From Auritidibacter sp. Marseille-P8566 (lineage in GTDB: Bacteria; Actinomycetota; Actinomycetes; Actinomycetales; Microbacteriaceae), in assembly GCA_945895375.1 (NCBI GenBank), contig CAMDEE010000001.1:218248-282247 (forward strand): a stretch of DNA of 64,000 nt, in the 5' to 3' direction. Numbering within the stretch: position 1 is the stretch's first letter; every line of letters starts with the position of its first letter. The translations under genes and the position numbers were made by a program. Positions 1-64,000 of the stretch are shown here, piece after piece. The notes beneath the pieces were generated by a model. The model had not been told where the DNA came from. It made no database searches and saw only the letters and a list, made by a program, of their open reading frames with translations.

Positions 1-16
1 CTAGGCATAATAGTTA

Positions 17-1036
17 TTGTCATTATTGGGTTTAGGAGTGCTAGAAGACTTCGTAGGTCGCGAACAACAAGGGCTGAGTCAAGTGAACTATAAATCCAAG
101 GCACTTACCCTTTTGCTGGCCTGTTCCGTAGCCTCAGCGGCTAGTCCATCCATAGCTGAGGAGTACATCGGAGTTGAGGTGGAGGTTGCGAATGCTATCG
201 GAGCTCCTGAGATTAGGGCAGGGGTGAAAGTCCCCTTCGGCAAGAAGTCCGACGCGGCTATGGTGAGTTTCTCAATCAAGGGACTGGAACCTAGTAAACC
301 AGTATTATTCACAGTGTCACCATCCCCAGATGCAGTATCCCGCTTTGAATCTGACCCGCAGGGCTTACTCAACGTCAAGCTAGAACTTCCCTATGGTCTC
401 GAACCAGGACCACACGACATAGATGTTCTTACATTCTTTGGCTCTGAAGACGTTGCTGCTTCATACACTGTTGCCCGAATCTATGTCAATGACTTTGGCA
501 TTCTGACCGAGTCGGATGGCTCTTATCCGGCTGGGACCAAGCCGGCACAGGTACTTTTACCAAATTCAGAAGAACAGTTTCCAAACCCACCTACTTATCA
601 AACGATTCGTGGGACGTTGAGGGTTAGCGAACCTCAAGTAAAAATCCTGCAAGGCCTTCTACCAAGTGTTTCAGCTGTAATGTCATTCAACAACGACACC
701 AATTCGAATGTTGATTTAGAAGTAAAAATGACTCTCTTCACTCTTTTTGGAACTCCAGTCGGCGAGCCATTTTATTCGAAGATTGACAACCTTCCACCTG
801 AGGGAACTCAGGCAGTATTACTAAACTTTGCCGACTTACCGCCACTTGGTTTCTTCACGCTCAAAACAGAGTTGATTTTGCCGGACAGTTTTGTTTCAGA
901 TCAACCGGTCAAAACCTCCTATTCAAGTTCAATCTTTGCCCCAGCTCTTTCTGTTATTGGGTTACTTGTTCTGCTGCTGATTGTTGCAGCAGCAGTAAAG
1001 AGGACGAAGCGAAAATCCTATAGGCAGGTGCAGTAA
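17..1036 (+). CDS. Secreted/cell-surface protein with C-terminal TM helix (WxL-interacting/DUF916-like architecture possible)
   Basis: ORF; N-terminal hydrophobic signal (LTLLLACSVASAASPSIAEE), beta-rich body, C-terminal TM plus basic tail (LLVLLLIVAAAVKRTKRKS). TTG start uncertain. Confidence 0.6.
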   Translation: MSLLGLGVLEDFVGREQQGLSQVNYKSKALTLLLACSVASAASPSIAEEYIGVEVEVANAIGAPEIRAGVKVPFGKKSDAAMVSFSIKGLEPSKPVLFTVSPSPDAVSRFESDPQGLLNVKLELPYGLEPGPHDIDVLTFFGSEDVAASYTVARIYVNDFGILTESDGSYPAGTKPAQVLLPNSEEQFPNPPTYQTIRGTLRVSEPQVKILQGLLPSVSAVMSFNNDTNSNVDLEVKMTLFTLFGTPVGEPFYSKIDNLPPEGTQAVLLNFADLPPLGFFTLKTELILPDSFVSDQPVKTSYSSSIFAPALSVIGLLVLLLIVAAAVKRTKRKSYRQVQ

Positions 1037-1887
1037 TGAGAAGACTTGACCTGTCCTCTATGGCAAGTATCAGTAGAGGTGTTGTGACTTTGTCGCTGGC
1101 TTTCCTAATCAACTTTTTCCTAATCTCGCCATTGACTTTCGCAGCTGATCAGGTGCGCTTACAAAATGCCTTCTCTGTTCAAGTAAGTGCTGCCACTGCA
1201 CCAACTGGAGAGAAGGATTTCGAGAACTCTCTTCTCAAAGATGGAGCTCCAGTTGCCAGACTAGTAATCGATAAACTCGGCCTGGATGTGATCGTGGTTG
1301 AAGGAACTGACTCCAACACGATGCGAAGCGGGGTTGGTCACCGCAGGGATACTGTTTTGCCGGGACAAGAGGGTATGACCGTTCTATTTGGACGAGCCTG
1401 GTCGTATGGAGCGCCTTTTGGCAAACTTGCCCAACTGGAAGCAGGCGACACTTTCTTCGTTTATACAGGCCAAGGAAAGTCCGAATATGTTGTTACAGGA
1501 CTGCGTGAAGCTGGCGATAAGGGACTAGCACCAGTAAAGGCTGGAACCAACCATTTGGTTCTTACTACCGCTCAGGGAGAATTCTTTAGTCCAACTTCGG
1601 TTCTTCGAGTCGACGCCCAACTTCAAGGTATCGCTTTTGAGACAGGGCTAAGGGAAACCGAATGGGGCAGTATCCGCGCTGAGAGCCGAGAGCTTGCCAC
1701 AGATAACAGGTTTGTTTGGCTTCTAGTTTTGAATCTCCTTTTATTGCTGCTTGTGCAAATAGGTTTCATTTGGTTTGCAAGAAAGTTTGGTAGCACGAAA
1801 GCGTGGATAGTTTTTTCACCAATTCTCGGTTTAGTGCTGGTTCTCTGCATTGATCAAGCAACTCGATTACTCCCGAATTTACTCTAG
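1036..1887 (+). CDS. Sortase-like membrane protein, apparently lacking catalytic His and Cys
   Basis: ORF overlapping the upstream stop; sortase-like core (PVARLVIDKLGLDVIV..., YGAPFGKLAQLEAGDTFFVYT, HLVLTTAQ) with C-terminal TMs; expected GH and TTC positions read GR and TTA. Confidence 0.65.
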   Translation: MRRLDLSSMASISRGVVTLSLAFLINFFLISPLTFAADQVRLQNAFSVQVSAATAPTGEKDFENSLLKDGAPVARLVIDKLGLDVIVVEGTDSNTMRSGVGHRRDTVLPGQEGMTVLFGRAWSYGAPFGKLAQLEAGDTFFVYTGQGKSEYVVTGLREAGDKGLAPVKAGTNHLVLTTAQGEFFSPTSVLRVDAQLQGIAFETGLRETEWGSIRAESRELATDNRFVWLLVLNLLLLLLVQIGFIWFARKFGSTKAWIVFSPILGLVLVLCIDQATRLLPNLL

Positions 1888-1901
1888 GAAAGAAGAAGGA
1901 A

Positions 1902-2693
1902 ATGTCAGCAAACTCGAATCTAGCAACTCTTGAAGCGACAGGAATCTCAGCCTGGTTTGGCGACAGACAGGTGCTGAACAATGTCTCACTGGTCATGCCC
2001 GCCGGTGTTATCACGTCTCTAATTGGACCATCGGGTTGTGGCAAGTCAACCTTCCTTAGAATCCTCAATAGAATGCATGAGCTAGTTCCATCCGCAAGTT
2101 TGGCTGGCGAGGTAAAACTTGATGGTGAAGATGTCTATGATCCAAACAAGAAAATTACTGAGGCACGAAGAAACATCGGAATGGTCTTCCAAAAGCCAAA
2201 CCCGTTCCCTGCGATGTCAATCTACGACAACGTTATTGCAGGGCTCAAGCTCACAGGTGTTGAAGCGGATCGTGACACTAAAGATGAACTAGTACAAACT
2301 TCACTGGAACGTGCGGGACTCTGGAATGAAGTAAAGAACCGCCTTAGAGCTCCAGGTGGTGGCCTATCAGGCGGTCAACAGCAACGACTCTGTATCGCGA
2401 GATCCCTTGCCATTAAACCCCGTGTTCTGCTAATGGACGAACCTTGTTCAGCGCTCGATCCAACTTCGACAAGAGTCATTGAAGAAACTATGCTCGAGTT
2501 GGTTCAGGATGTGACTATCGTAATTGTTACTCACAACATGCAACAGGCACAAAGAGTTTCTCAGCAGTGTGCTTTCTTCTTAGCCTCGCAAGGCACACCC
2601 GGGGTTATTGTCGAGTACGGTGACACTGATGCTATGTTTAGTTTCCCTCAGGACCCTAGAACCACGGACTATGTGAATGGTCGATTTGGCTAG
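1902..2693 (+). CDS. pstB: Phosphate ABC transporter ATP-binding protein
   Basis: Walker A GPSGCGKST, signature LSGGQQQR, Walker B VLLMDEPCSALDP; PstB-type GMVFQKPNPFPAMSIYDNV. Confidence 0.9.
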   Translation: MSANSNLATLEATGISAWFGDRQVLNNVSLVMPAGVITSLIGPSGCGKSTFLRILNRMHELVPSASLAGEVKLDGEDVYDPNKKITEARRNIGMVFQKPNPFPAMSIYDNVIAGLKLTGVEADRDTKDELVQTSLERAGLWNEVKNRLRAPGGGLSGGQQQRLCIARSLAIKPRVLLMDEPCSALDPTSTRVIEETMLELVQDVTIVIVTHNMQQAQRVSQQCAFFLASQGTPGVIVEYGDTDAMFSFPQDPRTTDYVNGRFG

Positions 2694-2713
2694 AAGCTAG
2701 GTCGGCACTTGAT

Positions 2714-4561
2714 TTATTTGACCGCAGTCTTGGTAAAAATCTCAAAGCCAAATGCAGGAAGTGTTAGCTCGTAGGATGTGGCAGTCATTCTGACTGACCT
2801 ACCATCCGAATATTTGAATTGAGTTCCGGTAACCCCCGAATTGAATCTGGCCTTGAGTGTTTTACTGCTCAGATTGACAACCACCAAAACAGTATTTGTT
2901 GATGTGGATCTACTGAACGCGAAGAGGCTGTTAGATGTGGTTGTTAGGACACGAGCTGTCCCACCAAATTTTTCATTGAAGAGCGCGGCATTTGCCTTTT
3001 TGAGCTTAATAAGTTTTTGGTACTGAGCAAAAGTAGCAGGTGCTCTTGTGGGCCAAACAATGAAGTCACTATCAAATGGCTTGAGAGCCTTAATGGAACC
3101 AACCTCTTGACCTTGAAAAATAACCGGAGCTCCAGGCATGGTAAAACTCAACATCGCAGCAGCACTCAGAGAGGCCGCAAACCTTGCGGTTTCAGTTTTT
3201 CCAGCCTCCATGGTCTTATAACTGCTCAAGTGATTGAGGGGCAGGGAAGGCGATTTGTATTTAGACACCTCTGAATTCAACAAGGTTGTTAGCTGGGCTT
3301 TCGTTCTGGTGCCTGTGCGCAGAAGAGCGAGAGAGTCCAGCAACGTGCTGTTGGAGGTTAGCGTGAGGCTGTTGGTGAAGTAACCACTTTTTATCTCATC
3401 AGTTGTACCCAGAGCTAGGCTTTTTGTACGCTGCAGCCTAAAGGTTAGCTCGTCCAGAAAATCCCTAGGAACAGATGTGGCACCAGAGAAAATGAATCCA
3501 TCGATGTCGTAGCCCGTAACCCAGCTCTTGAGGTCTTCAATCATCGCTTGTCGAAGTTCCTCTTGCTGGTATTCGTAGTATGACAAATATTCTTTCGAAG
3601 GAACTGGCTCTAAGTTGAATGCGCTATTTCTCTTGAACCAGCTTGATTTTGAGACTGACCACTGATGATCTATCGCCGCTGTCTCCAACGGTACAGTGAG
3701 CAAAACCTTCAATCCAGACGCCTTAGCCGAAGTCATGAACGACTTGAAACTAGTGGCAGTTCCTAGCGATGGATTCACTTTGGAAAGGTCTGTGCTGGCA
3801 AAAACCGAACCCAGAGTTCCCACCATTTTACTTTTACCGATCGGGAAAATTGGATTGATGATTACAGCTTCGACGCCGAGCGTTTTTAGCTCTTTGAGGC
3901 GGGCAGCAGCTCCGGCGAAGTTCCTTGTCGCAGAGTACTGCCTAATATTCATTTCATAGAATACGCTGTCATTCATCCAGGTTGGGTTCACAGCTGGTCG
4001 CAGAGAACCTGCGACATTGGCCGTCATGTACATCGCTACCCTTTTACCCACAGCCACATTTCCCGTGCCAAGGGTGGTTTGGACCAATATGGCGGCCTTG
4101 TATCCTCCTGGGTACGCGTCTTTAGGCACGGTAATTTCGATAGGAACCACTACCGACTTACCAGCAGCAACGGTGACGTTGAAATCAGCGGCTTTCTTGG
4201 ATCCAAAAAGAGCCCAACTAGCCATACCAAAAGGCTTAGAATCAGTCGCGGAGATAAGTGTGGTTTGCCCATCTTCTGCAAGTTGAGTGAATCGGGCAAA
4301 GACTAGAAGTACCAGTGATCTACTACCTGTATTGCTGATTAACACATTGTCTGACTTCTTAGCGCCAACGCTGAGCGAGCCAAATTCGATCTGGGTGCGC
4401 GACGAGTCAGCTTTACCGTCTTTAGCCGCGGATATTGAGAAAACGTCATTTCCGAAAGCAGGTGATGCATAGTGAGGAGATAAGGTAGTCGAGCTGATTG
4501 CCAGAACAGACATAGCCGAGAGCCAAATAGCTAGCCTGCCTCGTTGCTTACCCATAATCAC
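2714..4561 (-). CDS. Secreted GH13 (alpha-amylase)-like protein with N-terminal beta domain; likely catalytically degenerate
   Basis: Signal peptide; NDSVFYEMNIRQYSATRNFAGAAARLKELKTLGVEAVIINPIFP is GH13-like; SFTMPGAPVIFQGQEVG near C-terminus; catalytic motifs altered. Confidence 0.7.
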   Translation of the reverse strand: MIMGKQRGRLAIWLSAMSVLAISSTTLSPHYASPAFGNDVFSISAAKDGKADSSRTQIEFGSLSVGAKKSDNVLISNTGSRSLVLLVFARFTQLAEDGQTTLISATDSKPFGMASWALFGSKKAADFNVTVAAGKSVVVPIEITVPKDAYPGGYKAAILVQTTLGTGNVAVGKRVAMYMTANVAGSLRPAVNPTWMNDSVFYEMNIRQYSATRNFAGAAARLKELKTLGVEAVIINPIFPIGKSKMVGTLGSVFASTDLSKVNPSLGTATSFKSFMTSAKASGLKVLLTVPLETAAIDHQWSVSKSSWFKRNSAFNLEPVPSKEYLSYYEYQQEELRQAMIEDLKSWVTGYDIDGFIFSGATSVPRDFLDELTFRLQRTKSLALGTTDEIKSGYFTNSLTLTSNSTLLDSLALLRTGTRTKAQLTTLLNSEVSKYKSPSLPLNHLSSYKTMEAGKTETARFAASLSAAAMLSFTMPGAPVIFQGQEVGSIKALKPFDSDFIVWPTRAPATFAQYQKLIKLKKANAALFNEKFGGTARVLTTTSNSLFAFSRSTSTNTVLVVVNLSSKTLKARFNSGVTGTQFKYSDGRSVRMTATSYELTLPAFGFEIFTKTAVK

Positions 4562-4575
4562 AGCTTAAATCTAAG

Positions 4576-6492
4576 CTACTTGACCTGCTTCGTTGAGTAA
4601 ATTAGGTATCCATTGGCTGGGATGGAAACAGTCTGCGAACTAGCAAGAGAGATCTTTTTGCCGGTTGCAAAATCATAAACCGTGAGCTTTGATCCAAACG
4701 AAACCTTAGTTGTTATAGCCTTAGCACTCAAGTTGGTTAGGTAGAACACAGTTCCCGCAGAACTTGAACGCTTGAATGCGAACACGGACTTGGATGCTGC
4801 CGTAACGCTTGTAGCAGTTCCAGATAGCAGGACGGTGTTAGTCTTTCTCAACTTGGAAAGCTTCGTGATTAGTGCTGTCGTTGCAGGAGCTTTAGTAGGC
4901 CAGCTAATTGAATCGACGTCAAATGGCTTTAAAGCTTTAGCTAAAGCGATCTCTTGTCCAGCATTCAGCAAAGGAGCACCTGGAGCCACAAAGGTAAGGG
5001 CGATAGCGCTGTTCAGATACTTGCCAAATCTGGTTGCATCTGTTTTGCCGAGAGAGGCTGTGACTGAGTCCGTGGTGAAGTTCAGGTTCGTTGAAGTCTT
5101 ACCTGAGGTGCCAAGGTTCTTCAAGGCAGTCGCCCAGGTTGAACTAGACGTGTTTCCCTTCGACAGGGTTCCCAGGGTTGTCAAGAAGTCGCTTCTTTTC
5201 ACAACGCTAAAGGCGTTCTTGGTTTGACTTGAGGTGACAGGGCTGTTGGTTAGAAAGACAATAGGACGTACTAGGTTAATCCTGTAGGCCGCCTCGTTCC
5301 AAAACTCAGAAGTTTGCTTTGAAGCGTTAGCTGAGGCGATTCCGTCAAATTCAAACTTCGTTACCCAGTTCTTCATCTGAGTAATTAGCTCAGCTCTTAA
5401 CTCTGGAACGCTGTAATCAAGCATCGTTGCGTACGGCATGCCTGCAGGACGTACGGCGTTTAGGCCGCTGTATTGGAACCAATCAGGCTTTTCGCTAACC
5501 CAGGTTGAGTCATTACCGATGTGACCTGATACCCAAGTCAGGACAACCTTGATCTCTGCAGCATGAGCCGCTGAGATTAGTTCGATCAAATCGGCTTCAG
5601 TTCCAAGCGCTTCATTTATTGATGCAGTAGTGCTAGGTGCATAAATGTTGCCAATAGTGCCTGGTTTTCCAGTCTGTGAAACTGGGAAGATTGGTTCGAG
5701 CACTATCACACCAACGCCCAATGCTTTCAGTGCCGAGATTCTTGCGGTCACACCTTTGAAGTCTCTAGTTGAACTGAAGGTTCTGACATCTAAGTTGTAA
5801 TACAACGAGTTTTTAGACCAAGTTGTCGAAGTTGCTGGGCTAAGTGTAAGACCTTCAGTACCAAGTCCTAGGGTCGGATCCACTTCACCACCGTCATCGC
5901 CACCACCGTCATCGCCACCACCGTCGCCACCACCGGAGCCGTCGCTATTTGGTAATGCTTTCCAAGCTCCGGTCCCTGCGGTTACATCAATGTATCGGTA
6001 CCAGGAATTGATTACTGTTACACCGTTGTTTGTAGTACAAGCAACACCCAGGCTGTACTGCCCACCGACTGACTTGATGGATGACTGAGGCAACAGAATA
6101 GGAATAATGTTGGCTGCTGGAGTGAAATTAACTTCTAGCAGGTTCTTCGATCCAGCAGGGAAAATCTGTGATGCCGCAGCGTTCCAACCGGTTAGGCCGA
6201 CTCGTTCCTGCCCCCGGTTAGATATAAAGGTGTATGCACCAGTAGCAGAAGCAGGGCAGGTGAACGCATCGCTAGCGTTCTCGGCCGATTCCGATGCATA
6301 AACCTCAGCATCAAAAGCCCAAGAGAAGTCTGTTTGTTCAAGATTGTAAGAACCGTTGTATAGATACACTGGCCCGTCGGAACCTGTCGTGAACTGAGCA
6401 TTACTCGGGCTGGTGTGTATGAAGTAGGCGACCGAAGCCACGGCGATAGCCAGAGCTGTAGCGGAAGAGACCACCTTGTGTTTGAGGGACAT
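4576..6492 (-). CDS. Secreted GH13-like protein with Gly/Asp-rich linker; likely catalytically degenerate; paralogue of the 2714-4561 product
   Basis: Signal peptide; NSLYYNLDVRTFSSTRDFKGVTARISALKALGVGVIVLEPIFP; linker GSGGGDGGGDDGGGDDGGEVDP; FVAPGAPLLNAGQEIA. Confidence 0.7.
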   Translation of the reverse strand: MSLKHKVVSSATALAIAVASVAYFIHTSPSNAQFTTGSDGPVYLYNGSYNLEQTDFSWAFDAEVYASESAENASDAFTCPASATGAYTFISNRGQERVGLTGWNAAASQIFPAGSKNLLEVNFTPAANIIPILLPQSSIKSVGGQYSLGVACTTNNGVTVINSWYRYIDVTAGTGAWKALPNSDGSGGGDGGGDDGGGDDGGEVDPTLGLGTEGLTLSPATSTTWSKNSLYYNLDVRTFSSTRDFKGVTARISALKALGVGVIVLEPIFPVSQTGKPGTIGNIYAPSTTASINEALGTEADLIELISAAHAAEIKVVLTWVSGHIGNDSTWVSEKPDWFQYSGLNAVRPAGMPYATMLDYSVPELRAELITQMKNWVTKFEFDGIASANASKQTSEFWNEAAYRINLVRPIVFLTNSPVTSSQTKNAFSVVKRSDFLTTLGTLSKGNTSSSTWATALKNLGTSGKTSTNLNFTTDSVTASLGKTDATRFGKYLNSAIALTFVAPGAPLLNAGQEIALAKALKPFDVDSISWPTKAPATTALITKLSKLRKTNTVLLSGTATSVTAASKSVFAFKRSSSAGTVFYLTNLSAKAITTKVSFGSKLTVYDFATGKKISLASSQTVSIPANGYLIYSTKQVK

Positions 6493-6497
6493 ACTTC

Positions 6498-6520
6498 TCC
6501 TAACTGAATTCCTGTTAGGA
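6498..6520 (-). promoter_or_regulatory. Hairpin overlapping the likely ribosome-binding site of the 4576-6492 gene
   Basis: Minus strand TCCTAAC-AGGAATTCA-GTTAGGA, 7 bp perfect arms; 3' arm runs into AGGAGAAG just before ATG at 6492. Confidence 0.5.
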
Positions 6521-6649
6521 ATCTAAGTCTTATAGGTTTCGAAGTGGTGTCGCAACGGTTAACAGAAAGTGCCAAATTAAGGGGTTTTAGCCTGAAAATC
6601 CAACCTATTTGCCCAATATGTGAGGATTACCAGATCCCAACGACTAGGC

Positions 6650-6709
6650 CTAGAGTCGAAAGCCGATCTTTTAGACATCGGCTAAACTCTAGATGAGGCA
6701 GTTTAGCCT
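6650..6709 (+). promoter_or_regulatory. Structured leader/operator region upstream of purA (two hairpins)
   Basis: CTAGAGT-cgaa-AGCCGAT-cttttagac-ATCGGCT-aa-ACTCTAG (6650-6692) followed by AGGC-agttta-GCCT (6696-6709). Confidence 0.5.
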
Positions 6710-6744
6710 TTAATCCTTATGTATAGTGCAGAAAAGAGTTTGCC

Positions 6745-8031
6745 ATGCCTGCTTTTGTGATTGTGGGCGCTCAGTGGGGCGATGAGGGCAAGGGTAAAGC
6801 TACAGACCTGTTGGCTGAACACATCGAATATGTTGTGAAATTCAACGGTGGTAACAACGCAGGTCACACCGTTGTCATTGGTAATGAAAAGTATGCATTG
6901 CATCTTCTACCTTCTGGAATCTTAACCCCAGGAGTTATTCCGGTTATTTCTAACGGCGTAGTAATCGATCTGCACGTGTTGTTTGAAGAGCTAGATGCGC
7001 TGAACGCTCGAGGAATCGACACTAGTCGTCTTCGTGTTTCTGCTAACGCCCATGTCATTACTCCCTATCACGTGTCACTTGATAAGACCACAGAACGTTT
7101 CTTGGGCAAGAGAGCGATTGGAACAACTGGTCGGGGTATTGGTCCAACGTATGCAGACAAGATCAACCGCGTAGGTATTCGTATTCAAGACTTGTTCGAT
7201 GAATCTATTCTTCGCCAAAAAGTTGAGGCAGCTTTGGTTCAGAAGAACCAGTTGCTTTCTAAGGTTTATAACCGTGCTGCTATCCGAGTTGAAGAAGTTG
7301 TTTCGGAACTGCTTTCTTACACAGAACGTCTACGCCCAATGGTCGCCGACACTGCACTTGAACTACACCAAGCAATCGAGGCTGGCAAGAATGTGTTGTT
7401 CGAAGGTGGCCAGGCAACAATGCTTGATGTTGACCACGGAACATACCCTTTTGTAACCTCGTCAAACGCAACTGCAGGCGGAGCTGCAACTGGTTCAGGT
7501 ATTGGTCCTGGACTATTCCAAAACGTGATTGGAATTGTTAAGGCGTACACAACTCGTGTTGGCGCAGGCCCTTTCCCTACAGAACTTTTTGATGAGTGGG
7601 GAGAGCTACTTCGTAAGACAGGTCACGAGTTCGGAACAACTACCGGTCGCCCAAGACGATGTGGGTGGTATGACGCTCCGATTGCGAGATACTCTGCACG
7701 AATCAACGGTTTGACTGATTTTGTTTTGACCAAGCTAGATGTTCTAACTGGAATCAAAGAGATTCCCGTTTGTGTTGCATATGATGTTGATGGCAAGAGA
7801 GTGGAGGAAGTTCCTGTTTCACAATCTGATTTCCATCACGCTAAGCCGATCTATGAAAACTTTCCAGGTTGGGATGAAGACATCACAGGTTGCAGAACTT
7901 TCGAAGAACTTCCTAAGAATGCTCAAGACTATGTAAGAGCTATCGAGAAGATGAGCAACTGCAGAATCTCAGCCATTGGTGTCGGCCCTGCTCGTGATGC
8001 AACTATCGTGTTGCACAACATGCTTGGCTAA
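6745..8031 (+). CDS. purA: Adenylosuccinate synthase
   Basis: [25 protein letters not shown], full-length conserved sequence. Confidence 0.97.
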
Positions 8032-8474
8032 TACTCGCCCTCTTCTTCGTTATAAGAATCATTACCTTCGTAATACATAGCTGCAGCATTTTCAATTTCA
8101 GGATCTGGTTCAGCCACAGGTGCTGCCGGTTGAGCATCTGGTTTAAGAATGTATGCAGCAGCTGTACCTGCAGCGGCAGCAGCGATGATTGAAGATGCGC
8201 CACCCCTCTCATCAAAAGGTCGGCCGTTTGGTTGGTGGTGATGCACAATGTCATCTTCCGAAATCTGACCTTGTCTATTTAGGGCGGCGTTACGCCTTTG
8301 ATTGCGTTCTGGGTTATTGAGCGCTTTGCGCTTGTTGCCATTGATCAGCCCTAGAACAAAGGCACCTAAAAGGATGATCAGGATCACCCAAAAGAACGCT
8401 GGATTTTGAATTAGGAAAGCTATTCCCAATAGAACTGCGAAGACTCCAAAGAATCCCAGTAGTAGTGATTTCAT
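8028..8474 (-). CDS. Hypothetical membrane protein
   Basis: ORF with two N-terminal TM segments; 4-nt convergent overlap with purA. Confidence 0.6.
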
Positions 8475-8481
8475 TTACTTA

Positions 8482-8631
8482 TTACCATCCTCTACGTTTA
8501 AGGTAGTTAACTATCAGAACAATAGGGGTTCCCACTAACAGAAGGAAAAGTAAGGGCGGGAACGATATAGCGCTCAAGATCGCGACAGTCCAAACAAAGA
8601 ACCAAAAAAGGCCCTTGATACAACCACCCAT
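8482..8631 (-). CDS. Small membrane protein (49 aa), below the supplied ORF cutoff
   Basis: My translation: MGGCIKGLFWFFVWTVAILSAISFPPLLFLLLVGTPIVLIVNYLKRRGW; 7 nt upstream of the 8474 start. Confidence 0.55.
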   Translation of the reverse strand: MGGCIKGLFWFFVWTVAILSAISFPPLLFLLLVGTPIVLIVNYLKRRGW

Positions 8632-8689
8632 TTGTTGCCCTAACTGTTAGTTGTCACAAACACTAGCCGAGACCTAGGACAATTGAGAT

Positions 8690-9202
8690 GTGCAAGATTT
8701 CGACGATTTCCAAGAAGACCAGGTCCGGCTTAACCCACCTGCTGGCAGGGCAAGCCTGGTCGGGATCCTCTACTACCCAGACATTCTCGATCTAAGGTTT
8801 GCAGGCTACGAACTAGAAAGATTCGAAGGTCTCCTGGTCGCTATGGACTCAGCTACCTTCAGAAGAGCACTGGCCATAACAAGCATGTTGCATAGGTCTG
8901 ACGCTTCCCCAATCTGGAACGCTAAACGAGCCTATCAAGTTGAGCTGTTAGTACTAGATACTTTGCATGAGTATGGTCTTCACCAAGTCCCTCAGTTACT
9001 AAGAAGAATTCTTGGCAGAGTATATGAAGACGAAACACAAAATTTCCTAACAATAGATCTAGTAACAGCCTTCTACTGGGCATGCCTTGCTCAAGTAGCT
9101 GATGACTATGTTTGGAGAGAACCAAGGCTTGCGGAATGGTCAGAGTATTTGAGCTACCCGGTAAAGAACGTATTCGGGCTGCACGAATTGTTTAGACTGT
9201 AA
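8690..9202 (+). CDS. Hypothetical protein
   Basis: ORF in a non-overlapped interval; GTG start. Confidence 0.55.
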   Translation: MQDFDDFQEDQVRLNPPAGRASLVGILYYPDILDLRFAGYELERFEGLLVAMDSATFRRALAITSMLHRSDASPIWNAKRAYQVELLVLDTLHEYGLHQVPQLLRRILGRVYEDETQNFLTIDLVTAFYWACLAQVADDYVWREPRLAEWSEYLSYPVKNVFGLHELFRL

Positions 9203-9214
9203 AGTTGAGTCAAC

Positions 9215-9466
9215 ATGTCACCATCTAAAACTTCAACACTCACGTCGGACATCACTCATTTGGAGTTCAATGTAACCTGCGATTACTTGGAGTGTGAAGG
9301 GATAGCTACCCACCGTCTGATCTGTGCAGCTTGCAAGCAGTTCGAATTTATGTGCTCTCCGCACACCCAAGCCGCAAAGAAAGCGCCGAAGGGTAGCTGG
9401 ATTGTGTTCGACAAGTCATGCAAACATAGAGTGGATATGTTCCACTGCGGGAAAGAACCTATTTAG
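9215..9466 (+). CDS. Small Cys-rich protein, putative zinc-binding
   Basis: ORF; CDYLECEG...CAACKQFEFMCSPH. Confidence 0.5.
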   Translation: MSPSKTSTLTSDITHLEFNVTCDYLECEGIATHRLICAACKQFEFMCSPHTQAAKKAPKGSWIVFDKSCKHRVDMFHCGKEPI

Positions 9467-12400
9467 CAGCAATTTCTAGAAGGCCTGCAAGTCTGCTAAC
9501 TGCTTTAACCTCGGCCACACTATTGAACTGACTCTCCAAAAGAGTTTCACTAAACACTAGATAGCAGGTGGCTTTAGCCCTGCTAATTGCAACATTGAGT
9601 CTGTTTCTATCCAGAAGGAACTCAAGACCTCTTGGCGCATCCATGCTTGAGGATGCAGCGAAGCTATAAATGACAGCCAACCCTTCACGACCCTGGAACT
9701 TATCGACTGTTCCAACAAGCACTTCTTCAAACCCTGCTTCATCGAGCCTTGACCTCAATAGATCTACTTGAGCATTGTATGCAGCCACGACAAGAACGTT
9801 GGAAGGATCTTTCCTTCCATCTAATCTCGCTACTAGATCAACAACTACAGCAGCCTCTTCATCGCTTGATGTTGAGTTACCTAAATGAGGAACTGGAACA
9901 GCAATCAAACCTTGTTCATGACCATCAATCCTGTATTTCTCCGTTGATGGATGTGATCTAAGTTTGCCTTCATAAGCCAACCAACTAACGGCATGGTTAA
10001 CTTCAGGATGAAGCCTTCTAGTAACTTCTATAAAGTAACCCATGTTGGCAGGCAAGATTGAATGATCACCCATGTAGTGACCTAACGCAGAGTTTTCAAC
10101 ACCACCAGGATGAACGGCCGTAACTACTTGTGCAAGCTGTTGAGGGTCACCCATTAGAACTAGGTTTTCTGCAATGCTACTTACTGACATGCAGTCAACA
10201 AGAGAATACTGAGCGGCTTCGTCTATGAATAGATAGTCGAGTTTGTACTCACGCACATCTTTATTACTAAAGAAAAAGTTAGTTCCGCCAACAACATACG
10301 CACCGGTTTGATTCTTCATCCAAGTGACAACAGGTCCATTACTTCTCTTGGTAACCCAAGGACGTTCTTCACCCTCGTCCTGCTTTTTGACGATTTGTTC
10401 TGGATCAACTCCGGCTTCGATGCAGGCTTCAAGTAAGTTCTCAATAGCTGAGTGCGAGTTTGCGGTGACACCAACTCGCTTACCAGCCTTTACTAGTTCA
10501 AGGATTGTTCGTGAACCCAGGTAAGTTTTACCAGAACCAGGTGGGCCTTGGATAGCTAGCACTGAACCGTCTAGAGCCTTTACTGATTCAATGACGGACG
10601 GAAGGAAGTCCTCAGGGTTGGCTTTTGGAAGAGAAGTTAAACCCTTTAGCTTCGGTGGTCTACGCATCAGCAAGTCCATGATGGCTGGATTTTCAGGAGC
10701 GGAGTTAAGCGGAGTCTGCCAAGCATCAGCAATCTCATTCGCAAGCTTGAGCAGCGCGGATTGCTTTGATGTGGTTGGGATGTGTGTCTTATTGATCAGG
10801 GCGTTTGGTGTGTGGGCATCTGAACCCTTTGCGATAGCCCTTGTGAAAGTGACTGAGCCGCCAACAACCTCAGTTATCCTTCCAAAGTCTCGCATCTGAC
10901 GGTTGCCCTCGCCACGGTAGCGAACTACAACTTCTTGATCTACTTTTGGGACGTAAAGATCATCTTCAGGGAAGAGACAGGTGTAAGTGACCTGTGTGTA
11001 GGTGCTGTCGTCAGCCCTTCTAGTCTTGGTCTCCCTGCTAACTTCAACTACTTCCGAGATAGCGGCTGCCGTTCTATCACCCTCAAGAGCTTCATCATCC
11101 ATCAAGACCTTGATTGCTACATCCGCCCAGAACATTACTTCTTCGCGCTTATAGAAAAGAATCGAGTGTGTAATTGCTAACCAAATTTGAGCTCGGTAAT
11201 CAGCATCTAGGTCTTTGCCCCAGTGCCAATCAGCTACCTTTTCAAAGAGGTATTTGGTCTGAGCTTGAAGCTCTTCTAGCTCTTGTTCGCTTTTGCTGGG
11301 CTTCCTATCGGGCTCCTCCTCGTCTGAATCGCCAGGCTCAGGCAATCCATACTTAGTGCTGGCACCAGGCATGGCTTCTAACCAGCGGTAAAGCTCTCTA
11401 GTGGACCAAACGTCTTCTAGGTTATATAGGCGCAACTCGGAATAAACTTTGGCTGCATCTGCAGCAATTACATTACGATCTGCCTCTGGCAGCGATAGGT
11501 CTTTACTTAGGGCATCAAGTTCACGCCAACGATCGTACTCATCGATGCTCGCGGATGCCTTTTGGACATCTGATGAGCGAATGAACTTATAGTGCCTTTC
11601 CAACTTCTTGATCGAGTAGCTTTCTTCCCCGATGATTAGAGAGTTACGAACAATATTGAACATGTCCACAAGACGTCCAGTGGAGATAAGCCAAGCCACT
11701 TCTTTTTCAAATACACCATGGCGCATCGCCAGACGTTTCAGTGCTGTAACCTCATAGCTGGCGTAATGGTAGATATGCGCCTCAGGATCTTCTTCCATGC
11801 GCTTCGTAGCCCAGGCCATGAAACCTTCGAAAGCGACTTTTTCGGTAGCCCTATCGTGAGCCCAAAACTCAGTGAAGAGATCATCCCTCGGCTCTTCTTC
11901 ATTAGTTCCAGTTCCCCAGTCGTAGTTTCCGAATAGATATTCAAGACCGCCACGTTCAACGAAGTAGGGGAATCCCTCAAAATCGAAGAACACATCCAAT
12001 CGAGATCTTGGTGGCAAGTATTGAATCATCGGATCTGGAATCAGACGAGAAACAGGCTTTCCTGTAGTTAGAGACTCTACTTGTGCAGATGCTTGGCTTC
12101 TAATCTTGTCGAAGGTCTCTTGGGTCATGCGATAGGGGCGAAGATCTTCGCCTGCTATTGCTAACGCCTTCATGGTGGTGATTCCCACGGTTGAAAGTCT
12201 TGCAATTTGTGCTTGTGTGATGTTTGCGACCTGAACTAAATCGTCCGTTGCTTTTCTATCGTCCTTGCACAGATCTGGATACTCACAAATATCACAGTTT
12301 TGTTTAGAAGGGCAGTGCCACAGCAGAGACAAAGCTTCAAATTTTTGTAATTCATTTTGATTTTTGGCTTGCTCTGCAAAATCGACAATGTCCGCAATCT

Positions 12401-13073
12401 TTTTTCTTGCCAGGCGCATCGCAGGAACTATTTCAATTTCTTCAAAGCTCTCGGTTGTTCTAGAACCTAGGACCAAGCCATGGCGCTCACCCTCGGCCTT
12501 TAGCCCCAAGTGGTCTAAAGCATCTACGTAAAGTCCCACCTGAAGAAGGTAAGCAGGTTTTGCTTGACCTCCGTATTTGGCATCCCAAACTGTGTACTTA
12601 TTCTCTGAAGATGACGAACCTGCCCGCTTCTCAGCCGTTAGTTTTCCATCTACAAAAGTCAGGGCCCAGTCTTGGTGAACTAAAAAGTCTGGTCGACCAC
12701 TAAAGATAGTTCTCTCAAACTGACGTTTAAGACCACCTTGATAAATAACCGGGACACCAGCCTTCATAAGCTCAATGGTTTGAGCCATGTCCCCGTCTGT
12801 TTCTGGTCTGCCAATTACCCCTGATTCAACTGATGAGATTAGCTCCTGAATTAGAGCATCTTCAAAGATGACACCGTATTTCTGGGCCAGTGATTGATCT
12901 TCACCTTCGGCTTTGGCTCTTGCAATTTCATCTTCGTAAGGCTGCAACTTAGCTAGTACGCTCTGCACTGCAAGTGTTCTGGATACAGAAATCATCGTGC
13001 AGTGCTCACACGATGAAGCTCTCATAAGGTCTCTCGTATTGAAGGACCAAAGAGTCGAAGAAGTTAGATACAT
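9459..13073 (-). CDS. TM0106-type RecB-like nuclease fused to a superfamily I (DNA2/UPF1-like) helicase
   Basis: N-terminal PD-(D/E)XK-like region with FVDGKL...VWDAKYGG and Cys cluster CPSKQNCDICEYPDLC; helicase motifs GPPGSGKTYLG, DYLFIDEAAQ, MGDPQQLAQV, VDKFQGREG, RLNVAISRAK. Confidence 0.8.
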   Translation of the reverse strand: MYLTSSTLWSFNTRDLMRASSCEHCTMISVSRTLAVQSVLAKLQPYEDEIARAKAEGEDQSLAQKYGVIFEDALIQELISSVESGVIGRPETDGDMAQTIELMKAGVPVIYQGGLKRQFERTIFSGRPDFLVHQDWALTFVDGKLTAEKRAGSSSSENKYTVWDAKYGGQAKPAYLLQVGLYVDALDHLGLKAEGERHGLVLGSRTTESFEEIEIVPAMRLARKKIADIVDFAEQAKNQNELQKFEALSLLWHCPSKQNCDICEYPDLCKDDRKATDDLVQVANITQAQIARLSTVGITTMKALAIAGEDLRPYRMTQETFDKIRSQASAQVESLTTGKPVSRLIPDPMIQYLPPRSRLDVFFDFEGFPYFVERGGLEYLFGNYDWGTGTNEEEPRDDLFTEFWAHDRATEKVAFEGFMAWATKRMEEDPEAHIYHYASYEVTALKRLAMRHGVFEKEVAWLISTGRLVDMFNIVRNSLIIGEESYSIKKLERHYKFIRSSDVQKASASIDEYDRWRELDALSKDLSLPEADRNVIAADAAKVYSELRLYNLEDVWSTRELYRWLEAMPGASTKYGLPEPGDSDEEEPDRKPSKSEQELEELQAQTKYLFEKVADWHWGKDLDADYRAQIWLAITHSILFYKREEVMFWADVAIKVLMDDEALEGDRTAAAISEVVEVSRETKTRRADDSTYTQVTYTCLFPEDDLYVPKVDQEVVVRYRGEGNRQMRDFGRITEVVGGSVTFTRAIAKGSDAHTPNALINKTHIPTTSKQSALLKLANEIADAWQTPLNSAPENPAIMDLLMRRPPKLKGLTSLPKANPEDFLPSVIESVKALDGSVLAIQGPPGSGKTYLGSRTILELVKAGKRVGVTANSHSAIENLLEACIEAGVDPEQIVKKQDEGEERPWVTKRSNGPVVTWMKNQTGAYVVGGTNFFFSNKDVREYKLDYLFIDEAAQYSLVDCMSVSSIAENLVLMGDPQQLAQVVTAVHPGGVENSALGHYMGDHSILPANMGYFIEVTRRLHPEVNHAVSWLAYEGKLRSHPSTEKYRIDGHEQGLIAVPVPHLGNSTSSDEEAAVVVDLVARLDGRKDPSNVLVVAAYNAQVDLLRSRLDEAGFEEVLVGTVDKFQGREGLAVIYSFAASSSMDAPRGLEFLLDRNRLNVAISRAKATCYLVFSETLLESQFNSVAEVKAVSRLAGLLEIAAK

Positions 13074-13192
13074 AGCCTGCCTTGTTTGCTTATGTTTTTA
13101 GTGTGCCAGTAAGGTCTGACATTCCTAGGCAGCAACAATGGTTTTTCTGGGTGAATCGCAATTTTTATTGCGGGCCGGGTCCCCTTAGACAC

Positions 13193-15487
13193 CTAACCAA
13201 ACAGTTCAGGAATAGTTGCTCCATGAGAGTTCTTTAGTTCTTCAATGCTCCAGGTAGCTAGATCTTGAATCTCTAGCTGTCCAGATGCATCGGTAACACC
13301 GATTCTTAGAACTGGGATTCCTCGTGCTTCGCAAAGACCTACAAACTTAACGTCGTCTTCTCTGCCTACTGAAACTATTACTCTTGCAGTTGATTCAGAG
13401 AAGAGAGCAGCTGTGAGATCCACCTGGTCTCTTTCAGTGATCTCGTTAAGCCACACTCTTGCACCCATACCAAAACGTAGTGTGCTCTCAACTAGTGTCT
13501 GAGCAAGACCACCTTCGGATAGGTCGTGAGTTGAAGCCAGTAGACCTTGAAGTGATGCACCTTGAAGCAATTCAGCAAGAGCTTTCTCTGCAGAGAGATC
13601 AACTACTGGTGGTTTACCACCTAGGTGATCATGAATAACTTCTGACCAGACTGAACCATCTAGTTCGTCTCTAGTAACACCTAGAAGATAGATGTTGTTT
13701 CCTGCATCTTGCCAGCCTGAAGGAATTCTTCTAGCAACATCATCGATAACACCGAGAACACCAACAACAGGTGTTGGGTGAATAGCGATATCTCCTGTTT
13801 GGTTATAAAAGGATACGTTTCCTCCTGTAACTGGAATGCCTAGTTCCAAACAACCATCAGCAAGACCTGCTGTCGCTTGCTTGAATTGCCACATCACTTC
13901 TGGGTTCTCCGGAGAACCAAAGTTTAGACAGTTGGTGACTGCCATTGGCACTGCTCCTGAAGAAGCAACGTTTCTATAGCTTTCAGCAAGAGCAAGCTTT
14001 GCTCCGTTATATGGATCTAGTTGGCAGTAACGACCATTGGCATCTGTTGCGATAGCAACACCTAGACCTGTTTCTTCAGAGACTCTAACCATTCCAGAAT
14101 CATCAGGCATAGCAAGAGCTGTGTTGCCACCAACATAGTGGTCATACTGATCCGTTATCCAGCTCTTCGATGCTTGGTTAGGAGAAGTAACTATTTGGAT
14201 CAACTGTTCAGCTAGTTCGCCAGGTTCAGTTGAGCGCTTCAGTTGAGCCCTGTTAACTGAGTTGTTGTTTAGGCTATCTAGCCAAACTGGGTAAGCAACC
14301 GGTCTTTCATAGACAGGGCCATCGTGGGCTACTGATCTAGGAGGAACATTAACGATCTCTTCTTTGCCCCAGTTGATGTATAGCCTTGGCTCTTTGATTA
14401 CTTCACCTAGAACACTGAACTCAACTTCATACTTGTTCACAATAGCTGTGAAGGCTTTTAGGTCTTTCTTAGGAACAATGGCCATCATGCGCTCTTGTGA
14501 TTCACTCATCAGAATCTCTTCAGGAGTTAGTGACTCATCTCTAAGGAGAACTTCCTTAAGCTGAACGCGCATACCTGCTTGACCATTAGATGCAAGCTCA
14601 CTTGTTGCACAAGACAAACCTGCTCCACCAAGGTCCTGAATACCTGCAACTACTTGAGCTGCATATAGTTCTAGACAGCACTCAATAAGCACCTTTTCAG
14701 CGAAAGGGTCTCCAACTTGAACAGCCGGTCTTCTTGAAGGTCCATCAGCATCAAATGTCTCAGAAGCTAGAACAGACACACCGCCGATACCATCAGCACC
14801 AGTTCTTGCACCAAACAGAATTACAAGATCGCCTGGGTTAGAAGCTTTTGCAAGCTTTAGATCTTCGTGACGAAGAGCACCAACAGATAGAGCGTTAACT
14901 AGAGGGTTACCTTGGTAAACCTTGTCGAATACTGTTTCACCGCCAATGTTTGGAAGTCCTAAACAGTTACCGTAAAAGCTAATACCTGAAACAACACCGT
15001 TCACTACACGTGCTGTGTCTGGGTTACTTACTGCACCAAATCTAAGTTGATCCATAGCAGCAATAGGTCTTGCACCCATAGTCAGAATGTCTCTAACAAT
15101 TCCACCGACACCGGTAGCCGCACCTTGGAAAGGTTCTATGTAACTTGGGTGGTTGTGTGATTCAACTTTGAATGTGACAGCCCAGCCTTCACCGATGTCA
15201 ACAACACCTGCGTTCTCACCCATACCAACCATTAGGTTCTTCTTCATCTCATCGGTAACTTTCTCACCGAACTGACGCAGGTAAATCTTTGAGCTCTTAT
15301 ATGAGCAGTGTTCTGACCACATCACAGAATACATCGCTAGCTCTGCACTAGTTGGTCTTCTATCGAGAATTAGTTTGATACGGTCATACTCTTCTTGCTT
15401 TAGTCCCAACTCTCTCCAAGGTTGTTCCTTGTCGGGAGTGCTCTTAGCGTTCTTAGTTGTGTCAACTGTTGAAATCTTTTTAGCCAT
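13193..15487 (-). CDS. purL: Phosphoribosylformylglycinamidine synthase II
   Basis: Strong family similarity ([33 protein letters not shown]). Confidence 0.96.
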
Positions 15488-16182
15488 TAGGAGTTCACCA
15501 CCTGGTTCAACACAGATGTGAAGAAGGTAAGACCATCAATACCACTTCTCATTGCAAGAGGAGTATCAGGACCAAAGCCTGGTTCAACTGCATGCTCAGG
15601 GTGAGGCATAAGGCCAACCACGTTTCCGCGAGCATTACGAAGACCTGCAATGTTGTTCACTGATCCATTTGGATTTACTTCGCTATAACGGAAAGCGATT
15701 AGTCCATCACCTTCTAGTCTTCTAAGAGTCTCAGCATCAGCGATGTATCCACCTTCACCATTCTTTAGGGGAATAGTGATCTCTTGTCCTAAACGGAAAC
15801 CATTGGTCCAAGGAGTGTCAACGTTTTCAACAATAAGTTTCTGATCACGACAAACGAAGTGCTGACGTTCATTTCTAATCAGTCCACCAGGGAGTAAGTG
15901 TGATTCAACTAGAACTTGGAATCCATTACAAATACCTAGAACAGGTAATCCACCGTTAGCTGCATCGATGATGCTTTCCATTACTGGTGCTTGAGCTGCA
16001 ATAGCTCCACAACGTAAGTAGTCTCCAAAGCTAAATCCACCAGGCAAGATAACTGCATCAACTGAATGCAAGTCTGCATCTGCATGCCAAAGCTTGACTA
16101 CTTCACCGCCTGCAATACGAACTGCTCTTTGAGCATCACGATCATCTAGAGTGCCAGGGAAGGTAACAACACCTATTTTCAT
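15487..16182 (-). CDS. purQ: Phosphoribosylformylglycinamidine synthase I
   Basis: [21 protein letters not shown], glutaminase GICNGFQ, LMPHPEH. Confidence 0.96.
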
Positions 16183-16186
16183 CTAG

Positions 16187-16435
16187 TTAGTTCTCCACTG
16201 TTACAGAGATAACATCTTCAATGACTCCGTTAGACAGGAAGTCAGCAGCAATCTGCTTGGCAGCTTCTATCTGTGATTCTGTTGGAATTTCTTCATAGTG
16301 AAGCTCTATGCGCTTACCAATGCGAACATTAGTGATCTCAACACTGCCCTTACGCTGCAAAGCGTTAGCAACTGCTTTACCGGCTGGGTCTAGTAGGTCT
16401 GCTTTAGGCATGACTTCGACGATGATTTTTGGCAC
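16187..16435 (-). CDS. purS: FGAM synthase subunit PurS
   Basis: 82 aa, PKIIVEVMPKADLLDPAGKAVANALQ; adjacent to purQL. Confidence 0.94.
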   Translation of the reverse strand: MPKIIVEVMPKADLLDPAGKAVANALQRKGSVEITNVRIGKRIELHYEEIPTESQIEAAKQIAADFLSNGVIEDVISVTVEN

Positions 16436-16513
16436 AGATACGCTCCCGATTGTCCGGTGGGGCTTGAATTATGTTCTTTAGCGTCAACTTTGACCACTTA
16501 GAACAGGTCTAGT

Positions 16514-17371
16514 TTATCGGGCTAGGAGGCTAATCAGTTGAGCATACTTAGCGGTTGTCTGCTCAACTATCTCTGCAGGTAGCTCAGGTGGAGTTGTCCC
16601 AGAAGCAGGATCCCAGTTGGCAGCCAACCAGTTACGAACCTGCTGCTTGTCAAAGCTGTCTTTACGATCTCCAGCCTCCCAGGCTTGAGTGGACCAGTAT
16701 CTACTTGAATCAGGAGTTAGTACCTCATCACCTAGAGTGATTTCACCATTGGCTGGATTGATTCCAAATTCAAACTTGGTATCAGCGAGGCTAAGCCCTG
16801 CGTTGAGTGAGAGCTCACTTGCCTTCGCAAAGATTTGAAGGCTTACTCTCTTTAGTGAATCGGCATTGTCTTTGCCGATTAGTTCAATAACTCTTTCAAA
16901 GGTGATGTTCTCATCTTTATCGCCTAGTTCTGCTTTGAAGGCTGGAGTAAAAATAGGGTCAGGTAACTTATCGCCAAAGGCTAGGCCTTCAGGCAACTTA
17001 TTGCCACAGATCTCACCTGTTGCTAGGTAGTCCTTATAGCCAGAACCCGAGAGGTATCCACGAACAACACATTCTATAGGGAACATCTCAAGCTTCTTAC
17101 AGACCATGGCGCGGCCTAGAACTTCCTCTGGAACAGGAACTTCATGGCTTAGGTGATTAGGAATATCAAGTCGGTCAAACCACCAGTTAGTGAGAGTTGT
17201 TAGGTATTCACCTTTATTAGGTATTTCAGGAGATAAAACAGTATCAAAAGCACTAATACGGTCACTAGCAACAACAAGTATCAGATGTGACAAAGATGAA
17301 TCATCAGATTCATAAAGGTCTCGAACCTTACCGCTATATACATGGTGCCAACCAGGAATAACTCTAGACAT
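16514..17371 (-). CDS. purC: SAICAR synthase
   Basis: HVYSGKVRDLYE, SDRISAFD; start reassigned to MSRVIPGW at 17371. Confidence 0.95.
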   Translation of the reverse strand: MSRVIPGWHHVYSGKVRDLYESDDSSLSHLILVVASDRISAFDTVLSPEIPNKGEYLTTLTNWWFDRLDIPNHLSHEVPVPEEVLGRAMVCKKLEMFPIECVVRGYLSGSGYKDYLATGEICGNKLPEGLAFGDKLPDPIFTPAFKAELGDKDENITFERVIELIGKDNADSLKRVSLQIFAKASELSLNAGLSLADTKFEFGINPANGEITLGDEVLTPDSSRYWSTQAWEAGDRKDSFDKQQVRNWLAANWDPASGTTPPELPAEIVEQTTAKYAQLISLLAR

Positions 17372-18626
17372 TGTGCTCCTCATCAACCTTGAGAGCAATA
17401 TCAGATCGGTAATGAGATCCTTCAAGCATGATGTCTTTGATTGCATTGTAGGCCTGCACTCTTGCTTGATGGAAAGTTTGAGAAGTTGAGACTACCGATA
17501 GCACTCGTCCACCAGTTGCAATCAATTTACTATCTTCAAGTTTTGTTGCAGCGTGAGCAATCTCAACCTTTTCACTGTCAGCGACCAGACCGGTGATTTC
17601 TCGATTAGGTGCAGAAGTAACTGGATAACCTTCACTTGCTAAAACAACTGTTACTGCCACATCTTTACTGAACTCAGGTTCAGGCAATTCTCCAAGGTGC
17701 CCTACTGCTGCGCTGTGTAAAAGGTGAGCAAGAGGAGTTTGTAATCTTCGCAAAACAACTTGAGTTTCTGGATCCCCAAATCGTGCATTGAATTCAATTA
17801 CTCGAATGCCTTTGCCGGTAACAATCAATCCGCAATACAAAAGTCCAACAAATGGAGTTCCTAGAAGAGCAAGCTCTCTAACAGTTGGTAAAGCTACTCT
17901 GTCTTGAACGTCTTTAACAAATCCTTCAGGTAACCAAGGAAGAGGAGAGTAGGCACCCATGCCCCCAGTGTTAGGCCCCTCATCGTTGTCGTAAGCTCTC
18001 TTGAAATCTTGAGCAGGAGATAGGGGTAACACTGATGTTCCATCAGCTAAGAAGAAGAGTGAAACTTCTTCGCCATCCAAGAACTCTTCAACAAGTATTT
18101 CCATTCCTTTAGATAGGAAAGAGTTAGCGTGATCTAGGGCTGCAGTCTTGTCGTTAGTAACAATGACACCCTTACCCGCCGCAAGGCCATCAGCCTTCAC
18201 AACATAAGGGGCACCAAATTCATCTAGAGCATCTTCAACTTCATATATAGATGTGCACTTACGAGCCATACCCGTTGGCACATCGGCTGCTGCCATCACA
18301 TCTTTAGCAAAAGCTTTAGAACCTTCAAGTGCAGCGGCTGCTTTGGAAGGACCAAATACAGCGATGCCTGCTTCTCTTAGTGCATCACTAACCCCAGCAG
18401 CCAAAGGGGCTTCAGGGCCAATCACTACTAGATCTGTTTTCGCATCTAGAGCCCAAGCTGTAACAGCTTCTGGATTATTGGCATCTAAGTTGATGGTGTT
18501 AACTTCTTGAGAGATTCCACCGTTACCTGGAGCACAGGTTATCTCGTTTGGTTTTGTGCCAGTTCGGATTAGGGCTTTAACAATCGCATGCTCGCGAGCT
18601 CCAGAACCTAAAACCAAGATTTTCAT
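17364..18626 (-). CDS. purD: Phosphoribosylamine--glycine ligase
   Basis: MKILVLGSGAREHAIV start at 18626; VKADGLAAGKGV; GDPETQV. Confidence 0.95.
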   Translation of the reverse strand: MKILVLGSGAREHAIVKALIRTGTKPNEITCAPGNGGISQEVNTINLDANNPEAVTAWALDAKTDLVVIGPEAPLAAGVSDALREAGIAVFGPSKAAAALEGSKAFAKDVMAAADVPTGMARKCTSIYEVEDALDEFGAPYVVKADGLAAGKGVIVTNDKTAALDHANSFLSKGMEILVEEFLDGEEVSLFFLADGTSVLPLSPAQDFKRAYDNDEGPNTGGMGAYSPLPWLPEGFVKDVQDRVALPTVRELALLGTPFVGLLYCGLIVTGKGIRVIEFNARFGDPETQVVLRRLQTPLAHLLHSAAVGHLGELPEPEFSKDVAVTVVLASEGYPVTSAPNREITGLVADSEKVEIAHAATKLEDSKLIATGGRVLSVVSTSQTFHQARVQAYNAIKDIMLEGSHYRSDIALKVDEEHNV

Positions 18627-18808
18627 TGGCTTTAGTTTATCTAGGTTGGGGTAGCCTCTGATGCTTGAAGCACCAGAGCCTACTGGTTCTACCTGATCTT
18701 GATGATGGCTTCCACAATCACAAGGATTATCTTCACCACTGTCAGAACCAGAACAACTATTTGAGACCTGCTCATGAGTTGTCCTTCCGTAGGGCATGGA
18801 CCAAGGAA

Positions 18809-18907
18809 AGGGTCGAACCGGAAGGTGCAAAACTATTCCAATTTGAAAAAGTTTTACCTATACTCTTAATCACAAGTGGATTCGGAGTTTCCTTCCGATT
18901 CGACCCT
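18809..18907. repeat. 17-bp inverted repeat (one mismatch) flanking a 65-nt interval
   Basis: agggtcgaaccggaagg (18809-18825) against ccttccgattcgaccct (18891-18907). Confidence 0.6.
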
Positions 18908-18923
18908 CGTCAAGAGGTTCAAA

Positions 18924-18953
18924 TAAGGCCCCTGGTTCCTGCCGGGGGCTTTA
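18924..18953 (+). terminator. Rho-independent terminator-like hairpin
   Basis: taaggcccct-ggttcctgcc-gggggcttta followed by ttt. Confidence 0.6.
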
Positions 18954-19070
18954 TTTCATCTCTGGCTAAACTAACCATGCGTTTAGTGAGCATGAGAAGT
19001 CTCACAAAATACGCCGGTTAGCGTGTGAGTTGTCTACAGGTGAGCTAGTGTCTTTTGCGCTGAGATAAAG

Positions 19071-20252
19071 CTATTTGGATAGCAGTTGGTCAATAGTTTC
19101 TGCATCAAGAACGTGCTCGATTGCCATCACGCTTGCTCCGATGATGCCAACCTCTTTGCCCGCTTTACTCTGGACGATAGAAAGTCCTTCACTGGCTAGC
19201 GGCATTGATCTGCTGTAGACCGCCTCTCTAACTCCAGCAATCAAATGTTCCCCGGCTGAAGCCATGGATCCACCAATCACGATTATCGACGGGTTCATAA
19301 GACTTACGCAGGTGCTCAACACTTCACCTATGTCTCTTCCTGCTTGCCTCACAGCTTGAATAGCTTCCACTTTTGCACGCTTGGTGACATCTATAAGATC
19401 GGACGTGTTTCTAACAGGCAAACCGGCATCATTGATGTTTTTAATTACTGCCGGCGCTCCCGCCACAGCCTCTAAGCAACCATAGTTGCCACACCGGCAT
19501 GCGATGTTATCGCCTCGCGAAACCCTGACGTGACCGATGTCTCCCGCTGTTCCTTGGGAACCCCTTTGGAGATGACCATCTGAAATGATTCCTGATCCAA
19601 TACCTGTGGCGGCTTTTAGGAAGATTAGGTGATCAACTTCTGGGTAGTTGAGGTGTCTCTCACCTAAGGCCATGACGTTGACATCGTTATCCACTAATAC
19701 CTTTGCAGTTAAGTCTTTGCTCACCCTTGCAGGAATATCAAAAGCATCCCAGCCAGGCATGATAGGTGGGTTGGCTGGTTTGCCAGTCTCATGCTCGACA
19801 GGTCCAGGCACACCGATACCGATGGCGAGAAGACGGTCTTCCTCTAAACCAAGCCCAGCTAAAAGATGTTTTAGTTCTTCAATCATCCAGCGCAGACAAA
19901 CCTCCGGCCCATCTGAGATTAGACGCTTGGTATCGATAGATACCAAAATCTTGCCACTGAGATCCGCAAGGGCAGCAACAGCATGGGTGGCACCAAAGTC
20001 AACCCCGGCCACCACAAAGGCTTCCTCGTTTAGTAGCAATCTTGCCGATGGACGTCCACCGGTTGATGTAGCGCTACTTGCGGGAGCTATTAGGCCAAGT
20101 TCAATTAGTGGGTCTAAACGCAGGGAGATAGTTGATCTTGCAAGGCCGGTGAGTTCTGCCATTTCTGCCTTGGTATGCGGTTGCCCATCGCGAAATAGCT
20201 GAAGCAAACGCCCAGAACTAAACCCAAAGTTATACATATTGGTATCAGCCAC
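19071..20252 (-). CDS. ROK-family transcriptional regulator
   Basis: N-terminal HTH (HTKAEMAELTGLARSTISLRLDPL), ROK sugar-kinase fold, CxCGxxGCLE motif (CRCGNYGCLEAV). Confidence 0.88.
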   Translation of the reverse strand: MADTNMYNFGFSSGRLLQLFRDGQPHTKAEMAELTGLARSTISLRLDPLIELGLIAPASSATSTGGRPSARLLLNEEAFVVAGVDFGATHAVAALADLSGKILVSIDTKRLISDGPEVCLRWMIEELKHLLAGLGLEEDRLLAIGIGVPGPVEHETGKPANPPIMPGWDAFDIPARVSKDLTAKVLVDNDVNVMALGERHLNYPEVDHLIFLKAATGIGSGIISDGHLQRGSQGTAGDIGHVRVSRGDNIACRCGNYGCLEAVAGAPAVIKNINDAGLPVRNTSDLIDVTKRAKVEAIQAVRQAGRDIGEVLSTCVSLMNPSIIVIGGSMASAGEHLIAGVREAVYSRSMPLASEGLSIVQSKAGKEVGIIGASVMAIEHVLDAETIDQLLSK

Positions 20253-20289
20253 CTCTTAAGCATAAACAATAACTTGACTTGAGTTTCGA

Positions 20290-20333
20290 GATAAGTTTAT
20301 CACAAGTTTATAACAAGATGTCGATTATCGACA
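20290..20333. promoter_or_regulatory. Putative operator region between the ROK gene and the sugar operon
   Basis: GATAAGTTTATC (20290-20301) and perfect odd palindrome TGTCGATTATCGACA (20319-20333). Confidence 0.5.
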
Positions 20334-20382
20334 AAAGTCTAATGAAAAAGGACCATTATGTACTTAGGAAGTTTATATATGC

Positions 20383-21219
20383 ATGAAAGGAAATGAAGTG
20401 AAGTTTGGTTATTCAACAATTACCTGGGGTGGAGTAGTCGGGCATCCAGGCGGTGTGACCAGCATCAAGGATCTTTTCTATATGACCCATGGGGACACCA
20501 AGGCTGCTGTCAGGGACATCTCGGCGGCCGGCTATCAGGGCACCGAAGTATTTGACGGCAACCTTGCTGAGTTTGCAGAGAACCCAGAAGAACTTCTGTC
20601 GGTGCTTAGGGAAACAGGAGTTCAACTGGTTTCCGTTTACACTGGCGCAAACTTCATCTATGACGAGATTCTTGATGACGAACTCTACAAAGTAGAGCAG
20701 GCAGCATTGCTTGCCAAGAAGTTCGGCGCAAGTCGTTTAGTAGTTGGCGGTGGCGCTAAGCGTCCACATGGACCACACGCAGATGACTTCAAGAAAATTG
20801 GTCGTGGATTAGACATGGTTGCTGACATTGCCAGAACCCACGGTCTTGAGAGCAGCTTCCACCCGCACCTGGGAACCCTTTCAGAAACTCTAGATGGCTT
20901 CCACCAAATTATGGACGCCTGCTCAATCGGTTTCTGTCCAGACACCGCTCACCTAGTTGCCTCAGGAATTGACCCTGTCGTAGCTATCGATACTTACGGT
21001 GATCGCCTAAAGCACGTTCACTTCAAAGATTTTTCAACTAAGACTGGGCAGTTCACGCCGCTTGGTGAAGGTGACATAGATTTCGTCGCAGTTTTAGCTG
21101 CGATGAGAAGAGCCAGCTACGACAGTTGGCTATTGGTAGAACTAGATGCCTACGTGGGCGATCCTAAAACTGCCGCAGAAATAAGTAGAAAATATCTAGA
21201 ACAGCTGTTTGCCAACTAG
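20383..21219 (+). CDS. Sugar phosphate isomerase/epimerase (AP endonuclease-2 TIM barrel, IolE-like)
   Basis: KFGYSTITWGGV, FHPHLGTLSET, CPDTAHLVASG, HVHFKDF; internal GTG start at 20398 also possible. Confidence 0.8.
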   Translation: MKGNEVKFGYSTITWGGVVGHPGGVTSIKDLFYMTHGDTKAAVRDISAAGYQGTEVFDGNLAEFAENPEELLSVLRETGVQLVSVYTGANFIYDEILDDELYKVEQAALLAKKFGASRLVVGGGAKRPHGPHADDFKKIGRGLDMVADIARTHGLESSFHPHLGTLSETLDGFHQIMDACSIGFCPDTAHLVASGIDPVVAIDTYGDRLKHVHFKDFSTKTGQFTPLGEGDIDFVAVLAAMRRASYDSWLLVELDAYVGDPKTAAEISRKYLEQLFAN

Positions 21220-21263
21220 AGGTACCATCCATCCATCAAAATAAATTATCAAGGAGATCAATA

Positions 21264-22424
21264 ATGAAGAAACTGATAACAAGCATTGGAGTGAGTGCAG
21301 CTTTGATTTTTGCGCTTACTGCATGTTCGACCAGCGACAACAATGGGCAAAACAATGGCGTTGATAGCGCTATCGCCGCTCAAGTTGACGCTGCACTTGC
21401 AGCGCTAGAGGGCCAGGTACTCAGCCTCGGTCCTAACGGAGAATCACCATCTGACTTCGACAGCACAGAACTAACTGATGCTGAAGTGGAAGAGATCAAA
21501 GCAGGCAACTACACAGCTGCAATCGTTATGCACTACTCAGGTAACGACTGGTCAACTGCACAAATTGAAGGTCTCAAAGCCGAGTTCGCTCGTCTAGGAG
21601 TTGAAGTTGTGGCAGTTACCGACGCCGACTTTAAGCCAGAGAAGCAGGTTTCTGACATTGAAACTGTTATGGCACTAAAGCCAGACATCATCATTTCAAT
21701 CCCTACTGACCCAGTTGCAACTAAGGCTGCATTCCAAAAAGCTTCTGCTGCAGGGATCAAGCTAGTATTCATGGACAACGTTCCAGCCGACATGGTTGGT
21801 GGCGAGGACTATGTATCTGTAGTCTCAGCTGACAACAAGGGTAACGGAGCTGTTTCAGCACACCTATTCGCAAGAGCACTAAACGGTAAGGGCAAAGTCG
21901 GACTCATCTATCACGATGCTGACTTCTTTGTGACCAAGCAGCGTTACGAAGGTTTCAAGACTGCTCTATCTGAGTACCCAGGCATTGAAATTGTCGAAGA
22001 AAAGGGTATCGGCGGACCAGACTTTGCTGGAGATGCTCAAGCTGCAGCAACTGCAATGTTGACTAAGAACGCAGACCTAGATGGAATCTGGGGTGTTTGG
22101 GATGTTCCTGCTGAAGGTATCATGGCTGCAGCTCGCGAAGCTGGACGCACTGACCTAAAGATCGGTACTCAAGATCTAGGAACTAACGTTGCGATTCAAC
22201 TTGCCAAGCAGGAACTTATTGTTGGTCTTGGCGCACAACGTCCGTACGACCAGGGTGTTGCAGAAGCTCGTTTAGCTGCAGCAGCTTGTATCGGAAAGAC
22301 AGGACTACCTAACTTTGTAGCACTAGGAGCCCTACCTGTATCACACGAAAACGTACTTGAAGCATGGAAGACCGTCTACAGCGTAGACGCTCCAGAATCA
22401 GTTTCAAGCGTTTACAAAAAGTAA
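21264..22424 (+). CDS. Sugar ABC transporter substrate-binding lipoprotein
   Basis: Lipobox LTAC; ribose-binding-like fold; precedes ABC genes. Confidence 0.87.
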   Translation: MKKLITSIGVSAALIFALTACSTSDNNGQNNGVDSAIAAQVDAALAALEGQVLSLGPNGESPSDFDSTELTDAEVEEIKAGNYTAAIVMHYSGNDWSTAQIEGLKAEFARLGVEVVAVTDADFKPEKQVSDIETVMALKPDIIISIPTDPVATKAAFQKASAAGIKLVFMDNVPADMVGGEDYVSVVSADNKGNGAVSAHLFARALNGKGKVGLIYHDADFFVTKQRYEGFKTALSEYPGIEIVEEKGIGGPDFAGDAQAAATAMLTKNADLDGIWGVWDVPAEGIMAAAREAGRTDLKIGTQDLGTNVAIQLAKQELIVGLGAQRPYDQGVAEARLAAAACIGKTGLPNFVALGALPVSHENVLEAWKTVYSVDAPESVSSVYKK

Positions 22425-22435
22425 CAAAAAGAACC

Positions 22436-22465
22436 AGAGGGCTGGGAGTATACCCCCAGCCCTCT
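22436..22465 (+). promoter_or_regulatory. Intercistronic hairpin downstream of the substrate-binding protein gene
   Basis: AGAGGGCTGGG-agtatacc-CCCAGCCCTCT, 11-bp perfect stem, without a clear T tract. Confidence 0.7.
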
Positions 22466-22513
22466 GTACCACCCATCCATCTGGGTACTTACTAGTTTAG
22501 GCAAGGAAATCAA

Positions 22514-23707
22514 ATGAGAAAAATCAACGTAGGACTTATCGGTGGCGGTTTCATGGGTAAGGCACACTCACTGGCTTATTCGGCTGTACCCATGTTTTTC
22601 TGGCCAACCGAACTTGTGCCGGTCAAGCACACGGTCGCGGAATTTAATGACAAGATGGCTGAAGATGCAGCAGCCAGGTTCGGATTTGAAAATTCAACAT
22701 CAGACTGGAACACAATCATCAATAACCCAGAGATTGATCTTGTTGATATCGCCACTCCAAACAACTCACATGCACAAATTGCTATCGCGGCCCTGAAGGC
22801 AGGCAAGCATGTTATTTGTGAAAAGCCTTTAGCTCGCACCGTTGAAGAAGCGGCCCTGATGTATGAAGCAGCACGGAACTCTGACCGCGTAAACATGGTT
22901 GCATTTAACTACCGAAGAACTCCTGCTGTTGCTTTAGCTAAGCGATACATCGACGAAGGTGCCATTGGCAAAGTTATTAACTTCAGAGCCACCTATCTCC
23001 AAGACTGGTCAGCAGATCCGAACTCACCTCTTTCTTGGCGATTCCAGAAAGATATTGCAGGTTCTGGAGCTATAGGCGACATCCTCACTCACGTATTAGA
23101 CATGGCTCGATATTTAGCTGGCGAGGTTACCGAAGTATCAGCGATTACAAACCACATCATCACTGAGAGACCATTGCAGCAATCAGGTGCAGATTCGCTT
23201 GGAAACTCTAAGGGTGGCTCAGATGCACCTAAAGGAAAAGTAGACGTTGAAGACGAAGTGCTCTCACTTCTAAAGTTTGCTAATGGTGCAATCGGGTCCG
23301 TTGAAGCAACCAGAAATGCCTGGGGTAGGAACAACTTCATCACCCTAGAGATTCATGGTTCAGAAGGTTCAATTGCCTTCAACTATGAGAACAGGGATCA
23401 ATTAGAAGTTTGCTTCAAGTCTGACGAAGGTGACCGCAGAGGTTTCCGAACTGTATACACAGGACCTAATCACCCAAACGGTGAGAGCTTATGGCCAATC
23501 CCGGCTCTGGGTATTGGTTACGGCGAAACCAAGATCATTGAAGCGCATGACCTATTCAAAGCAATTGCTGGTGAAGAACCTGTACGCCCTGACTTTGGTG
23601 ATGGCTACCAAGTTGCACTTATCGATGATGCAATTGCCCGTTCGGCGCAGACTGGTCAATGGACTAAGGTTCCGCAACTAAACCGCGAAACTGGCCAGAT
23701 TTCCTAG
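22514..23707 (+). CDS. Gfo/Idh/MocA-family oxidoreductase
   Basis: VGLIGGGFMGKAHSLAY, HVICEKPLA. Confidence 0.88.
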   Translation: MRKINVGLIGGGFMGKAHSLAYSAVPMFFWPTELVPVKHTVAEFNDKMAEDAAARFGFENSTSDWNTIINNPEIDLVDIATPNNSHAQIAIAALKAGKHVICEKPLARTVEEAALMYEAARNSDRVNMVAFNYRRTPAVALAKRYIDEGAIGKVINFRATYLQDWSADPNSPLSWRFQKDIAGSGAIGDILTHVLDMARYLAGEVTEVSAITNHIITERPLQQSGADSLGNSKGGSDAPKGKVDVEDEVLSLLKFANGAIGSVEATRNAWGRNNFITLEIHGSEGSIAFNYENRDQLEVCFKSDEGDRRGFRTVYTGPNHPNGESLWPIPALGIGYGETKIIEAHDLFKAIAGEEPVRPDFGDGYQVALIDDAIARSAQTGQWTKVPQLNRETGQIS

Positions 23708-23710
23708 ATC

Positions 23711-25219
23711 ATGACAACAGCCAATTCACCAGCTATTGAGATGCGGGGTATCGAGAAATCTTTCGGTACAAACCCAGTCTTGAAGAACGTCGACTTCAGC
23801 GTAACTGTTGGTGAAGTCCACGCTCTAGCTGGTGAAAACGGTGCTGGTAAATCAACTCTGATGAAAATTCTTCAGGGTGTGTATCAGAAGGATGCTGGCG
23901 AGATTCTCGTTTCAAGTCAAGTAACTGAGATTGAAGACACCTTTGCAGCTAGAAGAGCGGGTATTGGCATGGTCTTCCAAGAGTTTTCTTTGATACCTAG
24001 TCTTACAGTGGCTCAAAACATATTTCTAACCAATGAGCCAACTAAGTTCGGTTTGATAGACGATGCAAAAGCTAAGGCACTCGCACTTGGCATATTTAAA
24101 GAAATGGAAGTTGAAGTCGATCCTTCCAGGACTGTTGAATCAATGCCAACTGCACTTTGGCAATTAACTGAGATCGCAAAAGCGCTAGCTCAAAACGCCA
24201 AGGTCCTAATCATGGATGAACCAACTGCTTCTCTTGCTAAGCATGAGGCTGAGGGACTTTTTGCCCTGATCGAAAGACTAAAGGCAAAAGGAATTGCTAT
24301 TGTTTACATCTCACACCGCATGGATGAGATTTACCGTATTGCCAATCGCATTACTGTGTTGCGCGACGGTTCAAGAGTGCTGACAGAGTCTCTAAAGAAG
24401 GTGTCTCCAGAACAAATTGTTGAGGCAATCGTTGGACGTAAGTCAGCAGCTCATCTAGTTCACAAGAGTAGGGCTGACAAGATCTCAAGCCAAATTGCAC
24501 TGGACGTCAAGAACCTCTCTTCTGGACCTAAGCTGCAGAATGTCTCCTTACAGTTACGTCGCGGAGAGATTTTAGGACTAGCTGGCCTTATGGGTTCGGG
24601 AAGAACCGAACTGGTCAATACACTTTTCGGAATCTTGAAACCAACTTCAGGAACTATCTCCATCAATGGGAAATTAGTAGATATCTCTTCGCCAAAACGA
24701 GCTATTGATAACCGCATAGCCCTAGTACCCGAAGATCGCAGATCTCAGGGGCTTGTTCTAGACCACCCAGTTACGGAAAACCTCACTCTTCCCCTGTTGG
24801 ACGATCTCAAGAGCAGCGGCTTGTTATCAAAGAAGAAGATTGCGGTTAAGAGTAAAGAGATCATTGACCAATTTGATATAAAACTGGCACATCCGAGCAT
24901 CCGCGTTAGCTCTCTATCAGGCGGTAACCAGCAGAAAGTCGTTATCGGCAAATGGTTGGGGACGAATCCAGAGATCCTTTTGATGGATGAGCCAACCGCT
25001 GGAGTTGATATCGGTACCAAGAGTGAGATTTTGGATTTGGTAAGAAGGATTGCTGATAGCGGCAAATCAGTCATTCTGGTTTCCTCGGAACTTCCTGAGC
25101 TGCTATCTGTTTCAGATCGCATCTTGGTTCTTAAAGATGGCCACGTTTCAAAAAGCCTCAATCGCGACGAAATCCCAAGCGAAGAATTTTTACAACTAGC
25201 AATTCAAGGAGCAGCATGA
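23711..25219 (+). CDS. Sugar ABC transporter ATP-binding protein (RbsA-like, two NBDs)
   Basis: GENGAGKSTLMKIL, VLIMDEPTASL, LSGGNQQKVVIGKWL. Confidence 0.92.
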   Translation: MTTANSPAIEMRGIEKSFGTNPVLKNVDFSVTVGEVHALAGENGAGKSTLMKILQGVYQKDAGEILVSSQVTEIEDTFAARRAGIGMVFQEFSLIPSLTVAQNIFLTNEPTKFGLIDDAKAKALALGIFKEMEVEVDPSRTVESMPTALWQLTEIAKALAQNAKVLIMDEPTASLAKHEAEGLFALIERLKAKGIAIVYISHRMDEIYRIANRITVLRDGSRVLTESLKKVSPEQIVEAIVGRKSAAHLVHKSRADKISSQIALDVKNLSSGPKLQNVSLQLRRGEILGLAGLMGSGRTELVNTLFGILKPTSGTISINGKLVDISSPKRAIDNRIALVPEDRRSQGLVLDHPVTENLTLPLLDDLKSSGLLSKKKIAVKSKEIIDQFDIKLAHPSIRVSSLSGGNQQKVVIGKWLGTNPEILLMDEPTAGVDIGTKSEILDLVRRIADSGKSVILVSSELPELLSVSDRILVLKDGHVSKSLNRDEIPSEEFLQLAIQGAA

Positions 25220-26178
25220 GCACAAAAACTACAACTGGTCTAGCGTTGAATCGATTGAAGAGATTCGAGTGGCAACAAAACATTATCTACATAGGTTTTG
25301 CTGCTGTATTTATTCTGTTCGCGGTGCTGTTGGCCGATTCAGGGTTTACTAGCCCAAATAACTTGCTGAACATTTTTAGGCAAACAGCAACCATTTCAAT
25401 AATGGCTGTGGCTATGACGTATGTTATTGCTGCGGCAGAGATTGATCTGAGCATCGGCTCAGTTGCTGGTCTTGCTGCTGTGGTCTCTGCGATGACAATA
25501 GATAGCTTTGGCCTTATCCCTGGCATAGCAGCTGGCCTGGCAGTAGGAGCCATAGCTGGGGCAATCAGTGGTGGGCTTGTCGCTTGGCTGAAAGTACCAT
25601 CATTTCTGGTAACTCTTGGAATGCTAGGTCTCGTTGTTGGTGTCGCTCGTTGGATTACAGAATCAGCTCCAATTCCAATTGCTGATCAAACCTTCATTGC
25701 AATTTTTGGTGGAGCCGATTTAGGTCCGATACCTGGTTTGCTAATTTGGGTCGCTGCGGCAGTGAGCATAGGAGCGATTGTTATGAACAAAACAAAGTTC
25801 GGTCGTCACGTCCGAGCAACCGGTGGAAACCTAGTGGCTGCTGGATACACCGGGGTGAAGACAGCAAGAATCAAATTCATGGTTCTATTGCTTTCTGGAG
25901 TGGTCGCATCACTAGCAGGAATGCTTTATGCAGGCCGTTTACAGTCTGGAAGATTCCAGTGGGGGACGGGAGATGAGTTGTCAGTTATCGCTGCAGTGAT
26001 TCTTGGTGGCACCAGCTTGTTTGGTGGACGAGGAATGGTAGTTGGGTCACTGTTCGGAGCTTTATTTATTGGTCTTATCAATAATGGGCTAATTCTGGCT
26101 GGCCTTGATGTTAGCCAACAACAGGTAGTCAGAGGCGCGATCATAATTCTCGCAGTGGCATTGTCGAGAAAGAAGTAA
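25216..26178 (+). CDS. Sugar ABC transporter permease (RbsC-like)
   Basis: Polytopic; AAEIDLSIGSVAGL, GGNLVAAGYTGV, ILGGTSLFGGRG. Confidence 0.91.
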   Translation: MSTKTTTGLALNRLKRFEWQQNIIYIGFAAVFILFAVLLADSGFTSPNNLLNIFRQTATISIMAVAMTYVIAAAEIDLSIGSVAGLAAVVSAMTIDSFGLIPGIAAGLAVGAIAGAISGGLVAWLKVPSFLVTLGMLGLVVGVARWITESAPIPIADQTFIAIFGGADLGPIPGLLIWVAAAVSIGAIVMNKTKFGRHVRATGGNLVAAGYTGVKTARIKFMVLLLSGVVASLAGMLYAGRLQSGRFQWGTGDELSVIAAVILGGTSLFGGRGMVVGSLFGALFIGLINNGLILAGLDVSQQQVVRGAIIILAVALSRKK

Positions 26179-26182
26179 AACT

Positions 26183-27304
26183 ATGCAAACAAAACTTAGA
26201 GCTGGAATTATTGGAACTGGATTTATCGCTACCGTTCATATCCGGGCAATTCGAAATTCAGGGCATGAATTAGTCGCGATTGCTGGTTCTAGCGCAGAGT
26301 CAGCGACAGTCGTTGCTCAAAAGTTCAACATACCCAAAGTGTTTTCAACCTGGCAAGAACTCGTTTTATCGCCAGACGTTGATGTGGTGCACATCTGCAC
26401 ACCTAATGAATTGCATGCTGAAATTTGTATAGCTGCTGCCAAGGCAAACAAACAGATTGTCTGTGAGAAACCGATCTCTGTGAACGGCCAAGAAGCTAAC
26501 GCTATAGAAGCTGCAGTTCTAAATAGTGGTGTTGGCTTTGCGGTTCCATTTGCCTATCGCTTTTACCCGATAGTTAGAGAGATGCGGGCAAGACTCCTAA
26601 ATGGCGAGGCAGGGTCAGTTCACCAAATGCATGGCAACTACTTGCAAGATTGGCTAGCAGATTCAACCTCGGATAACTGGAGAGTCGACTCTGTAGCTGG
26701 AGGTAAGTCAAGAGCTTTCGCTGATGTCGGCACACACTGGTGCGACCTGATGGAGTTTGTAACAGGTGATCGAATAGCTCGCCTAACCGCCAACACAAGC
26801 AAGGCTTATCAAGAGCGTAATGGCGTGAAGGTTCAAACAGAAGATATAGCAAACATAATCTTTGAAACCGTTGGCGGTGCGACAGGCGCATTAACGGTGA
26901 GCCAAGTTTCTCTTGGTCGCAAAAATCAACTGCTAATTGAAGTAGATGGCTCGAAGGCTTCGTATACCTTCAATCAAGAGAGCCCAGACACCTTGCTGAT
27001 TGGTGGGAGAGAGTCAAACCAAATCATTATGCGTGGCAATGACACTTTAACTTCCGCTGATGGCAAGCGACTCTCGCTACTACCATCTGGTCATCCTCAG
27101 GGCTATCAGGATGCATTCAATGCTTTCATCTCTGATGCTTATGACGAGTTTCAAGGAAAGATGGTTGTAGGCGTGCCAGGATTGCGGGATGGACTTCGTT
27201 CCGCTTTCCTAATAGAAGCGGTTCTGTTATCAGCTGAAAGTAAGACCTGGGTAAATGTGCGAGAAGCCTCAGGCCAAAGTCAGACTAAAATGTTGGCAAG
27301 CTAA
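26183..27304 (+). CDS. Gfo/Idh/MocA-family oxidoreductase
   Basis: GIIGTGFIATVHIRAI, QIVCEKPIS. Confidence 0.87.
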   Translation: MQTKLRAGIIGTGFIATVHIRAIRNSGHELVAIAGSSAESATVVAQKFNIPKVFSTWQELVLSPDVDVVHICTPNELHAEICIAAAKANKQIVCEKPISVNGQEANAIEAAVLNSGVGFAVPFAYRFYPIVREMRARLLNGEAGSVHQMHGNYLQDWLADSTSDNWRVDSVAGGKSRAFADVGTHWCDLMEFVTGDRIARLTANTSKAYQERNGVKVQTEDIANIIFETVGGATGALTVSQVSLGRKNQLLIEVDGSKASYTFNQESPDTLLIGGRESNQIIMRGNDTLTSADGKRLSLLPSGHPQGYQDAFNAFISDAYDEFQGKMVVGVPGLRDGLRSAFLIEAVLLSAESKTWVNVREASGQSQTKMLAS

Positions 27305-27319
27305 TAAAAGGTTAGGCAG

Positions 27320-28327
27320 ATGACTCGTCCAGTAACACTATTCACAGGTCAATGGGCAGATCTCACGCTAGAGGAAGTAGCAAAGCTGGCAAGCGGGTGG
27401 GGCTATGACGGCTTAGAGATTGCTTGTAGCGCTGAGCACCTTGATGTTTGGCGAGCTGCCGAGGACGATGCTTATGTTCGAGAACGCTTGGCGATATTAG
27501 ACAAATACAATCTCAAACTCTATGCAATTTCAAATCACCTTAAAGGGCAAGCAGTTTGTGATAACCCAATCGACTTCAGGCATCAAAGTATTGTTGGTGC
27601 CAAAGTTTGGGGAGATGGTGACGCCGAGGGAGTGCGTCAGCGAGCTGCGCAAGAGATGAAACTCACAGCAATTGCAGCACGAAAGCTAGGAGTGGACACT
27701 GTGGTGGGATTCACAGGTTCTTCTATCTGGCAATACGTAGCTATGTTTCCTCCGGTATCTAAAGAAGTAATAGAAGCTGGCTACCAAGATTTTGCTGATC
27801 GTTGGAATCCAATCATGGATGTTTATGATTCTGAAGGTGTTCGCTTCGCTCTTGAAGTCCATCCATCAGAAATTGCATATGACTACTACACAACAGTGAG
27901 AACTCTGAGCGCAATTGACAACCGTAAAGCATTTGGCCTGAACTGGGATCCAAGCCACATGCATTGGCAAGACATAGATCCTGTAAATTTCATTCTTGAC
28001 TTTGCCGATCGCATCTATCACGTTGACTGTAAAGATACCTTTGTAAGAAAGCAGGATGGCAGAGTTGGCCGATTGGGCTCTCACCTAGGCTGGGACGACC
28101 CTAAACGAGGCTGGACATTTGTTTCAACTGGTAGAGGGCAAATTGACTGGGAGTCTTCCTTCCGCGCCTTGAACACAATTGGTTACAAAGGTCCAATTTC
28201 AGTGGAGTGGGAGGATGCAGGAATGGATCGACTTCATGGAGCCGAAGAAGCTCTTGGTTTTGTAAGATCACTTCTCTGGAAAACTCCAGACGCCTCATTT
28301 GATTCAGTTTTCAATCAAGACAAGTAA
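27320..28327 (+). CDS. Sugar phosphate isomerase/epimerase (TIM barrel)
   Basis: TLFTGQWADLTLEEVAKLASGWGYDGLEIAC, LNWDPSHMHWQ, HVDCKDT, GRGQIDW. Confidence 0.85.
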   Translation: MTRPVTLFTGQWADLTLEEVAKLASGWGYDGLEIACSAEHLDVWRAAEDDAYVRERLAILDKYNLKLYAISNHLKGQAVCDNPIDFRHQSIVGAKVWGDGDAEGVRQRAAQEMKLTAIAARKLGVDTVVGFTGSSIWQYVAMFPPVSKEVIEAGYQDFADRWNPIMDVYDSEGVRFALEVHPSEIAYDYYTTVRTLSAIDNRKAFGLNWDPSHMHWQDIDPVNFILDFADRIYHVDCKDTFVRKQDGRVGRLGSHLGWDDPKRGWTFVSTGRGQIDWESSFRALNTIGYKGPISVEWEDAGMDRLHGAEEALGFVRSLLWKTPDASFDSVFNQDK

Positions 28328-28342
28328 ACAGAACTGCTAACC

Positions 28343-28669
28343 GTGTCCGAGATCTGCACAGTGGTGGCAATATTCACTCCCAAACCTGAGTTTTACTCAG
28401 ATGTCCGAGCTTTGTTATTTGAAGTAACTCCAAAAGTCCATGATGAGCCTGGTTGTGAGTTCTACACAATGAATGAAGACGTTCAAGGTCGCTTGGTTCA
28501 TATAGAAGCCTGGACAACTAAACAACACTGGCTTGATCACATGCAGCAACAAACTGTGAGAGATATTCTCCAAGGAGTGGACGGCAAGCTCTCCAAAGAC
28601 ATTGAAGTTTTTGAACTTTATAACGTTCCCACTGGTACAAGCGGTAAAGGAACAATCACTTCTACTTAG
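28343..28669 (+). CDS. Antibiotic biosynthesis monooxygenase (ABM)-domain protein
   Basis: CTVVAIFTPKPEF...HDEPGCEFYTMNED, ~108 aa; GTG start. Confidence 0.75.
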   Translation: MSEICTVVAIFTPKPEFYSDVRALLFEVTPKVHDEPGCEFYTMNEDVQGRLVHIEAWTTKQHWLDHMQQQTVRDILQGVDGKLSKDIEVFELYNVPTGTSGKGTITST

Positions 28670-28716
28670 TACGACAACTAAAGACTTATATGGGCACTGT
28701 TCACTAACCTAGAGGT

Positions 28717-29109
28717 ATGTCCAGACGACGAATCAAACACGATGACGGCATTGACGCAATCAATGCAGTGATTCGAGCCAAAAAACAAGCAAATGAACTT
28801 AAGCCGACAGATCCACTATTTGCTACCGCGGTTAGATATCTTCTTGAAGAACTTGCTGAAGTTGCACCAGGCAATTCAGTTGAAGTTAGAGTTCCTCCTC
28901 TAGGAGCTACTCAATGCATCGAAGGGCCTAGACACACCAGAGGAACTCCACCGAATGTTGTTGAGCTATCTCCTAGGGTTTGGTTTGATTTGGCTCTTGG
29001 CAACTTGAGTTGGGAGTCGGCGGTTACAGAACACCTAGTTAGTTCTAGCGGAGTAAGGGCATCTTTGGAAGAAGTATTGCCGCTAACCTTGAAGCATGTC
29101 CAACGATAA
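28717..29109 (+). CDS. Sterol carrier family-like protein
   Basis: [30 protein letters not shown] resembles the actinobacterial family often near purF. Confidence 0.7.
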
Positions 29110-29371
29110 AACTGAGACGGTAAAGATCCGTCGAGCACCTAAGTTCATCCCCTTTATGCTCACTGGAGTGTTGCTAGGCGGGGTCGTGGCGATTATCTTG
29201 TCTCTTTCTATAACTGCAGAAGTAGGGCGAACAGCAGGCTTCATAACCCAGCTTCTGGTCTATTGCTTAGGCCTAGGAGCAGGACTTGGAGTGGTGGCAG
29301 CAGTTATATTTGATGCCCTAACAGCACGCAAACTCAAAGACGTGCAAGTCTCCAAAACCTCCTCCAACTAG
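29096..29371 (+). CDS. Hypothetical membrane protein
   Basis: ORF with two TM segments, overlaps upstream gene. Confidence 0.6.
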
Positions 29372-29474
29372 CCCGCTAAACTATGAACGTAACGCCAAGT
29401 ATTTGGCGACAAAGACGTCAAACACTTGATAATTACAAGCACGCAACCCCCACTCGTAGAGACGGAAACTGCCC

Positions 29475-31001
29475 TTGCTTCGTGGAGATGGACTACTAAA
29501 TCACGATTTGCTACCCGATGAAAAAGGGCCGCAAGATCAGTGTGGTGTATTTGGAGTATGGGCACCTGGGGAAGAAGTAGCTAAGCTCACATACTTTGGT
29601 CTTTACTCACTCCAGCACAGAGGGCAAGAATCTGCAGGTATCGCAACCTCTGATGGCAAGAAGATTCTTGTTTATAAAGACATGGGTCTGGTCTCTCAAG
29701 TTTTTTCTGAATCATCCCTTGAATCTCTAGTTGGACATATTGCTGTTGGGCACAACAGATACTCAACCACAGGTGCATCATCATGGCGCAATGCTCAACC
29801 AACTCTTGGTAGAACTGCTTCAGGAACTGTTGCTCTTGGACACAATGGAAACCTGACTAACACATCAGATCTTCTTGAACTACTGAAGGTTAAGTATCCA
29901 GATCAAACAGAAAATGAAATCACCGGTGGTAACACAACAGACACCGCAGTGCTAACAGCCCTTCTTGCAGGAGACATGGATCACACTCTTGAGTCAACTG
30001 CTCTTGAACTACTTCCTAAAGTCAAGGGTGCTTTCTGCTTAGTCTTCATGGACGAGACAACACTTTATGCAGCACGTGACCCTCAAGGCGTTAGACCTCT
30101 TGTTCTAGGAAGACTCGAGCGAGGTTGGGTTGTTGCCTCTGAAACAGCTGCACTGGACATAGTTGGTGCAAGCTATGTGAGAGAAATTGAGCCAGGCGAA
30201 CTAATTGCCATTGATGAGCATGGGCTTAGATCATCAAGGTTTGCTGAAACTAAAAGAGCAGGCTGTGTATTTGAGTATGTGTATCTAGCTAGACCTGACA
30301 CCACTATCAACGGCCGAGTTGTCTATGATGCCAGAGTCGAGATGGGTAAAACTTTAGCTAAAGAATATCCAGTTGAAGCAGACATGGTTATTCCAACACC
30401 TGAATCAGGAACTCCTGCAGCTATTGGCTATAGCCAAGAATCAGGCATTCCTTTCGGTCATGGCTTAGTAAAGAACGCATATGTTGGAAGAACGTTTATC
30501 CAACCTTCACAGACCATTCGTCAAAGAGGTATTCGCCTCAAGCTCAATCCTTTGAAAGAACAAATCAAGGGCAAGAGAATCATTGTTGTTGATGACTCAA
30601 TTGTTAGGGGTAATACTCAACGTGCACTTGTTGCAATGCTTCGTGAAGCAGGAGCACTAGAAATCCATGTAAGGATCTCTTCACCTCCGATTACTTGGCC
30701 TTGTTTCTATGGCATTGACTTTGCTACCCGTGCTGAACTGATTGCCACTGGTTTAGGCGTTGAAGAAGTTAGACAATCCATCGGTGCTGATTCTCTTGGC
30801 TATCTATCTAAGGATGGAATGGTTTCTTCAACTAACCAGCAAGAAAACCAACTCTGCACAGCTTGCTTCACTGGTAAGTATCCAATTGAGTTACCACCAG
30901 AAGACAGACTGGGTAAGAACCTACTTGAGAAAGCTCCTGCAGCTTGTGAACCAGGACCAGATAGTGAACTAGAGAAAATAGTGAAAGCAGCTAATGACTG
31001 A
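29475..31001 (+). CDS. purF: Amidophosphoribosyltransferase
   Basis: DQCGVFGVWAPGEEV, GLYSLQHRGQESAGI, VVDDSIVRGNT; TTG start. Confidence 0.95.
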   Translation: MLRGDGLLNHDLLPDEKGPQDQCGVFGVWAPGEEVAKLTYFGLYSLQHRGQESAGIATSDGKKILVYKDMGLVSQVFSESSLESLVGHIAVGHNRYSTTGASSWRNAQPTLGRTASGTVALGHNGNLTNTSDLLELLKVKYPDQTENEITGGNTTDTAVLTALLAGDMDHTLESTALELLPKVKGAFCLVFMDETTLYAARDPQGVRPLVLGRLERGWVVASETAALDIVGASYVREIEPGELIAIDEHGLRSSRFAETKRAGCVFEYVYLARPDTTINGRVVYDARVEMGKTLAKEYPVEADMVIPTPESGTPAAIGYSQESGIPFGHGLVKNAYVGRTFIQPSQTIRQRGIRLKLNPLKEQIKGKRIIVVDDSIVRGNTQRALVAMLREAGALEIHVRISSPPITWPCFYGIDFATRAELIATGLGVEEVRQSIGADSLGYLSKDGMVSSTNQQENQLCTACFTGKYPIELPPEDRLGKNLLEKAPAACEPGPDSELEKIVKAAND

Positions 31002-32094
31002 CGCCTATGCATCATCAGGTGTTGATACCCACGCTGGAGATCTAGCAGTTGAGTTGATGAAGAAATCTATCAAGTCAACACTTACTGAGAATGTTGTTGG
31101 CGGCTTTGGTGGCTTTGCTGGAATGTTTGATGTTTCATTTCTCAAGAACTTCGATAGACCGCTACTTGCTACCTCAACAGATGGAGTTGGCACCAAGGTT
31201 GCAATTGCGCAAGCCATTGACAAACATGACACTATTGGCCAAGACCTTGTTGGCATGGTGGTTGATGACATTGTTGTTGTCGGAGCTAAAAGCATGTTTA
31301 TGACCGACTACATTGCTACCGGCAAAGTAGTGCCAACAAGAATTGCTGACATCGTTTCAGGTATTGCTAAGGCATGTAAAGAAGTTGGTGTTTCACTTAT
31401 CGGCGGTGAAACGGCAGAGCACCCAGGACTTCTCAAGCCAGACGAATACGATGTTGCAGGAGCAGCAGTCGGAGCTGTTGAATACAGCAAACTTCTTGGA
31501 CCGCACAAAGTTCAGGTAGGGGATGTTGTTCTAGGTATGGAATCAAGCGGTCTTCATTCAAATGGCTACTCACTAGTTCGCAAGATCATCAGTGACAGCA
31601 AGCTTGATTACAACAAGACAGTTCAAGAGTTCGGAAACCTATCTCTTGGTGAAGTTTTACTTGAACCAACCAAGCTATACACAGGCATCCTCAATAACCT
31701 GCTTGAAAGCGACCTAGGCTCATCGGTAAAAGCCATGAGTCATATCACCGGTGGTGGTATCGGAGCAAACCTTGCTCGAGTACTACCTAAGAACACAACC
31801 CTAGATGTTGATAGAAGTTCATGGAAGCCATTAGATGTCTTCCAAGTGTTAACCCGATGGGGCAACCTAACACTTGAACAAGTTGAATCAACCTGGAACC
31901 TAGGTCTAGGTTTCGCAGTGATTGTGAAATCAGATCAGGCGACTAGCATTCAGCAACAACTCATGGCAGCAGGAGTGAAGACCTGGCAACTAGGAACAGT
32001 CGAATCAAATGACTGCAGCCTAGAAGGATATATCCAAGGTGCTAAGGGTGTTGACGGGGGAGCTGTAAGGCTAGTTGGAAACTATAAAGCCTAG
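30994..32094 (+). CDS. purM: Phosphoribosylformylglycinamidine cyclo-ligase
   Basis: YASSGVDTHAGD, GGFGGFAGMFD, GLHSNGYSLVRK. Confidence 0.95.
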   Translation: MTDAYASSGVDTHAGDLAVELMKKSIKSTLTENVVGGFGGFAGMFDVSFLKNFDRPLLATSTDGVGTKVAIAQAIDKHDTIGQDLVGMVVDDIVVVGAKSMFMTDYIATGKVVPTRIADIVSGIAKACKEVGVSLIGGETAEHPGLLKPDEYDVAGAAVGAVEYSKLLGPHKVQVGDVVLGMESSGLHSNGYSLVRKIISDSKLDYNKTVQEFGNLSLGEVLLEPTKLYTGILNNLLESDLGSSVKAMSHITGGGIGANLARVLPKNTTLDVDRSSWKPLDVFQVLTRWGNLTLEQVESTWNLGLGFAVIVKSDQATSIQQQLMAAGVKTWQLGTVESNDCSLEGYIQGAKGVDGGAVRLVGNYKA

Positions 32095-32309
32095 GCTTTA
32101 GAAGAATCGTCAGAGTCAGATTCTGGGTTAGTTTCGACTTCTGCAGTCTCATCCTCGGGGTATAGATCAGCCCACTTGTCTTCATACTCTTGTTCGTCTG
32201 AAGTAGTGCCTAATTCAGCCTGTAGGGCAGTCAGGTCTGTGTTCGGGCTGAAATACTTCAGCTCACGAGCGACCTTGGTGTTCTTCGCTTTTTGACGGCC
32301 ACGACCCAT
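32091..32309 (-). CDS. DUF3073-type small protein
   Basis: MGRGRQKAKNTKVARELKYFSPNTDLTALQAEL. Confidence 0.82.
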   Translation of the reverse strand: MGRGRQKAKNTKVARELKYFSPNTDLTALQAELGTTSDEQEYEDKWADLYPEDETAEVETNPESDSDDSSKA

Positions 32310-32373
32310 GTCGAGACCCCCTCTTTTATGCTTGGCCGAGCTAAATGCGCTCAGGATACGGTAAATCTGCCAC

Positions 32374-32751
32374 CTAGTATATCAGGGTTGAGCCTAGTAA
32401 GAGCCCAAACCAAGCGGCTGTGGAGGAGAAAATCACTGTTACAACCGTGTATAGGGTCGCAGCTAGAGGCCTGTCCTTAGCCACCAACTGAACAGCCCCA
32501 GCAGCCCAAGAACTAAAGGTAGAGAGCCCTCCGGCTAGGCCTACGACCAGAATGGCAACCCAGGTAACATCCTCGGCGAAGGAGGTAACTGCCCAGCCTG
32601 CAAAGAATGAGGCAACTACGTTCCCAATAAGAATGCCCCATGGCCAATAGCCGCTGAACTTACTGATAGCAACTCTGAGCATGGATCCAAGCCCTCCGGC
32701 TACAAATACGCCAAGCAAGATCATCGGGTTGAATACTTCAGCGATACTCAT
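32374..32751 (-). CDS. crcB: Fluoride channel CrcB/Fluc
   Basis: GGLGSMLRVAISKF, WGILIGNVVASFFAGW, GLAGGLSTFSSW. Confidence 0.88.
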   Translation of the reverse strand: MSIAEVFNPMILLGVFVAGGLGSMLRVAISKFSGYWPWGILIGNVVASFFAGWAVTSFAEDVTWVAILVVGLAGGLSTFSSWAAGAVQLVAKDRPLAATLYTVVTVIFSSTAAWFGLLLGSTLIY

Positions 32752-33149
32752 TCAACACCCGCCTTTGCTTTGCCAATTCGAACTCCTGCTGCAAAAGCTA
32801 GGAAACCAAGAGCAAACATCACAGCTGTTAGAGGAAGAGTTGCCTGCTGATATAAGAACAGAGCAACACCAGACATAGTTGTGAAACCACCGGCAAAACC
32901 TGAACCCCAGAAGGCCTTACTCTCATCGGATGCAAAACGTGGGTGGAAAGAAACCAAGCCTAGAAAGAAAGCTCCAGCCACATTCACAAGAAAGAGAGAA
33001 AGCGTTCCAGCAAGAGCGGAACCTAAGGTTAGCTCTAAGCCACCGCCGAGTAGATATCTTGAAATTGAACCAAGTCCACCACCAAGGAAGATCAAGAGCC
33101 ACTCATTCTTAATGAGAGACGCCCCTTGGCCAGCCTGGGATATGGACAT
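32748..33149 (-). CDS. crcB: Fluoride channel CrcB/Fluc (second subunit)
   Basis: GGGLGSISRYLLGG, LFLVNVAGAFFLGL, GFAGGFTTMSGV. Confidence 0.86.
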   Translation of the reverse strand: MSISQAGQGASLIKNEWLLIFLGGGLGSISRYLLGGGLELTLGSALAGTLSLFLVNVAGAFFLGLVSFHPRFASDESKAFWGSGFAGGFTTMSGVALFLYQQATLPLTAVMFALGFLAFAAGVRIGKAKAGVE

Positions 33150-33151
33150 TG

Positions 33152-34753
33152 CTACTTCTTGACAGGTTCGCCGTGTTGACGGCTGGAGAGTCTAAAGGTT
33201 GCAGCAAAACCTAGAAGAAGGAAGATACCTGCAGCAAGTGCTGACCACTTAGTTCCATCGGTGAAGGCATCCTTAGAGGCTTGGATGAAACTCTCTGGAA
33301 CACCACCGGCTACCATGCTAGGAATATTTCCACCAGCTGATTCAACAACTGATGTTGCGAACCCATCGGCAAGGCTCTCAGGCATACCTAGCTGCTCTAA
33401 CTTGGCTAGCAAGCTTGACTGCAGCTGAGCGAACAGAATCGTTCCCAAAACAGCTATACCTAGGGCAGATCCAATCTGACGGACAGTGCTTTGAGAACCA
33501 GAGCCTTGACCAATCTTGTCCATAGGAACATCAACCATGATTACTCCGGTTAGCTGGGCTGTTGCTAAACCAATGCCGATTCCATATAGGAACAAGGCAG
33601 GAGCCAGAGGCCACCAACCAACCTGATCATTCGCAAACAGAGCCACAGCAATAACCCCGACAAGCTCTAGACCAACACCGATGCGAACAGCCAGCGCTGG
33701 TGCAAGCTTGCCACTCATAGCTCCACCAATAGCAGAAGCTAGGAATGCACCACCGGCTAGCCAAAGCAGCACAAGTCCTGAATCAATTGGCGATAACCCA
33801 ATTACGTTCTGCAGCCATAGTGGAATTGCAAAAAGAATTCCAAACTCACCCATGGAAATAATCAAGGCGGCGAGGGAACCATTTCTAAATGATGAAATGC
33901 GGAAAAGATTTAGATCTAGCAGAACAGGCTTGTGAGCCTTCTCTCTTTTGGTTTCCCAAAGGACAAAGGCGATACCAAACAAAACAGACAGAGCAAGAGC
34001 TACGGGAATAGGAGAAATTCCTGGGTTACCCCAAGACCAATCACCGATAGTGAATTCCTTGTTTACATTCCACCATCCGTAGTTACGACCTTCAATAAGA
34101 CCGAATACCAGAGTTAGGAATAGACCAACAGAAAGTATTGCTCCAAGCAAATCAGGGGCACCAGCTCGTTTAGCAACCTTGGATTCATTAACGAATAACA
34201 GAAGACCTGCAACAATTACAAGACCAATAGGCAGGTTGATACTAAAAGCTAAACGCCAACCTTCTTCACCAAAACTAGTCGCTAGCCAACCACCAAGAAC
34301 GGGACCAAGAGCAACCATTCCACCAATAGTTGAACCCCAAACAGCAAATGCGATGCCACGCTCTTTACCCTGGAAGTTTGCATTCACTAGAGACAGAGTT
34401 GTTGGTAGCACCATAGAGCCACCAAAGCCTTGAGCAATACGAGCAAGAATCAGTGTGCTGGCGTCAGTTGAATAACCAGCCCAAACAGAGGCAGCAACGA
34501 AGATAGCGATACCTATTACTAGTAGTCTTCGACGCCCAATGGTGTCAGCCAGAGATCCCCAGATCAGTAGCAGTGCAGCAAATACCAATACATAGCTCTC
34601 ATTAACCCACTGAACTTCATTGCTTGAAAGGTTTAGGGCACGAATTAGCGAAGGGAAGATGGTGTTCACGATTGTGCCATCGACGATGACTATAGAGATA
34701 GCCATTGAAATGAAAACTAGGCCAATCCAGCGGAAACGAGCAAATACTGCCAT
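33152..34753 (-). CDS. MFS transporter (DHA2/EmrB-like)
   Basis: ~14 TM; VDGTIVNTIFPSL, GSLADTIGRRRLL, GFGGSMVLPTTLSL. Confidence 0.88.
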   Translation of the reverse strand: MAVFARFRWIGLVFISMAISIVIVDGTIVNTIFPSLIRALNLSSNEVQWVNESYVLVFAALLLIWGSLADTIGRRRLLVIGIAIFVAASVWAGYSTDASTLILARIAQGFGGSMVLPTTLSLVNANFQGKERGIAFAVWGSTIGGMVALGPVLGGWLATSFGEEGWRLAFSINLPIGLVIVAGLLLFVNESKVAKRAGAPDLLGAILSVGLFLTLVFGLIEGRNYGWWNVNKEFTIGDWSWGNPGISPIPVALALSVLFGIAFVLWETKREKAHKPVLLDLNLFRISSFRNGSLAALIISMGEFGILFAIPLWLQNVIGLSPIDSGLVLLWLAGGAFLASAIGGAMSGKLAPALAVRIGVGLELVGVIAVALFANDQVGWWPLAPALFLYGIGIGLATAQLTGVIMVDVPMDKIGQGSGSQSTVRQIGSALGIAVLGTILFAQLQSSLLAKLEQLGMPESLADGFATSVVESAGGNIPSMVAGGVPESFIQASKDAFTDGTKWSALAAGIFLLLGFAATFRLSSRQHGEPVKK

Positions 34754-34854
34754 GAGAGATACTTTCTGTTTGTGTATCCAACCTAATCTCGGCTGAACGG
34801 GTTAAGCCTAGTCCTGTGGCCTTGATAGCCTTTACTAATGCGCAAGGGTAAGTC

Positions 34855-35925
34855 GTGATCAAGTACTTAGGCTCAAAGCGCACCCTAGTAGGTGTTCTTG
34901 GAGCCATCGCCCAGGCCTCTAATGCCAAAACTGCTGTTGACCTCTTTACTGGAACAACCAGAGTAGCCCAAGAGTTCAAGAGATCAGGCCTTGACGTTAC
35001 AGCCAGTGATAGTGCTACCTATAGCGACATTCTCGCCAAATGTTACCTAGAAGCAGATGCCAACAAGGTTAACCTCCAAGAACTAGAGGAGAAGATTACT
35101 TACCTCAATAACCTCCCGGGTAAAAGCGGATACGTAACTAAAAACTTCTGTGAAGAAGCTCGATTCTTTCAACCAAAGAACGGCCAGAGAATCGATGCCA
35201 TACGGGAAGAACTTGAAGCTAACTTCAAAACCGATGAACACTTTCCTATCCTGCTTACCTCACTCATGCTGGCAGCCGACAGGGTTGATAGCACTACAGG
35301 TCAACACATGGCATATCTCAAGAACTGGTCACATAGATCTAAGCACGACCTAGAACTCTTAGTTCCAGAGCTAATACCCGGTACCGGCAAGAGTGTTCTC
35401 GGTTTGGCTGAAGATGTGATCGGTGAACTACCTGAAGTAGACCTTTTATATATGGACCCTCCATACAACCAACACCGATACTTCACTAACTATCACATTT
35501 GGGAAACTCTCGTTCGCTGGGATAACCCAGAACCATATGGTGTTGCCATGAAGAGAATTGATAGTAGATTGCCACATACGCACTCTGTCTTTAACAAAAG
35601 AAAAAAGATGCCACCAGCATTCAAAGATGTGATCACAAAAGCTAAAGCCAAGACACTTGTTGTTTCTTATAACAATGAGTCATGGGTTGAACCAATAGAT
35701 ATTGCAGAGGCACTATTGCAAAATCACGAGAGCGTTGCACTTCTAGAGTTTGATTATGTGCGATACATCGGTTCACAGATTGGTATCTATAACAAATCGG
35801 GAGCAAAGGTCGGATCTGTTGGAGAACGCAAAAATAAAGAATTGATTTTTATCGCGGGAGAAACTTCAAAAGTTGAAGCGATCGAAGATGTTGTGGCTGG
35901 ACGCGGGATTGAACCGCGGACCTAA
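34855..35925 (+). CDS. D12-class DNA adenine N6-methyltransferase (orphan)
   Basis: MIKYLGSKRTL, AVDLFTGTTRVAQEFK, LLYMDPPYNQHRY. Confidence 0.85.
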   Translation: MIKYLGSKRTLVGVLGAIAQASNAKTAVDLFTGTTRVAQEFKRSGLDVTASDSATYSDILAKCYLEADANKVNLQELEEKITYLNNLPGKSGYVTKNFCEEARFFQPKNGQRIDAIREELEANFKTDEHFPILLTSLMLAADRVDSTTGQHMAYLKNWSHRSKHDLELLVPELIPGTGKSVLGLAEDVIGELPEVDLLYMDPPYNQHRYFTNYHIWETLVRWDNPEPYGVAMKRIDSRLPHTHSVFNKRKKMPPAFKDVITKAKAKTLVVSYNNESWVEPIDIAEALLQNHESVALLEFDYVRYIGSQIGIYNKSGAKVGSVGERKNKELIFIAGETSKVEAIEDVVAGRGIEPRT

Positions 35926-35966
35926 CGATTTTCAGTCGTTCGCTCTACCAACTGAGCTATCCAGCC
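35894..35966 (-). tRNA. tRNA-Phe (GAA)
   Basis: Minus strand GGCTGGATAGCTCAGTTGGTAGAGCGAACGACTGAAAATCGTTAGGTCCGCGGTTCAATCCCGCGTCCAGCCA. Confidence 0.95.
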
Positions 35967-36008
35967 TCAACCAAGACCAAGTCTTCGGCTGAGCGATTTA
36001 CATCGCAG

Positions 36009-36082
36009 CGATCCTGACGGGACTTGAACCCGCGACCTCCGCCGTGACAGGGCGGCGCGCTAACCAACTGCGCTACAGGACC
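36009..36082 (-). tRNA. tRNA-Asp (GTC)
   Basis: Minus strand GGTCCTGTAGCGCAGTTGGTTAGCGCGCCGCCCTGTCACGGCGGAGGTCGCGGGTTCAAGTCCCGTCAGGATCG. Confidence 0.95.
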
Positions 36083-36107
36083 AGAAGTACTTTTTAGAAC
36101 TCATCGC

Positions 36108-36183
36108 TGGTGACCCCAACGGGATTCGAACCCGTGCTACTGCCGTGAAAGGGCAGCGTCCTAGGCCACTAAACGATGGGGCC
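36108..36183 (-). tRNA. tRNA-Glu (TTC), CCA encoded
   Basis: Minus strand GGCCCCATCGTTTAGTGGCCTAGGACGCTGCCCTTTCACGGCAGTAGCACGGGTTCGAATCCCGTTGGGGTCACCA. Confidence 0.95.
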
Positions 36184-36312
36184 GTCAAAGCGATGGAGCT
36201 TTAAAGCACCAAGGGCAAGGCTACTTGCTAAGGGTAGGTTTTGGCAACCTGAGAAAAGGTCAAAACGGTGTTAGTTTAGGAATAACGCAATGTATAAGGG
36301 AGGTGGCTGGAC

Positions 36313-37509
36313 TTGAAAAGCTTACGTTCACGCTCGCTAGCCCTTTTAGTCATTGCAGGGGTCCTTTTTAGCGGGTTTACCATCCAGCAAGCCATGGCTG
36401 TTCCTAACTACCCCTCAGAGCAGGAAGTAAAGGACGCTCAGAAGAGCGTAGCCAAAAAGAAGGCCATGATCACCCGAATCCAGGGCATCATCGTTGACCT
36501 ATCTATTGAGCAGGCTGACCTAGAGCGTAAAGCCATGCTAAAGGCTGAGAAATACAACCAAGCAAGGGCTGAAGTAGAGGAAGTAGCGGCCAAGGTTGAC
36601 CTTCTTCAGACCAAAGTCAACGCTGCCAAGGCTGAGGCCGAACAAGCCCAGAAACAACTAGCCCAGATTGCCAGTCAAATGTGGCGAGACGGAGCTGCGG
36701 GAACCTCACTGAATCTATTTCTGAATTCAGACAACGCGGGCAACCTCTTATATCAGCTTGGTGCTCAAGAAAAGATTGCTCAATCAAGCGATCAGATTTA
36801 CAAGTCTGCTATTCAAAGGCAGCAGTATGCCAAATCTCTTACTGATCAACTAAAGGAAGCTGAAGAAGAGCTGGCGGCCAAGGCAGCGGTTGCTAAAGCA
36901 GCTTTGATTGATGCTAGAAACGCTGCAAATACTCTGCAGGCAAAAGTCGATGAGCAAAAAGCCATCAACGCAACACTTAGAACTCAACTTGCATCATTGG
37001 AACGCATTTCAGACACTTTGATGAGGCAGAGGATCCAAGGCCTCATCGATGAAGCAAGGCAGAACAGTTTGCCAGGACCTATCGATGCACCGAGTCTTTA
37101 CGAAGTTGGGGCACCTAACACCGCCAAAGTTGAAACAGCAATTAACTTTGCATCACAGCAACTCGGTGAACGATACGTTCTCGGCGGTAGAGGACCCAAC
37201 GTCTGGGACTGCTCTGGAATCACAAAGGTAAGTTACGAAGTAGCAGGAACCTACATCGGCACACATTCAGCAACCAACCAGTTCTATAACATGGCTGCTA
37301 AGCGCAGACTTATTCCTATCAAGGAAGCAGTTCGTGGAGATCTGATGTGGTACTCATACACAGATAACTTCAATGGTGATAAGTATCACGTTGTTATGTA
37401 TCTAGGTAATGGCATGATGCTGGAAGCGCCTAATCCAAACAGAACGGTACGCATTGTTCCTCTTCGTTACGGTGACTTATTCCGCTATGCCGGACGCCCT
37501 ACCCCATAA
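36313..37509 (+). CDS. Secreted NlpC/P60 peptidoglycan hydrolase with coiled coil
   Basis: Signal peptide, coiled coil, VWDCSGITKVSYE catalytic Cys, KYHVVMYLG His; TTG start. Confidence 0.88.
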   Translation: MKSLRSRSLALLVIAGVLFSGFTIQQAMAVPNYPSEQEVKDAQKSVAKKKAMITRIQGIIVDLSIEQADLERKAMLKAEKYNQARAEVEEVAAKVDLLQTKVNAAKAEAEQAQKQLAQIASQMWRDGAAGTSLNLFLNSDNAGNLLYQLGAQEKIAQSSDQIYKSAIQRQQYAKSLTDQLKEAEEELAAKAAVAKAALIDARNAANTLQAKVDEQKAINATLRTQLASLERISDTLMRQRIQGLIDEARQNSLPGPIDAPSLYEVGAPNTAKVETAINFASQQLGERYVLGGRGPNVWDCSGITKVSYEVAGTYIGTHSATNQFYNMAAKRRLIPIKEAVRGDLMWYSYTDNFNGDKYHVVMYLGNGMMLEAPNPNRTVRIVPLRYGDLFRYAGRPTP

Positions 37510-37543
37510 CTTAGACTTGTTATTCAACCTAAGGAGGTAGCAG

Positions 37544-38728
37544 ATGACTGAAGTACGTCAAGTAAAACCTGCTACTGAGGGATGGGAGCAGAAGAAAGAC
37601 GCTTCCGGAAGACCAGTACTTGAGTTTGAAGCGAAGCCTAGAAAAGTCCAACCACCAGTTCATTTGGTTGATATGTCTAAAGAGGAACTAACTGCTAAAG
37701 CTAAAGAATTAGGCGTACCAGGATTTAGAGTGAAGCAAATTGCTAAGCACTACTTCACTCACTACACAGCAAACCCTGAAGATATGACTGATCTTCCTCA
37801 AGAAGGCAGAGCAGAACTCGTTGGGGTGTTCCTACCAAAACTTCTAACCGAAGTGAAGAGACTTCAAACCGATAATGGTGACACCATCAAGTTCCTATGG
37901 AGACTATTTGATGGCGCTTTAGTTGAGTCTGTTCTTATGCGCTATCCAGGTCGAATCACTCTTTGTGTTTCATCTCAAGCTGGTTGCGGAATGGCTTGTC
38001 CATTCTGTGCAACAGGTCAAGCAGGTCTTACTCGTAACATGACAGCTGCTGAGATAGTTGATCAGATTGTTCAAGCCAATGCTGTTATTGCAGCAGGTGG
38101 TTTAGGTGGTAAGAAAGCTACTGAGCACGAAGAACGAGTGGGCAACATCGTCTTCATGGGTATGGGTGAACCACTGGCTAACTACAACAGACTGATGACA
38201 GCAGTTAGAACCATGGTTGCTAAAGCCCCAGAGGGTTTAGGCATGTCTGCTCGAAACATCACAGTTTCAACCGTTGGTTTAGTGCCAGCAATTCAAAAAC
38301 TTACTAAAGAAGAAATACCTGTGACCTTCGCCCTATCGCTTCATGCACCAGATGACCAACTTAGAGATGAACTTATTCCAGTGAACTCAAGATGGAAAGT
38401 TGACGAAGCACTTGATGCCGCCAGAGCATACTTCGAAGAAACAGGTCGTCGAGTTTCCATTGAGTATGCACTTATCAAAGACATGAACGATCACCAGTGG
38501 CGAGCAGAGCTATTAGCTCAGAAGCTAAACGCTAGAGGCAAGGGTTGGGTTCACGTTAATCCAATTCCGCTTAACCCAACACCAGGTTCTATCTGGACAG
38601 CTTCAACACCTGAGGCAACCAGAGTCTTTATTAGCACCCTAGAAAAAGCAGGTATCACCACAACTCTTAGAGACACAAGAGGCAAAGAGATTGATGGAGC
38701 TTGTGGGCAGTTGGCGGCAGCTGAATGA
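37544..38728 (+). CDS. rlmN: 23S rRNA (adenine2503-C2)/tRNA methyltransferase RlmN
   Basis: Radical SAM CGMACPFCATGQAGLTRN; FMGMGEPLANY. Confidence 0.95.
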   Translation: MTEVRQVKPATEGWEQKKDASGRPVLEFEAKPRKVQPPVHLVDMSKEELTAKAKELGVPGFRVKQIAKHYFTHYTANPEDMTDLPQEGRAELVGVFLPKLLTEVKRLQTDNGDTIKFLWRLFDGALVESVLMRYPGRITLCVSSQAGCGMACPFCATGQAGLTRNMTAAEIVDQIVQANAVIAAGGLGGKKATEHEERVGNIVFMGMGEPLANYNRLMTAVRTMVAKAPEGLGMSARNITVSTVGLVPAIQKLTKEEIPVTFALSLHAPDDQLRDELIPVNSRWKVDEALDAARAYFEETGRRVSIEYALIKDMNDHQWRAELLAQKLNARGKGWVHVNPIPLNPTPGSIWTASTPEATRVFISTLEKAGITTTLRDTRGKEIDGACGQLAAAE

Positions 38729-39459
38729 GTGACATTCAAGTCCTCCCCGATGGAACCAGAATTATCTGGGCACCGATTCAAAGACCAAAACCGTTTGCAT
38801 TTGTGACCCAGGTCACAGGTGAACTACTTATAACCTTCGGTGTTGTCCTGATGCTTTTTGTTGGATACAAAACGTTGCTCCAAGACTCCTTAGTTGGCTC
38901 CTCACAGTCTGACTATGCGGCTAACTTCGAGAATAAGGATGGCTTCGTCCCGCTCGATCAAGTTTCTCAAGAGGCAGATATTTTTGGACGCATGTATGTT
39001 CCTAGATTTGGCGAGCAGTGGACTCGTCTTATTGCTGAAGGTACCAGGTGGTATCCAGTGCTGAATGAGATCGGCATTGGTCGTTACTCAAGATCGGAAA
39101 TGCCTGGTGAAGTAGGTAACTTTGCTGTTGCAGCTCACCGAGGTGGTTTTGGTGGAGCATTCAGAGACATAGACAAACTAGTAACGGGGGATCGTGTTTA
39201 CATCGAAACTAAAGATACTTGGTTTATCTATACATTTTTAGAAACAGAGGTAGTCAAGCCCTACGAGGTTGGAGTAATTGATTCAGTTCCTGAAAAACTT
39301 GATGTTGCTGTTGTAGGTGGTCGGTATCTGACCATGACAAGCTGCACACCTATCTTCATCAACACCGACAGAATCATTTCTTGGTTTGAACTTGAGAGAG
39401 AGCAGCCACGTTCAGCGGGCATGCCATACGATCTCAAAGTAGTGATTGGATCTCGATAA
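38725..39459 (+). CDS. Class E-like sortase
   Basis: N-terminal TM; AVAAHRGGFGGAF, LTMTSCTP, NTDRIISW supply His, Cys and Arg. Confidence 0.88.
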   Translation: MSDIQVLPDGTRIIWAPIQRPKPFAFVTQVTGELLITFGVVLMLFVGYKTLLQDSLVGSSQSDYAANFENKDGFVPLDQVSQEADIFGRMYVPRFGEQWTRLIAEGTRWYPVLNEIGIGRYSRSEMPGEVGNFAVAAHRGGFGGAFRDIDKLVTGDRVYIETKDTWFIYTFLETEVVKPYEVGVIDSVPEKLDVAVVGGRYLTMTSCTPIFINTDRIISWFELEREQPRSAGMPYDLKVVIGSR

Positions 39460-39614
39460 TGTATTCCTGGATTTGGAGGAACCTGCCTGGTAACAAATGG
39501 TTGAAGTTGACTCAAGCAGTCGTGCTTTTTGCAGCCTCGTTAACGCTGATGTATTTCTTTGTCTTTCCTTTCCTTGATGTAGTGGTTTTCCCTGAGACAG
39601 AGACAGAAATCTAG
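39459..39614 (+). CDS. Small membrane protein (51 aa) overlapping the sortase stop
   Basis: My translation: MYSWIWRNLPGNKWLKLTQAVVLFAASLTLMYFFVFPFLDVVVFPETETEI; TAATG-type coupling with the sortase stop. Confidence 0.65.
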   Translation: MYSWIWRNLPGNKWLKLTQAVVLFAASLTLMYFFVFPFLDVVVFPETETEI

Positions 39615-39655
39615 CCCCATTTCTCTTTATCTCTTTGTTTGTTTAGAGTTGTCCT

Positions 39656-40714
39656 ATGACTGAAAAGCTCCCTATTGAATTCGGATTAGATACCTTTGGC
39701 GACGTTGGCTCTGATGACCAAGGAAATCCGATTACCCCAGCGCAGTCAATCAGAGACATTGTCGATCAAGCCATCCTCGCTGATGACCTTGGCATTGACC
39801 ACTTCAATGTAGGTGAGCACCACAGAAATGACTTTGCTGTTTCAGCGCCCGACACAGTGCTAGCCGGAATCGCAACTGTTACGAACCAAATCAAACTTGG
39901 ATCAGGTGTAACTGTTTTATCAAGCGAAGACCCAGTTCGCGTCTATCAAAGATTTGCAACTCTTGATGCTCTTTCAAACGGTAGAGCTGAAATTACTGCA
40001 GGTAGAGGTTCCTTCACTGAGAGTTTCCCACTGTTTGGTTTTGCGCTTTCAGATTATGAAAAACTCTTTGAAGAAAGACTAGATCTTCTAGTTGAGCTTC
40101 TAAAAGAGAAGCCAGTGACTTGGTCAGGAGAAACTAGAGCAGCTCTAAATAACCAAGAGGTTTATCCAAAGACAGAACGAGGAGCTATTCCCCTTCGAGT
40201 TGGTGTTGGTGGTTCACCACACAGCGTGATTAGAGCAGCCAAGCACGGAGCAACACTAGCTCTCGCTATCATCGGTGGCGGACCAGAACGCTTCGCTCCT
40301 TTCGCAGGACTATACAGAGAGTCACTCAAGAGATTCGATAAGCCTCAGTTACCTATCGGCATTCACTCACCAGGCCACATCTCAGATACTGATGAACAGG
40401 CCGCTAGCGAAATGTGGCCTCAATACAACGCTTCATTTGGGAGAATCGGCCAAGAGCGTGGTTGGGGACCAATGACCTATGACCACTTCGATAATGAAGT
40501 CAAACATGGTTCCTTGTATGTTGGGTCTCCTGAGACTGTGGCAAAGAAGATTATCCACGCTCTTGAATCAACTGGTGCAAACCGCTTTGATCTCAAGTAC
40601 TCAACGGGAGCTATGCCTCAGTCACAGATGCTTCGCTCTATAAAGCTCTATGCAACTGAAGTCATCCCAATGGTCAAAGAGGCTTTGGGTGCTGAAGTAA
40701 CCATCTCTTACTAG
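39656..40714 (+). CDS. LLM-class flavin-dependent oxidoreductase (luciferase-like)
   Basis: GLDTFGDVG, FNVGEHHRNDFAVSAP, GSGVTVLSSEDPVRVYQ. Confidence 0.88.
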   Translation: MTEKLPIEFGLDTFGDVGSDDQGNPITPAQSIRDIVDQAILADDLGIDHFNVGEHHRNDFAVSAPDTVLAGIATVTNQIKLGSGVTVLSSEDPVRVYQRFATLDALSNGRAEITAGRGSFTESFPLFGFALSDYEKLFEERLDLLVELLKEKPVTWSGETRAALNNQEVYPKTERGAIPLRVGVGGSPHSVIRAAKHGATLALAIIGGGPERFAPFAGLYRESLKRFDKPQLPIGIHSPGHISDTDEQAASEMWPQYNASFGRIGQERGWGPMTYDHFDNEVKHGSLYVGSPETVAKKIIHALESTGANRFDLKYSTGAMPQSQMLRSIKLYATEVIPMVKEALGAEVTISY

Positions 40715-40831
40715 AGAACCTGAATGCTGGTTGTTCTAAATCTAAATGTTCCCTGAGAACTGGGTAATTCAAAAGAATGCCACTTGCGACCCTAAATAGG
40801 CTTATCCCGACCCCAACAATAGGAGCCTCAG

Positions 40832-41200
40832 ATGAACCTTGGAAATGTTGCACTAGTACTCTCAAGCACATTAGTTCTAACCGGCTGTGGATTCTCATTG
40901 CCATCAGAGGCAGATGCAGAGCCATGCCAGCAGCTAAACACTGTTCTAAGTGACAAGCTAGAGAGCCTTCCAACAGGAGGGTTTGATGCAGTAGCGCTGG
41001 CCAGCACCATCCAAAGTGATGTTATTGCCATTGCTCCGGAGGGTTTCCAGCCAATACTTGAGAAAGTAACTACTGCCCTAACAGCTGACCCAATAGCCAC
41101 AGGGGACCTAACAGCAGCCGCTACTGAAATCGGAGTTCGCTGCGCACTGGTTGGAGTGAACATTGAGTTCCCTAGTCCTACCGACTTCCTAGTGAACTAA
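40832..41200 (+). CDS. Putative lipoprotein
   Basis: Lipobox LVLTGCGF; ORF. Confidence 0.6.
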   Translation: MNLGNVALVLSSTLVLTGCGFSLPSEADAEPCQQLNTVLSDKLESLPTGGFDAVALASTIQSDVIAIAPEGFQPILEKVTTALTADPIATGDLTAAATEIGVRCALVGVNIEFPSPTDFLVN

Positions 41201-41220
41201 ACGCAAAGAGTTAAAACAGA

Positions 41221-41246
41221 AGGAGCCACCCTTTCGGGTGGCTCCT
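41221..41246. terminator. Bidirectional terminator hairpin between the lipoprotein and rhodopsin genes
   Basis: AGGAGCCACCC-TTTC-GGGTGGCTCCT followed by aaagtttt. Confidence 0.8.
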
Positions 41247-41269
41247 AAAGTTTTAGGAACTAGTTGTTA

Positions 41270-42124
41270 CTAGTGACCTTCAGCTGCTGCGTGCTCTTTG
41301 CTCTCTTCAGCTGACTTGATTCTCGCGATTGAGAAGATCAATAGACCGAATAGACACTTAGCAAGGATGTCAGCAATTGTGTATCCAACTTCACGAGCTA
41401 CAACTTCTGATGCTGTTGCAACTTCTGGACCGTTCATCGCAAGGATGAAGGTGATTGGGTAGACACCCCAGGTAGCAAGAAGAAGAACGCGTAGTGTCTG
41501 GAATAGACCACGTACCTTCTCTGACTGGCTAGATAGGCTCTTCTTCATTTCAACCCATAGAACATACATGATGTATAGGAATGGGATGGTTGATAGAAGA
41601 CCCCATACTGCTGCTTCACCTGTCCAGCCACCGGCTGCCATTGGCAATAGGTCAAGCTTTGCGTCTCCAGGGTAACCAAGGATAATCATCAAAGCTGCAG
41701 CTGGAACTAGACGCTTTAGAAGTGATGAAGAAATAGCCTTTGCAAGACCTAGAACTGCAACTAGCTCAACTAGTAGTAGTGGAACAGTTAGGAACCAGTC
41801 AATGTAACGGTAACCAACGTTGTAGTTAGCTGCACCGAACGCAAGCATGTCTGCGCCTGTTGCTGCTGCAGCCTTTGTGCTTTCGTTGATTCCATAACCG
41901 TGACTGAATGAGTCGAACATACGGAAGTAGTGGTAAGCAGCGATTGATGTAACTGTTGCTGAAACCATAACTGCCATGCGGTATTTAGGTAGAACACGAT
42001 CTCTAGCTACCCATAGGAAGATAGATGTGAAAACCATGCTTGCAATACCAAGTGAAAGCATGTTGTACACAGCGCTAAATTCGTAGCCTGTTAGAGCGAA
42101 GGAGAGTACTCCGGGCTGATCCAT
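41270..42124 (-). CDS. Actinorhodopsin/xanthorhodopsin-like light-driven proton pump
   Basis: Seven TM; helix C YRYIDWFLTVPLLLVE (D-T-E pattern), helix G IADILAKCLFGL with the retinal Lys. Confidence 0.93.
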   Translation of the reverse strand: MDQPGVLSFALTGYEFSAVYNMLSLGIASMVFTSIFLWVARDRVLPKYRMAVMVSATVTSIAAYHYFRMFDSFSHGYGINESTKAAAATGADMLAFGAANYNVGYRYIDWFLTVPLLLVELVAVLGLAKAISSSLLKRLVPAAALMIILGYPGDAKLDLLPMAAGGWTGEAAVWGLLSTIPFLYIMYVLWVEMKKSLSSQSEKVRGLFQTLRVLLLATWGVYPITFILAMNGPEVATASEVVAREVGYTIADILAKCLFGLLIFSIARIKSAEESKEHAAAEGH

Positions 42125-42291
42125 TTATGTTGCCTTTCGATAAGTTAATCGAGCGCATTTTTGAGCTCGACTTTTGTTGCTTTTACAAGGCTACCCATGT
42201 AATTCGGGAAGAAATACGCTCTGAGAGCCTTGTTTACACACTTGTTATACAGGTAAAACACAGACTACGTGCCCCCAAAAACCCCTAGTTT

Positions 42292-43473
42292 CTAGGAAAC
42301 CATGACGCTTTCGTAGCCTCTGAGGACGAAAGTTGGCCGTCTTTTTGGTGTTTCAGCGAGCGCAATATTTGGAAAACGTTCAAATAACAGCGGCAGTGAT
42401 GCGCTCATCTCGATACGCGATAGCGGGGCCCCTAAACAGAAGTGAATACCTGCCCCAAACCCGATGTGTGGGTTCTGTTCCCTAGCGAGGTCGAGCTCAT
42501 CTGCCCTATCAAAGATGGTTTCATCCCGGTTCGCTGATCCAAGAAGCGAAGCAATCTTCTGACCTACTTTAACCAATACGCCACCAATCTCGGTATCAGC
42601 GGTTGCTGTTCTTTCAAAGAGGTGAAGGGGAGCATCGAATCGAAGGAACTCTTCGATTGCTGTGTCAGCAACTGCTCTTGGGTTCTTTCTTAGAAGTTCT
42701 AACTGATCAGGTCTTTCAAAGGTAGCCACCATTCCATTACCAAAGCCATTTACGCTCGCCTCATGGCCTGCGTTCAACAAAAGAACACAGGTGGCAATCA
42801 GTTCTTGAGCGTTAAGTTTCTCGCCGGCTTCTTCAACAACAGCCAACTCACTAATCAAGTCTGTGCCAGGCTCAGCCTTGCGCTTATGCATAAGAGCTCT
42901 GACATACTCGGCAAATTCATGGGCTGCTTGCTGAGCCTCCTGTTGAGCTTCTACTGAAGGGCTAACTTCATACATCTTTACTATCGACTGCGACCAAGGC
43001 CTCAATAGATGCTCATCCTCATCTGGGAACCCTAGGAGAGCAGCAATTACCTTCACCGGCAAAGGCTCGGCATAATCCGCAATTAGGTCAAAGTTGCCTT
43101 TTGAGGACAGTTTGTTTTCAGCTTCATCCAACAGCAGGTTGGCAATTCGCTCAACTTCTGGTCTGAGGGCCTCGATTCTAGATCTTGAGAAAGCCTTTCC
43201 CACTAGAGAACGAAGCCTGGTGTGCTTAGGAGGCTCTGAGTCCAAAAGGCTATCTGAGTGTAACCAGTTGAATTCATTCCACTGACTCTCAGGCTCTTTT
43301 GGAGTAAAGATACGGCCAAGAGTCTTGGTTCTTAGAACTGCATTCGCATCGTTGTAACGAGCTGCTAGAAAGATACCTAATTCTTCATGCCAGACAGGTT
43401 TACCATGTTGCCTTAACTCTTTGAGAGCTGGGTACGGATTAGCAACAAAGTCTGGATCTGTGAAGTTGATCAT
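42292..43473 (-). CDS. Cytochrome P450
   Basis: Heme motif FGAGIHFCLGAPLSR, I-helix LNAGHEAS, ExxR in EEFLRFDAPLH. Confidence 0.93.
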   Translation of the reverse strand: MINFTDPDFVANPYPALKELRQHGKPVWHEELGIFLAARYNDANAVLRTKTLGRIFTPKEPESQWNEFNWLHSDSLLDSEPPKHTRLRSLVGKAFSRSRIEALRPEVERIANLLLDEAENKLSSKGNFDLIADYAEPLPVKVIAALLGFPDEDEHLLRPWSQSIVKMYEVSPSVEAQQEAQQAAHEFAEYVRALMHKRKAEPGTDLISELAVVEEAGEKLNAQELIATCVLLLNAGHEASVNGFGNGMVATFERPDQLELLRKNPRAVADTAIEEFLRFDAPLHLFERTATADTEIGGVLVKVGQKIASLLGSANRDETIFDRADELDLAREQNPHIGFGAGIHFCLGAPLSRIEMSASLPLLFERFPNIALAETPKRRPTFVLRGYESVMVS

Positions 43474-43500
43474 GGAACAAGGCTAAGCCAGCAAAAAGAC

Positions 43501-44139
43501 TTATTTACCGATTTTGGCGATGGCCTTCTGTGCGGGTAGCAAACCAACCGCCAAAACAATAAAGAATGCAGCAATAGTCAAGATCCATTGCGCCATGGTA
43601 GCCACCCCATACTGAGGGTCAATAAACCAGTAAGCCCACCACTCGGTGATGAACCCTCTGGTAATAGCGAAGGCTAGCCAAGTTAGCGGATAGACAAGAA
43701 CCCAGAAAGCTGTCTTGAGCTTCAGTGGAACAGCGGTGCGAGCAATCAGCCACTCCAAAAGAACAAAGATAGGCATCCAAGTGTGCAATATCTGGTTAGG
43801 AAGCTCTGGCCAGTCGTAGCCAATGTCACGAGGATCTAGTTCAGCATCAACAAGCAATGCGTTATAGATAACACCAACAATGACCATAGATGCTGCCATG
43901 GTTAGGCGGAAAAGAGTAAGGAACTTGGTCTCAGGCTGGTTGCGCAGAACCCTAAGTCCACCTATTACTAGGACAACCCCGGTTAGCAAGCTTGAGGTGA
44001 TAGTAAAGAAGGAGAAGTATTCGGTAGGGCGGAATAGGTTGTGCGCAACGCGGTCACTGATCTGCCAGAAGACGCTACCGAATAGGGCTAACGCCATAAG
44101 GATTCGAATGAACCCAAGACTCATAGATGTATTTAGCAT
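43501..44139 (-). CDS. Pr6Pr-like integral membrane protein
   Basis: Six TM segments; FFTITSSLLTGVVLVIGGLRVL, HTWMPIFVLLEWLI, YPLTWLAFAITRG. Confidence 0.7.
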   Translation of the reverse strand: MLNTSMSLGFIRILMALALFGSVFWQISDRVAHNLFRPTEYFSFFTITSSLLTGVVLVIGGLRVLRNQPETKFLTLFRLTMAASMVIVGVIYNALLVDAELDPRDIGYDWPELPNQILHTWMPIFVLLEWLIARTAVPLKLKTAFWVLVYPLTWLAFAITRGFITEWWAYWFIDPQYGVATMAQWILTIAAFFIVLAVGLLPAQKAIAKIGK

Positions 44140-44225
44140 TAGAAAAGCCTAATCAGAGTGACCACCTTCTAATGGCCTCAAAATGCACCTGATGCGAAAG
44201 TGTTATAGATAGTTAGAATTGGGCC

Positions 44226-44837
44226 ATGCTCAAGGTTTTGCTAACAGGATTCGAGCCATTCAATGGTGCTCGACTAAATCCAAGCGAGCAGCTCGTTACC
44301 AGAATGAAATCAGATTCCGTTCCTGGAGCACAAATAATGACCGCAGTTCTACCAGTTGTTTATGGGGAAGCAGCCAGTCATCTGTTAGCGCTCATCGATG
44401 AGCACAATCCTGACGTGGTGATTTCTTTTGGTCAGGCTGAAGGCAGGACAGGGATCACCCCTGAACGTTTCGCAGTGAACCTAAACGATGCATCAATCGC
44501 TGATAACAAGGGACACATCAGAGTCGATCAGCCAATTCACCCAAACTCCCCAACGGCCTATGAATCAACACTTCCCGTCAAAGAACTTGTAAGCGCTCTA
44601 AGGGCTGAAGGCATAGCCTCAAACCTGTCACTAACAGCAGGAGCATTTGTCTGTAATCACATCTTTTACGAATTACAGCATGCCCTCCAAGACAAGAACA
44701 TCAAATCTGGTTTCGTTCACGTTCCCCTAATGACTGAGCAACAAGAAGACTTCCCTGGTCTTTTCACCATGGATATTGAAACTATGGTTCTGGCAGCTAA
44801 GGCTATGGTTTCTGTCCTTGTCGCCAAGGCAGACTAA
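44226..44837 (+). CDS. pcp: Pyroglutamyl-peptidase I
   Basis: LLTGFEPFNGARLNPSEQ, GRTGITPERFAVN, SAGAFVCNH-like LTAGAFVCNHIFYELQ. Confidence 0.92.
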   Translation: MLKVLLTGFEPFNGARLNPSEQLVTRMKSDSVPGAQIMTAVLPVVYGEAASHLLALIDEHNPDVVISFGQAEGRTGITPERFAVNLNDASIADNKGHIRVDQPIHPNSPTAYESTLPVKELVSALRAEGIASNLSLTAGAFVCNHIFYELQHALQDKNIKSGFVHVPLMTEQQEDFPGLFTMDIETMVLAAKAMVSVLVAKAD

Positions 44838-44972
44838 TGTCTAAGAACTTCTGGCCAAGTATTTGTTGTTCATGGCGAAGCGGGCGTAGCTGAATCATTT
44901 AGTGATTCAATCGTTGCCAAGCTGGGCTGGAAATCTAAAGCACCTAAAGATGGTGAAGAAGTAATTCTCTAA
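44838..44972 (+). pseudogene. C-terminal remnant of an MBL-fold (RMMBL-domain) RNase/exonuclease-like gene
   Basis: In-frame after the pcp stop, no start: CLRTSGQVFVVHGEAGVAESFSDSIVAKLGWKSKAPKDGEEVIL*; resembles the RMMBL tail 'VFLVHGE..'. Confidence 0.5.
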
Positions 44973-45382
44973 CGAGGAGAGTTGTTCCCAATCTTTGGAG
45001 CTCTGAATAGTCCAACTAGGTAAGCAAAACTGAAACCAAAGCCAACAGCTGCATATGCGTAGTCAAACCAGGTAAGGGTTTCAACTGGGATCAAGAGAGT
45101 TAAGACACCAAGACCTGCAGCGGAGATAGCCATCACTCTTGCTGAGAATGAGACGGTTGAATCTTTACCCTTAAGTGAAACTGAAAACATGTTTCCAGCA
45201 AGAGCAACAAGGGTAAGCCCAATCATTCTCATGGCCCAGTCAAGTTCAGGTGTTGAACTCATGCCTAGTAATTCATTGAATAGGGATGGGCTAATGATTA
45301 GCAATAGCGCACTGAATCCGAAAACCGTTGCTCCAGTGAATAGGACTCTGCGTAGGTATTTGAAGTTATCCATGTCTTTCAT
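44969..45382 (-). CDS. Hypothetical membrane protein
   Basis: ORF with four TM segments. Confidence 0.65.
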   Translation of the reverse strand: MKDMDNFKYLRRVLFTGATVFGFSALLLIISPSLFNELLGMSSTPELDWAMRMIGLTLVALAGNMFSVSLKGKDSTVSFSARVMAISAAGLGVLTLLIPVETLTWFDYAYAAVGFGFSFAYLVGLFRAPKIGNNSPR

Positions 45383-45510
45383 AATGGCAGAACAAAACAG
45401 AAATGTTGAGACAAAAGGTAGGTACCCCTACTTGCATCAAACAGTCTGGTCGAAAAACAGCTAGGTGTCGCTTCATTCATATAATCCATGAGTGACATTA
45501 GTGTTTGACA

Positions 45511-45717
45511 ATGGCAGAACCAGTAAAAGGACCTAAGAGTTACTTTCCTTCAATTGAAGCTAAGTACGGTAAACCAATTACCTTTTGGATGAAAGAACTC
45601 AAAAAGGTCAAAGATCTCAAGCACCTGGAACAGGTGAACTTCCTCAAAGTGACTCATGAAATGGGTCACGGCCACGCCAATGCCTTAGTTGCCGTCTTTA
45701 GAGCAGAGAACCCCTAA
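45511..45717 (+). CDS. DUF4287-type small protein
   Basis: GPKSYFPSIEAKYGKPITFWMKELKK...VTHEMGHGHANALVAVFRA. Confidence 0.75.
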   Translation: MAEPVKGPKSYFPSIEAKYGKPITFWMKELKKVKDLKHLEQVNFLKVTHEMGHGHANALVAVFRAENP

Positions 45718-45772
45718 ATCAATTATTCGTTTTTCAGAAGACGTCAATATCGGACTAGGTAGACTTGGATTT

Positions 45773-47089
45773 ATGTCATTAAAAATTTCAGTAATAGGTC
45801 TTGGATATCTTGGCGCAACACATTGCGTGGCCATGTCCAAACTCGGTCACACAGTAATAGGTATCGAGCCAAACCAAGCCAAGATTGACAGCCTAAAATC
45901 AGGTCACGCAGGATTCTTTGAGCCAGGTCTTGATGAAGAACTTGCTAAGCAAATTGCTTCAGGCCGTCTAACTTTCCAAAGTTCACACGATGAAGGCTCA
46001 AGAGATGTCGATGTTCACTTCATTTGTGTTGGAACACCGCAGAAAGATGGGTCTCTTGCAGCGGACACTTCTTATCTGCACTCGGCAATCAAAGACCTAG
46101 CACCGTACCTATCCAAAGACGCAGTTGTTGCAGGTAAGTCAACAGTTCCGGTTGGCACAGCAGCGCTTCTGACAATAGAGCTAACTAACCTTGCTGGCTT
46201 CGCTCCAAACCTTGCTTGGAATCCAGAGTTCCTAAGAGAAGGAACAGCGCTTGAGGATTCACTAAATCCTGATCGACTGGTTGTTGGTGTTACTAACCAA
46301 CATTCTGAAGACAAACTTCGTGAAGTATTCGCTCCGATGATTTCATCCGGAATTCCATTTATTGTGACAGACCTGGCAACAGCAGAATTAGTAAAAGCTG
46401 CTGCTAACGCCTTTCTGGCAACCAAAATCTCATTCATTAACGCTATGGCTGAGATCGCTGAAGTTTCAGGGGCAGATGCAACTCAACTAGCAACCGCTAT
46501 TGGCTACGACGAACGTATTGGTAACAAGTTCCTACGTAACGGTGTTGGCTTTGGTGGGGGATGTCTACCTAAAGACATTAGAGCGCTTATGGCTAGAGCA
46601 GAAGAACTTGGCGTTGGTCAATCAGTTGCTTACCTAAAAGAAATAGACAAGATCAACATTCGTAGGCGTGATCGGGTAATTGACATGTTGACTCAAGAAC
46701 TTGGCACCCTCAAGGGTAAGAAGGTCTTGGTCTTAGGAGCAGCTTTCAAGCCAGACAGCGATGATGTCAGAGACTCACCAGCATTAGAAATTGCATCATT
46801 GATTCAAGGAGCTGGAGCAACGGCCGTTGTTCACGACCCGATTGCTCTATCGGGTGTGAACAAAAAGCATCCCGAACTTACTACCCAGCAAGATTTGATG
46901 AAAGCTTTCGATGGAGTTGACGCTGTTGTTCTAGCTACAGAGTGGCAAGAATATCGCCAGTTGGACCCTGCAACTGTCTCAGGTGTTGCCAATAAGTTGA
47001 TCATCGACGGTAGAAATGTCCTAGACATAGCAAAGTGGCAGCAAGCCGGTTTTAAGGTCTTAGCATTAGGTAAGACAATAAAAAACTAA
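45773..47089 (+). CDS. ugd: UDP-glucose 6-dehydrogenase
   Basis: ISVIGLGYLGATHCVAMSKLGH, GVGFGGGCLPKDIRAL; start set at MSLKISVIG (45773). Confidence 0.92.
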   Translation: MSLKISVIGLGYLGATHCVAMSKLGHTVIGIEPNQAKIDSLKSGHAGFFEPGLDEELAKQIASGRLTFQSSHDEGSRDVDVHFICVGTPQKDGSLAADTSYLHSAIKDLAPYLSKDAVVAGKSTVPVGTAALLTIELTNLAGFAPNLAWNPEFLREGTALEDSLNPDRLVVGVTNQHSEDKLREVFAPMISSGIPFIVTDLATAELVKAAANAFLATKISFINAMAEIAEVSGADATQLATAIGYDERIGNKFLRNGVGFGGGCLPKDIRALMARAEELGVGQSVAYLKEIDKINIRRRDRVIDMLTQELGTLKGKKVLVLGAAFKPDSDDVRDSPALEIASLIQGAGATAVVHDPIALSGVNKKHPELTTQQDLMKAFDGVDAVVLATEWQEYRQLDPATVSGVANKLIIDGRNVLDIAKWQQAGFKVLALGKTIKN

Positions 47090-47098
47090 GGAAGAACC

Positions 47099-48586
47099 AT
47101 GACCACTGTCATGCATTTCATCAACGGCAAACAAGTTGCCAATTCATCAACTAGAAATGGTAATGTCTTCAATCCTGCAAAGGGTGAAATTACAAAACAT
47201 GTTGCACTGGCTGAAACCAAAGATGCTAAAGCAGCTATTCAAGCAGCAGTTGATGCATATCCTGCTTGGCGAGACACATCTCTTACTAAGCGTCAACAGA
47301 TCATGTTTGCCTTCAGAGAGATTCTGAATGCTAACAAAGAAGAACTTGCAGCCATTGTCACTGAAGAACACGGTAAGACCCTGCCTGATGCTCTAGGTGA
47401 AGTAACCAGAGGACTTGAAGTTGTTGAGTATGCAACATCTATGGCTAGTCACCTCAAGGGTTCTTATAGCGAACAGGTTTCAACTTCTATTGATGTTTAC
47501 TCAATCAAGCAATCTCTCGGTGTTGTTGGAATCATTAGCCCATTTAACTTTCCAGCTATGGTGCCAATGTGGTTCTTCCCAATTGCCCTGGCAGCAGGCA
47601 ACACAGTAGTTCTCAAGCCTTCAGAGAAGAATCCATCAGCTGCTATCTGGATGGCTGAAAAACTCAAGCAGGCAGGTTTACCTGATGGTGTATTCAATGT
47701 TCTTCAAGGTGACAAGGTCGCTGTTGATGAACTACTGACCAACAGCGATGTTCAAGCCATCAGCTTTGTTGGTTCAACCCCTATTGCTAAATACGTTTAT
47801 GAAACAGGAACTGCTCACGGCAAGAGAGTTCAAGCACTAGGTGGAGCGAAGAACCATATGCTAGTTCTTCCTGATGCAGATCTAGAACTGGTAGCTGACT
47901 CAGCAATCAACGCAGGCTTTGGTTCAGCGGGAGAGCGCTGCATGGCGATCTCCGTTGTTATTGCTGTTGAACCTATAGCCGATGCACTGATTGAAAAGAT
48001 CAAGACCAGAATGAGTTCTCTCAAGGTAGGAGATGGAACACGTAACTGCGACATGGGTCCACTTGTTACTAAGGAACACAGAGACAAGGTTGCTTCATAC
48101 ATCGACATTGCTATTGCCGATAAAGCAACAGTGGTTGTGGATGGTAGAGGCATTGAAGTTGATGGTGATGCCAACGGCTTCTGGCTTGGACCTACGCTGA
48201 TTGATAACGTTCCAACGAGCTCAAGAGTCTATAAAGATGAGATCTTTGGTCCAGTGCTTTCTGTTGTTAGGGTTGCAAGTTACGAAGAAGGTTTAAAGCT
48301 GATCAACGATGGTGCCTACGGCAATGGAACAGCTATCTTCACTAATGACGGTGGAGCAGCTAGAAGATTCCAGAATGAAGTTGAAGTTGGAATGATTGGC
48401 ATCAACGTTCCTATTCCGGTTCCAGTTGCTTACTATTCCTTTGGTGGTTTCAAGAGCTCACTATTTGGTGATACTAAAGCCCACGGCATGCAGGGTGTGC
48501 ACTTTTATACCAGGGAAAAGACAGTCACCAGCAGATGGCTCGACCCTAGCCATGGCGGTATAAACCTAGGCTTCCCACAGAACTAA
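47099..48586 (+). CDS. mmsA: CoA-acylating methylmalonate-semialdehyde dehydrogenase
   Basis: FNFPAMVPMWFFPIALAAGNTVVLKPSEKNPSA, GGAKNHMLVLPDAD, SAGERCMAISV. Confidence 0.92.
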   Translation: MTTVMHFINGKQVANSSTRNGNVFNPAKGEITKHVALAETKDAKAAIQAAVDAYPAWRDTSLTKRQQIMFAFREILNANKEELAAIVTEEHGKTLPDALGEVTRGLEVVEYATSMASHLKGSYSEQVSTSIDVYSIKQSLGVVGIISPFNFPAMVPMWFFPIALAAGNTVVLKPSEKNPSAAIWMAEKLKQAGLPDGVFNVLQGDKVAVDELLTNSDVQAISFVGSTPIAKYVYETGTAHGKRVQALGGAKNHMLVLPDADLELVADSAINAGFGSAGERCMAISVVIAVEPIADALIEKIKTRMSSLKVGDGTRNCDMGPLVTKEHRDKVASYIDIAIADKATVVVDGRGIEVDGDANGFWLGPTLIDNVPTSSRVYKDEIFGPVLSVVRVASYEEGLKLINDGAYGNGTAIFTNDGGAARRFQNEVEVGMIGINVPIPVPVAYYSFGGFKSSLFGDTKAHGMQGVHFYTREKTVTSRWLDPSHGGINLGFPQN

Positions 48587-48645
48587 ACCCTCGGGAATAA
48601 ATCCCACCTAGCTAGTGTTCTATTACTCGACTAGGAGAAATATAC

Positions 48646-49011
48646 ATGTGGATTTTTACCAAGAACGGTTTTGTAAGTGCAGTAAGAAAGAATGCTCACC
48701 CAGATGTTCTAACCATCAGGACTAGAGACAAAGAATCATTAGCAGAGCTAATTGATCTAACTGGGGCAGAGTTAGCTAAATCACCAGATGGTGATTACCC
48801 GTATCGAATCTTTGTGAAGCCAGAAGTTTTTGCAGAGTGGCTATCAACTTCAGCTCTGGATATTGATTACGACAACTTCAAGAGCAAAGTCGCAAAGGTT
48901 CGCGGCAATGCATTCACAGCATCACTACACAATGTTTGGTCAGCCATGCTCAACGTTGAAGACGAAGATGCTAGAGACGGTGAAGCACACTATGTGGATC
49001 CAAACAACTAG
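48646..49011 (+). CDS. Conserved hypothetical protein
   Basis: ORF with upstream RBS-like aggaga; no recognised motif. Confidence 0.6.
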   Translation: MWIFTKNGFVSAVRKNAHPDVLTIRTRDKESLAELIDLTGAELAKSPDGDYPYRIFVKPEVFAEWLSTSALDIDYDNFKSKVAKVRGNAFTASLHNVWSAMLNVEDEDARDGEAHYVDPNN

Positions 49012-50435
49012 TCAGTAGTAGGAGCTGATCCATATCCACTGACGCTGTAGTAACGAACGTAATCAATGTCGAACATAGCCTTGCCGTAACCACTGGCAAT
49101 CTTGCCACCGTAGGTTCCACCCATAGCTAGGTTCAGAATCAAGTACATCTTCGGAGTTACTCCAGTTGCACTTGGGCCAAATGGCCAGTTAGCTAAACCA
49201 GTCTGAGTCTTCTTCAAAACAAATGTTGTCTTGCCATTGAAAGAGAAAGTAACTTCGTTTGGCAACCAAAGCATTCCATAGGTGTGGAATTCGTTTGACA
49301 AAGGAGCAGTGTGGTTATGACCACCACTCTTGTACTCGTGGAAGCCCAAGTTGTTTTGGTAGTGAGCAGCAGAAGTTGATCTCGTTGGGTTGTTTCCCGC
49401 GTATTCCATGATGTCCAACTCACCAGATCTTGGCCAAGGAACTGTTCCAATGTTGCTGCCTAGCGTCCAGAAGGCTGGCCAGGTTCCGCCACCAACAGGC
49501 ATCTTCATTTTTGCTTCGAAGTATCCGTAGGTGAAGTGCTTCTTGCCCTGAGTAGTGAACTTTCCAGAAGTCCAGTTTCTGTGGTTATGGATACAGTTAG
49601 GCTCTGCAAGTTTTGTTGATGCAGTGATAGTCATAATGCCGTTACCATCCTGCTTAATCGCACAAGCAGCGTACGACTGTGATTCTTTGTTACCCCAACC
49701 ACAACCCGGTGGCAGTCCACAACCATCACCGGTTTCGATAACCCAGTTGTCGGTTGATGGGCCTTCGCCAGCTGATCCATCAAATTCTTCTGACCAAAGT
49801 AGAGTCTTCTCCAGTGAGTCAATCGGGATTGTGATCGATACGTTTCGAGTTTCATTTGGAGCTGCAGCATACTGAGCGTCCCCAGGGCTACTTGCCACGA
49901 TAGTGCAGTCTCCAATCGCAATAGCCTTCAGATAGTTGCCGTTCACAATTTCACAAACAGTGGGTGTAGTTGTGCCGAAGAAGACGTCGCCACCAGCTGG
50001 AAGAGCAAAAAGTTTCTGATCAGCTTCACCGATCATCATGTCATCAGGTTGGCCAAAGAAGATTGAGTTCTCAAACATAAGAACTTTAGTCTTAGCTCTA
50101 ACTACGACTGCCGCTGATGCGCGAGTTCCCTTCATTCCATAAACACTGAATGCATAGGAAGTGTTTTGTCTAAGACCGGTGAAGCGGAAAGACTTTGCTG
50201 TTGCAGATGCAGTTTTTGTAATTTTCTGTGAACCAGCAGAAGCAACAATCTTGACGCCAGTGACTTTGCCTTTAGCAAAAGCAGTCCAAGTAAGAGTGGC
50301 TGTAGTAGGTGTAGTAACAACAGCTACCTTGGTTGGTTTAGAAACAGCAGTTACCGCACTTGCGTCTATACCAAGAATTCCGATGGTTAGAGCTGCAAGC
50401 AAAAGGGAAGCGGATGCTTTCTTAGTTGTTTTCAT
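49008..50435 (-). CDS. Secreted GH16-family beta-glucanase with N-terminal FN3-like domain
   Basis: Signal peptide; FN3-like ATLTWTAFAKGKVTGVKI; GH16 catalytic motif GELDIMEYAG (ExDxxE intact). Confidence 0.9.
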   Translation of the reverse strand: MKTTKKASASLLLAALTIGILGIDASAVTAVSKPTKVAVVTTPTTATLTWTAFAKGKVTGVKIVASAGSQKITKTASATAKSFRFTGLRQNTSYAFSVYGMKGTRASAAVVVRAKTKVLMFENSIFFGQPDDMMIGEADQKLFALPAGGDVFFGTTTPTVCEIVNGNYLKAIAIGDCTIVASSPGDAQYAAAPNETRNVSITIPIDSLEKTLLWSEEFDGSAGEGPSTDNWVIETGDGCGLPPGCGWGNKESQSYAACAIKQDGNGIMTITASTKLAEPNCIHNHRNWTSGKFTTQGKKHFTYGYFEAKMKMPVGGGTWPAFWTLGSNIGTVPWPRSGELDIMEYAGNNPTRSTSAAHYQNNLGFHEYKSGGHNHTAPLSNEFHTYGMLWLPNEVTFSFNGKTTFVLKKTQTGLANWPFGPSATGVTPKMYLILNLAMGGTYGGKIASGYGKAMFDIDYVRYYSVSGYGSAPTTD

Positions 50436-50651
50436 TTTCTATACCTAACTAGTGACCACGAGAAACTAAAAGTGTTTGACCTAAGTTCTGCACTAGATGG
50501 GGCGAATTCAGTGCGAAAAATGAGGTCCTTTGAAAGCAAAGCGTTTCGCACAAAACGCAAGGTTTATAGAAGTCTAACTGCATGAAAAGGGATATAAAGA
50601 GGACTATTGATCAATATTGGCTAAGGTTTTCAGCCTTCTATCAGATTGGTT

Positions 50652-51440
50652 CTAGCGCTTGAAGATGAACTTGAGCCAGGTCCCGAAGGTAAGGCCTTTG
50701 CCTATTTTCCTGAATCCAAAGGCTGCTCTGACCATGTAAGGCAGAGTCCTATTGCCCTTGAAGGCTCGATCAAAGATGAGCGCTCTAGCCTTACGGTCAC
50801 GTTCAGTTCCCCAGCCGCTACCTGAGCTATCGGTTGGGTGGGTAGCCAACACTATTGGCACAAAGTCACAGCGAACCCCAGCGACCACTAAATCGCAGAT
50901 AAAGATGTATTCATCTCCTAGATAAGTAGTCTCAGCACCAGCCCCAAAGTCTTCATCGAAAAGGACTCCAGCGTTTCTTACCTGCTCAAGGTTCACAATC
51001 ATCTCGTAGGTGGCAGCCTTGGCGCTGTTGATCTTGTTTAGAGATTCAACCTTCGAAGGGTAAGACTTTCTTAGCTTTCCTGTTTCATCTACTGCTTGAC
51101 CTAGAAGCAATCCAGCCCCAGTTCGCTCTAAGTAAGCAATCGCTTCTTCAAGACCTGCCTTGTTGAAGGTGATGTCATCGTCAGAAAACACAACGTATTT
51201 ACCCTTGGCGTTCTTCAATATCTGGTTACGTATCTTGGTAACCCCAATACCTGCGAAGGAAAGAAGTTCAACGTTATTGCCGGTAGGTGCTTTAGCTAGC
51301 TGTTCTGCTGCTGGTAATTCTTCGTTGCCACTTTGAACAGTGATTAGAACATCCCAGTCAGGATGGTTTGTTAGATCTGGTAATTGAATGTTAGACAAAC
51401 GGCTAGCAAGAGTGCTGTATCCGAAAGTTAGTGCGGGCAT
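50652..51440 (-). CDS. Glycosyltransferase (GT2-like)
   Basis: IRNQILKNAKGKYVVFSDDDITF; GAGAETTYLGDEYIF. Confidence 0.82.
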   Translation of the reverse strand: MPALTFGYSTLASRLSNIQLPDLTNHPDWDVLITVQSGNEELPAAEQLAKAPTGNNVELLSFAGIGVTKIRNQILKNAKGKYVVFSDDDITFNKAGLEEAIAYLERTGAGLLLGQAVDETGKLRKSYPSKVESLNKINSAKAATYEMIVNLEQVRNAGVLFDEDFGAGAETTYLGDEYIFICDLVVAGVRCDFVPIVLATHPTDSSGSGWGTERDRKARALIFDRAFKGNRTLPYMVRAAFGFRKIGKGLTFGTWLKFIFKR

Positions 51441-51446
51441 TAACGT

Positions 51447-52268
51447 TTAGCCCAGTTCGTCTTCATCATCGGTCTTTACAGGCTTACCCTTGTTGCCGTT
51501 CTCACTCAAAGTCTTTGCTCGAGCAAAGCGCATCAGAGATCCACTGGTTTGACCTAGGTTATTGTTCTGCATTCTGAAACCAAGGAAGAGCATGACAGCG
51601 TCGGCAGGACCAAGAGCACCTTGCAAGCTGAAAATCAGCAGTGCACTAAGTGAGATAACAAAAGCAGCATTCGCAACCAAAGTTCCCAGTTCAGCGGATT
51701 TGATTCGAGCAGCTACTTTGGCAAAAGCAGTAACCGGTTCTTTATTTCTCTGAGCTAGAGCAAAAGCTTCTTGGGTTGCTGTCTGCTTGATGAACATGTA
51801 TTTGATAATTACCATCGTGGTTAGGATCAACAAAACATTGACTAAACCTGACTGCCAATTCACAACAACGAAGAACGTTCCTAGAACAAGAATCTGAGTG
51901 AAGGTGTGTAGCAGGTTATTTGTTTCAAAGGTAAGAGCCCAGTCCCATGACTCACTCATCTTGCTTCTGGTACCTGGTCTTGAACTTAGTGCTTCGTTGA
52001 ATACCTTTACGCGGTAAGTCTTCTGCCAGTAGGTCGCAATGTGTGAAACACCAAACAAGCTTAGGAACATTACGAAGTTCACAACCAGAGTTTCAAACGG
52101 TAAATCCTTACCATCCAAAATCAAGTTGCTGAAGATACGAATTACAAATAGTTGCGATAGCGGAACGATAGTTGCAATAGCAGCAAGACCGATAGCCTGC
52201 TTACGATGCTTTCCCTTAGGAAATAGCGCAAGAAAAGTCTTGAGGACTATGCGCACTAAATAAAACAT
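51447..52268 (-). CDS. Membrane protein resembling an ABC-exporter transmembrane domain without an ATPase
   Basis: ~6 TM; ABC-exporter-like pattern; no Walker A/B. Adjacent to GTs. Confidence 0.6.
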   Translation of the reverse strand: MFYLVRIVLKTFLALFPKGKHRKQAIGLAAIATIVPLSQLFVIRIFSNLILDGKDLPFETLVVNFVMFLSLFGVSHIATYWQKTYRVKVFNEALSSRPGTRSKMSESWDWALTFETNNLLHTFTQILVLGTFFVVVNWQSGLVNVLLILTTMVIIKYMFIKQTATQEAFALAQRNKEPVTAFAKVAARIKSAELGTLVANAAFVISLSALLIFSLQGALGPADAVMLFLGFRMQNNNLGQTSGSLMRFARAKTLSENGNKGKPVKTDDEDELG

Positions 52269-52295
52269 TTATTTCCTTCGCTTAACACTTCTGGT

Positions 52296-54041
52296 CTAAA
52301 GGTAACTTAGACCCTTAACAATTGCTGCTTCAACTTCGTCTAACTTTTCAGAAGAAATCTTGTGATCTGTGGTGATATTCTCAAAATCAATCTTTTGGAA
52401 GTCCAAACCAACAGGAATCGGGTTTATAGAAGCAAGGCCAACCCCCTGAGCGTAGTCACCATACTTGATGCCGTTACCGTGCACTGAATCTTCGAAGCCT
52501 TCGAAAGTGACCAGCGCACAAGGAATGCCGTATGACTGGCAAGTAATAAAGATATGCATTGCAGAGGTAACAACTCTGTCGTAGGTGTTAAGTGTTTCCA
52601 CCAATACCTTGATGTCATCTGGGTGTGACATGAAGATATCTAGCTCATCCATGTTTGGATCTAGGGTTAGTGGAATTGGCTTGTGAGTGAAGTGACGAAC
52701 AAGAGCAACGCGACCATTGGTCTTGTTTCTTTCGACTGGGAAAATTCTTGAGATTAGAACGCCAGGGTCACCGAAGCTTTCAACTGTTGGGCCGCCTGAT
52801 TCTTTAACAACGCGAGCGGTAACCGGACCTCTGACAGAAACATACCTAGCGCTCTTAGCAAGAGTTAGTTCATCGGTTGAGATACCGGTCCCAACAACAA
52901 CTGAGTTTGGCTTAATGAATCTACCAATAGAGCCAAGACCAATCATGTGATCTTTGATTGCTAAGCGAACCGGAGACTGGAAGATAACTTTTTTGTCTGT
53001 GTAGTGGCTAACAATCAGTGGTGAAAGCCAGTCACCAAAGTTACCTGGGAATGGCTTAGCCCACCATGCAAGGTTGATGGCAGAACTAGATGGCTTACTT
53101 GCATAGTGCAAGAAACTGATCGATGCTGAAACAGAGTTCATCTCTGCCTGAGTAAGAAGATATTTCTCTTCAAACAGGTTCTTCATCTCGTTGAACTTTT
53201 CAACCTGCCCAGCTTGAGCAGCTAACTGAAGGTCATCAGAGATCTTCTTACGCTTCTGGAACTCAGGGTTTGAGGTGACAGCTGTTAGCTTGCCGGTGAT
53301 ACCTAGGGTGTCTGCAAGTAGACGAATGCGGTTAGAAGTTCTTGGAGGTAACTTGCGTTCAATCTTCTTAGCAAGGTTTAGTGCCTTCTTGCGAAGACCA
53401 GAGTTGTTGGCTTTGTGCTGTTCCACTTTGCCCTTGAAGTCTTCAACGTTTCCGCTGGCACCAAACTTGAAGAACGCATTTCTTGAAGCATCGCTTGTGG
53501 TTCCCATGCCAACAACAGCATTAGAAGGAATGATTTGGAAAGTCATGTTGTCGCAGTTAGCTTTCCAAGCTTCTTCCATGAAGTAATCATCGGTTGCTTT
53601 GATTGTTGAGACTTTTTCTAGGTCAGCCGCTTCTTGAATCATCTTGCGAGCAAGAGGGGTTGTGTTAACACCCCAGAATGAAGGCTCCCAGAATCTTGAA
53701 CGTCTTTCATAACCAATGGTTAGTGGGGAAGAGTAACCTCTTTGGAAACCTACGATGTCTGCTGAAGTATTAAAGATGTAATCAGGTAGCTCCAAGATCA
53801 TGCAGTCAACATCCATCCAGAAGACTTTCTTATCTGGATTAGCTGCACAAACTTCAGCTAGGAAAGGAACTTTCTTACGGCAGATGTCTGCCCAGTCCTC
53901 TCCCTCTTTCTTTTCAATCTCACGAAGCACATACTCAACACCTAGCTCTTCAAGGTTCTTAGCTAGACGTTCACCGTGAGCACGGTAGTAATCATCGGCT
54001 GTGTAAAAAGAGCAGACAACTACATTCAGGTTTGAAGCCAT
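52296..54041 (-). CDS. Two-domain glycosyltransferase-like/polysaccharide pyruvyl transferase fusion
   Basis: N-term VFWMDVDCMIL (DxD-like); C-term PGNFGDWLSPLIVSHY...GTGISTDE...SVRGPVTARVV...GDPGVLI typical of pyruvyl transferases. Confidence 0.78.
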   Translation of the reverse strand: MASNLNVVVCSFYTADDYYRAHGERLAKNLEELGVEYVLREIEKKEGEDWADICRKKVPFLAEVCAANPDKKVFWMDVDCMILELPDYIFNTSADIVGFQRGYSSPLTIGYERRSRFWEPSFWGVNTTPLARKMIQEAADLEKVSTIKATDDYFMEEAWKANCDNMTFQIIPSNAVVGMGTTSDASRNAFFKFGASGNVEDFKGKVEQHKANNSGLRKKALNLAKKIERKLPPRTSNRIRLLADTLGITGKLTAVTSNPEFQKRKKISDDLQLAAQAGQVEKFNEMKNLFEEKYLLTQAEMNSVSASISFLHYASKPSSSAINLAWWAKPFPGNFGDWLSPLIVSHYTDKKVIFQSPVRLAIKDHMIGLGSIGRFIKPNSVVVGTGISTDELTLAKSARYVSVRGPVTARVVKESGGPTVESFGDPGVLISRIFPVERNKTNGRVALVRHFTHKPIPLTLDPNMDELDIFMSHPDDIKVLVETLNTYDRVVTSAMHIFITCQSYGIPCALVTFEGFEDSVHGNGIKYGDYAQGVGLASINPIPVGLDFQKIDFENITTDHKISSEKLDEVEAAIVKGLSYL

Positions 54042-54061
54042 TAAAGATTTCCTTGCTTACT

Positions 54062-54955
54062 TTAGATTTCGTTGTTGAACTCGTGGAGCCAAGTGCGTAG
54101 GTCTTGTCCAATGTCTTCACGATCAACACCTAGACGAAGAGTTGCCTTGATGAAGTCCAGCTTGTCACCAGTGTCATAACGTCTTCCCTTGAAGACGACT
54201 CCTAGAACACCACCTGCTCGCTCTGGGTTCTGTGCTGCAGTCATTAGAGCATCAGTCAGTTGAATCTCGCCACCACGACCCGGTTCAGTTTCTTCAAGGA
54301 TTTCAAAAATCTCTGGACGTAGAACGTATCTACCAATCACAGCAAGGTTTGATGGTGCTTCATCGTTCTTCGGCTTTTCAACAAGTCCGGTAATTCGAAC
54401 AACACCGTCTTCAACTTCACCATCGGTAACAGCACAACCATATAGATGTATTTGCGATGGATCTACTTCCATCAGAGCAACAACGTTCTCACCAGTTGAC
54501 TCATGAACTTCAAGCATCCTAGAAAGTAAGACATCTCTCGAATCCATGACGTCATCACCTAGAAGCAATGCGAAAGAGTGATCAGCAATGTGCGCTTTTC
54601 CTCTTAGCACTGCGTGACCTAGACCTCTAGGGTCTCCCTGTCTTACATAGTGAATGTTTGCAAGTTCTGAAGAAGCCATAACTTTGGCTAGACGATCCTT
54701 GTCACCTTTTAGTTCAAGGTTCATTTCAAGTTCGGCTACGCGGTCAAAGTGGTTCTCCAGAGCGTTCTTGTTTCGACCTGTGATCATTAAGATATCTTGT
54801 AGCCCTGCTTCAACAGCTTCCTCAACTACATATTGAATGACTGGCTTATCAATCAGCGGCAACATCTCTTTAGGCATGGCCTTAGTTGCAGGTAGGAAAC
54901 GAGTACCTAATCCGGCTACCGGAATAACGGCTTTAGTTACTTTGAATTTTGACAT
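54062..54955 (-). CDS. galU: UTP--glucose-1-phosphate uridylyltransferase
   Basis: KAVIPVAGLGTRFLPATKAMPKEMLPL. Confidence 0.95.
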   Translation of the reverse strand: MSKFKVTKAVIPVAGLGTRFLPATKAMPKEMLPLIDKPVIQYVVEEAVEAGLQDILMITGRNKNALENHFDRVAELEMNLELKGDKDRLAKVMASSELANIHYVRQGDPRGLGHAVLRGKAHIADHSFALLLGDDVMDSRDVLLSRMLEVHESTGENVVALMEVDPSQIHLYGCAVTDGEVEDGVVRITGLVEKPKNDEAPSNLAVIGRYVLRPEIFEILEETEPGRGGEIQLTDALMTAAQNPERAGGVLGVVFKGRRYDTGDKLDFIKATLRLGVDREDIGQDLRTWLHEFNNEI

Positions 54956-54994
54956 GGGGATATTTGTTCCAATCGGTTCATGACAAGTCTAGTT

Positions 54995-56149
54995 TCAACG
55001 CCTAAAGAACAGACCCGCAATAAAACCAGATCCCCAACTAAAGTGCATCGCAGGCAAAGCCACCATTAGAGCCAACTTTGCCTTCAAACCAAGAGATAAA
55101 GAGGAGACGCTAAGCAAAAGCACCCCGGTTAGGTATGCAATAAGAGGTATGAGCCCCAAAGTACCTAAAACTCCTGTAATTGTGCCTATCAATCCTGCAG
55201 TTACCCCCAAAACCAATACCGGCGGAGCAAAATACCTCAGATTTGCCCTATTTATATGCGCTTTGGTCAATTGAGCTCGCCAAGCCCCAGTATCGAAGAA
55301 CTGTCTAGTCAATTTACGTATTGAGCTTCTTGGGTAGTAAGTAACCTCGAGACGAGGATCAAACCAAACTTGTTCCCCAGACTCCCTAATTCTTAGGTTT
55401 AACTCCCAGTCCTGGCCTCGGATCATCTTTTCGTCAAAACCACCCAGTTTTTCAAGGATTTCCTTGCGGAATACCCCTAAATAGACCGAATCACTGGGTC
55501 CAGCTGATCCACCCACGTGATAAGCACCTCCACCTAGACCAAACCTGCTTCCGTAAGCCCAGGCAACTGCCTGTTGAAAAGGGGTCTCGCCTAGGGCTTT
55601 CATTACTCCACCAACATTGGCAGCCCCAGTTTCATTCAGAATCTGGAGGGCAAGGCTTGTGTAGTAGGGGGAAAGTTGGCTGTGAGCATCAACTCGGACA
55701 ATTACATCGTTTTTGGCAGCTTTGATTGCCAGATTCAGTCCGGCAGGGGTCTTACCCGTTGGATTGGAGACAATTGTGACTGGATATTCAAGTTTTAGGG
55801 CTTCAGCGACCTCTTTTGTTCCATCAGTGGAGGGGCCAATAGCCAAAATGACCTCAATTTGTCCTTTTTCAACGCCTTTTTGTTCAAAAATACTTGAAAC
55901 CGCTGTGCGCAGGTGCTTTTCCTCGTTAAGGACAGGCATAACGAATGATATTGAGGTCAGGGGCTGCTTTGGGCTCACACATAAACCATACCCAATTAGA
56001 TCTTCTTCCAAGGCCTCGGCTAGGGCCAGAAAAGCTGTGTTTGGGTCAAATTCGCTTATGCGAAGTCCGGTTACACAAAGATTACGTTTTTGGACCAATC
56101 TGGCTAATTTGTTGGATTTACCTATAAAAAGTGTTGACAACAGTGGCAT
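54995..56149 (-). CDS. Glycosyltransferase family 2 (ExoA-like)
   Basis: ISFVMPVLNEEKHLRTAVSSIFEQ, VRVDAHSQLSPYY, MIRGQDWELNLRIRESG; C-terminal TMs. Confidence 0.86.
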   Translation of the reverse strand: MPLLSTLFIGKSNKLARLVQKRNLCVTGLRISEFDPNTAFLALAEALEEDLIGYGLCVSPKQPLTSISFVMPVLNEEKHLRTAVSSIFEQKGVEKGQIEVILAIGPSTDGTKEVAEALKLEYPVTIVSNPTGKTPAGLNLAIKAAKNDVIVRVDAHSQLSPYYTSLALQILNETGAANVGGVMKALGETPFQQAVAWAYGSRFGLGGGAYHVGGSAGPSDSVYLGVFRKEILEKLGGFDEKMIRGQDWELNLRIRESGEQVWFDPRLEVTYYPRSSIRKLTRQFFDTGAWRAQLTKAHINRANLRYFAPPVLVLGVTAGLIGTITGVLGTLGLIPLIAYLTGVLLLSVSSLSLGLKAKLALMVALPAMHFSWGSGFIAGLFFRR

Positions 56150-56199
56150 ACTGTAAATCTAGTTTTATCCTGTTTTAGGACTCCTGAGAGGGGAGAGCC

Positions 56200-59100
56200 T
56201 TGAGCTTATCAATTAACCGCGTACGTGGCTTCGTTGCAATTCTCGCTGCCGTCGTACTATTCATTCTTCCAATCCAGGCGACTGCAGCTAATGCAAACAC
56301 TGGTACAGATACATCGCTGTCTGTATTTACTGTCAATGGTGTGGCGGTGGTCGACAAACAAACTGTTCCAGTTCTAGCTGGTGTGTTTGAAGTTGATGTA
56401 GTCGCTACTCCTACTGATCCAACTGCCACTCGAACTATCGATGGCAATGTTGGTTTGGCTCCTGGTGACAACCCTCTCGTTGTAGTTGTCACTGCAGGTG
56501 ATGGTCTTACTAAGCAAACATACGAAATTAACTTGGACGTTGCTAATAGCCCAAACGACACTGGTGCAACAATCACAATTGATGGCACCGAGTTTGTTGA
56601 AGGAACAATCGAACTTCCTGCATTAACCACATCTGTCGAAGTTGGCGTTGTTACTCGTGATGAGAGTGCAACATTTGAAGTCACCGGTGGAACAGATCTT
56701 AACCCTGGTCTAAACGTCATCACTGTTGAAGTAACAGCCGTTGATGGAACTATTGCCACTTACACAATTAATGTGAACGTTGCACTGAACACAGACACCT
56801 CTCTATCTACGTTCACTGTTAACGGCATCGATGTAATCGATGGTGAAGTTGTAGAACTTCCTACAGGCACTGAGTCTGTTGAAGTTGAAGCAATTGCAAC
56901 TGATGCTGATGCAGATTTTGTTGTTACAGGAGCAACAGATCTAGTAACTGGTCAGAACGAACTAAAGGTAACTGTTACTGCCGCTGATGGCGTAACTGTT
57001 GAAGAGATCACCGTCATTCTTGACGTACTAGTAAGCAACGACACAAGCCTTGCTGTGTTTGAAGTCAACGGAGAAGCCGTTGAGGATCAGTCAGAAGTAA
57101 TGCTTGAGCCACTAGTAAATGAAGTTGAAGTCATTGTTGAAACAACTGACATAGACGCTACTTACGAGATCACAGGCGACACCAACCTAGAGCCTGGTCT
57201 AAACATTTTGACCGTTACTGTGACAGCTGCAGACGGAACAACCGCTGACTACAACGTAACTTTGAACGTTGCATTCAACACCGACACAAGCTTGATTTCA
57301 GTTCTAGTCAACGGTGTTGACACTGCTGTTGGAGAAGTTGTTGAACTTGCTCCATACACAGAATCAGTTGACGTGGATGTTCAGACATCTGACCCTGAGG
57401 CAAACATTGAAATCTCTGGTGATGCAGATCTAGCACCTGGCGACAACCTACTTTTGATCACCGTTACCGCTGCTGATGGCGAGACCGTTGAAGAGTTCGA
57501 AATCACTCTGAATGTTCTATTCAACAACGACACATCGCTATCTTCATTCAAGGTAAACGGAGCAGATGTTGAAGATGGTTCAGTAATCGATCTTCCGGCT
57601 TTCACAAGCTCAGTTGATGTTGTTGCTTTGACAACTGATTCAGAAGCAACTGTTGTTATCGATGGTGACACTGAACTTGTTGCTGGCGAGAACACTCTTA
57701 CAGTTACAGTTACTGCAGCTGATGACAGCACACTTGAGTACTACGTTACTTTGAACGTTGCGTTCAACGATGATGCAACTGTCAAGCAGATCACCATCAA
57801 CGATGTTGCAGTTACACCAGGTTCTGTAATCAACCTTGAGTACCTAACAGAAACTGTTGATGTTGCTGTTGAGACAACAGATGCTGAAGCTACTGTTTCA
57901 ATCTCAGGTGACACTGACCTAGTTTCTGGTGAGAACGAATTGGTTGTAACCGTTATTGCGGCTGATGAAACAACCAGCATCGACTACATCTTTACTCTTG
58001 TAGTTGCACTAAGCAACGAAACTGCTTTGAGTGTCTTCCAGGTAAATGGGGCAGATGTTGAAGATGGTGCAGTAATCGATCTTGAGGCTGGAACTACTTC
58101 AGTCGAAGTTATTGCTGAAACTTTGGATGCAGACGCAACCTTCGTTGTCTCTGGAGACCAGGACCTAGTAACCGGAAGCAATGACTTGATTGTGACCGTT
58201 ACAGCTGCTGATGAGCAGAGCTTCTACGAGTATCTAGTTACTCTGGTTGTTGCTCCAGGCACCAACACTGACCTAGCAACCTTGACCGTAAATGGCACCG
58301 AGGTCTTCTACGGTGATGAAGTTGAACTTGAAGCCGGTACTACCGATGTTGAGGTTGAGGTTGAAACTCAAGACCCAGACGCTACATTCTCAGTGGAAGG
58401 TGACTCAGGTCTAGTTCCTGGAGATAACTTCCTAGTTGTAACAGTTCTTGCTGCTGATGGCGAGACCTCTTCTGAGTACGTAGTAATCCTGAAGGTTCTT
58501 TACGGAATTGACACCTCAATTGCTTCTCTTCTAATTGACGGCAACGAGGCATCTCCGGATGACGTAGTTGATCTAGCCGAAGACACCACCGAGGTTGAGG
58601 TTCAGGTAGAGACAACTGACCCAGACGCTACTTTCGAAGTATTTGGTGACAACGAACTTGTTGTTGGCGAGAACGAACTAACCATTACGGTTCTAGCTGC
58701 CGATGGTGAAACATTCGAAGACTTCATCGTTATCTTGGTTGTTCCAGCAAGCACAAACACTGAGCTAGCTGTGTTCAAGATCAATGGAACAGATGTTGCT
58801 GATGGAGACACTTTCGAAACTGAACCAGCTGTAACTTCTGTTGAGCTAACAATTGAGCCACAGAGAATCGAATCAACATTTGAAGTTGCTGGTGGAACTG
58901 ACCTTGTTGCTGGTGAGAACGAGCTAACCGTTACCGTAACAGCTCCAGATGGTGAAACCACTGCTGAGTACAAGGTAATCATCCTTGTTCCTTCAAGCGA
59001 CAGCTCAGTAACTGGAATCTTCGTAGACGGCTTGCTAACTGCCGCTGGTGACATTGTTACCGTGGACAAGGAAGCAACTTCAGTTGACGTTTCAGTTGAG

Positions 59101-61959
59101 ACCACTAACGAATTTGCAACCTCAGTCGTACTCGGCGCAGATGAATTGGTAGTTGGAGACAACACAGTTACCGTTATTGTTTCAGCCCAGGATGGAACCA
59201 CAACCGAATACGTATTCACTGTTCGTGTTGGTGGAGCTTCTACTGACGTGACATTGGACACTTTGACACTAAATGGTGCTGACGTAGTAGATGGGCAAAC
59301 TGTTCAGTTGCCATCAAGAACTACTTCTGTAAACGTAGTTGCAATCACTCGTGATCCAGCAGCTAGTGCCAAGATCACTGGCCGTACTGGTCTAGTAGTC
59401 GGAAGCAACGATGTTGTTGTAACTGTTACTGCAGCTGACCTAAAGACAGTTCGTGTAATCACAATCAAGGCAATTGTTGCTCCTTTGAGCTCTAACACTG
59501 ATCTATCAACATTCACTGTGAATGGTTTGGCAGCAGAAGACAAGGGAACCCTTGCTCTTCCTCCACTAACAAGAGTTGTAAATGTTATTGCAACTCCTGC
59601 GGATGCTGAATCTGTAGTTGTGATTACTGGTCGATCAAACATTGTTGACGGTGCAAACACATTGACTGTAATTGTTACAGCTGCAAGCGGTGCAACGAAG
59701 ACTTACACAGTTACCTTGAACGTTCGCGCTCTTTCAACTGATGTGACTCTGTCTGCTTTCACTGTCAACGGAATCGCCCCGGTTGAAGGAGTCGTAACCC
59801 TAGCTCCTGGAACAACCACCGCGACTGTTGTTGCAACACCTAACTCTCCAACTTCGTTGGTTGTAGTTTCTGGTGCAACTGGTCTACGTACTGGTGATAA
59901 CGCACTTGCTGTTCTAGTTACAGCTGAAAGCGGTGCTACAAGAACTTACCGAGTAACCATGAAGGTTCCTGCTTCTAACAACACTGATCTCGGACTCTTG
60001 ACAATCAATGGTGTTGAAACTGCGACTGGTTCAACTGTGAACCTATCTCGTGGAACAACTGGTGTGGCGGTAAAGGTTGCAACTGCTGATGCTAAGGCTC
60101 AGTTCGTTGTAACAGGTGCGACTGGCCTGGTTGCTGGTTCAAACACACTTTCAGTGAAGGTTACAGCTGCTAACGGAACTACAGAGTTCACTCACACAGT
60201 GACACTATTCGTAGCACTTCCTTCAGCTGACGCTGCCATCAAGAACATCAAGGTAAACGGAACCACAGTTGAAGATAAAGGCACCGTAACTGTTGCTGCC
60301 CTTACTACTTCTGTAGTCGTAGACGTTCAGACAAATGACCCTGAAGCCAAGGCTGTTGTCACCGGTAGATCTGGTCTAGTTGGTGGAGACAACACAGTAA
60401 GCATTGCGGTTACTGCAGCTAACGGAACCACAGTAAAGAACTACTCTGTGACCGTTCGTGTTCTTGTTCTTTCTAGTGATGTGACTTTGAAGTCCTTTAC
60501 TGTGAATACTCAGGCTTTTGTTGATGGTTTGACTGTGAGTGTTCCGTTTGGTACTCGTTCAGTTGATGTTGCTGCTGAGACTAATGATGCTGGCGCTAAG
60601 TTTGCGGTTATTGGTAATGGTGCGCTTAAGACTGGAAGCAACAATGTGACTTTGAAGGTTACTGCTGCTAATGGAGCTACTAAGGATTATGTAGTTGTTG
60701 TTAATGTTTTGAAGTCAACTAGCACTGTTCTTAATACTTTGCTTGTAAATGGTCAGAACGCTTTGACTGGTTCAACTATCACTGTTCCGGCGAGAACTAC
60801 TCTTGCTCAGGTGAAGGCTGCGACTGCTGATGCTGAAGCTACTGTTGCGATCTCTGGTACTACTTTGACAACTGGTTCTAACACTGTTGTTGTGGTTGTT
60901 ACTGCTGCTGATGGCTCTACTAAGAGAACTGTGAATGTGACTGTTGTTGTTACAGCGCTTTCTTCTGATTCAACTTTGAAGAGTTTGACTGCTAATGGTG
61001 TTGCTTACACTTCTCGTGTTGAGCTTCCAATTGGAAGCAAGTCAATGCCTGTTGTTGCTGTTGCGAATGACTCAGGTGCGAGTGTTGAGATCACTGGTAA
61101 CACTAACTTGGTTGCTGGTCTAAACAGCATTCGTGTGAGAGTTACTGCTGCTAATGGCACTTTCACTGACACTACTGTTGAAGCTTTTGTTCTAGCTAGA
61201 AGCACTAACACTGGTATCTCAACTGTTGCTGGCACCTGGTTGATTAATGGTGTTGATGTTGCGACTGAGGGAACTGTTGTTGATTTGGCTGCTGGTAGAA
61301 CAGTTGTTGCTGCTAGTGCTAAGCCTGCTGATGCTAAGGCGACCATTGCGGTTACTGGTACTTCTGGTTTGGTTGCTGGTCTAAACACAGTGACATTCAC
61401 TGTTACTGCTGAAGACGGCACAAGCACAGCTTCATACACAAGAAGCGTCCGTGTTGCAGCTCTTTCAAGCAACACATCACTAACATCTCTAACCGTTGCT
61501 GGATCAGTTGTGGTTTCTGGTGACACCGTGAACGTTCCGTTCGGAACATCTCGTGTCTCCGTTATCCCGGTTGTTGAATCATCGGAAGCTAAGTTCACAG
61601 TCAGTGGAAACACAGGATTGAACACTGGAACTAACTCAGTGGTTGTAACAGTTACTGCTCCAAGCGGAGCTCAGACTGTAAACACCGTGACTGTTCTAGT
61701 AGCCGCACCTGCTGCAAACACTGGTTTGAGCACATTCACAATCAATGATCAAGCAGTAACCGACGGAGCAACTCTAAATGTGGCTGCTGGTACTACTCGA
61801 GTTCGTGTTTCAGCTATCGCAGATGACGCCGCGGCCTCAGTCGAGATCGTTGGTAAGTCTGGTTTGGGTGCTGGAAACAACACTTTGACCGTGACAGTGA
61901 CAGCACTAAGCGGAGCATCAACAACTTACACAGTGACAGTAATCGTAGGGAACGAATAA
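56200..61959 (+). CDS. Giant secreted cadherin-like beta-sandwich repeat protein, 23 repeats of ~82 aa
   Basis: Signal peptide; repeats of type NTDTSLSTFTVNG...VEL..GT.SVEV.....D..A...ITG.T.LV.G.N.LTVTVTAADG.T..Y.VTLNV. TTG start with gagagggg upstream. Confidence 0.88.
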   Translation: MSLSINRVRGFVAILAAVVLFILPIQATAANANTGTDTSLSVFTVNGVAVVDKQTVPVLAGVFEVDVVATPTDPTATRTIDGNVGLAPGDNPLVVVVTAGDGLTKQTYEINLDVANSPNDTGATITIDGTEFVEGTIELPALTTSVEVGVVTRDESATFEVTGGTDLNPGLNVITVEVTAVDGTIATYTINVNVALNTDTSLSTFTVNGIDVIDGEVVELPTGTESVEVEAIATDADADFVVTGATDLVTGQNELKVTVTAADGVTVEEITVILDVLVSNDTSLAVFEVNGEAVEDQSEVMLEPLVNEVEVIVETTDIDATYEITGDTNLEPGLNILTVTVTAADGTTADYNVTLNVAFNTDTSLISVLVNGVDTAVGEVVELAPYTESVDVDVQTSDPEANIEISGDADLAPGDNLLLITVTAADGETVEEFEITLNVLFNNDTSLSSFKVNGADVEDGSVIDLPAFTSSVDVVALTTDSEATVVIDGDTELVAGENTLTVTVTAADDSTLEYYVTLNVAFNDDATVKQITINDVAVTPGSVINLEYLTETVDVAVETTDAEATVSISGDTDLVSGENELVVTVIAADETTSIDYIFTLVVALSNETALSVFQVNGADVEDGAVIDLEAGTTSVEVIAETLDADATFVVSGDQDLVTGSNDLIVTVTAADEQSFYEYLVTLVVAPGTNTDLATLTVNGTEVFYGDEVELEAGTTDVEVEVETQDPDATFSVEGDSGLVPGDNFLVVTVLAADGETSSEYVVILKVLYGIDTSIASLLIDGNEASPDDVVDLAEDTTEVEVQVETTDPDATFEVFGDNELVVGENELTITVLAADGETFEDFIVILVVPASTNTELAVFKINGTDVADGDTFETEPAVTSVELTIEPQRIESTFEVAGGTDLVAGENELTVTVTAPDGETTAEYKVIILVPSSDSSVTGIFVDGLLTAAGDIVTVDKEATSVDVSVETTNEFATSVVLGADELVVGDNTVTVIVSAQDGTTTEYVFTVRVGGASTDVTLDTLTLNGADVVDGQTVQLPSRTTSVNVVAITRDPAASAKITGRTGLVVGSNDVVVTVTAADLKTVRVITIKAIVAPLSSNTDLSTFTVNGLAAEDKGTLALPPLTRVVNVIATPADAESVVVITGRSNIVDGANTLTVIVTAASGATKTYTVTLNVRALSTDVTLSAFTVNGIAPVEGVVTLAPGTTTATVVATPNSPTSLVVVSGATGLRTGDNALAVLVTAESGATRTYRVTMKVPASNNTDLGLLTINGVETATGSTVNLSRGTTGVAVKVATADAKAQFVVTGATGLVAGSNTLSVKVTAANGTTEFTHTVTLFVALPSADAAIKNIKVNGTTVEDKGTVTVAALTTSVVVDVQTNDPEAKAVVTGRSGLVGGDNTVSIAVTAANGTTVKNYSVTVRVLVLSSDVTLKSFTVNTQAFVDGLTVSVPFGTRSVDVAAETNDAGAKFAVIGNGALKTGSNNVTLKVTAANGATKDYVVVVNVLKSTSTVLNTLLVNGQNALTGSTITVPARTTLAQVKAATADAEATVAISGTTLTTGSNTVVVVVTAADGSTKRTVNVTVVVTALSSDSTLKSLTANGVAYTSRVELPIGSKSMPVVAVANDSGASVEITGNTNLVAGLNSIRVRVTAANGTFTDTTVEAFVLARSTNTGISTVAGTWLINGVDVATEGTVVDLAAGRTVVAASAKPADAKATIAVTGTSGLVAGLNTVTFTVTAEDGTSTASYTRSVRVAALSSNTSLTSLTVAGSVVVSGDTVNVPFGTSRVSVIPVVESSEAKFTVSGNTGLNTGTNSVVVTVTAPSGAQTVNTVTVLVAAPAANTGLSTFTINDQAVTDGATLNVAAGTTRVRVSAIADDAAASVEIVGKSGLGAGNNTLTVTVTALSGASTTYTVTVIVGNE

Positions 61960-61964
61960 CGAAA

Positions 61965-64000
61965 ATGAAGAAGATAGCCATGACTAAGAACGCATATAAC
62001 GCACTAGCCCTCAGAGTGACCACAATTGTGGCCGCGATGCTGCTGGTACTACTTCCTGCTACCGGGTTTGGCAGCTTTGCGAGTGTAGCTAACGCTACCG
62101 AAGCAAGCTCAGTCACCTCGCTGTCTACCTTCACCATCGATGGCCAGGCGGTCACCGATGGGGCATCCATTAGTGCTCCTTATGGAACTGATTCTGTCGA
62201 AGTAGTTGCTACCCCTACAGCTGCTGCTGACGGTGCAACCGTTGACATTACTGGCGACACTGATCTTGTAACCGGACCAAACACTGTTACTGCAGTTGTT
62301 ACCGCAGAAGATGATGTAACCACTCAGACCTACACAGTTACTGTGAACGTTGCTGAAAACGATGACACCACTCTTGGTGTATTCGCTGTCAACGGAACAG
62401 ATGTAACAAACGGCGCAACAGTTGAGCTACCTTTCGGAACAACTGAAGTTGAATACGTTGCAGAGGCTAGCGACGTTGAAGCTGCCGTTGTTGTAACTGT
62501 TGATGAAGAACTAGCAACCGGTGCAAACACTTTGACAGTGGTTGTTACTGCAGCTAACGGAACTTCAACTGCTACCTACACAGTCACTTTGAATGTTGCT
62601 GAAAACGATGACACCACTCTTGGTGTTTTTGCGATCGATGGTAACGATGTAGTTAGTGGAGCAACTATCGACCTTCCTTTCGGAACAACTGAAGTTGAGT
62701 ATGTTGCTGAAGCTAGCGATGTTGACGCTGCTGTTGTCGTAACTGTTGATGAAGATCTGGTTACTGGTCCAAACACTTTGACAGTGGTTGTTACTGCAGC
62801 TAACGGAACTTCAACTGCTACCTACACAGTTACTTTGAACGTTCTTGAGAACGATGATGCAACTCTTGGTGTGTTCGCAATCAATGGAACAGACGTTGAG
62901 TCAGGCGCTACTGTAAACCTTCCTTTCGGAACAACTGAAGTTGAGTATGTTGCTGAAGCTACTGATCCAGACGCAGCCGTGGTAGTTGACGTTGTTGACG
63001 ACCTAGTTCCTGGTGCAAACACATTGACCGTAACTGTTACTGCAGCCAACGGAACTACAACCGCTACTTACACAGTTACTTTGAACGTTCAGGCAAATGA
63101 CGATGTAACTCTAGGCATCTTCTCCGTAAATGGAGATGACGTTGTTGATGGAGGCACAGTAAACCTTGCTAACGGTGTCACATCTGTAACGGTCGTTGCA
63201 GAGCCTTCTGACACTGCAGCAATACCAGTTATTACTGGAGCAACAGGCCTCAGCACAGGAACAAACACTTTGACAGTTGTTGTAACTGCTGCTAACGGAA
63301 CCACTACTGCTACTTACACAGTTTCACTAGTGGTAGCAAGCTTGGGCGGAGAGTTCTCTAACGACACCTCTCTAAGCACTTTCAAGATTGACGGTAAGAC
63401 CGTTGTTGACGGTGGCTCACTAAACGTAGGTCTTGGTAGATCATCTGTAACAGTTGAAGCAGTTCCAACCAACGCCTATGCAACTGCTGTAGCTGCTGGA
63501 AACACAAATCTAGTTGATGGTGCGAACCCAGTGACAGTGACTGTTACTGCCGATGATGGAACAGTCAAGGTCTACACAGTAAGCGTTATTGTTGCTCCAC
63601 CATCAAGTGTGAAGACAATCGCGTCTGTAGAAGTGAACGGCACAGATTTCACCACTGGTTTCAACGCGGAGCAGTCTTTCGATCTTCCGTTTGGAACAAC
63701 CCAGGCGACCGTAGCTGTAACGCCAACCAGCAACGTAGCAACTGTTGCAGTCACCAATAACACTGGACTAACTTCAGGTGTGAACAATGTGAGCGTTGTT
63801 GTGACCGCGGAAGACGGAACCACAGCCAATTACACCGTGAAGCTAAATGTTGCTGCTGCGAACGCTAATACTGCTCTTTCTGCTTTGAGTGTGAATGGTA
63901 CTTCGCTTTTGACTGCTTCTAGTTTGGATCTGCCTTTTGGCACTACAGCGGTTTCTGTTGAGGCTACTACTGAGGCTTCTACTTCTACTTTCATTGTTCT
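61965..64000 (+). CDS. Second giant cadherin-like beta-sandwich repeat protein, partial (runs off window end)
   Basis: Open frame from ATG at 61965 (MKKIAMTKNAYNALALRVTTIVAAMLLVLLPATGFGSFASVANATEASSVTSLSTFTIDG...) with no stop to 64000; signal peptide and same repeat family. Absent from the ORF track. Confidence 0.87.
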   Translation, partial: MKKIAMTKNAYNALALRVTTIVAAMLLVLLPATGFGSFASVANATEASSVTSLSTFTIDGQAVTDGASISAPYGTDSVEVVATPTAAADGATVDITGDTDLVTGPNTVTAVVTAEDDVTTQTYTVTVNVAENDDTTLGVFAVNGTDVTNGATVELPFGTTEVEYVAEASDVEAAVVVTVDEELATGANTLTVVVTAANGTSTATYTVTLNVAENDDTTLGVFAIDGNDVVSGATIDLPFGTTEVEYVAEASDVDAAVVVTVDEDLVTGPNTLTVVVTAANGTSTATYTVTLNVLENDDATLGVFAINGTDVESGATVNLPFGTTEVEYVAEATDPDAAVVVDVVDDLVPGANTLTVTVTAANGTTTATYTVTLNVQANDDVTLGIFSVNGDDVVDGGTVNLANGVTSVTVVAEPSDTAAIPVITGATGLSTGTNTLTVVVTAANGTTTATYTVSLVVASLGGEFSNDTSLSTFKIDGKTVVDGGSLNVGLGRSSVTVEAVPTNAYATAVAAGNTNLVDGANPVTVTVTADDGTVKVYTVSVIVAPPSSVKTIASVEVNGTDFTTGFNAEQSFDLPFGTTQATVAVTPTSNVATVAVTNNTGLTSGVNNVSVVVTAEDGTTANYTVKLNVAAANANTALSALSVNGTSLLTASSLDLPFGTTAVSVEATTEASTSTFIV
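62355..63092 (+). repeat. Three near-identical tandem 246-bp repeat units
   Basis: gaaaacgatgacaccactcttggtgt at 62355 and 62601, variant gagaacgatgatgcaactcttggtgt at 62847; exact 246-bp spacing, next unit at 63093. Confidence 0.85.

Follow-up and report, generated by a model that had tools for sequence, protein, structure and literature searches.

The window, i.e. the whole 64,000-nucleotide stretch of DNA that was analysed, contains two adjacent genes on the same strand, here named T1 and T2, which encode secreted proteins with a GH13 (alpha-amylase) fold. They are convergent to an operon that combines phosphate transport (pst) genes with genes for WxL/WxLIP-type proteins and a sortase-fold protein, of which the last three genes lie entirely in the window (Table 1). 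T1 is downstream of T2, with a gap of 14 bases between the ORFs. Both products have signal-peptide-like N termini, which predicts that they are exported.

Table 1. Features of the T1/T2 locus, with positions given in the window.
Feature	Position	Strand	Remarks
339-aa secreted protein with a C-terminal TM helix, adjoining WxLIP	17..1036	+	No Pfam match above cut-off
Sortase-fold protein (pseudosortase)	1036..1887	+	Without catalytic His (aGHr replaced by FGRA) or Cys (TLxTC replaced by TTA)
pstB, phosphate ABC transporter ATPase, final gene of the operon	1902..2693	+	92% identical in G018
T1, secreted GH13-fold pseudoenzyme	2714..4561	-	615 aa, GTG start; ORF, Pfam matches, lost motifs
T1 GH13-like barrel and C-domain	2717..3979	-	Residues 195-615
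T1 N-domain, DUF916/WxLIP peptidoglycan-binding-domain-like beta sandwich	3998..4447	-	Residues 39-188; similarity to operon WxLIP
T2, secreted GH13-fold pseudoenzyme	4576..6492	-	638 aa, ATG start; ORF, Pfam match, lost motifs
T2 GH13-like barrel and C-domain	4579..5832	-	Residues 221-638
T2 Gly/Asp linker	5887..5937	-	Sequence
T2 N-domain, module of the N terminus of the operon's 447-aa WxL-like protein	5965..6393	-	Residues ∼34-176; genus-wide search

Both proteins match the Pfam Alpha-amylase family above cut-off (7e-14 for T1 and 4e-12 for T2), with an additional match to Malt_amylase_C in T1. Their best PDB matches are the amylases 4gkl and 3dhu (down to 1e-21), and human 4F2hc is among the phmmer matches of T1. 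T1 and T2 are 33% identical across the GH13 part, and both belong to the GH13 fold, since homology spans the barrel and the C-domain (∼415 columns). The original prediction had correctly recognised the PGAP..GQE landmark of GH13, and alignment shows that the scaffold residues of the barrel are kept; the Gly/Asp linker that it described in T2 is present as well. AlphaFold models computed from five-row alignments have pLDDT values of 47 (T1) and 40 (T2), too poor for superposition or for analysis of a pocket; the T1 N-domain is modelled as a beta sandwich, with pLDDT ∼70-80 across much of residues 40-160. A scan of genome contigs gave the record of genome G011 as the sole match, and a search of viral contigs for relatives found none.

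As a control for erosion of the active site, we used C5, an intact secreted GH13 paralogue of 451 aa encoded by the same genome (L010:4685-6040). C5 displays the motifs FDWVANH, GYRCDAAG, LAED, and TNHDENS, all of which are kept, wherever the region is covered, in the C5-type homologues of ∼20 further genomes of the genus. In T1 and T2, respectively, D/N/H in region I is replaced by T/E/T and T/G/H, R..D in region II by I..S and A..A, Glu in region III by Thr and Asn, and H-D in region IV by Y-K and S-V. The positions of the region I Asp, nucleophile, acid/base, and stabiliser are occupied by T289, S359, T387, and K449 in T1, and by T319, A388, N416, and V477 in T2. Neither protein has the triad of active GH13 enzymes (nucleophile Asp, acid/base Glu, and stabilising Asp). 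In an independent test, T1, T2, and the intact family were aligned apart before profile-profile comparison. This revealed the same residue losses (E 7.6e-98 and 2.5e-94, range 1e-98 to 1e-90, ∼415 columns), and motif loss is therefore no artefact of a single alignment. The eroded regions I-IV of the original prediction are thus borne out by C5, by its homologues in the genus, and by profile-profile alignment.

We also compared, using Fisher's test, 8 active-site columns that are invariant in intact relatives with 89 other invariant columns. T1 retains 0/8 versus 49/89 (p = 0.003), and T2 2/8 versus 52/89 (p = 0.13, not significant alone), the two exceptions being the −1 Tyr and the region I His. 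An eroded GH13 protein in genome G065 retains 1/8 versus 62/89 (p = 0.002). Scaffold residues that are kept include, in C5 numbering, W31, Y38, R43, P73, N99, D134, W137, W144, W184, and D191-G192, together with PGxP and GQE; the invariant Trp 160, 242, and 290 are gone as well. In genome G030, T1 has already lost the Glu and the Asp of region I but still has Asp at the nucleophile position and the D of the NHD motif, which fits a stepwise loss. Judged from these alignments, it is near certain that T1 and T2 are without catalysis.

The original prediction also proposed a structural or glycan-binding role at the surface for this pair of amylase-fold pseudoenzymes. A structural or binding role at the surface is supported by motif loss with the scaffold kept, purifying selection (see below), and the presence of wall/complex modules at the N termini. 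Glycan binding in particular is more doubtful: so few residues of the canonical −1 sugar site are left that sugar is unlikely to bind there in either protein. A broader version, in which the barrels are lectins that bind alpha-glucans or polymers of the wall through sites still left in the cleft or on the surface, could draw on the retained fold and Malt_amylase_C domain, on the two residues kept by T2, and on the putative sugar-binding domains found in WxL clusters of other Gram-positives (PMC1534035). We nevertheless regard it as unlikely, given how few of the −1 subsite residues are retained and the loss of the three invariant Trp.

The operon begins to the left of the window, and most of it lies outside. 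Its order is pstC-pstA-pstS-two PBP-like proteins-WxL-like protein-WxLIP-membrane protein-"sortase"-pstB. The products include PstS (530 aa), PBP-like proteins of 823 and 438 aa (a label given from place and look, as Pfam gave no match), a secreted WxL-like protein (447 aa), and a 343-aa protein matching PF06030 WxLIP_PGBD at 8.5e-7. The 438-aa protein (L009:4528-5844) has 528 aa in G011 (L050:16966-18552), with extra mid-sequence. Three orthologues of the 447-aa protein in the taxonomic family match PF13731 (WxL) below cut-off (E 0.001, 0.0014, and 0.03) and the protein itself is unmatched; the GWxL motif and the C-terminal end are conserved among its relatives, and its C-terminal part looks WxL-like. 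The same operon order was found in 20 regions of other genomes of the family, some members being undetected in some, and a shorter form (pst genes, 823-like protein, sortase-fold protein, and pstB) in other regions. Homologues of the 823-aa protein occur in 79 of the 400 family genomes and 33 of the 85 genera. The genome analysed here (G000; ∼1.43 Mb in 19 contigs) is that of an actinobacterium, probably a member of the Microbacteriaceae living in a lake. It has a second pst operon (L076, C3:48000-62000), in which an 823-like protein and a further pseudosortase are encoded together with a secreted repeat protein of 734 aa.

Annotating the sortase-fold protein as a sortase would mislead, because it has no catalytic residues. 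In its homologues from pst-type regions in the family, Arg stands where the catalytic His would be expected (33/33), versus His in all 14 canonical sortases recovered from that set of genomes. The Cys of the TLxTC motif is absent from all 33; its column is shifted by one position in the alignment, with no nearby Cys in any operon-linked copy shown. At the level of the class, Arg and no Cys were found in 24/24 loci examined (the window's own included), and pstB is next door in most of the loci with enough flank on that side. All aligned copies (that in the window, L076:6116-7090, L109-L138, and L175-L198) are without His and Cys. By sequence, then, a pseudosortase is a conserved component of the pst operon, family- and class-wide among aligned copies. 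We found no precedent in the open-access literature for pst plus sortase, or for a pst-linked pseudosortase. The operon is conserved in the family and can still be recognised at the level of the class, and the part that the sortase-fold protein may play in phosphate uptake lends itself to direct testing. A separate putative sortase gene in the window (∼38992-39387, + strand; G000:C1:257239-257634) gives a near full-length match to PF04203.

The N-domains of T1 and T2 relate both genes to this operon. The original prediction was right that T1 has a DUF916-like N-domain, which is 30% identical (E 2e-18) to the 343-aa WxLIP, its match to PF06030 itself being weak (E 0.14). The N-domain of T2 is 43% identical (E 2e-29) to that of the 447-aa WxL-like protein. 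T1 and T2 therefore carry two different modules, each akin to a different operon protein. That the two N termini differ had been noted in the original prediction, which missed their relatedness to the operon, a cluster largely beyond the window. The T1+T2 pair is present in 4/67 genomes of the genus, and the gene for the 447-aa protein in five (G000, G011, G018, G030, and G065), exactly those with eroded GH13 proteins, a co-occurrence among five related genomes for which phylogeny alone could account in part. T1/T2 and the operon are syntenic in G000, G011, and G018; in G030 the genes are on separate short contigs. In G065, the product of the gene convergent to pstB has 854 aa and combines two N-domains of the T2 type with a triad-less GH13 (GWNAQA, GFSFVNA, and NND). 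Two more secreted proteins with T2 N-domains, one followed by Ig-like repeats, are encoded in the same convergent place of G065 (L075:884-2775). The convergent spot beside pstB looks like a slot for accessory cargo. Between G000 and G018, T1/T2 have diverged about as fast as the extracellular parts of the operon (54-59% versus 46-77% identity). A search for a Pho-box common to the upstream regions of T2 and pstC gave a best 14-mer match that equals shuffles, and a promoter/terminator scan found no more than chance.

A block of ∼9 kb, from the WxL-like gene to T2 (window ∼-2200 to ∼6700), is mostly 94-100% identical between G000 (C1) and G011 (L050), versus mostly 55-85% in the flanks on both sides. 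Similarly, dS between the two genomes is 0.86 for purA and 0.05-0.10 for genes within the block, which appears to have been exchanged as a single unit by recent recombination between the two species. A chimeric contig is unlikely, because the breakpoints flank a functional block at both ends. The dN/dS ratios (G000 versus G011) are 0.142 (CI 0.07-0.22) for T1 and 0.136 (CI 0.08-0.24) for T2, equal to that of the intact amylase in its own genome versus G021 (0.136); distant pairs (G018 and G030) were left out because dS saturates. The recombined block, its occurrence in a minority of the genomes of the genus, and outer parts that diverge far faster than pstB might suggest a variable surface layer, i.e. 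a flexible island exchanged between strains and maintained because it helps in adhesion or in evading phages, not in phosphate uptake. This seems rather improbable to us, since pstB and the pseudosortase are part of the block, dN/dS is low, and any surface system normally changes faster on the outside of the cell than on the inside.

Two further readings concern T1 and T2 themselves. That they might still be enzymes, whose catalytic apparatus is unusual or has moved elsewhere, would agree with their intact barrel and GQE motif and with BmaN1, an active GH13 enzyme with an aberrant triad (PMC5347038). There is very little to recommend this, as BmaN1 changed one of its three residues, whereas T1 and T2 each lost all three carboxylates, the Arg, and the region IV His. 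Decaying pseudogenes, which a lost active site and patchy distribution might bring to mind, are ruled out by dN/dS well below 1, full-length open frames, and a T1/T2 tandem conserved across four species (on separate contigs in G030). Frames are also open in G011, G030 (T2), and G018 (T1), contig ends cutting the other copies. Considering these frames and dN/dS ∼0.14, T1 and T2 are, by sequence, under purifying selection and not decaying. In phylogenetic trees, T1 and T2 form clades with support of 100/100 each and are sisters at 100/99. The G065 protein joins them at 94/88, below the star threshold and on a long branch, making one origin for the pseudoenzyme lineage (T1, T2, and G065) plausible.

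On balance, we favour, as a probable though far from settled reading, that T1 and T2 are GH13 pseudoenzymes co-opted into a phosphate-uptake/WxL surface complex, in which they would be attached to the wall and have no catalytic task. On this view, a secreted amylase was duplicated, and the copy was captured beside the operon, lost catalysis, and was joined to operon-related modules: DUF916/WxLIP for T1 and, for T2, the N-domain known from the WxL-like protein. Peptidoglycan and WxL domains are the proposed ligands of DUF916 (WxLIP) (PMC10599100). T1 may dock via its DUF916-like domain, and T2 via its WxL-like-protein module, onto a wall/WxL complex. This would bring the dead barrels to the surface of the cell, next to the Pst system, each a bulky scaffold or partner-binding ectodomain for its surface machinery, with a function like that of the 4F2hc/rBAT ectodomains on amino-acid transporters. 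We infer this docking, and a scaffold role in phosphate capture, from triad loss, purifying selection, common modules, common location, and joint transfer seen in the sequences, the Pst link coming from genome context. Several points count against it: T1/T2 are on the opposite strand to the operon, the search for a regulatory motif in common with pstC found none, the N-domain of T1 matches Pfam DUF916 itself only weakly, and T1 of G030 keeps two catalytic-column residues. More tentatively, actinomycetes might possess a phosphate-uptake surface machine consisting of pst genes, WxL/WxLIP-type proteins, and an obligate pseudosortase, to which one aquatic lineage added dead-amylase docking ectodomains. 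If true, this would be a bacterial counterpart to the subunits with an amylase fold that animal amino-acid transporters have. There seems to be no earlier description of GH13 pseudoenzymes from bacteria in a defined genomic system, as we found no precedent for them in the open-access literature on GH13 pseudoenzymes. With a working amylase relative in the same genome, nature provides the control needed to follow the change of an enzyme into a structural component.

Among known systems, GH13 alpha-amylases (4gkl, 3dhu, and C5) share with T1/T2 the barrel and C-domain over ∼415 columns, secretion, and scaffold motifs, whereas T1/T2 are without the triad, region II Arg, and NHD, and add N-terminal modules. 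Plant isoamylase 2 (9xvi), the third-best PDB match of T1, is likewise non-catalytic, but it acts in starch synthesis as a partner of ISA1. The SLC3 heavy chains 4F2hc and rBAT also have GH13-fold ectodomains, which are tied to the stability and trafficking of amino-acid transporters (PMC8537225). They are, however, membrane glycoproteins of animals and are bound to SLC7, whereas T1/T2 come from a bacterium, are exported, carry WxL/WxLIP-type modules, and are linked to Pst by genome context only. Finally, WxL/WxLIP (Csc) clusters (PMC1534035, PMC10599100) resemble the operon described here in encoding a DUF916 protein with a TM helix and a WxL-like protein in one operon, but the latter is actinobacterial, is joined with pst genes and a pseudosortase, and has GH13 pseudoenzymes alongside.
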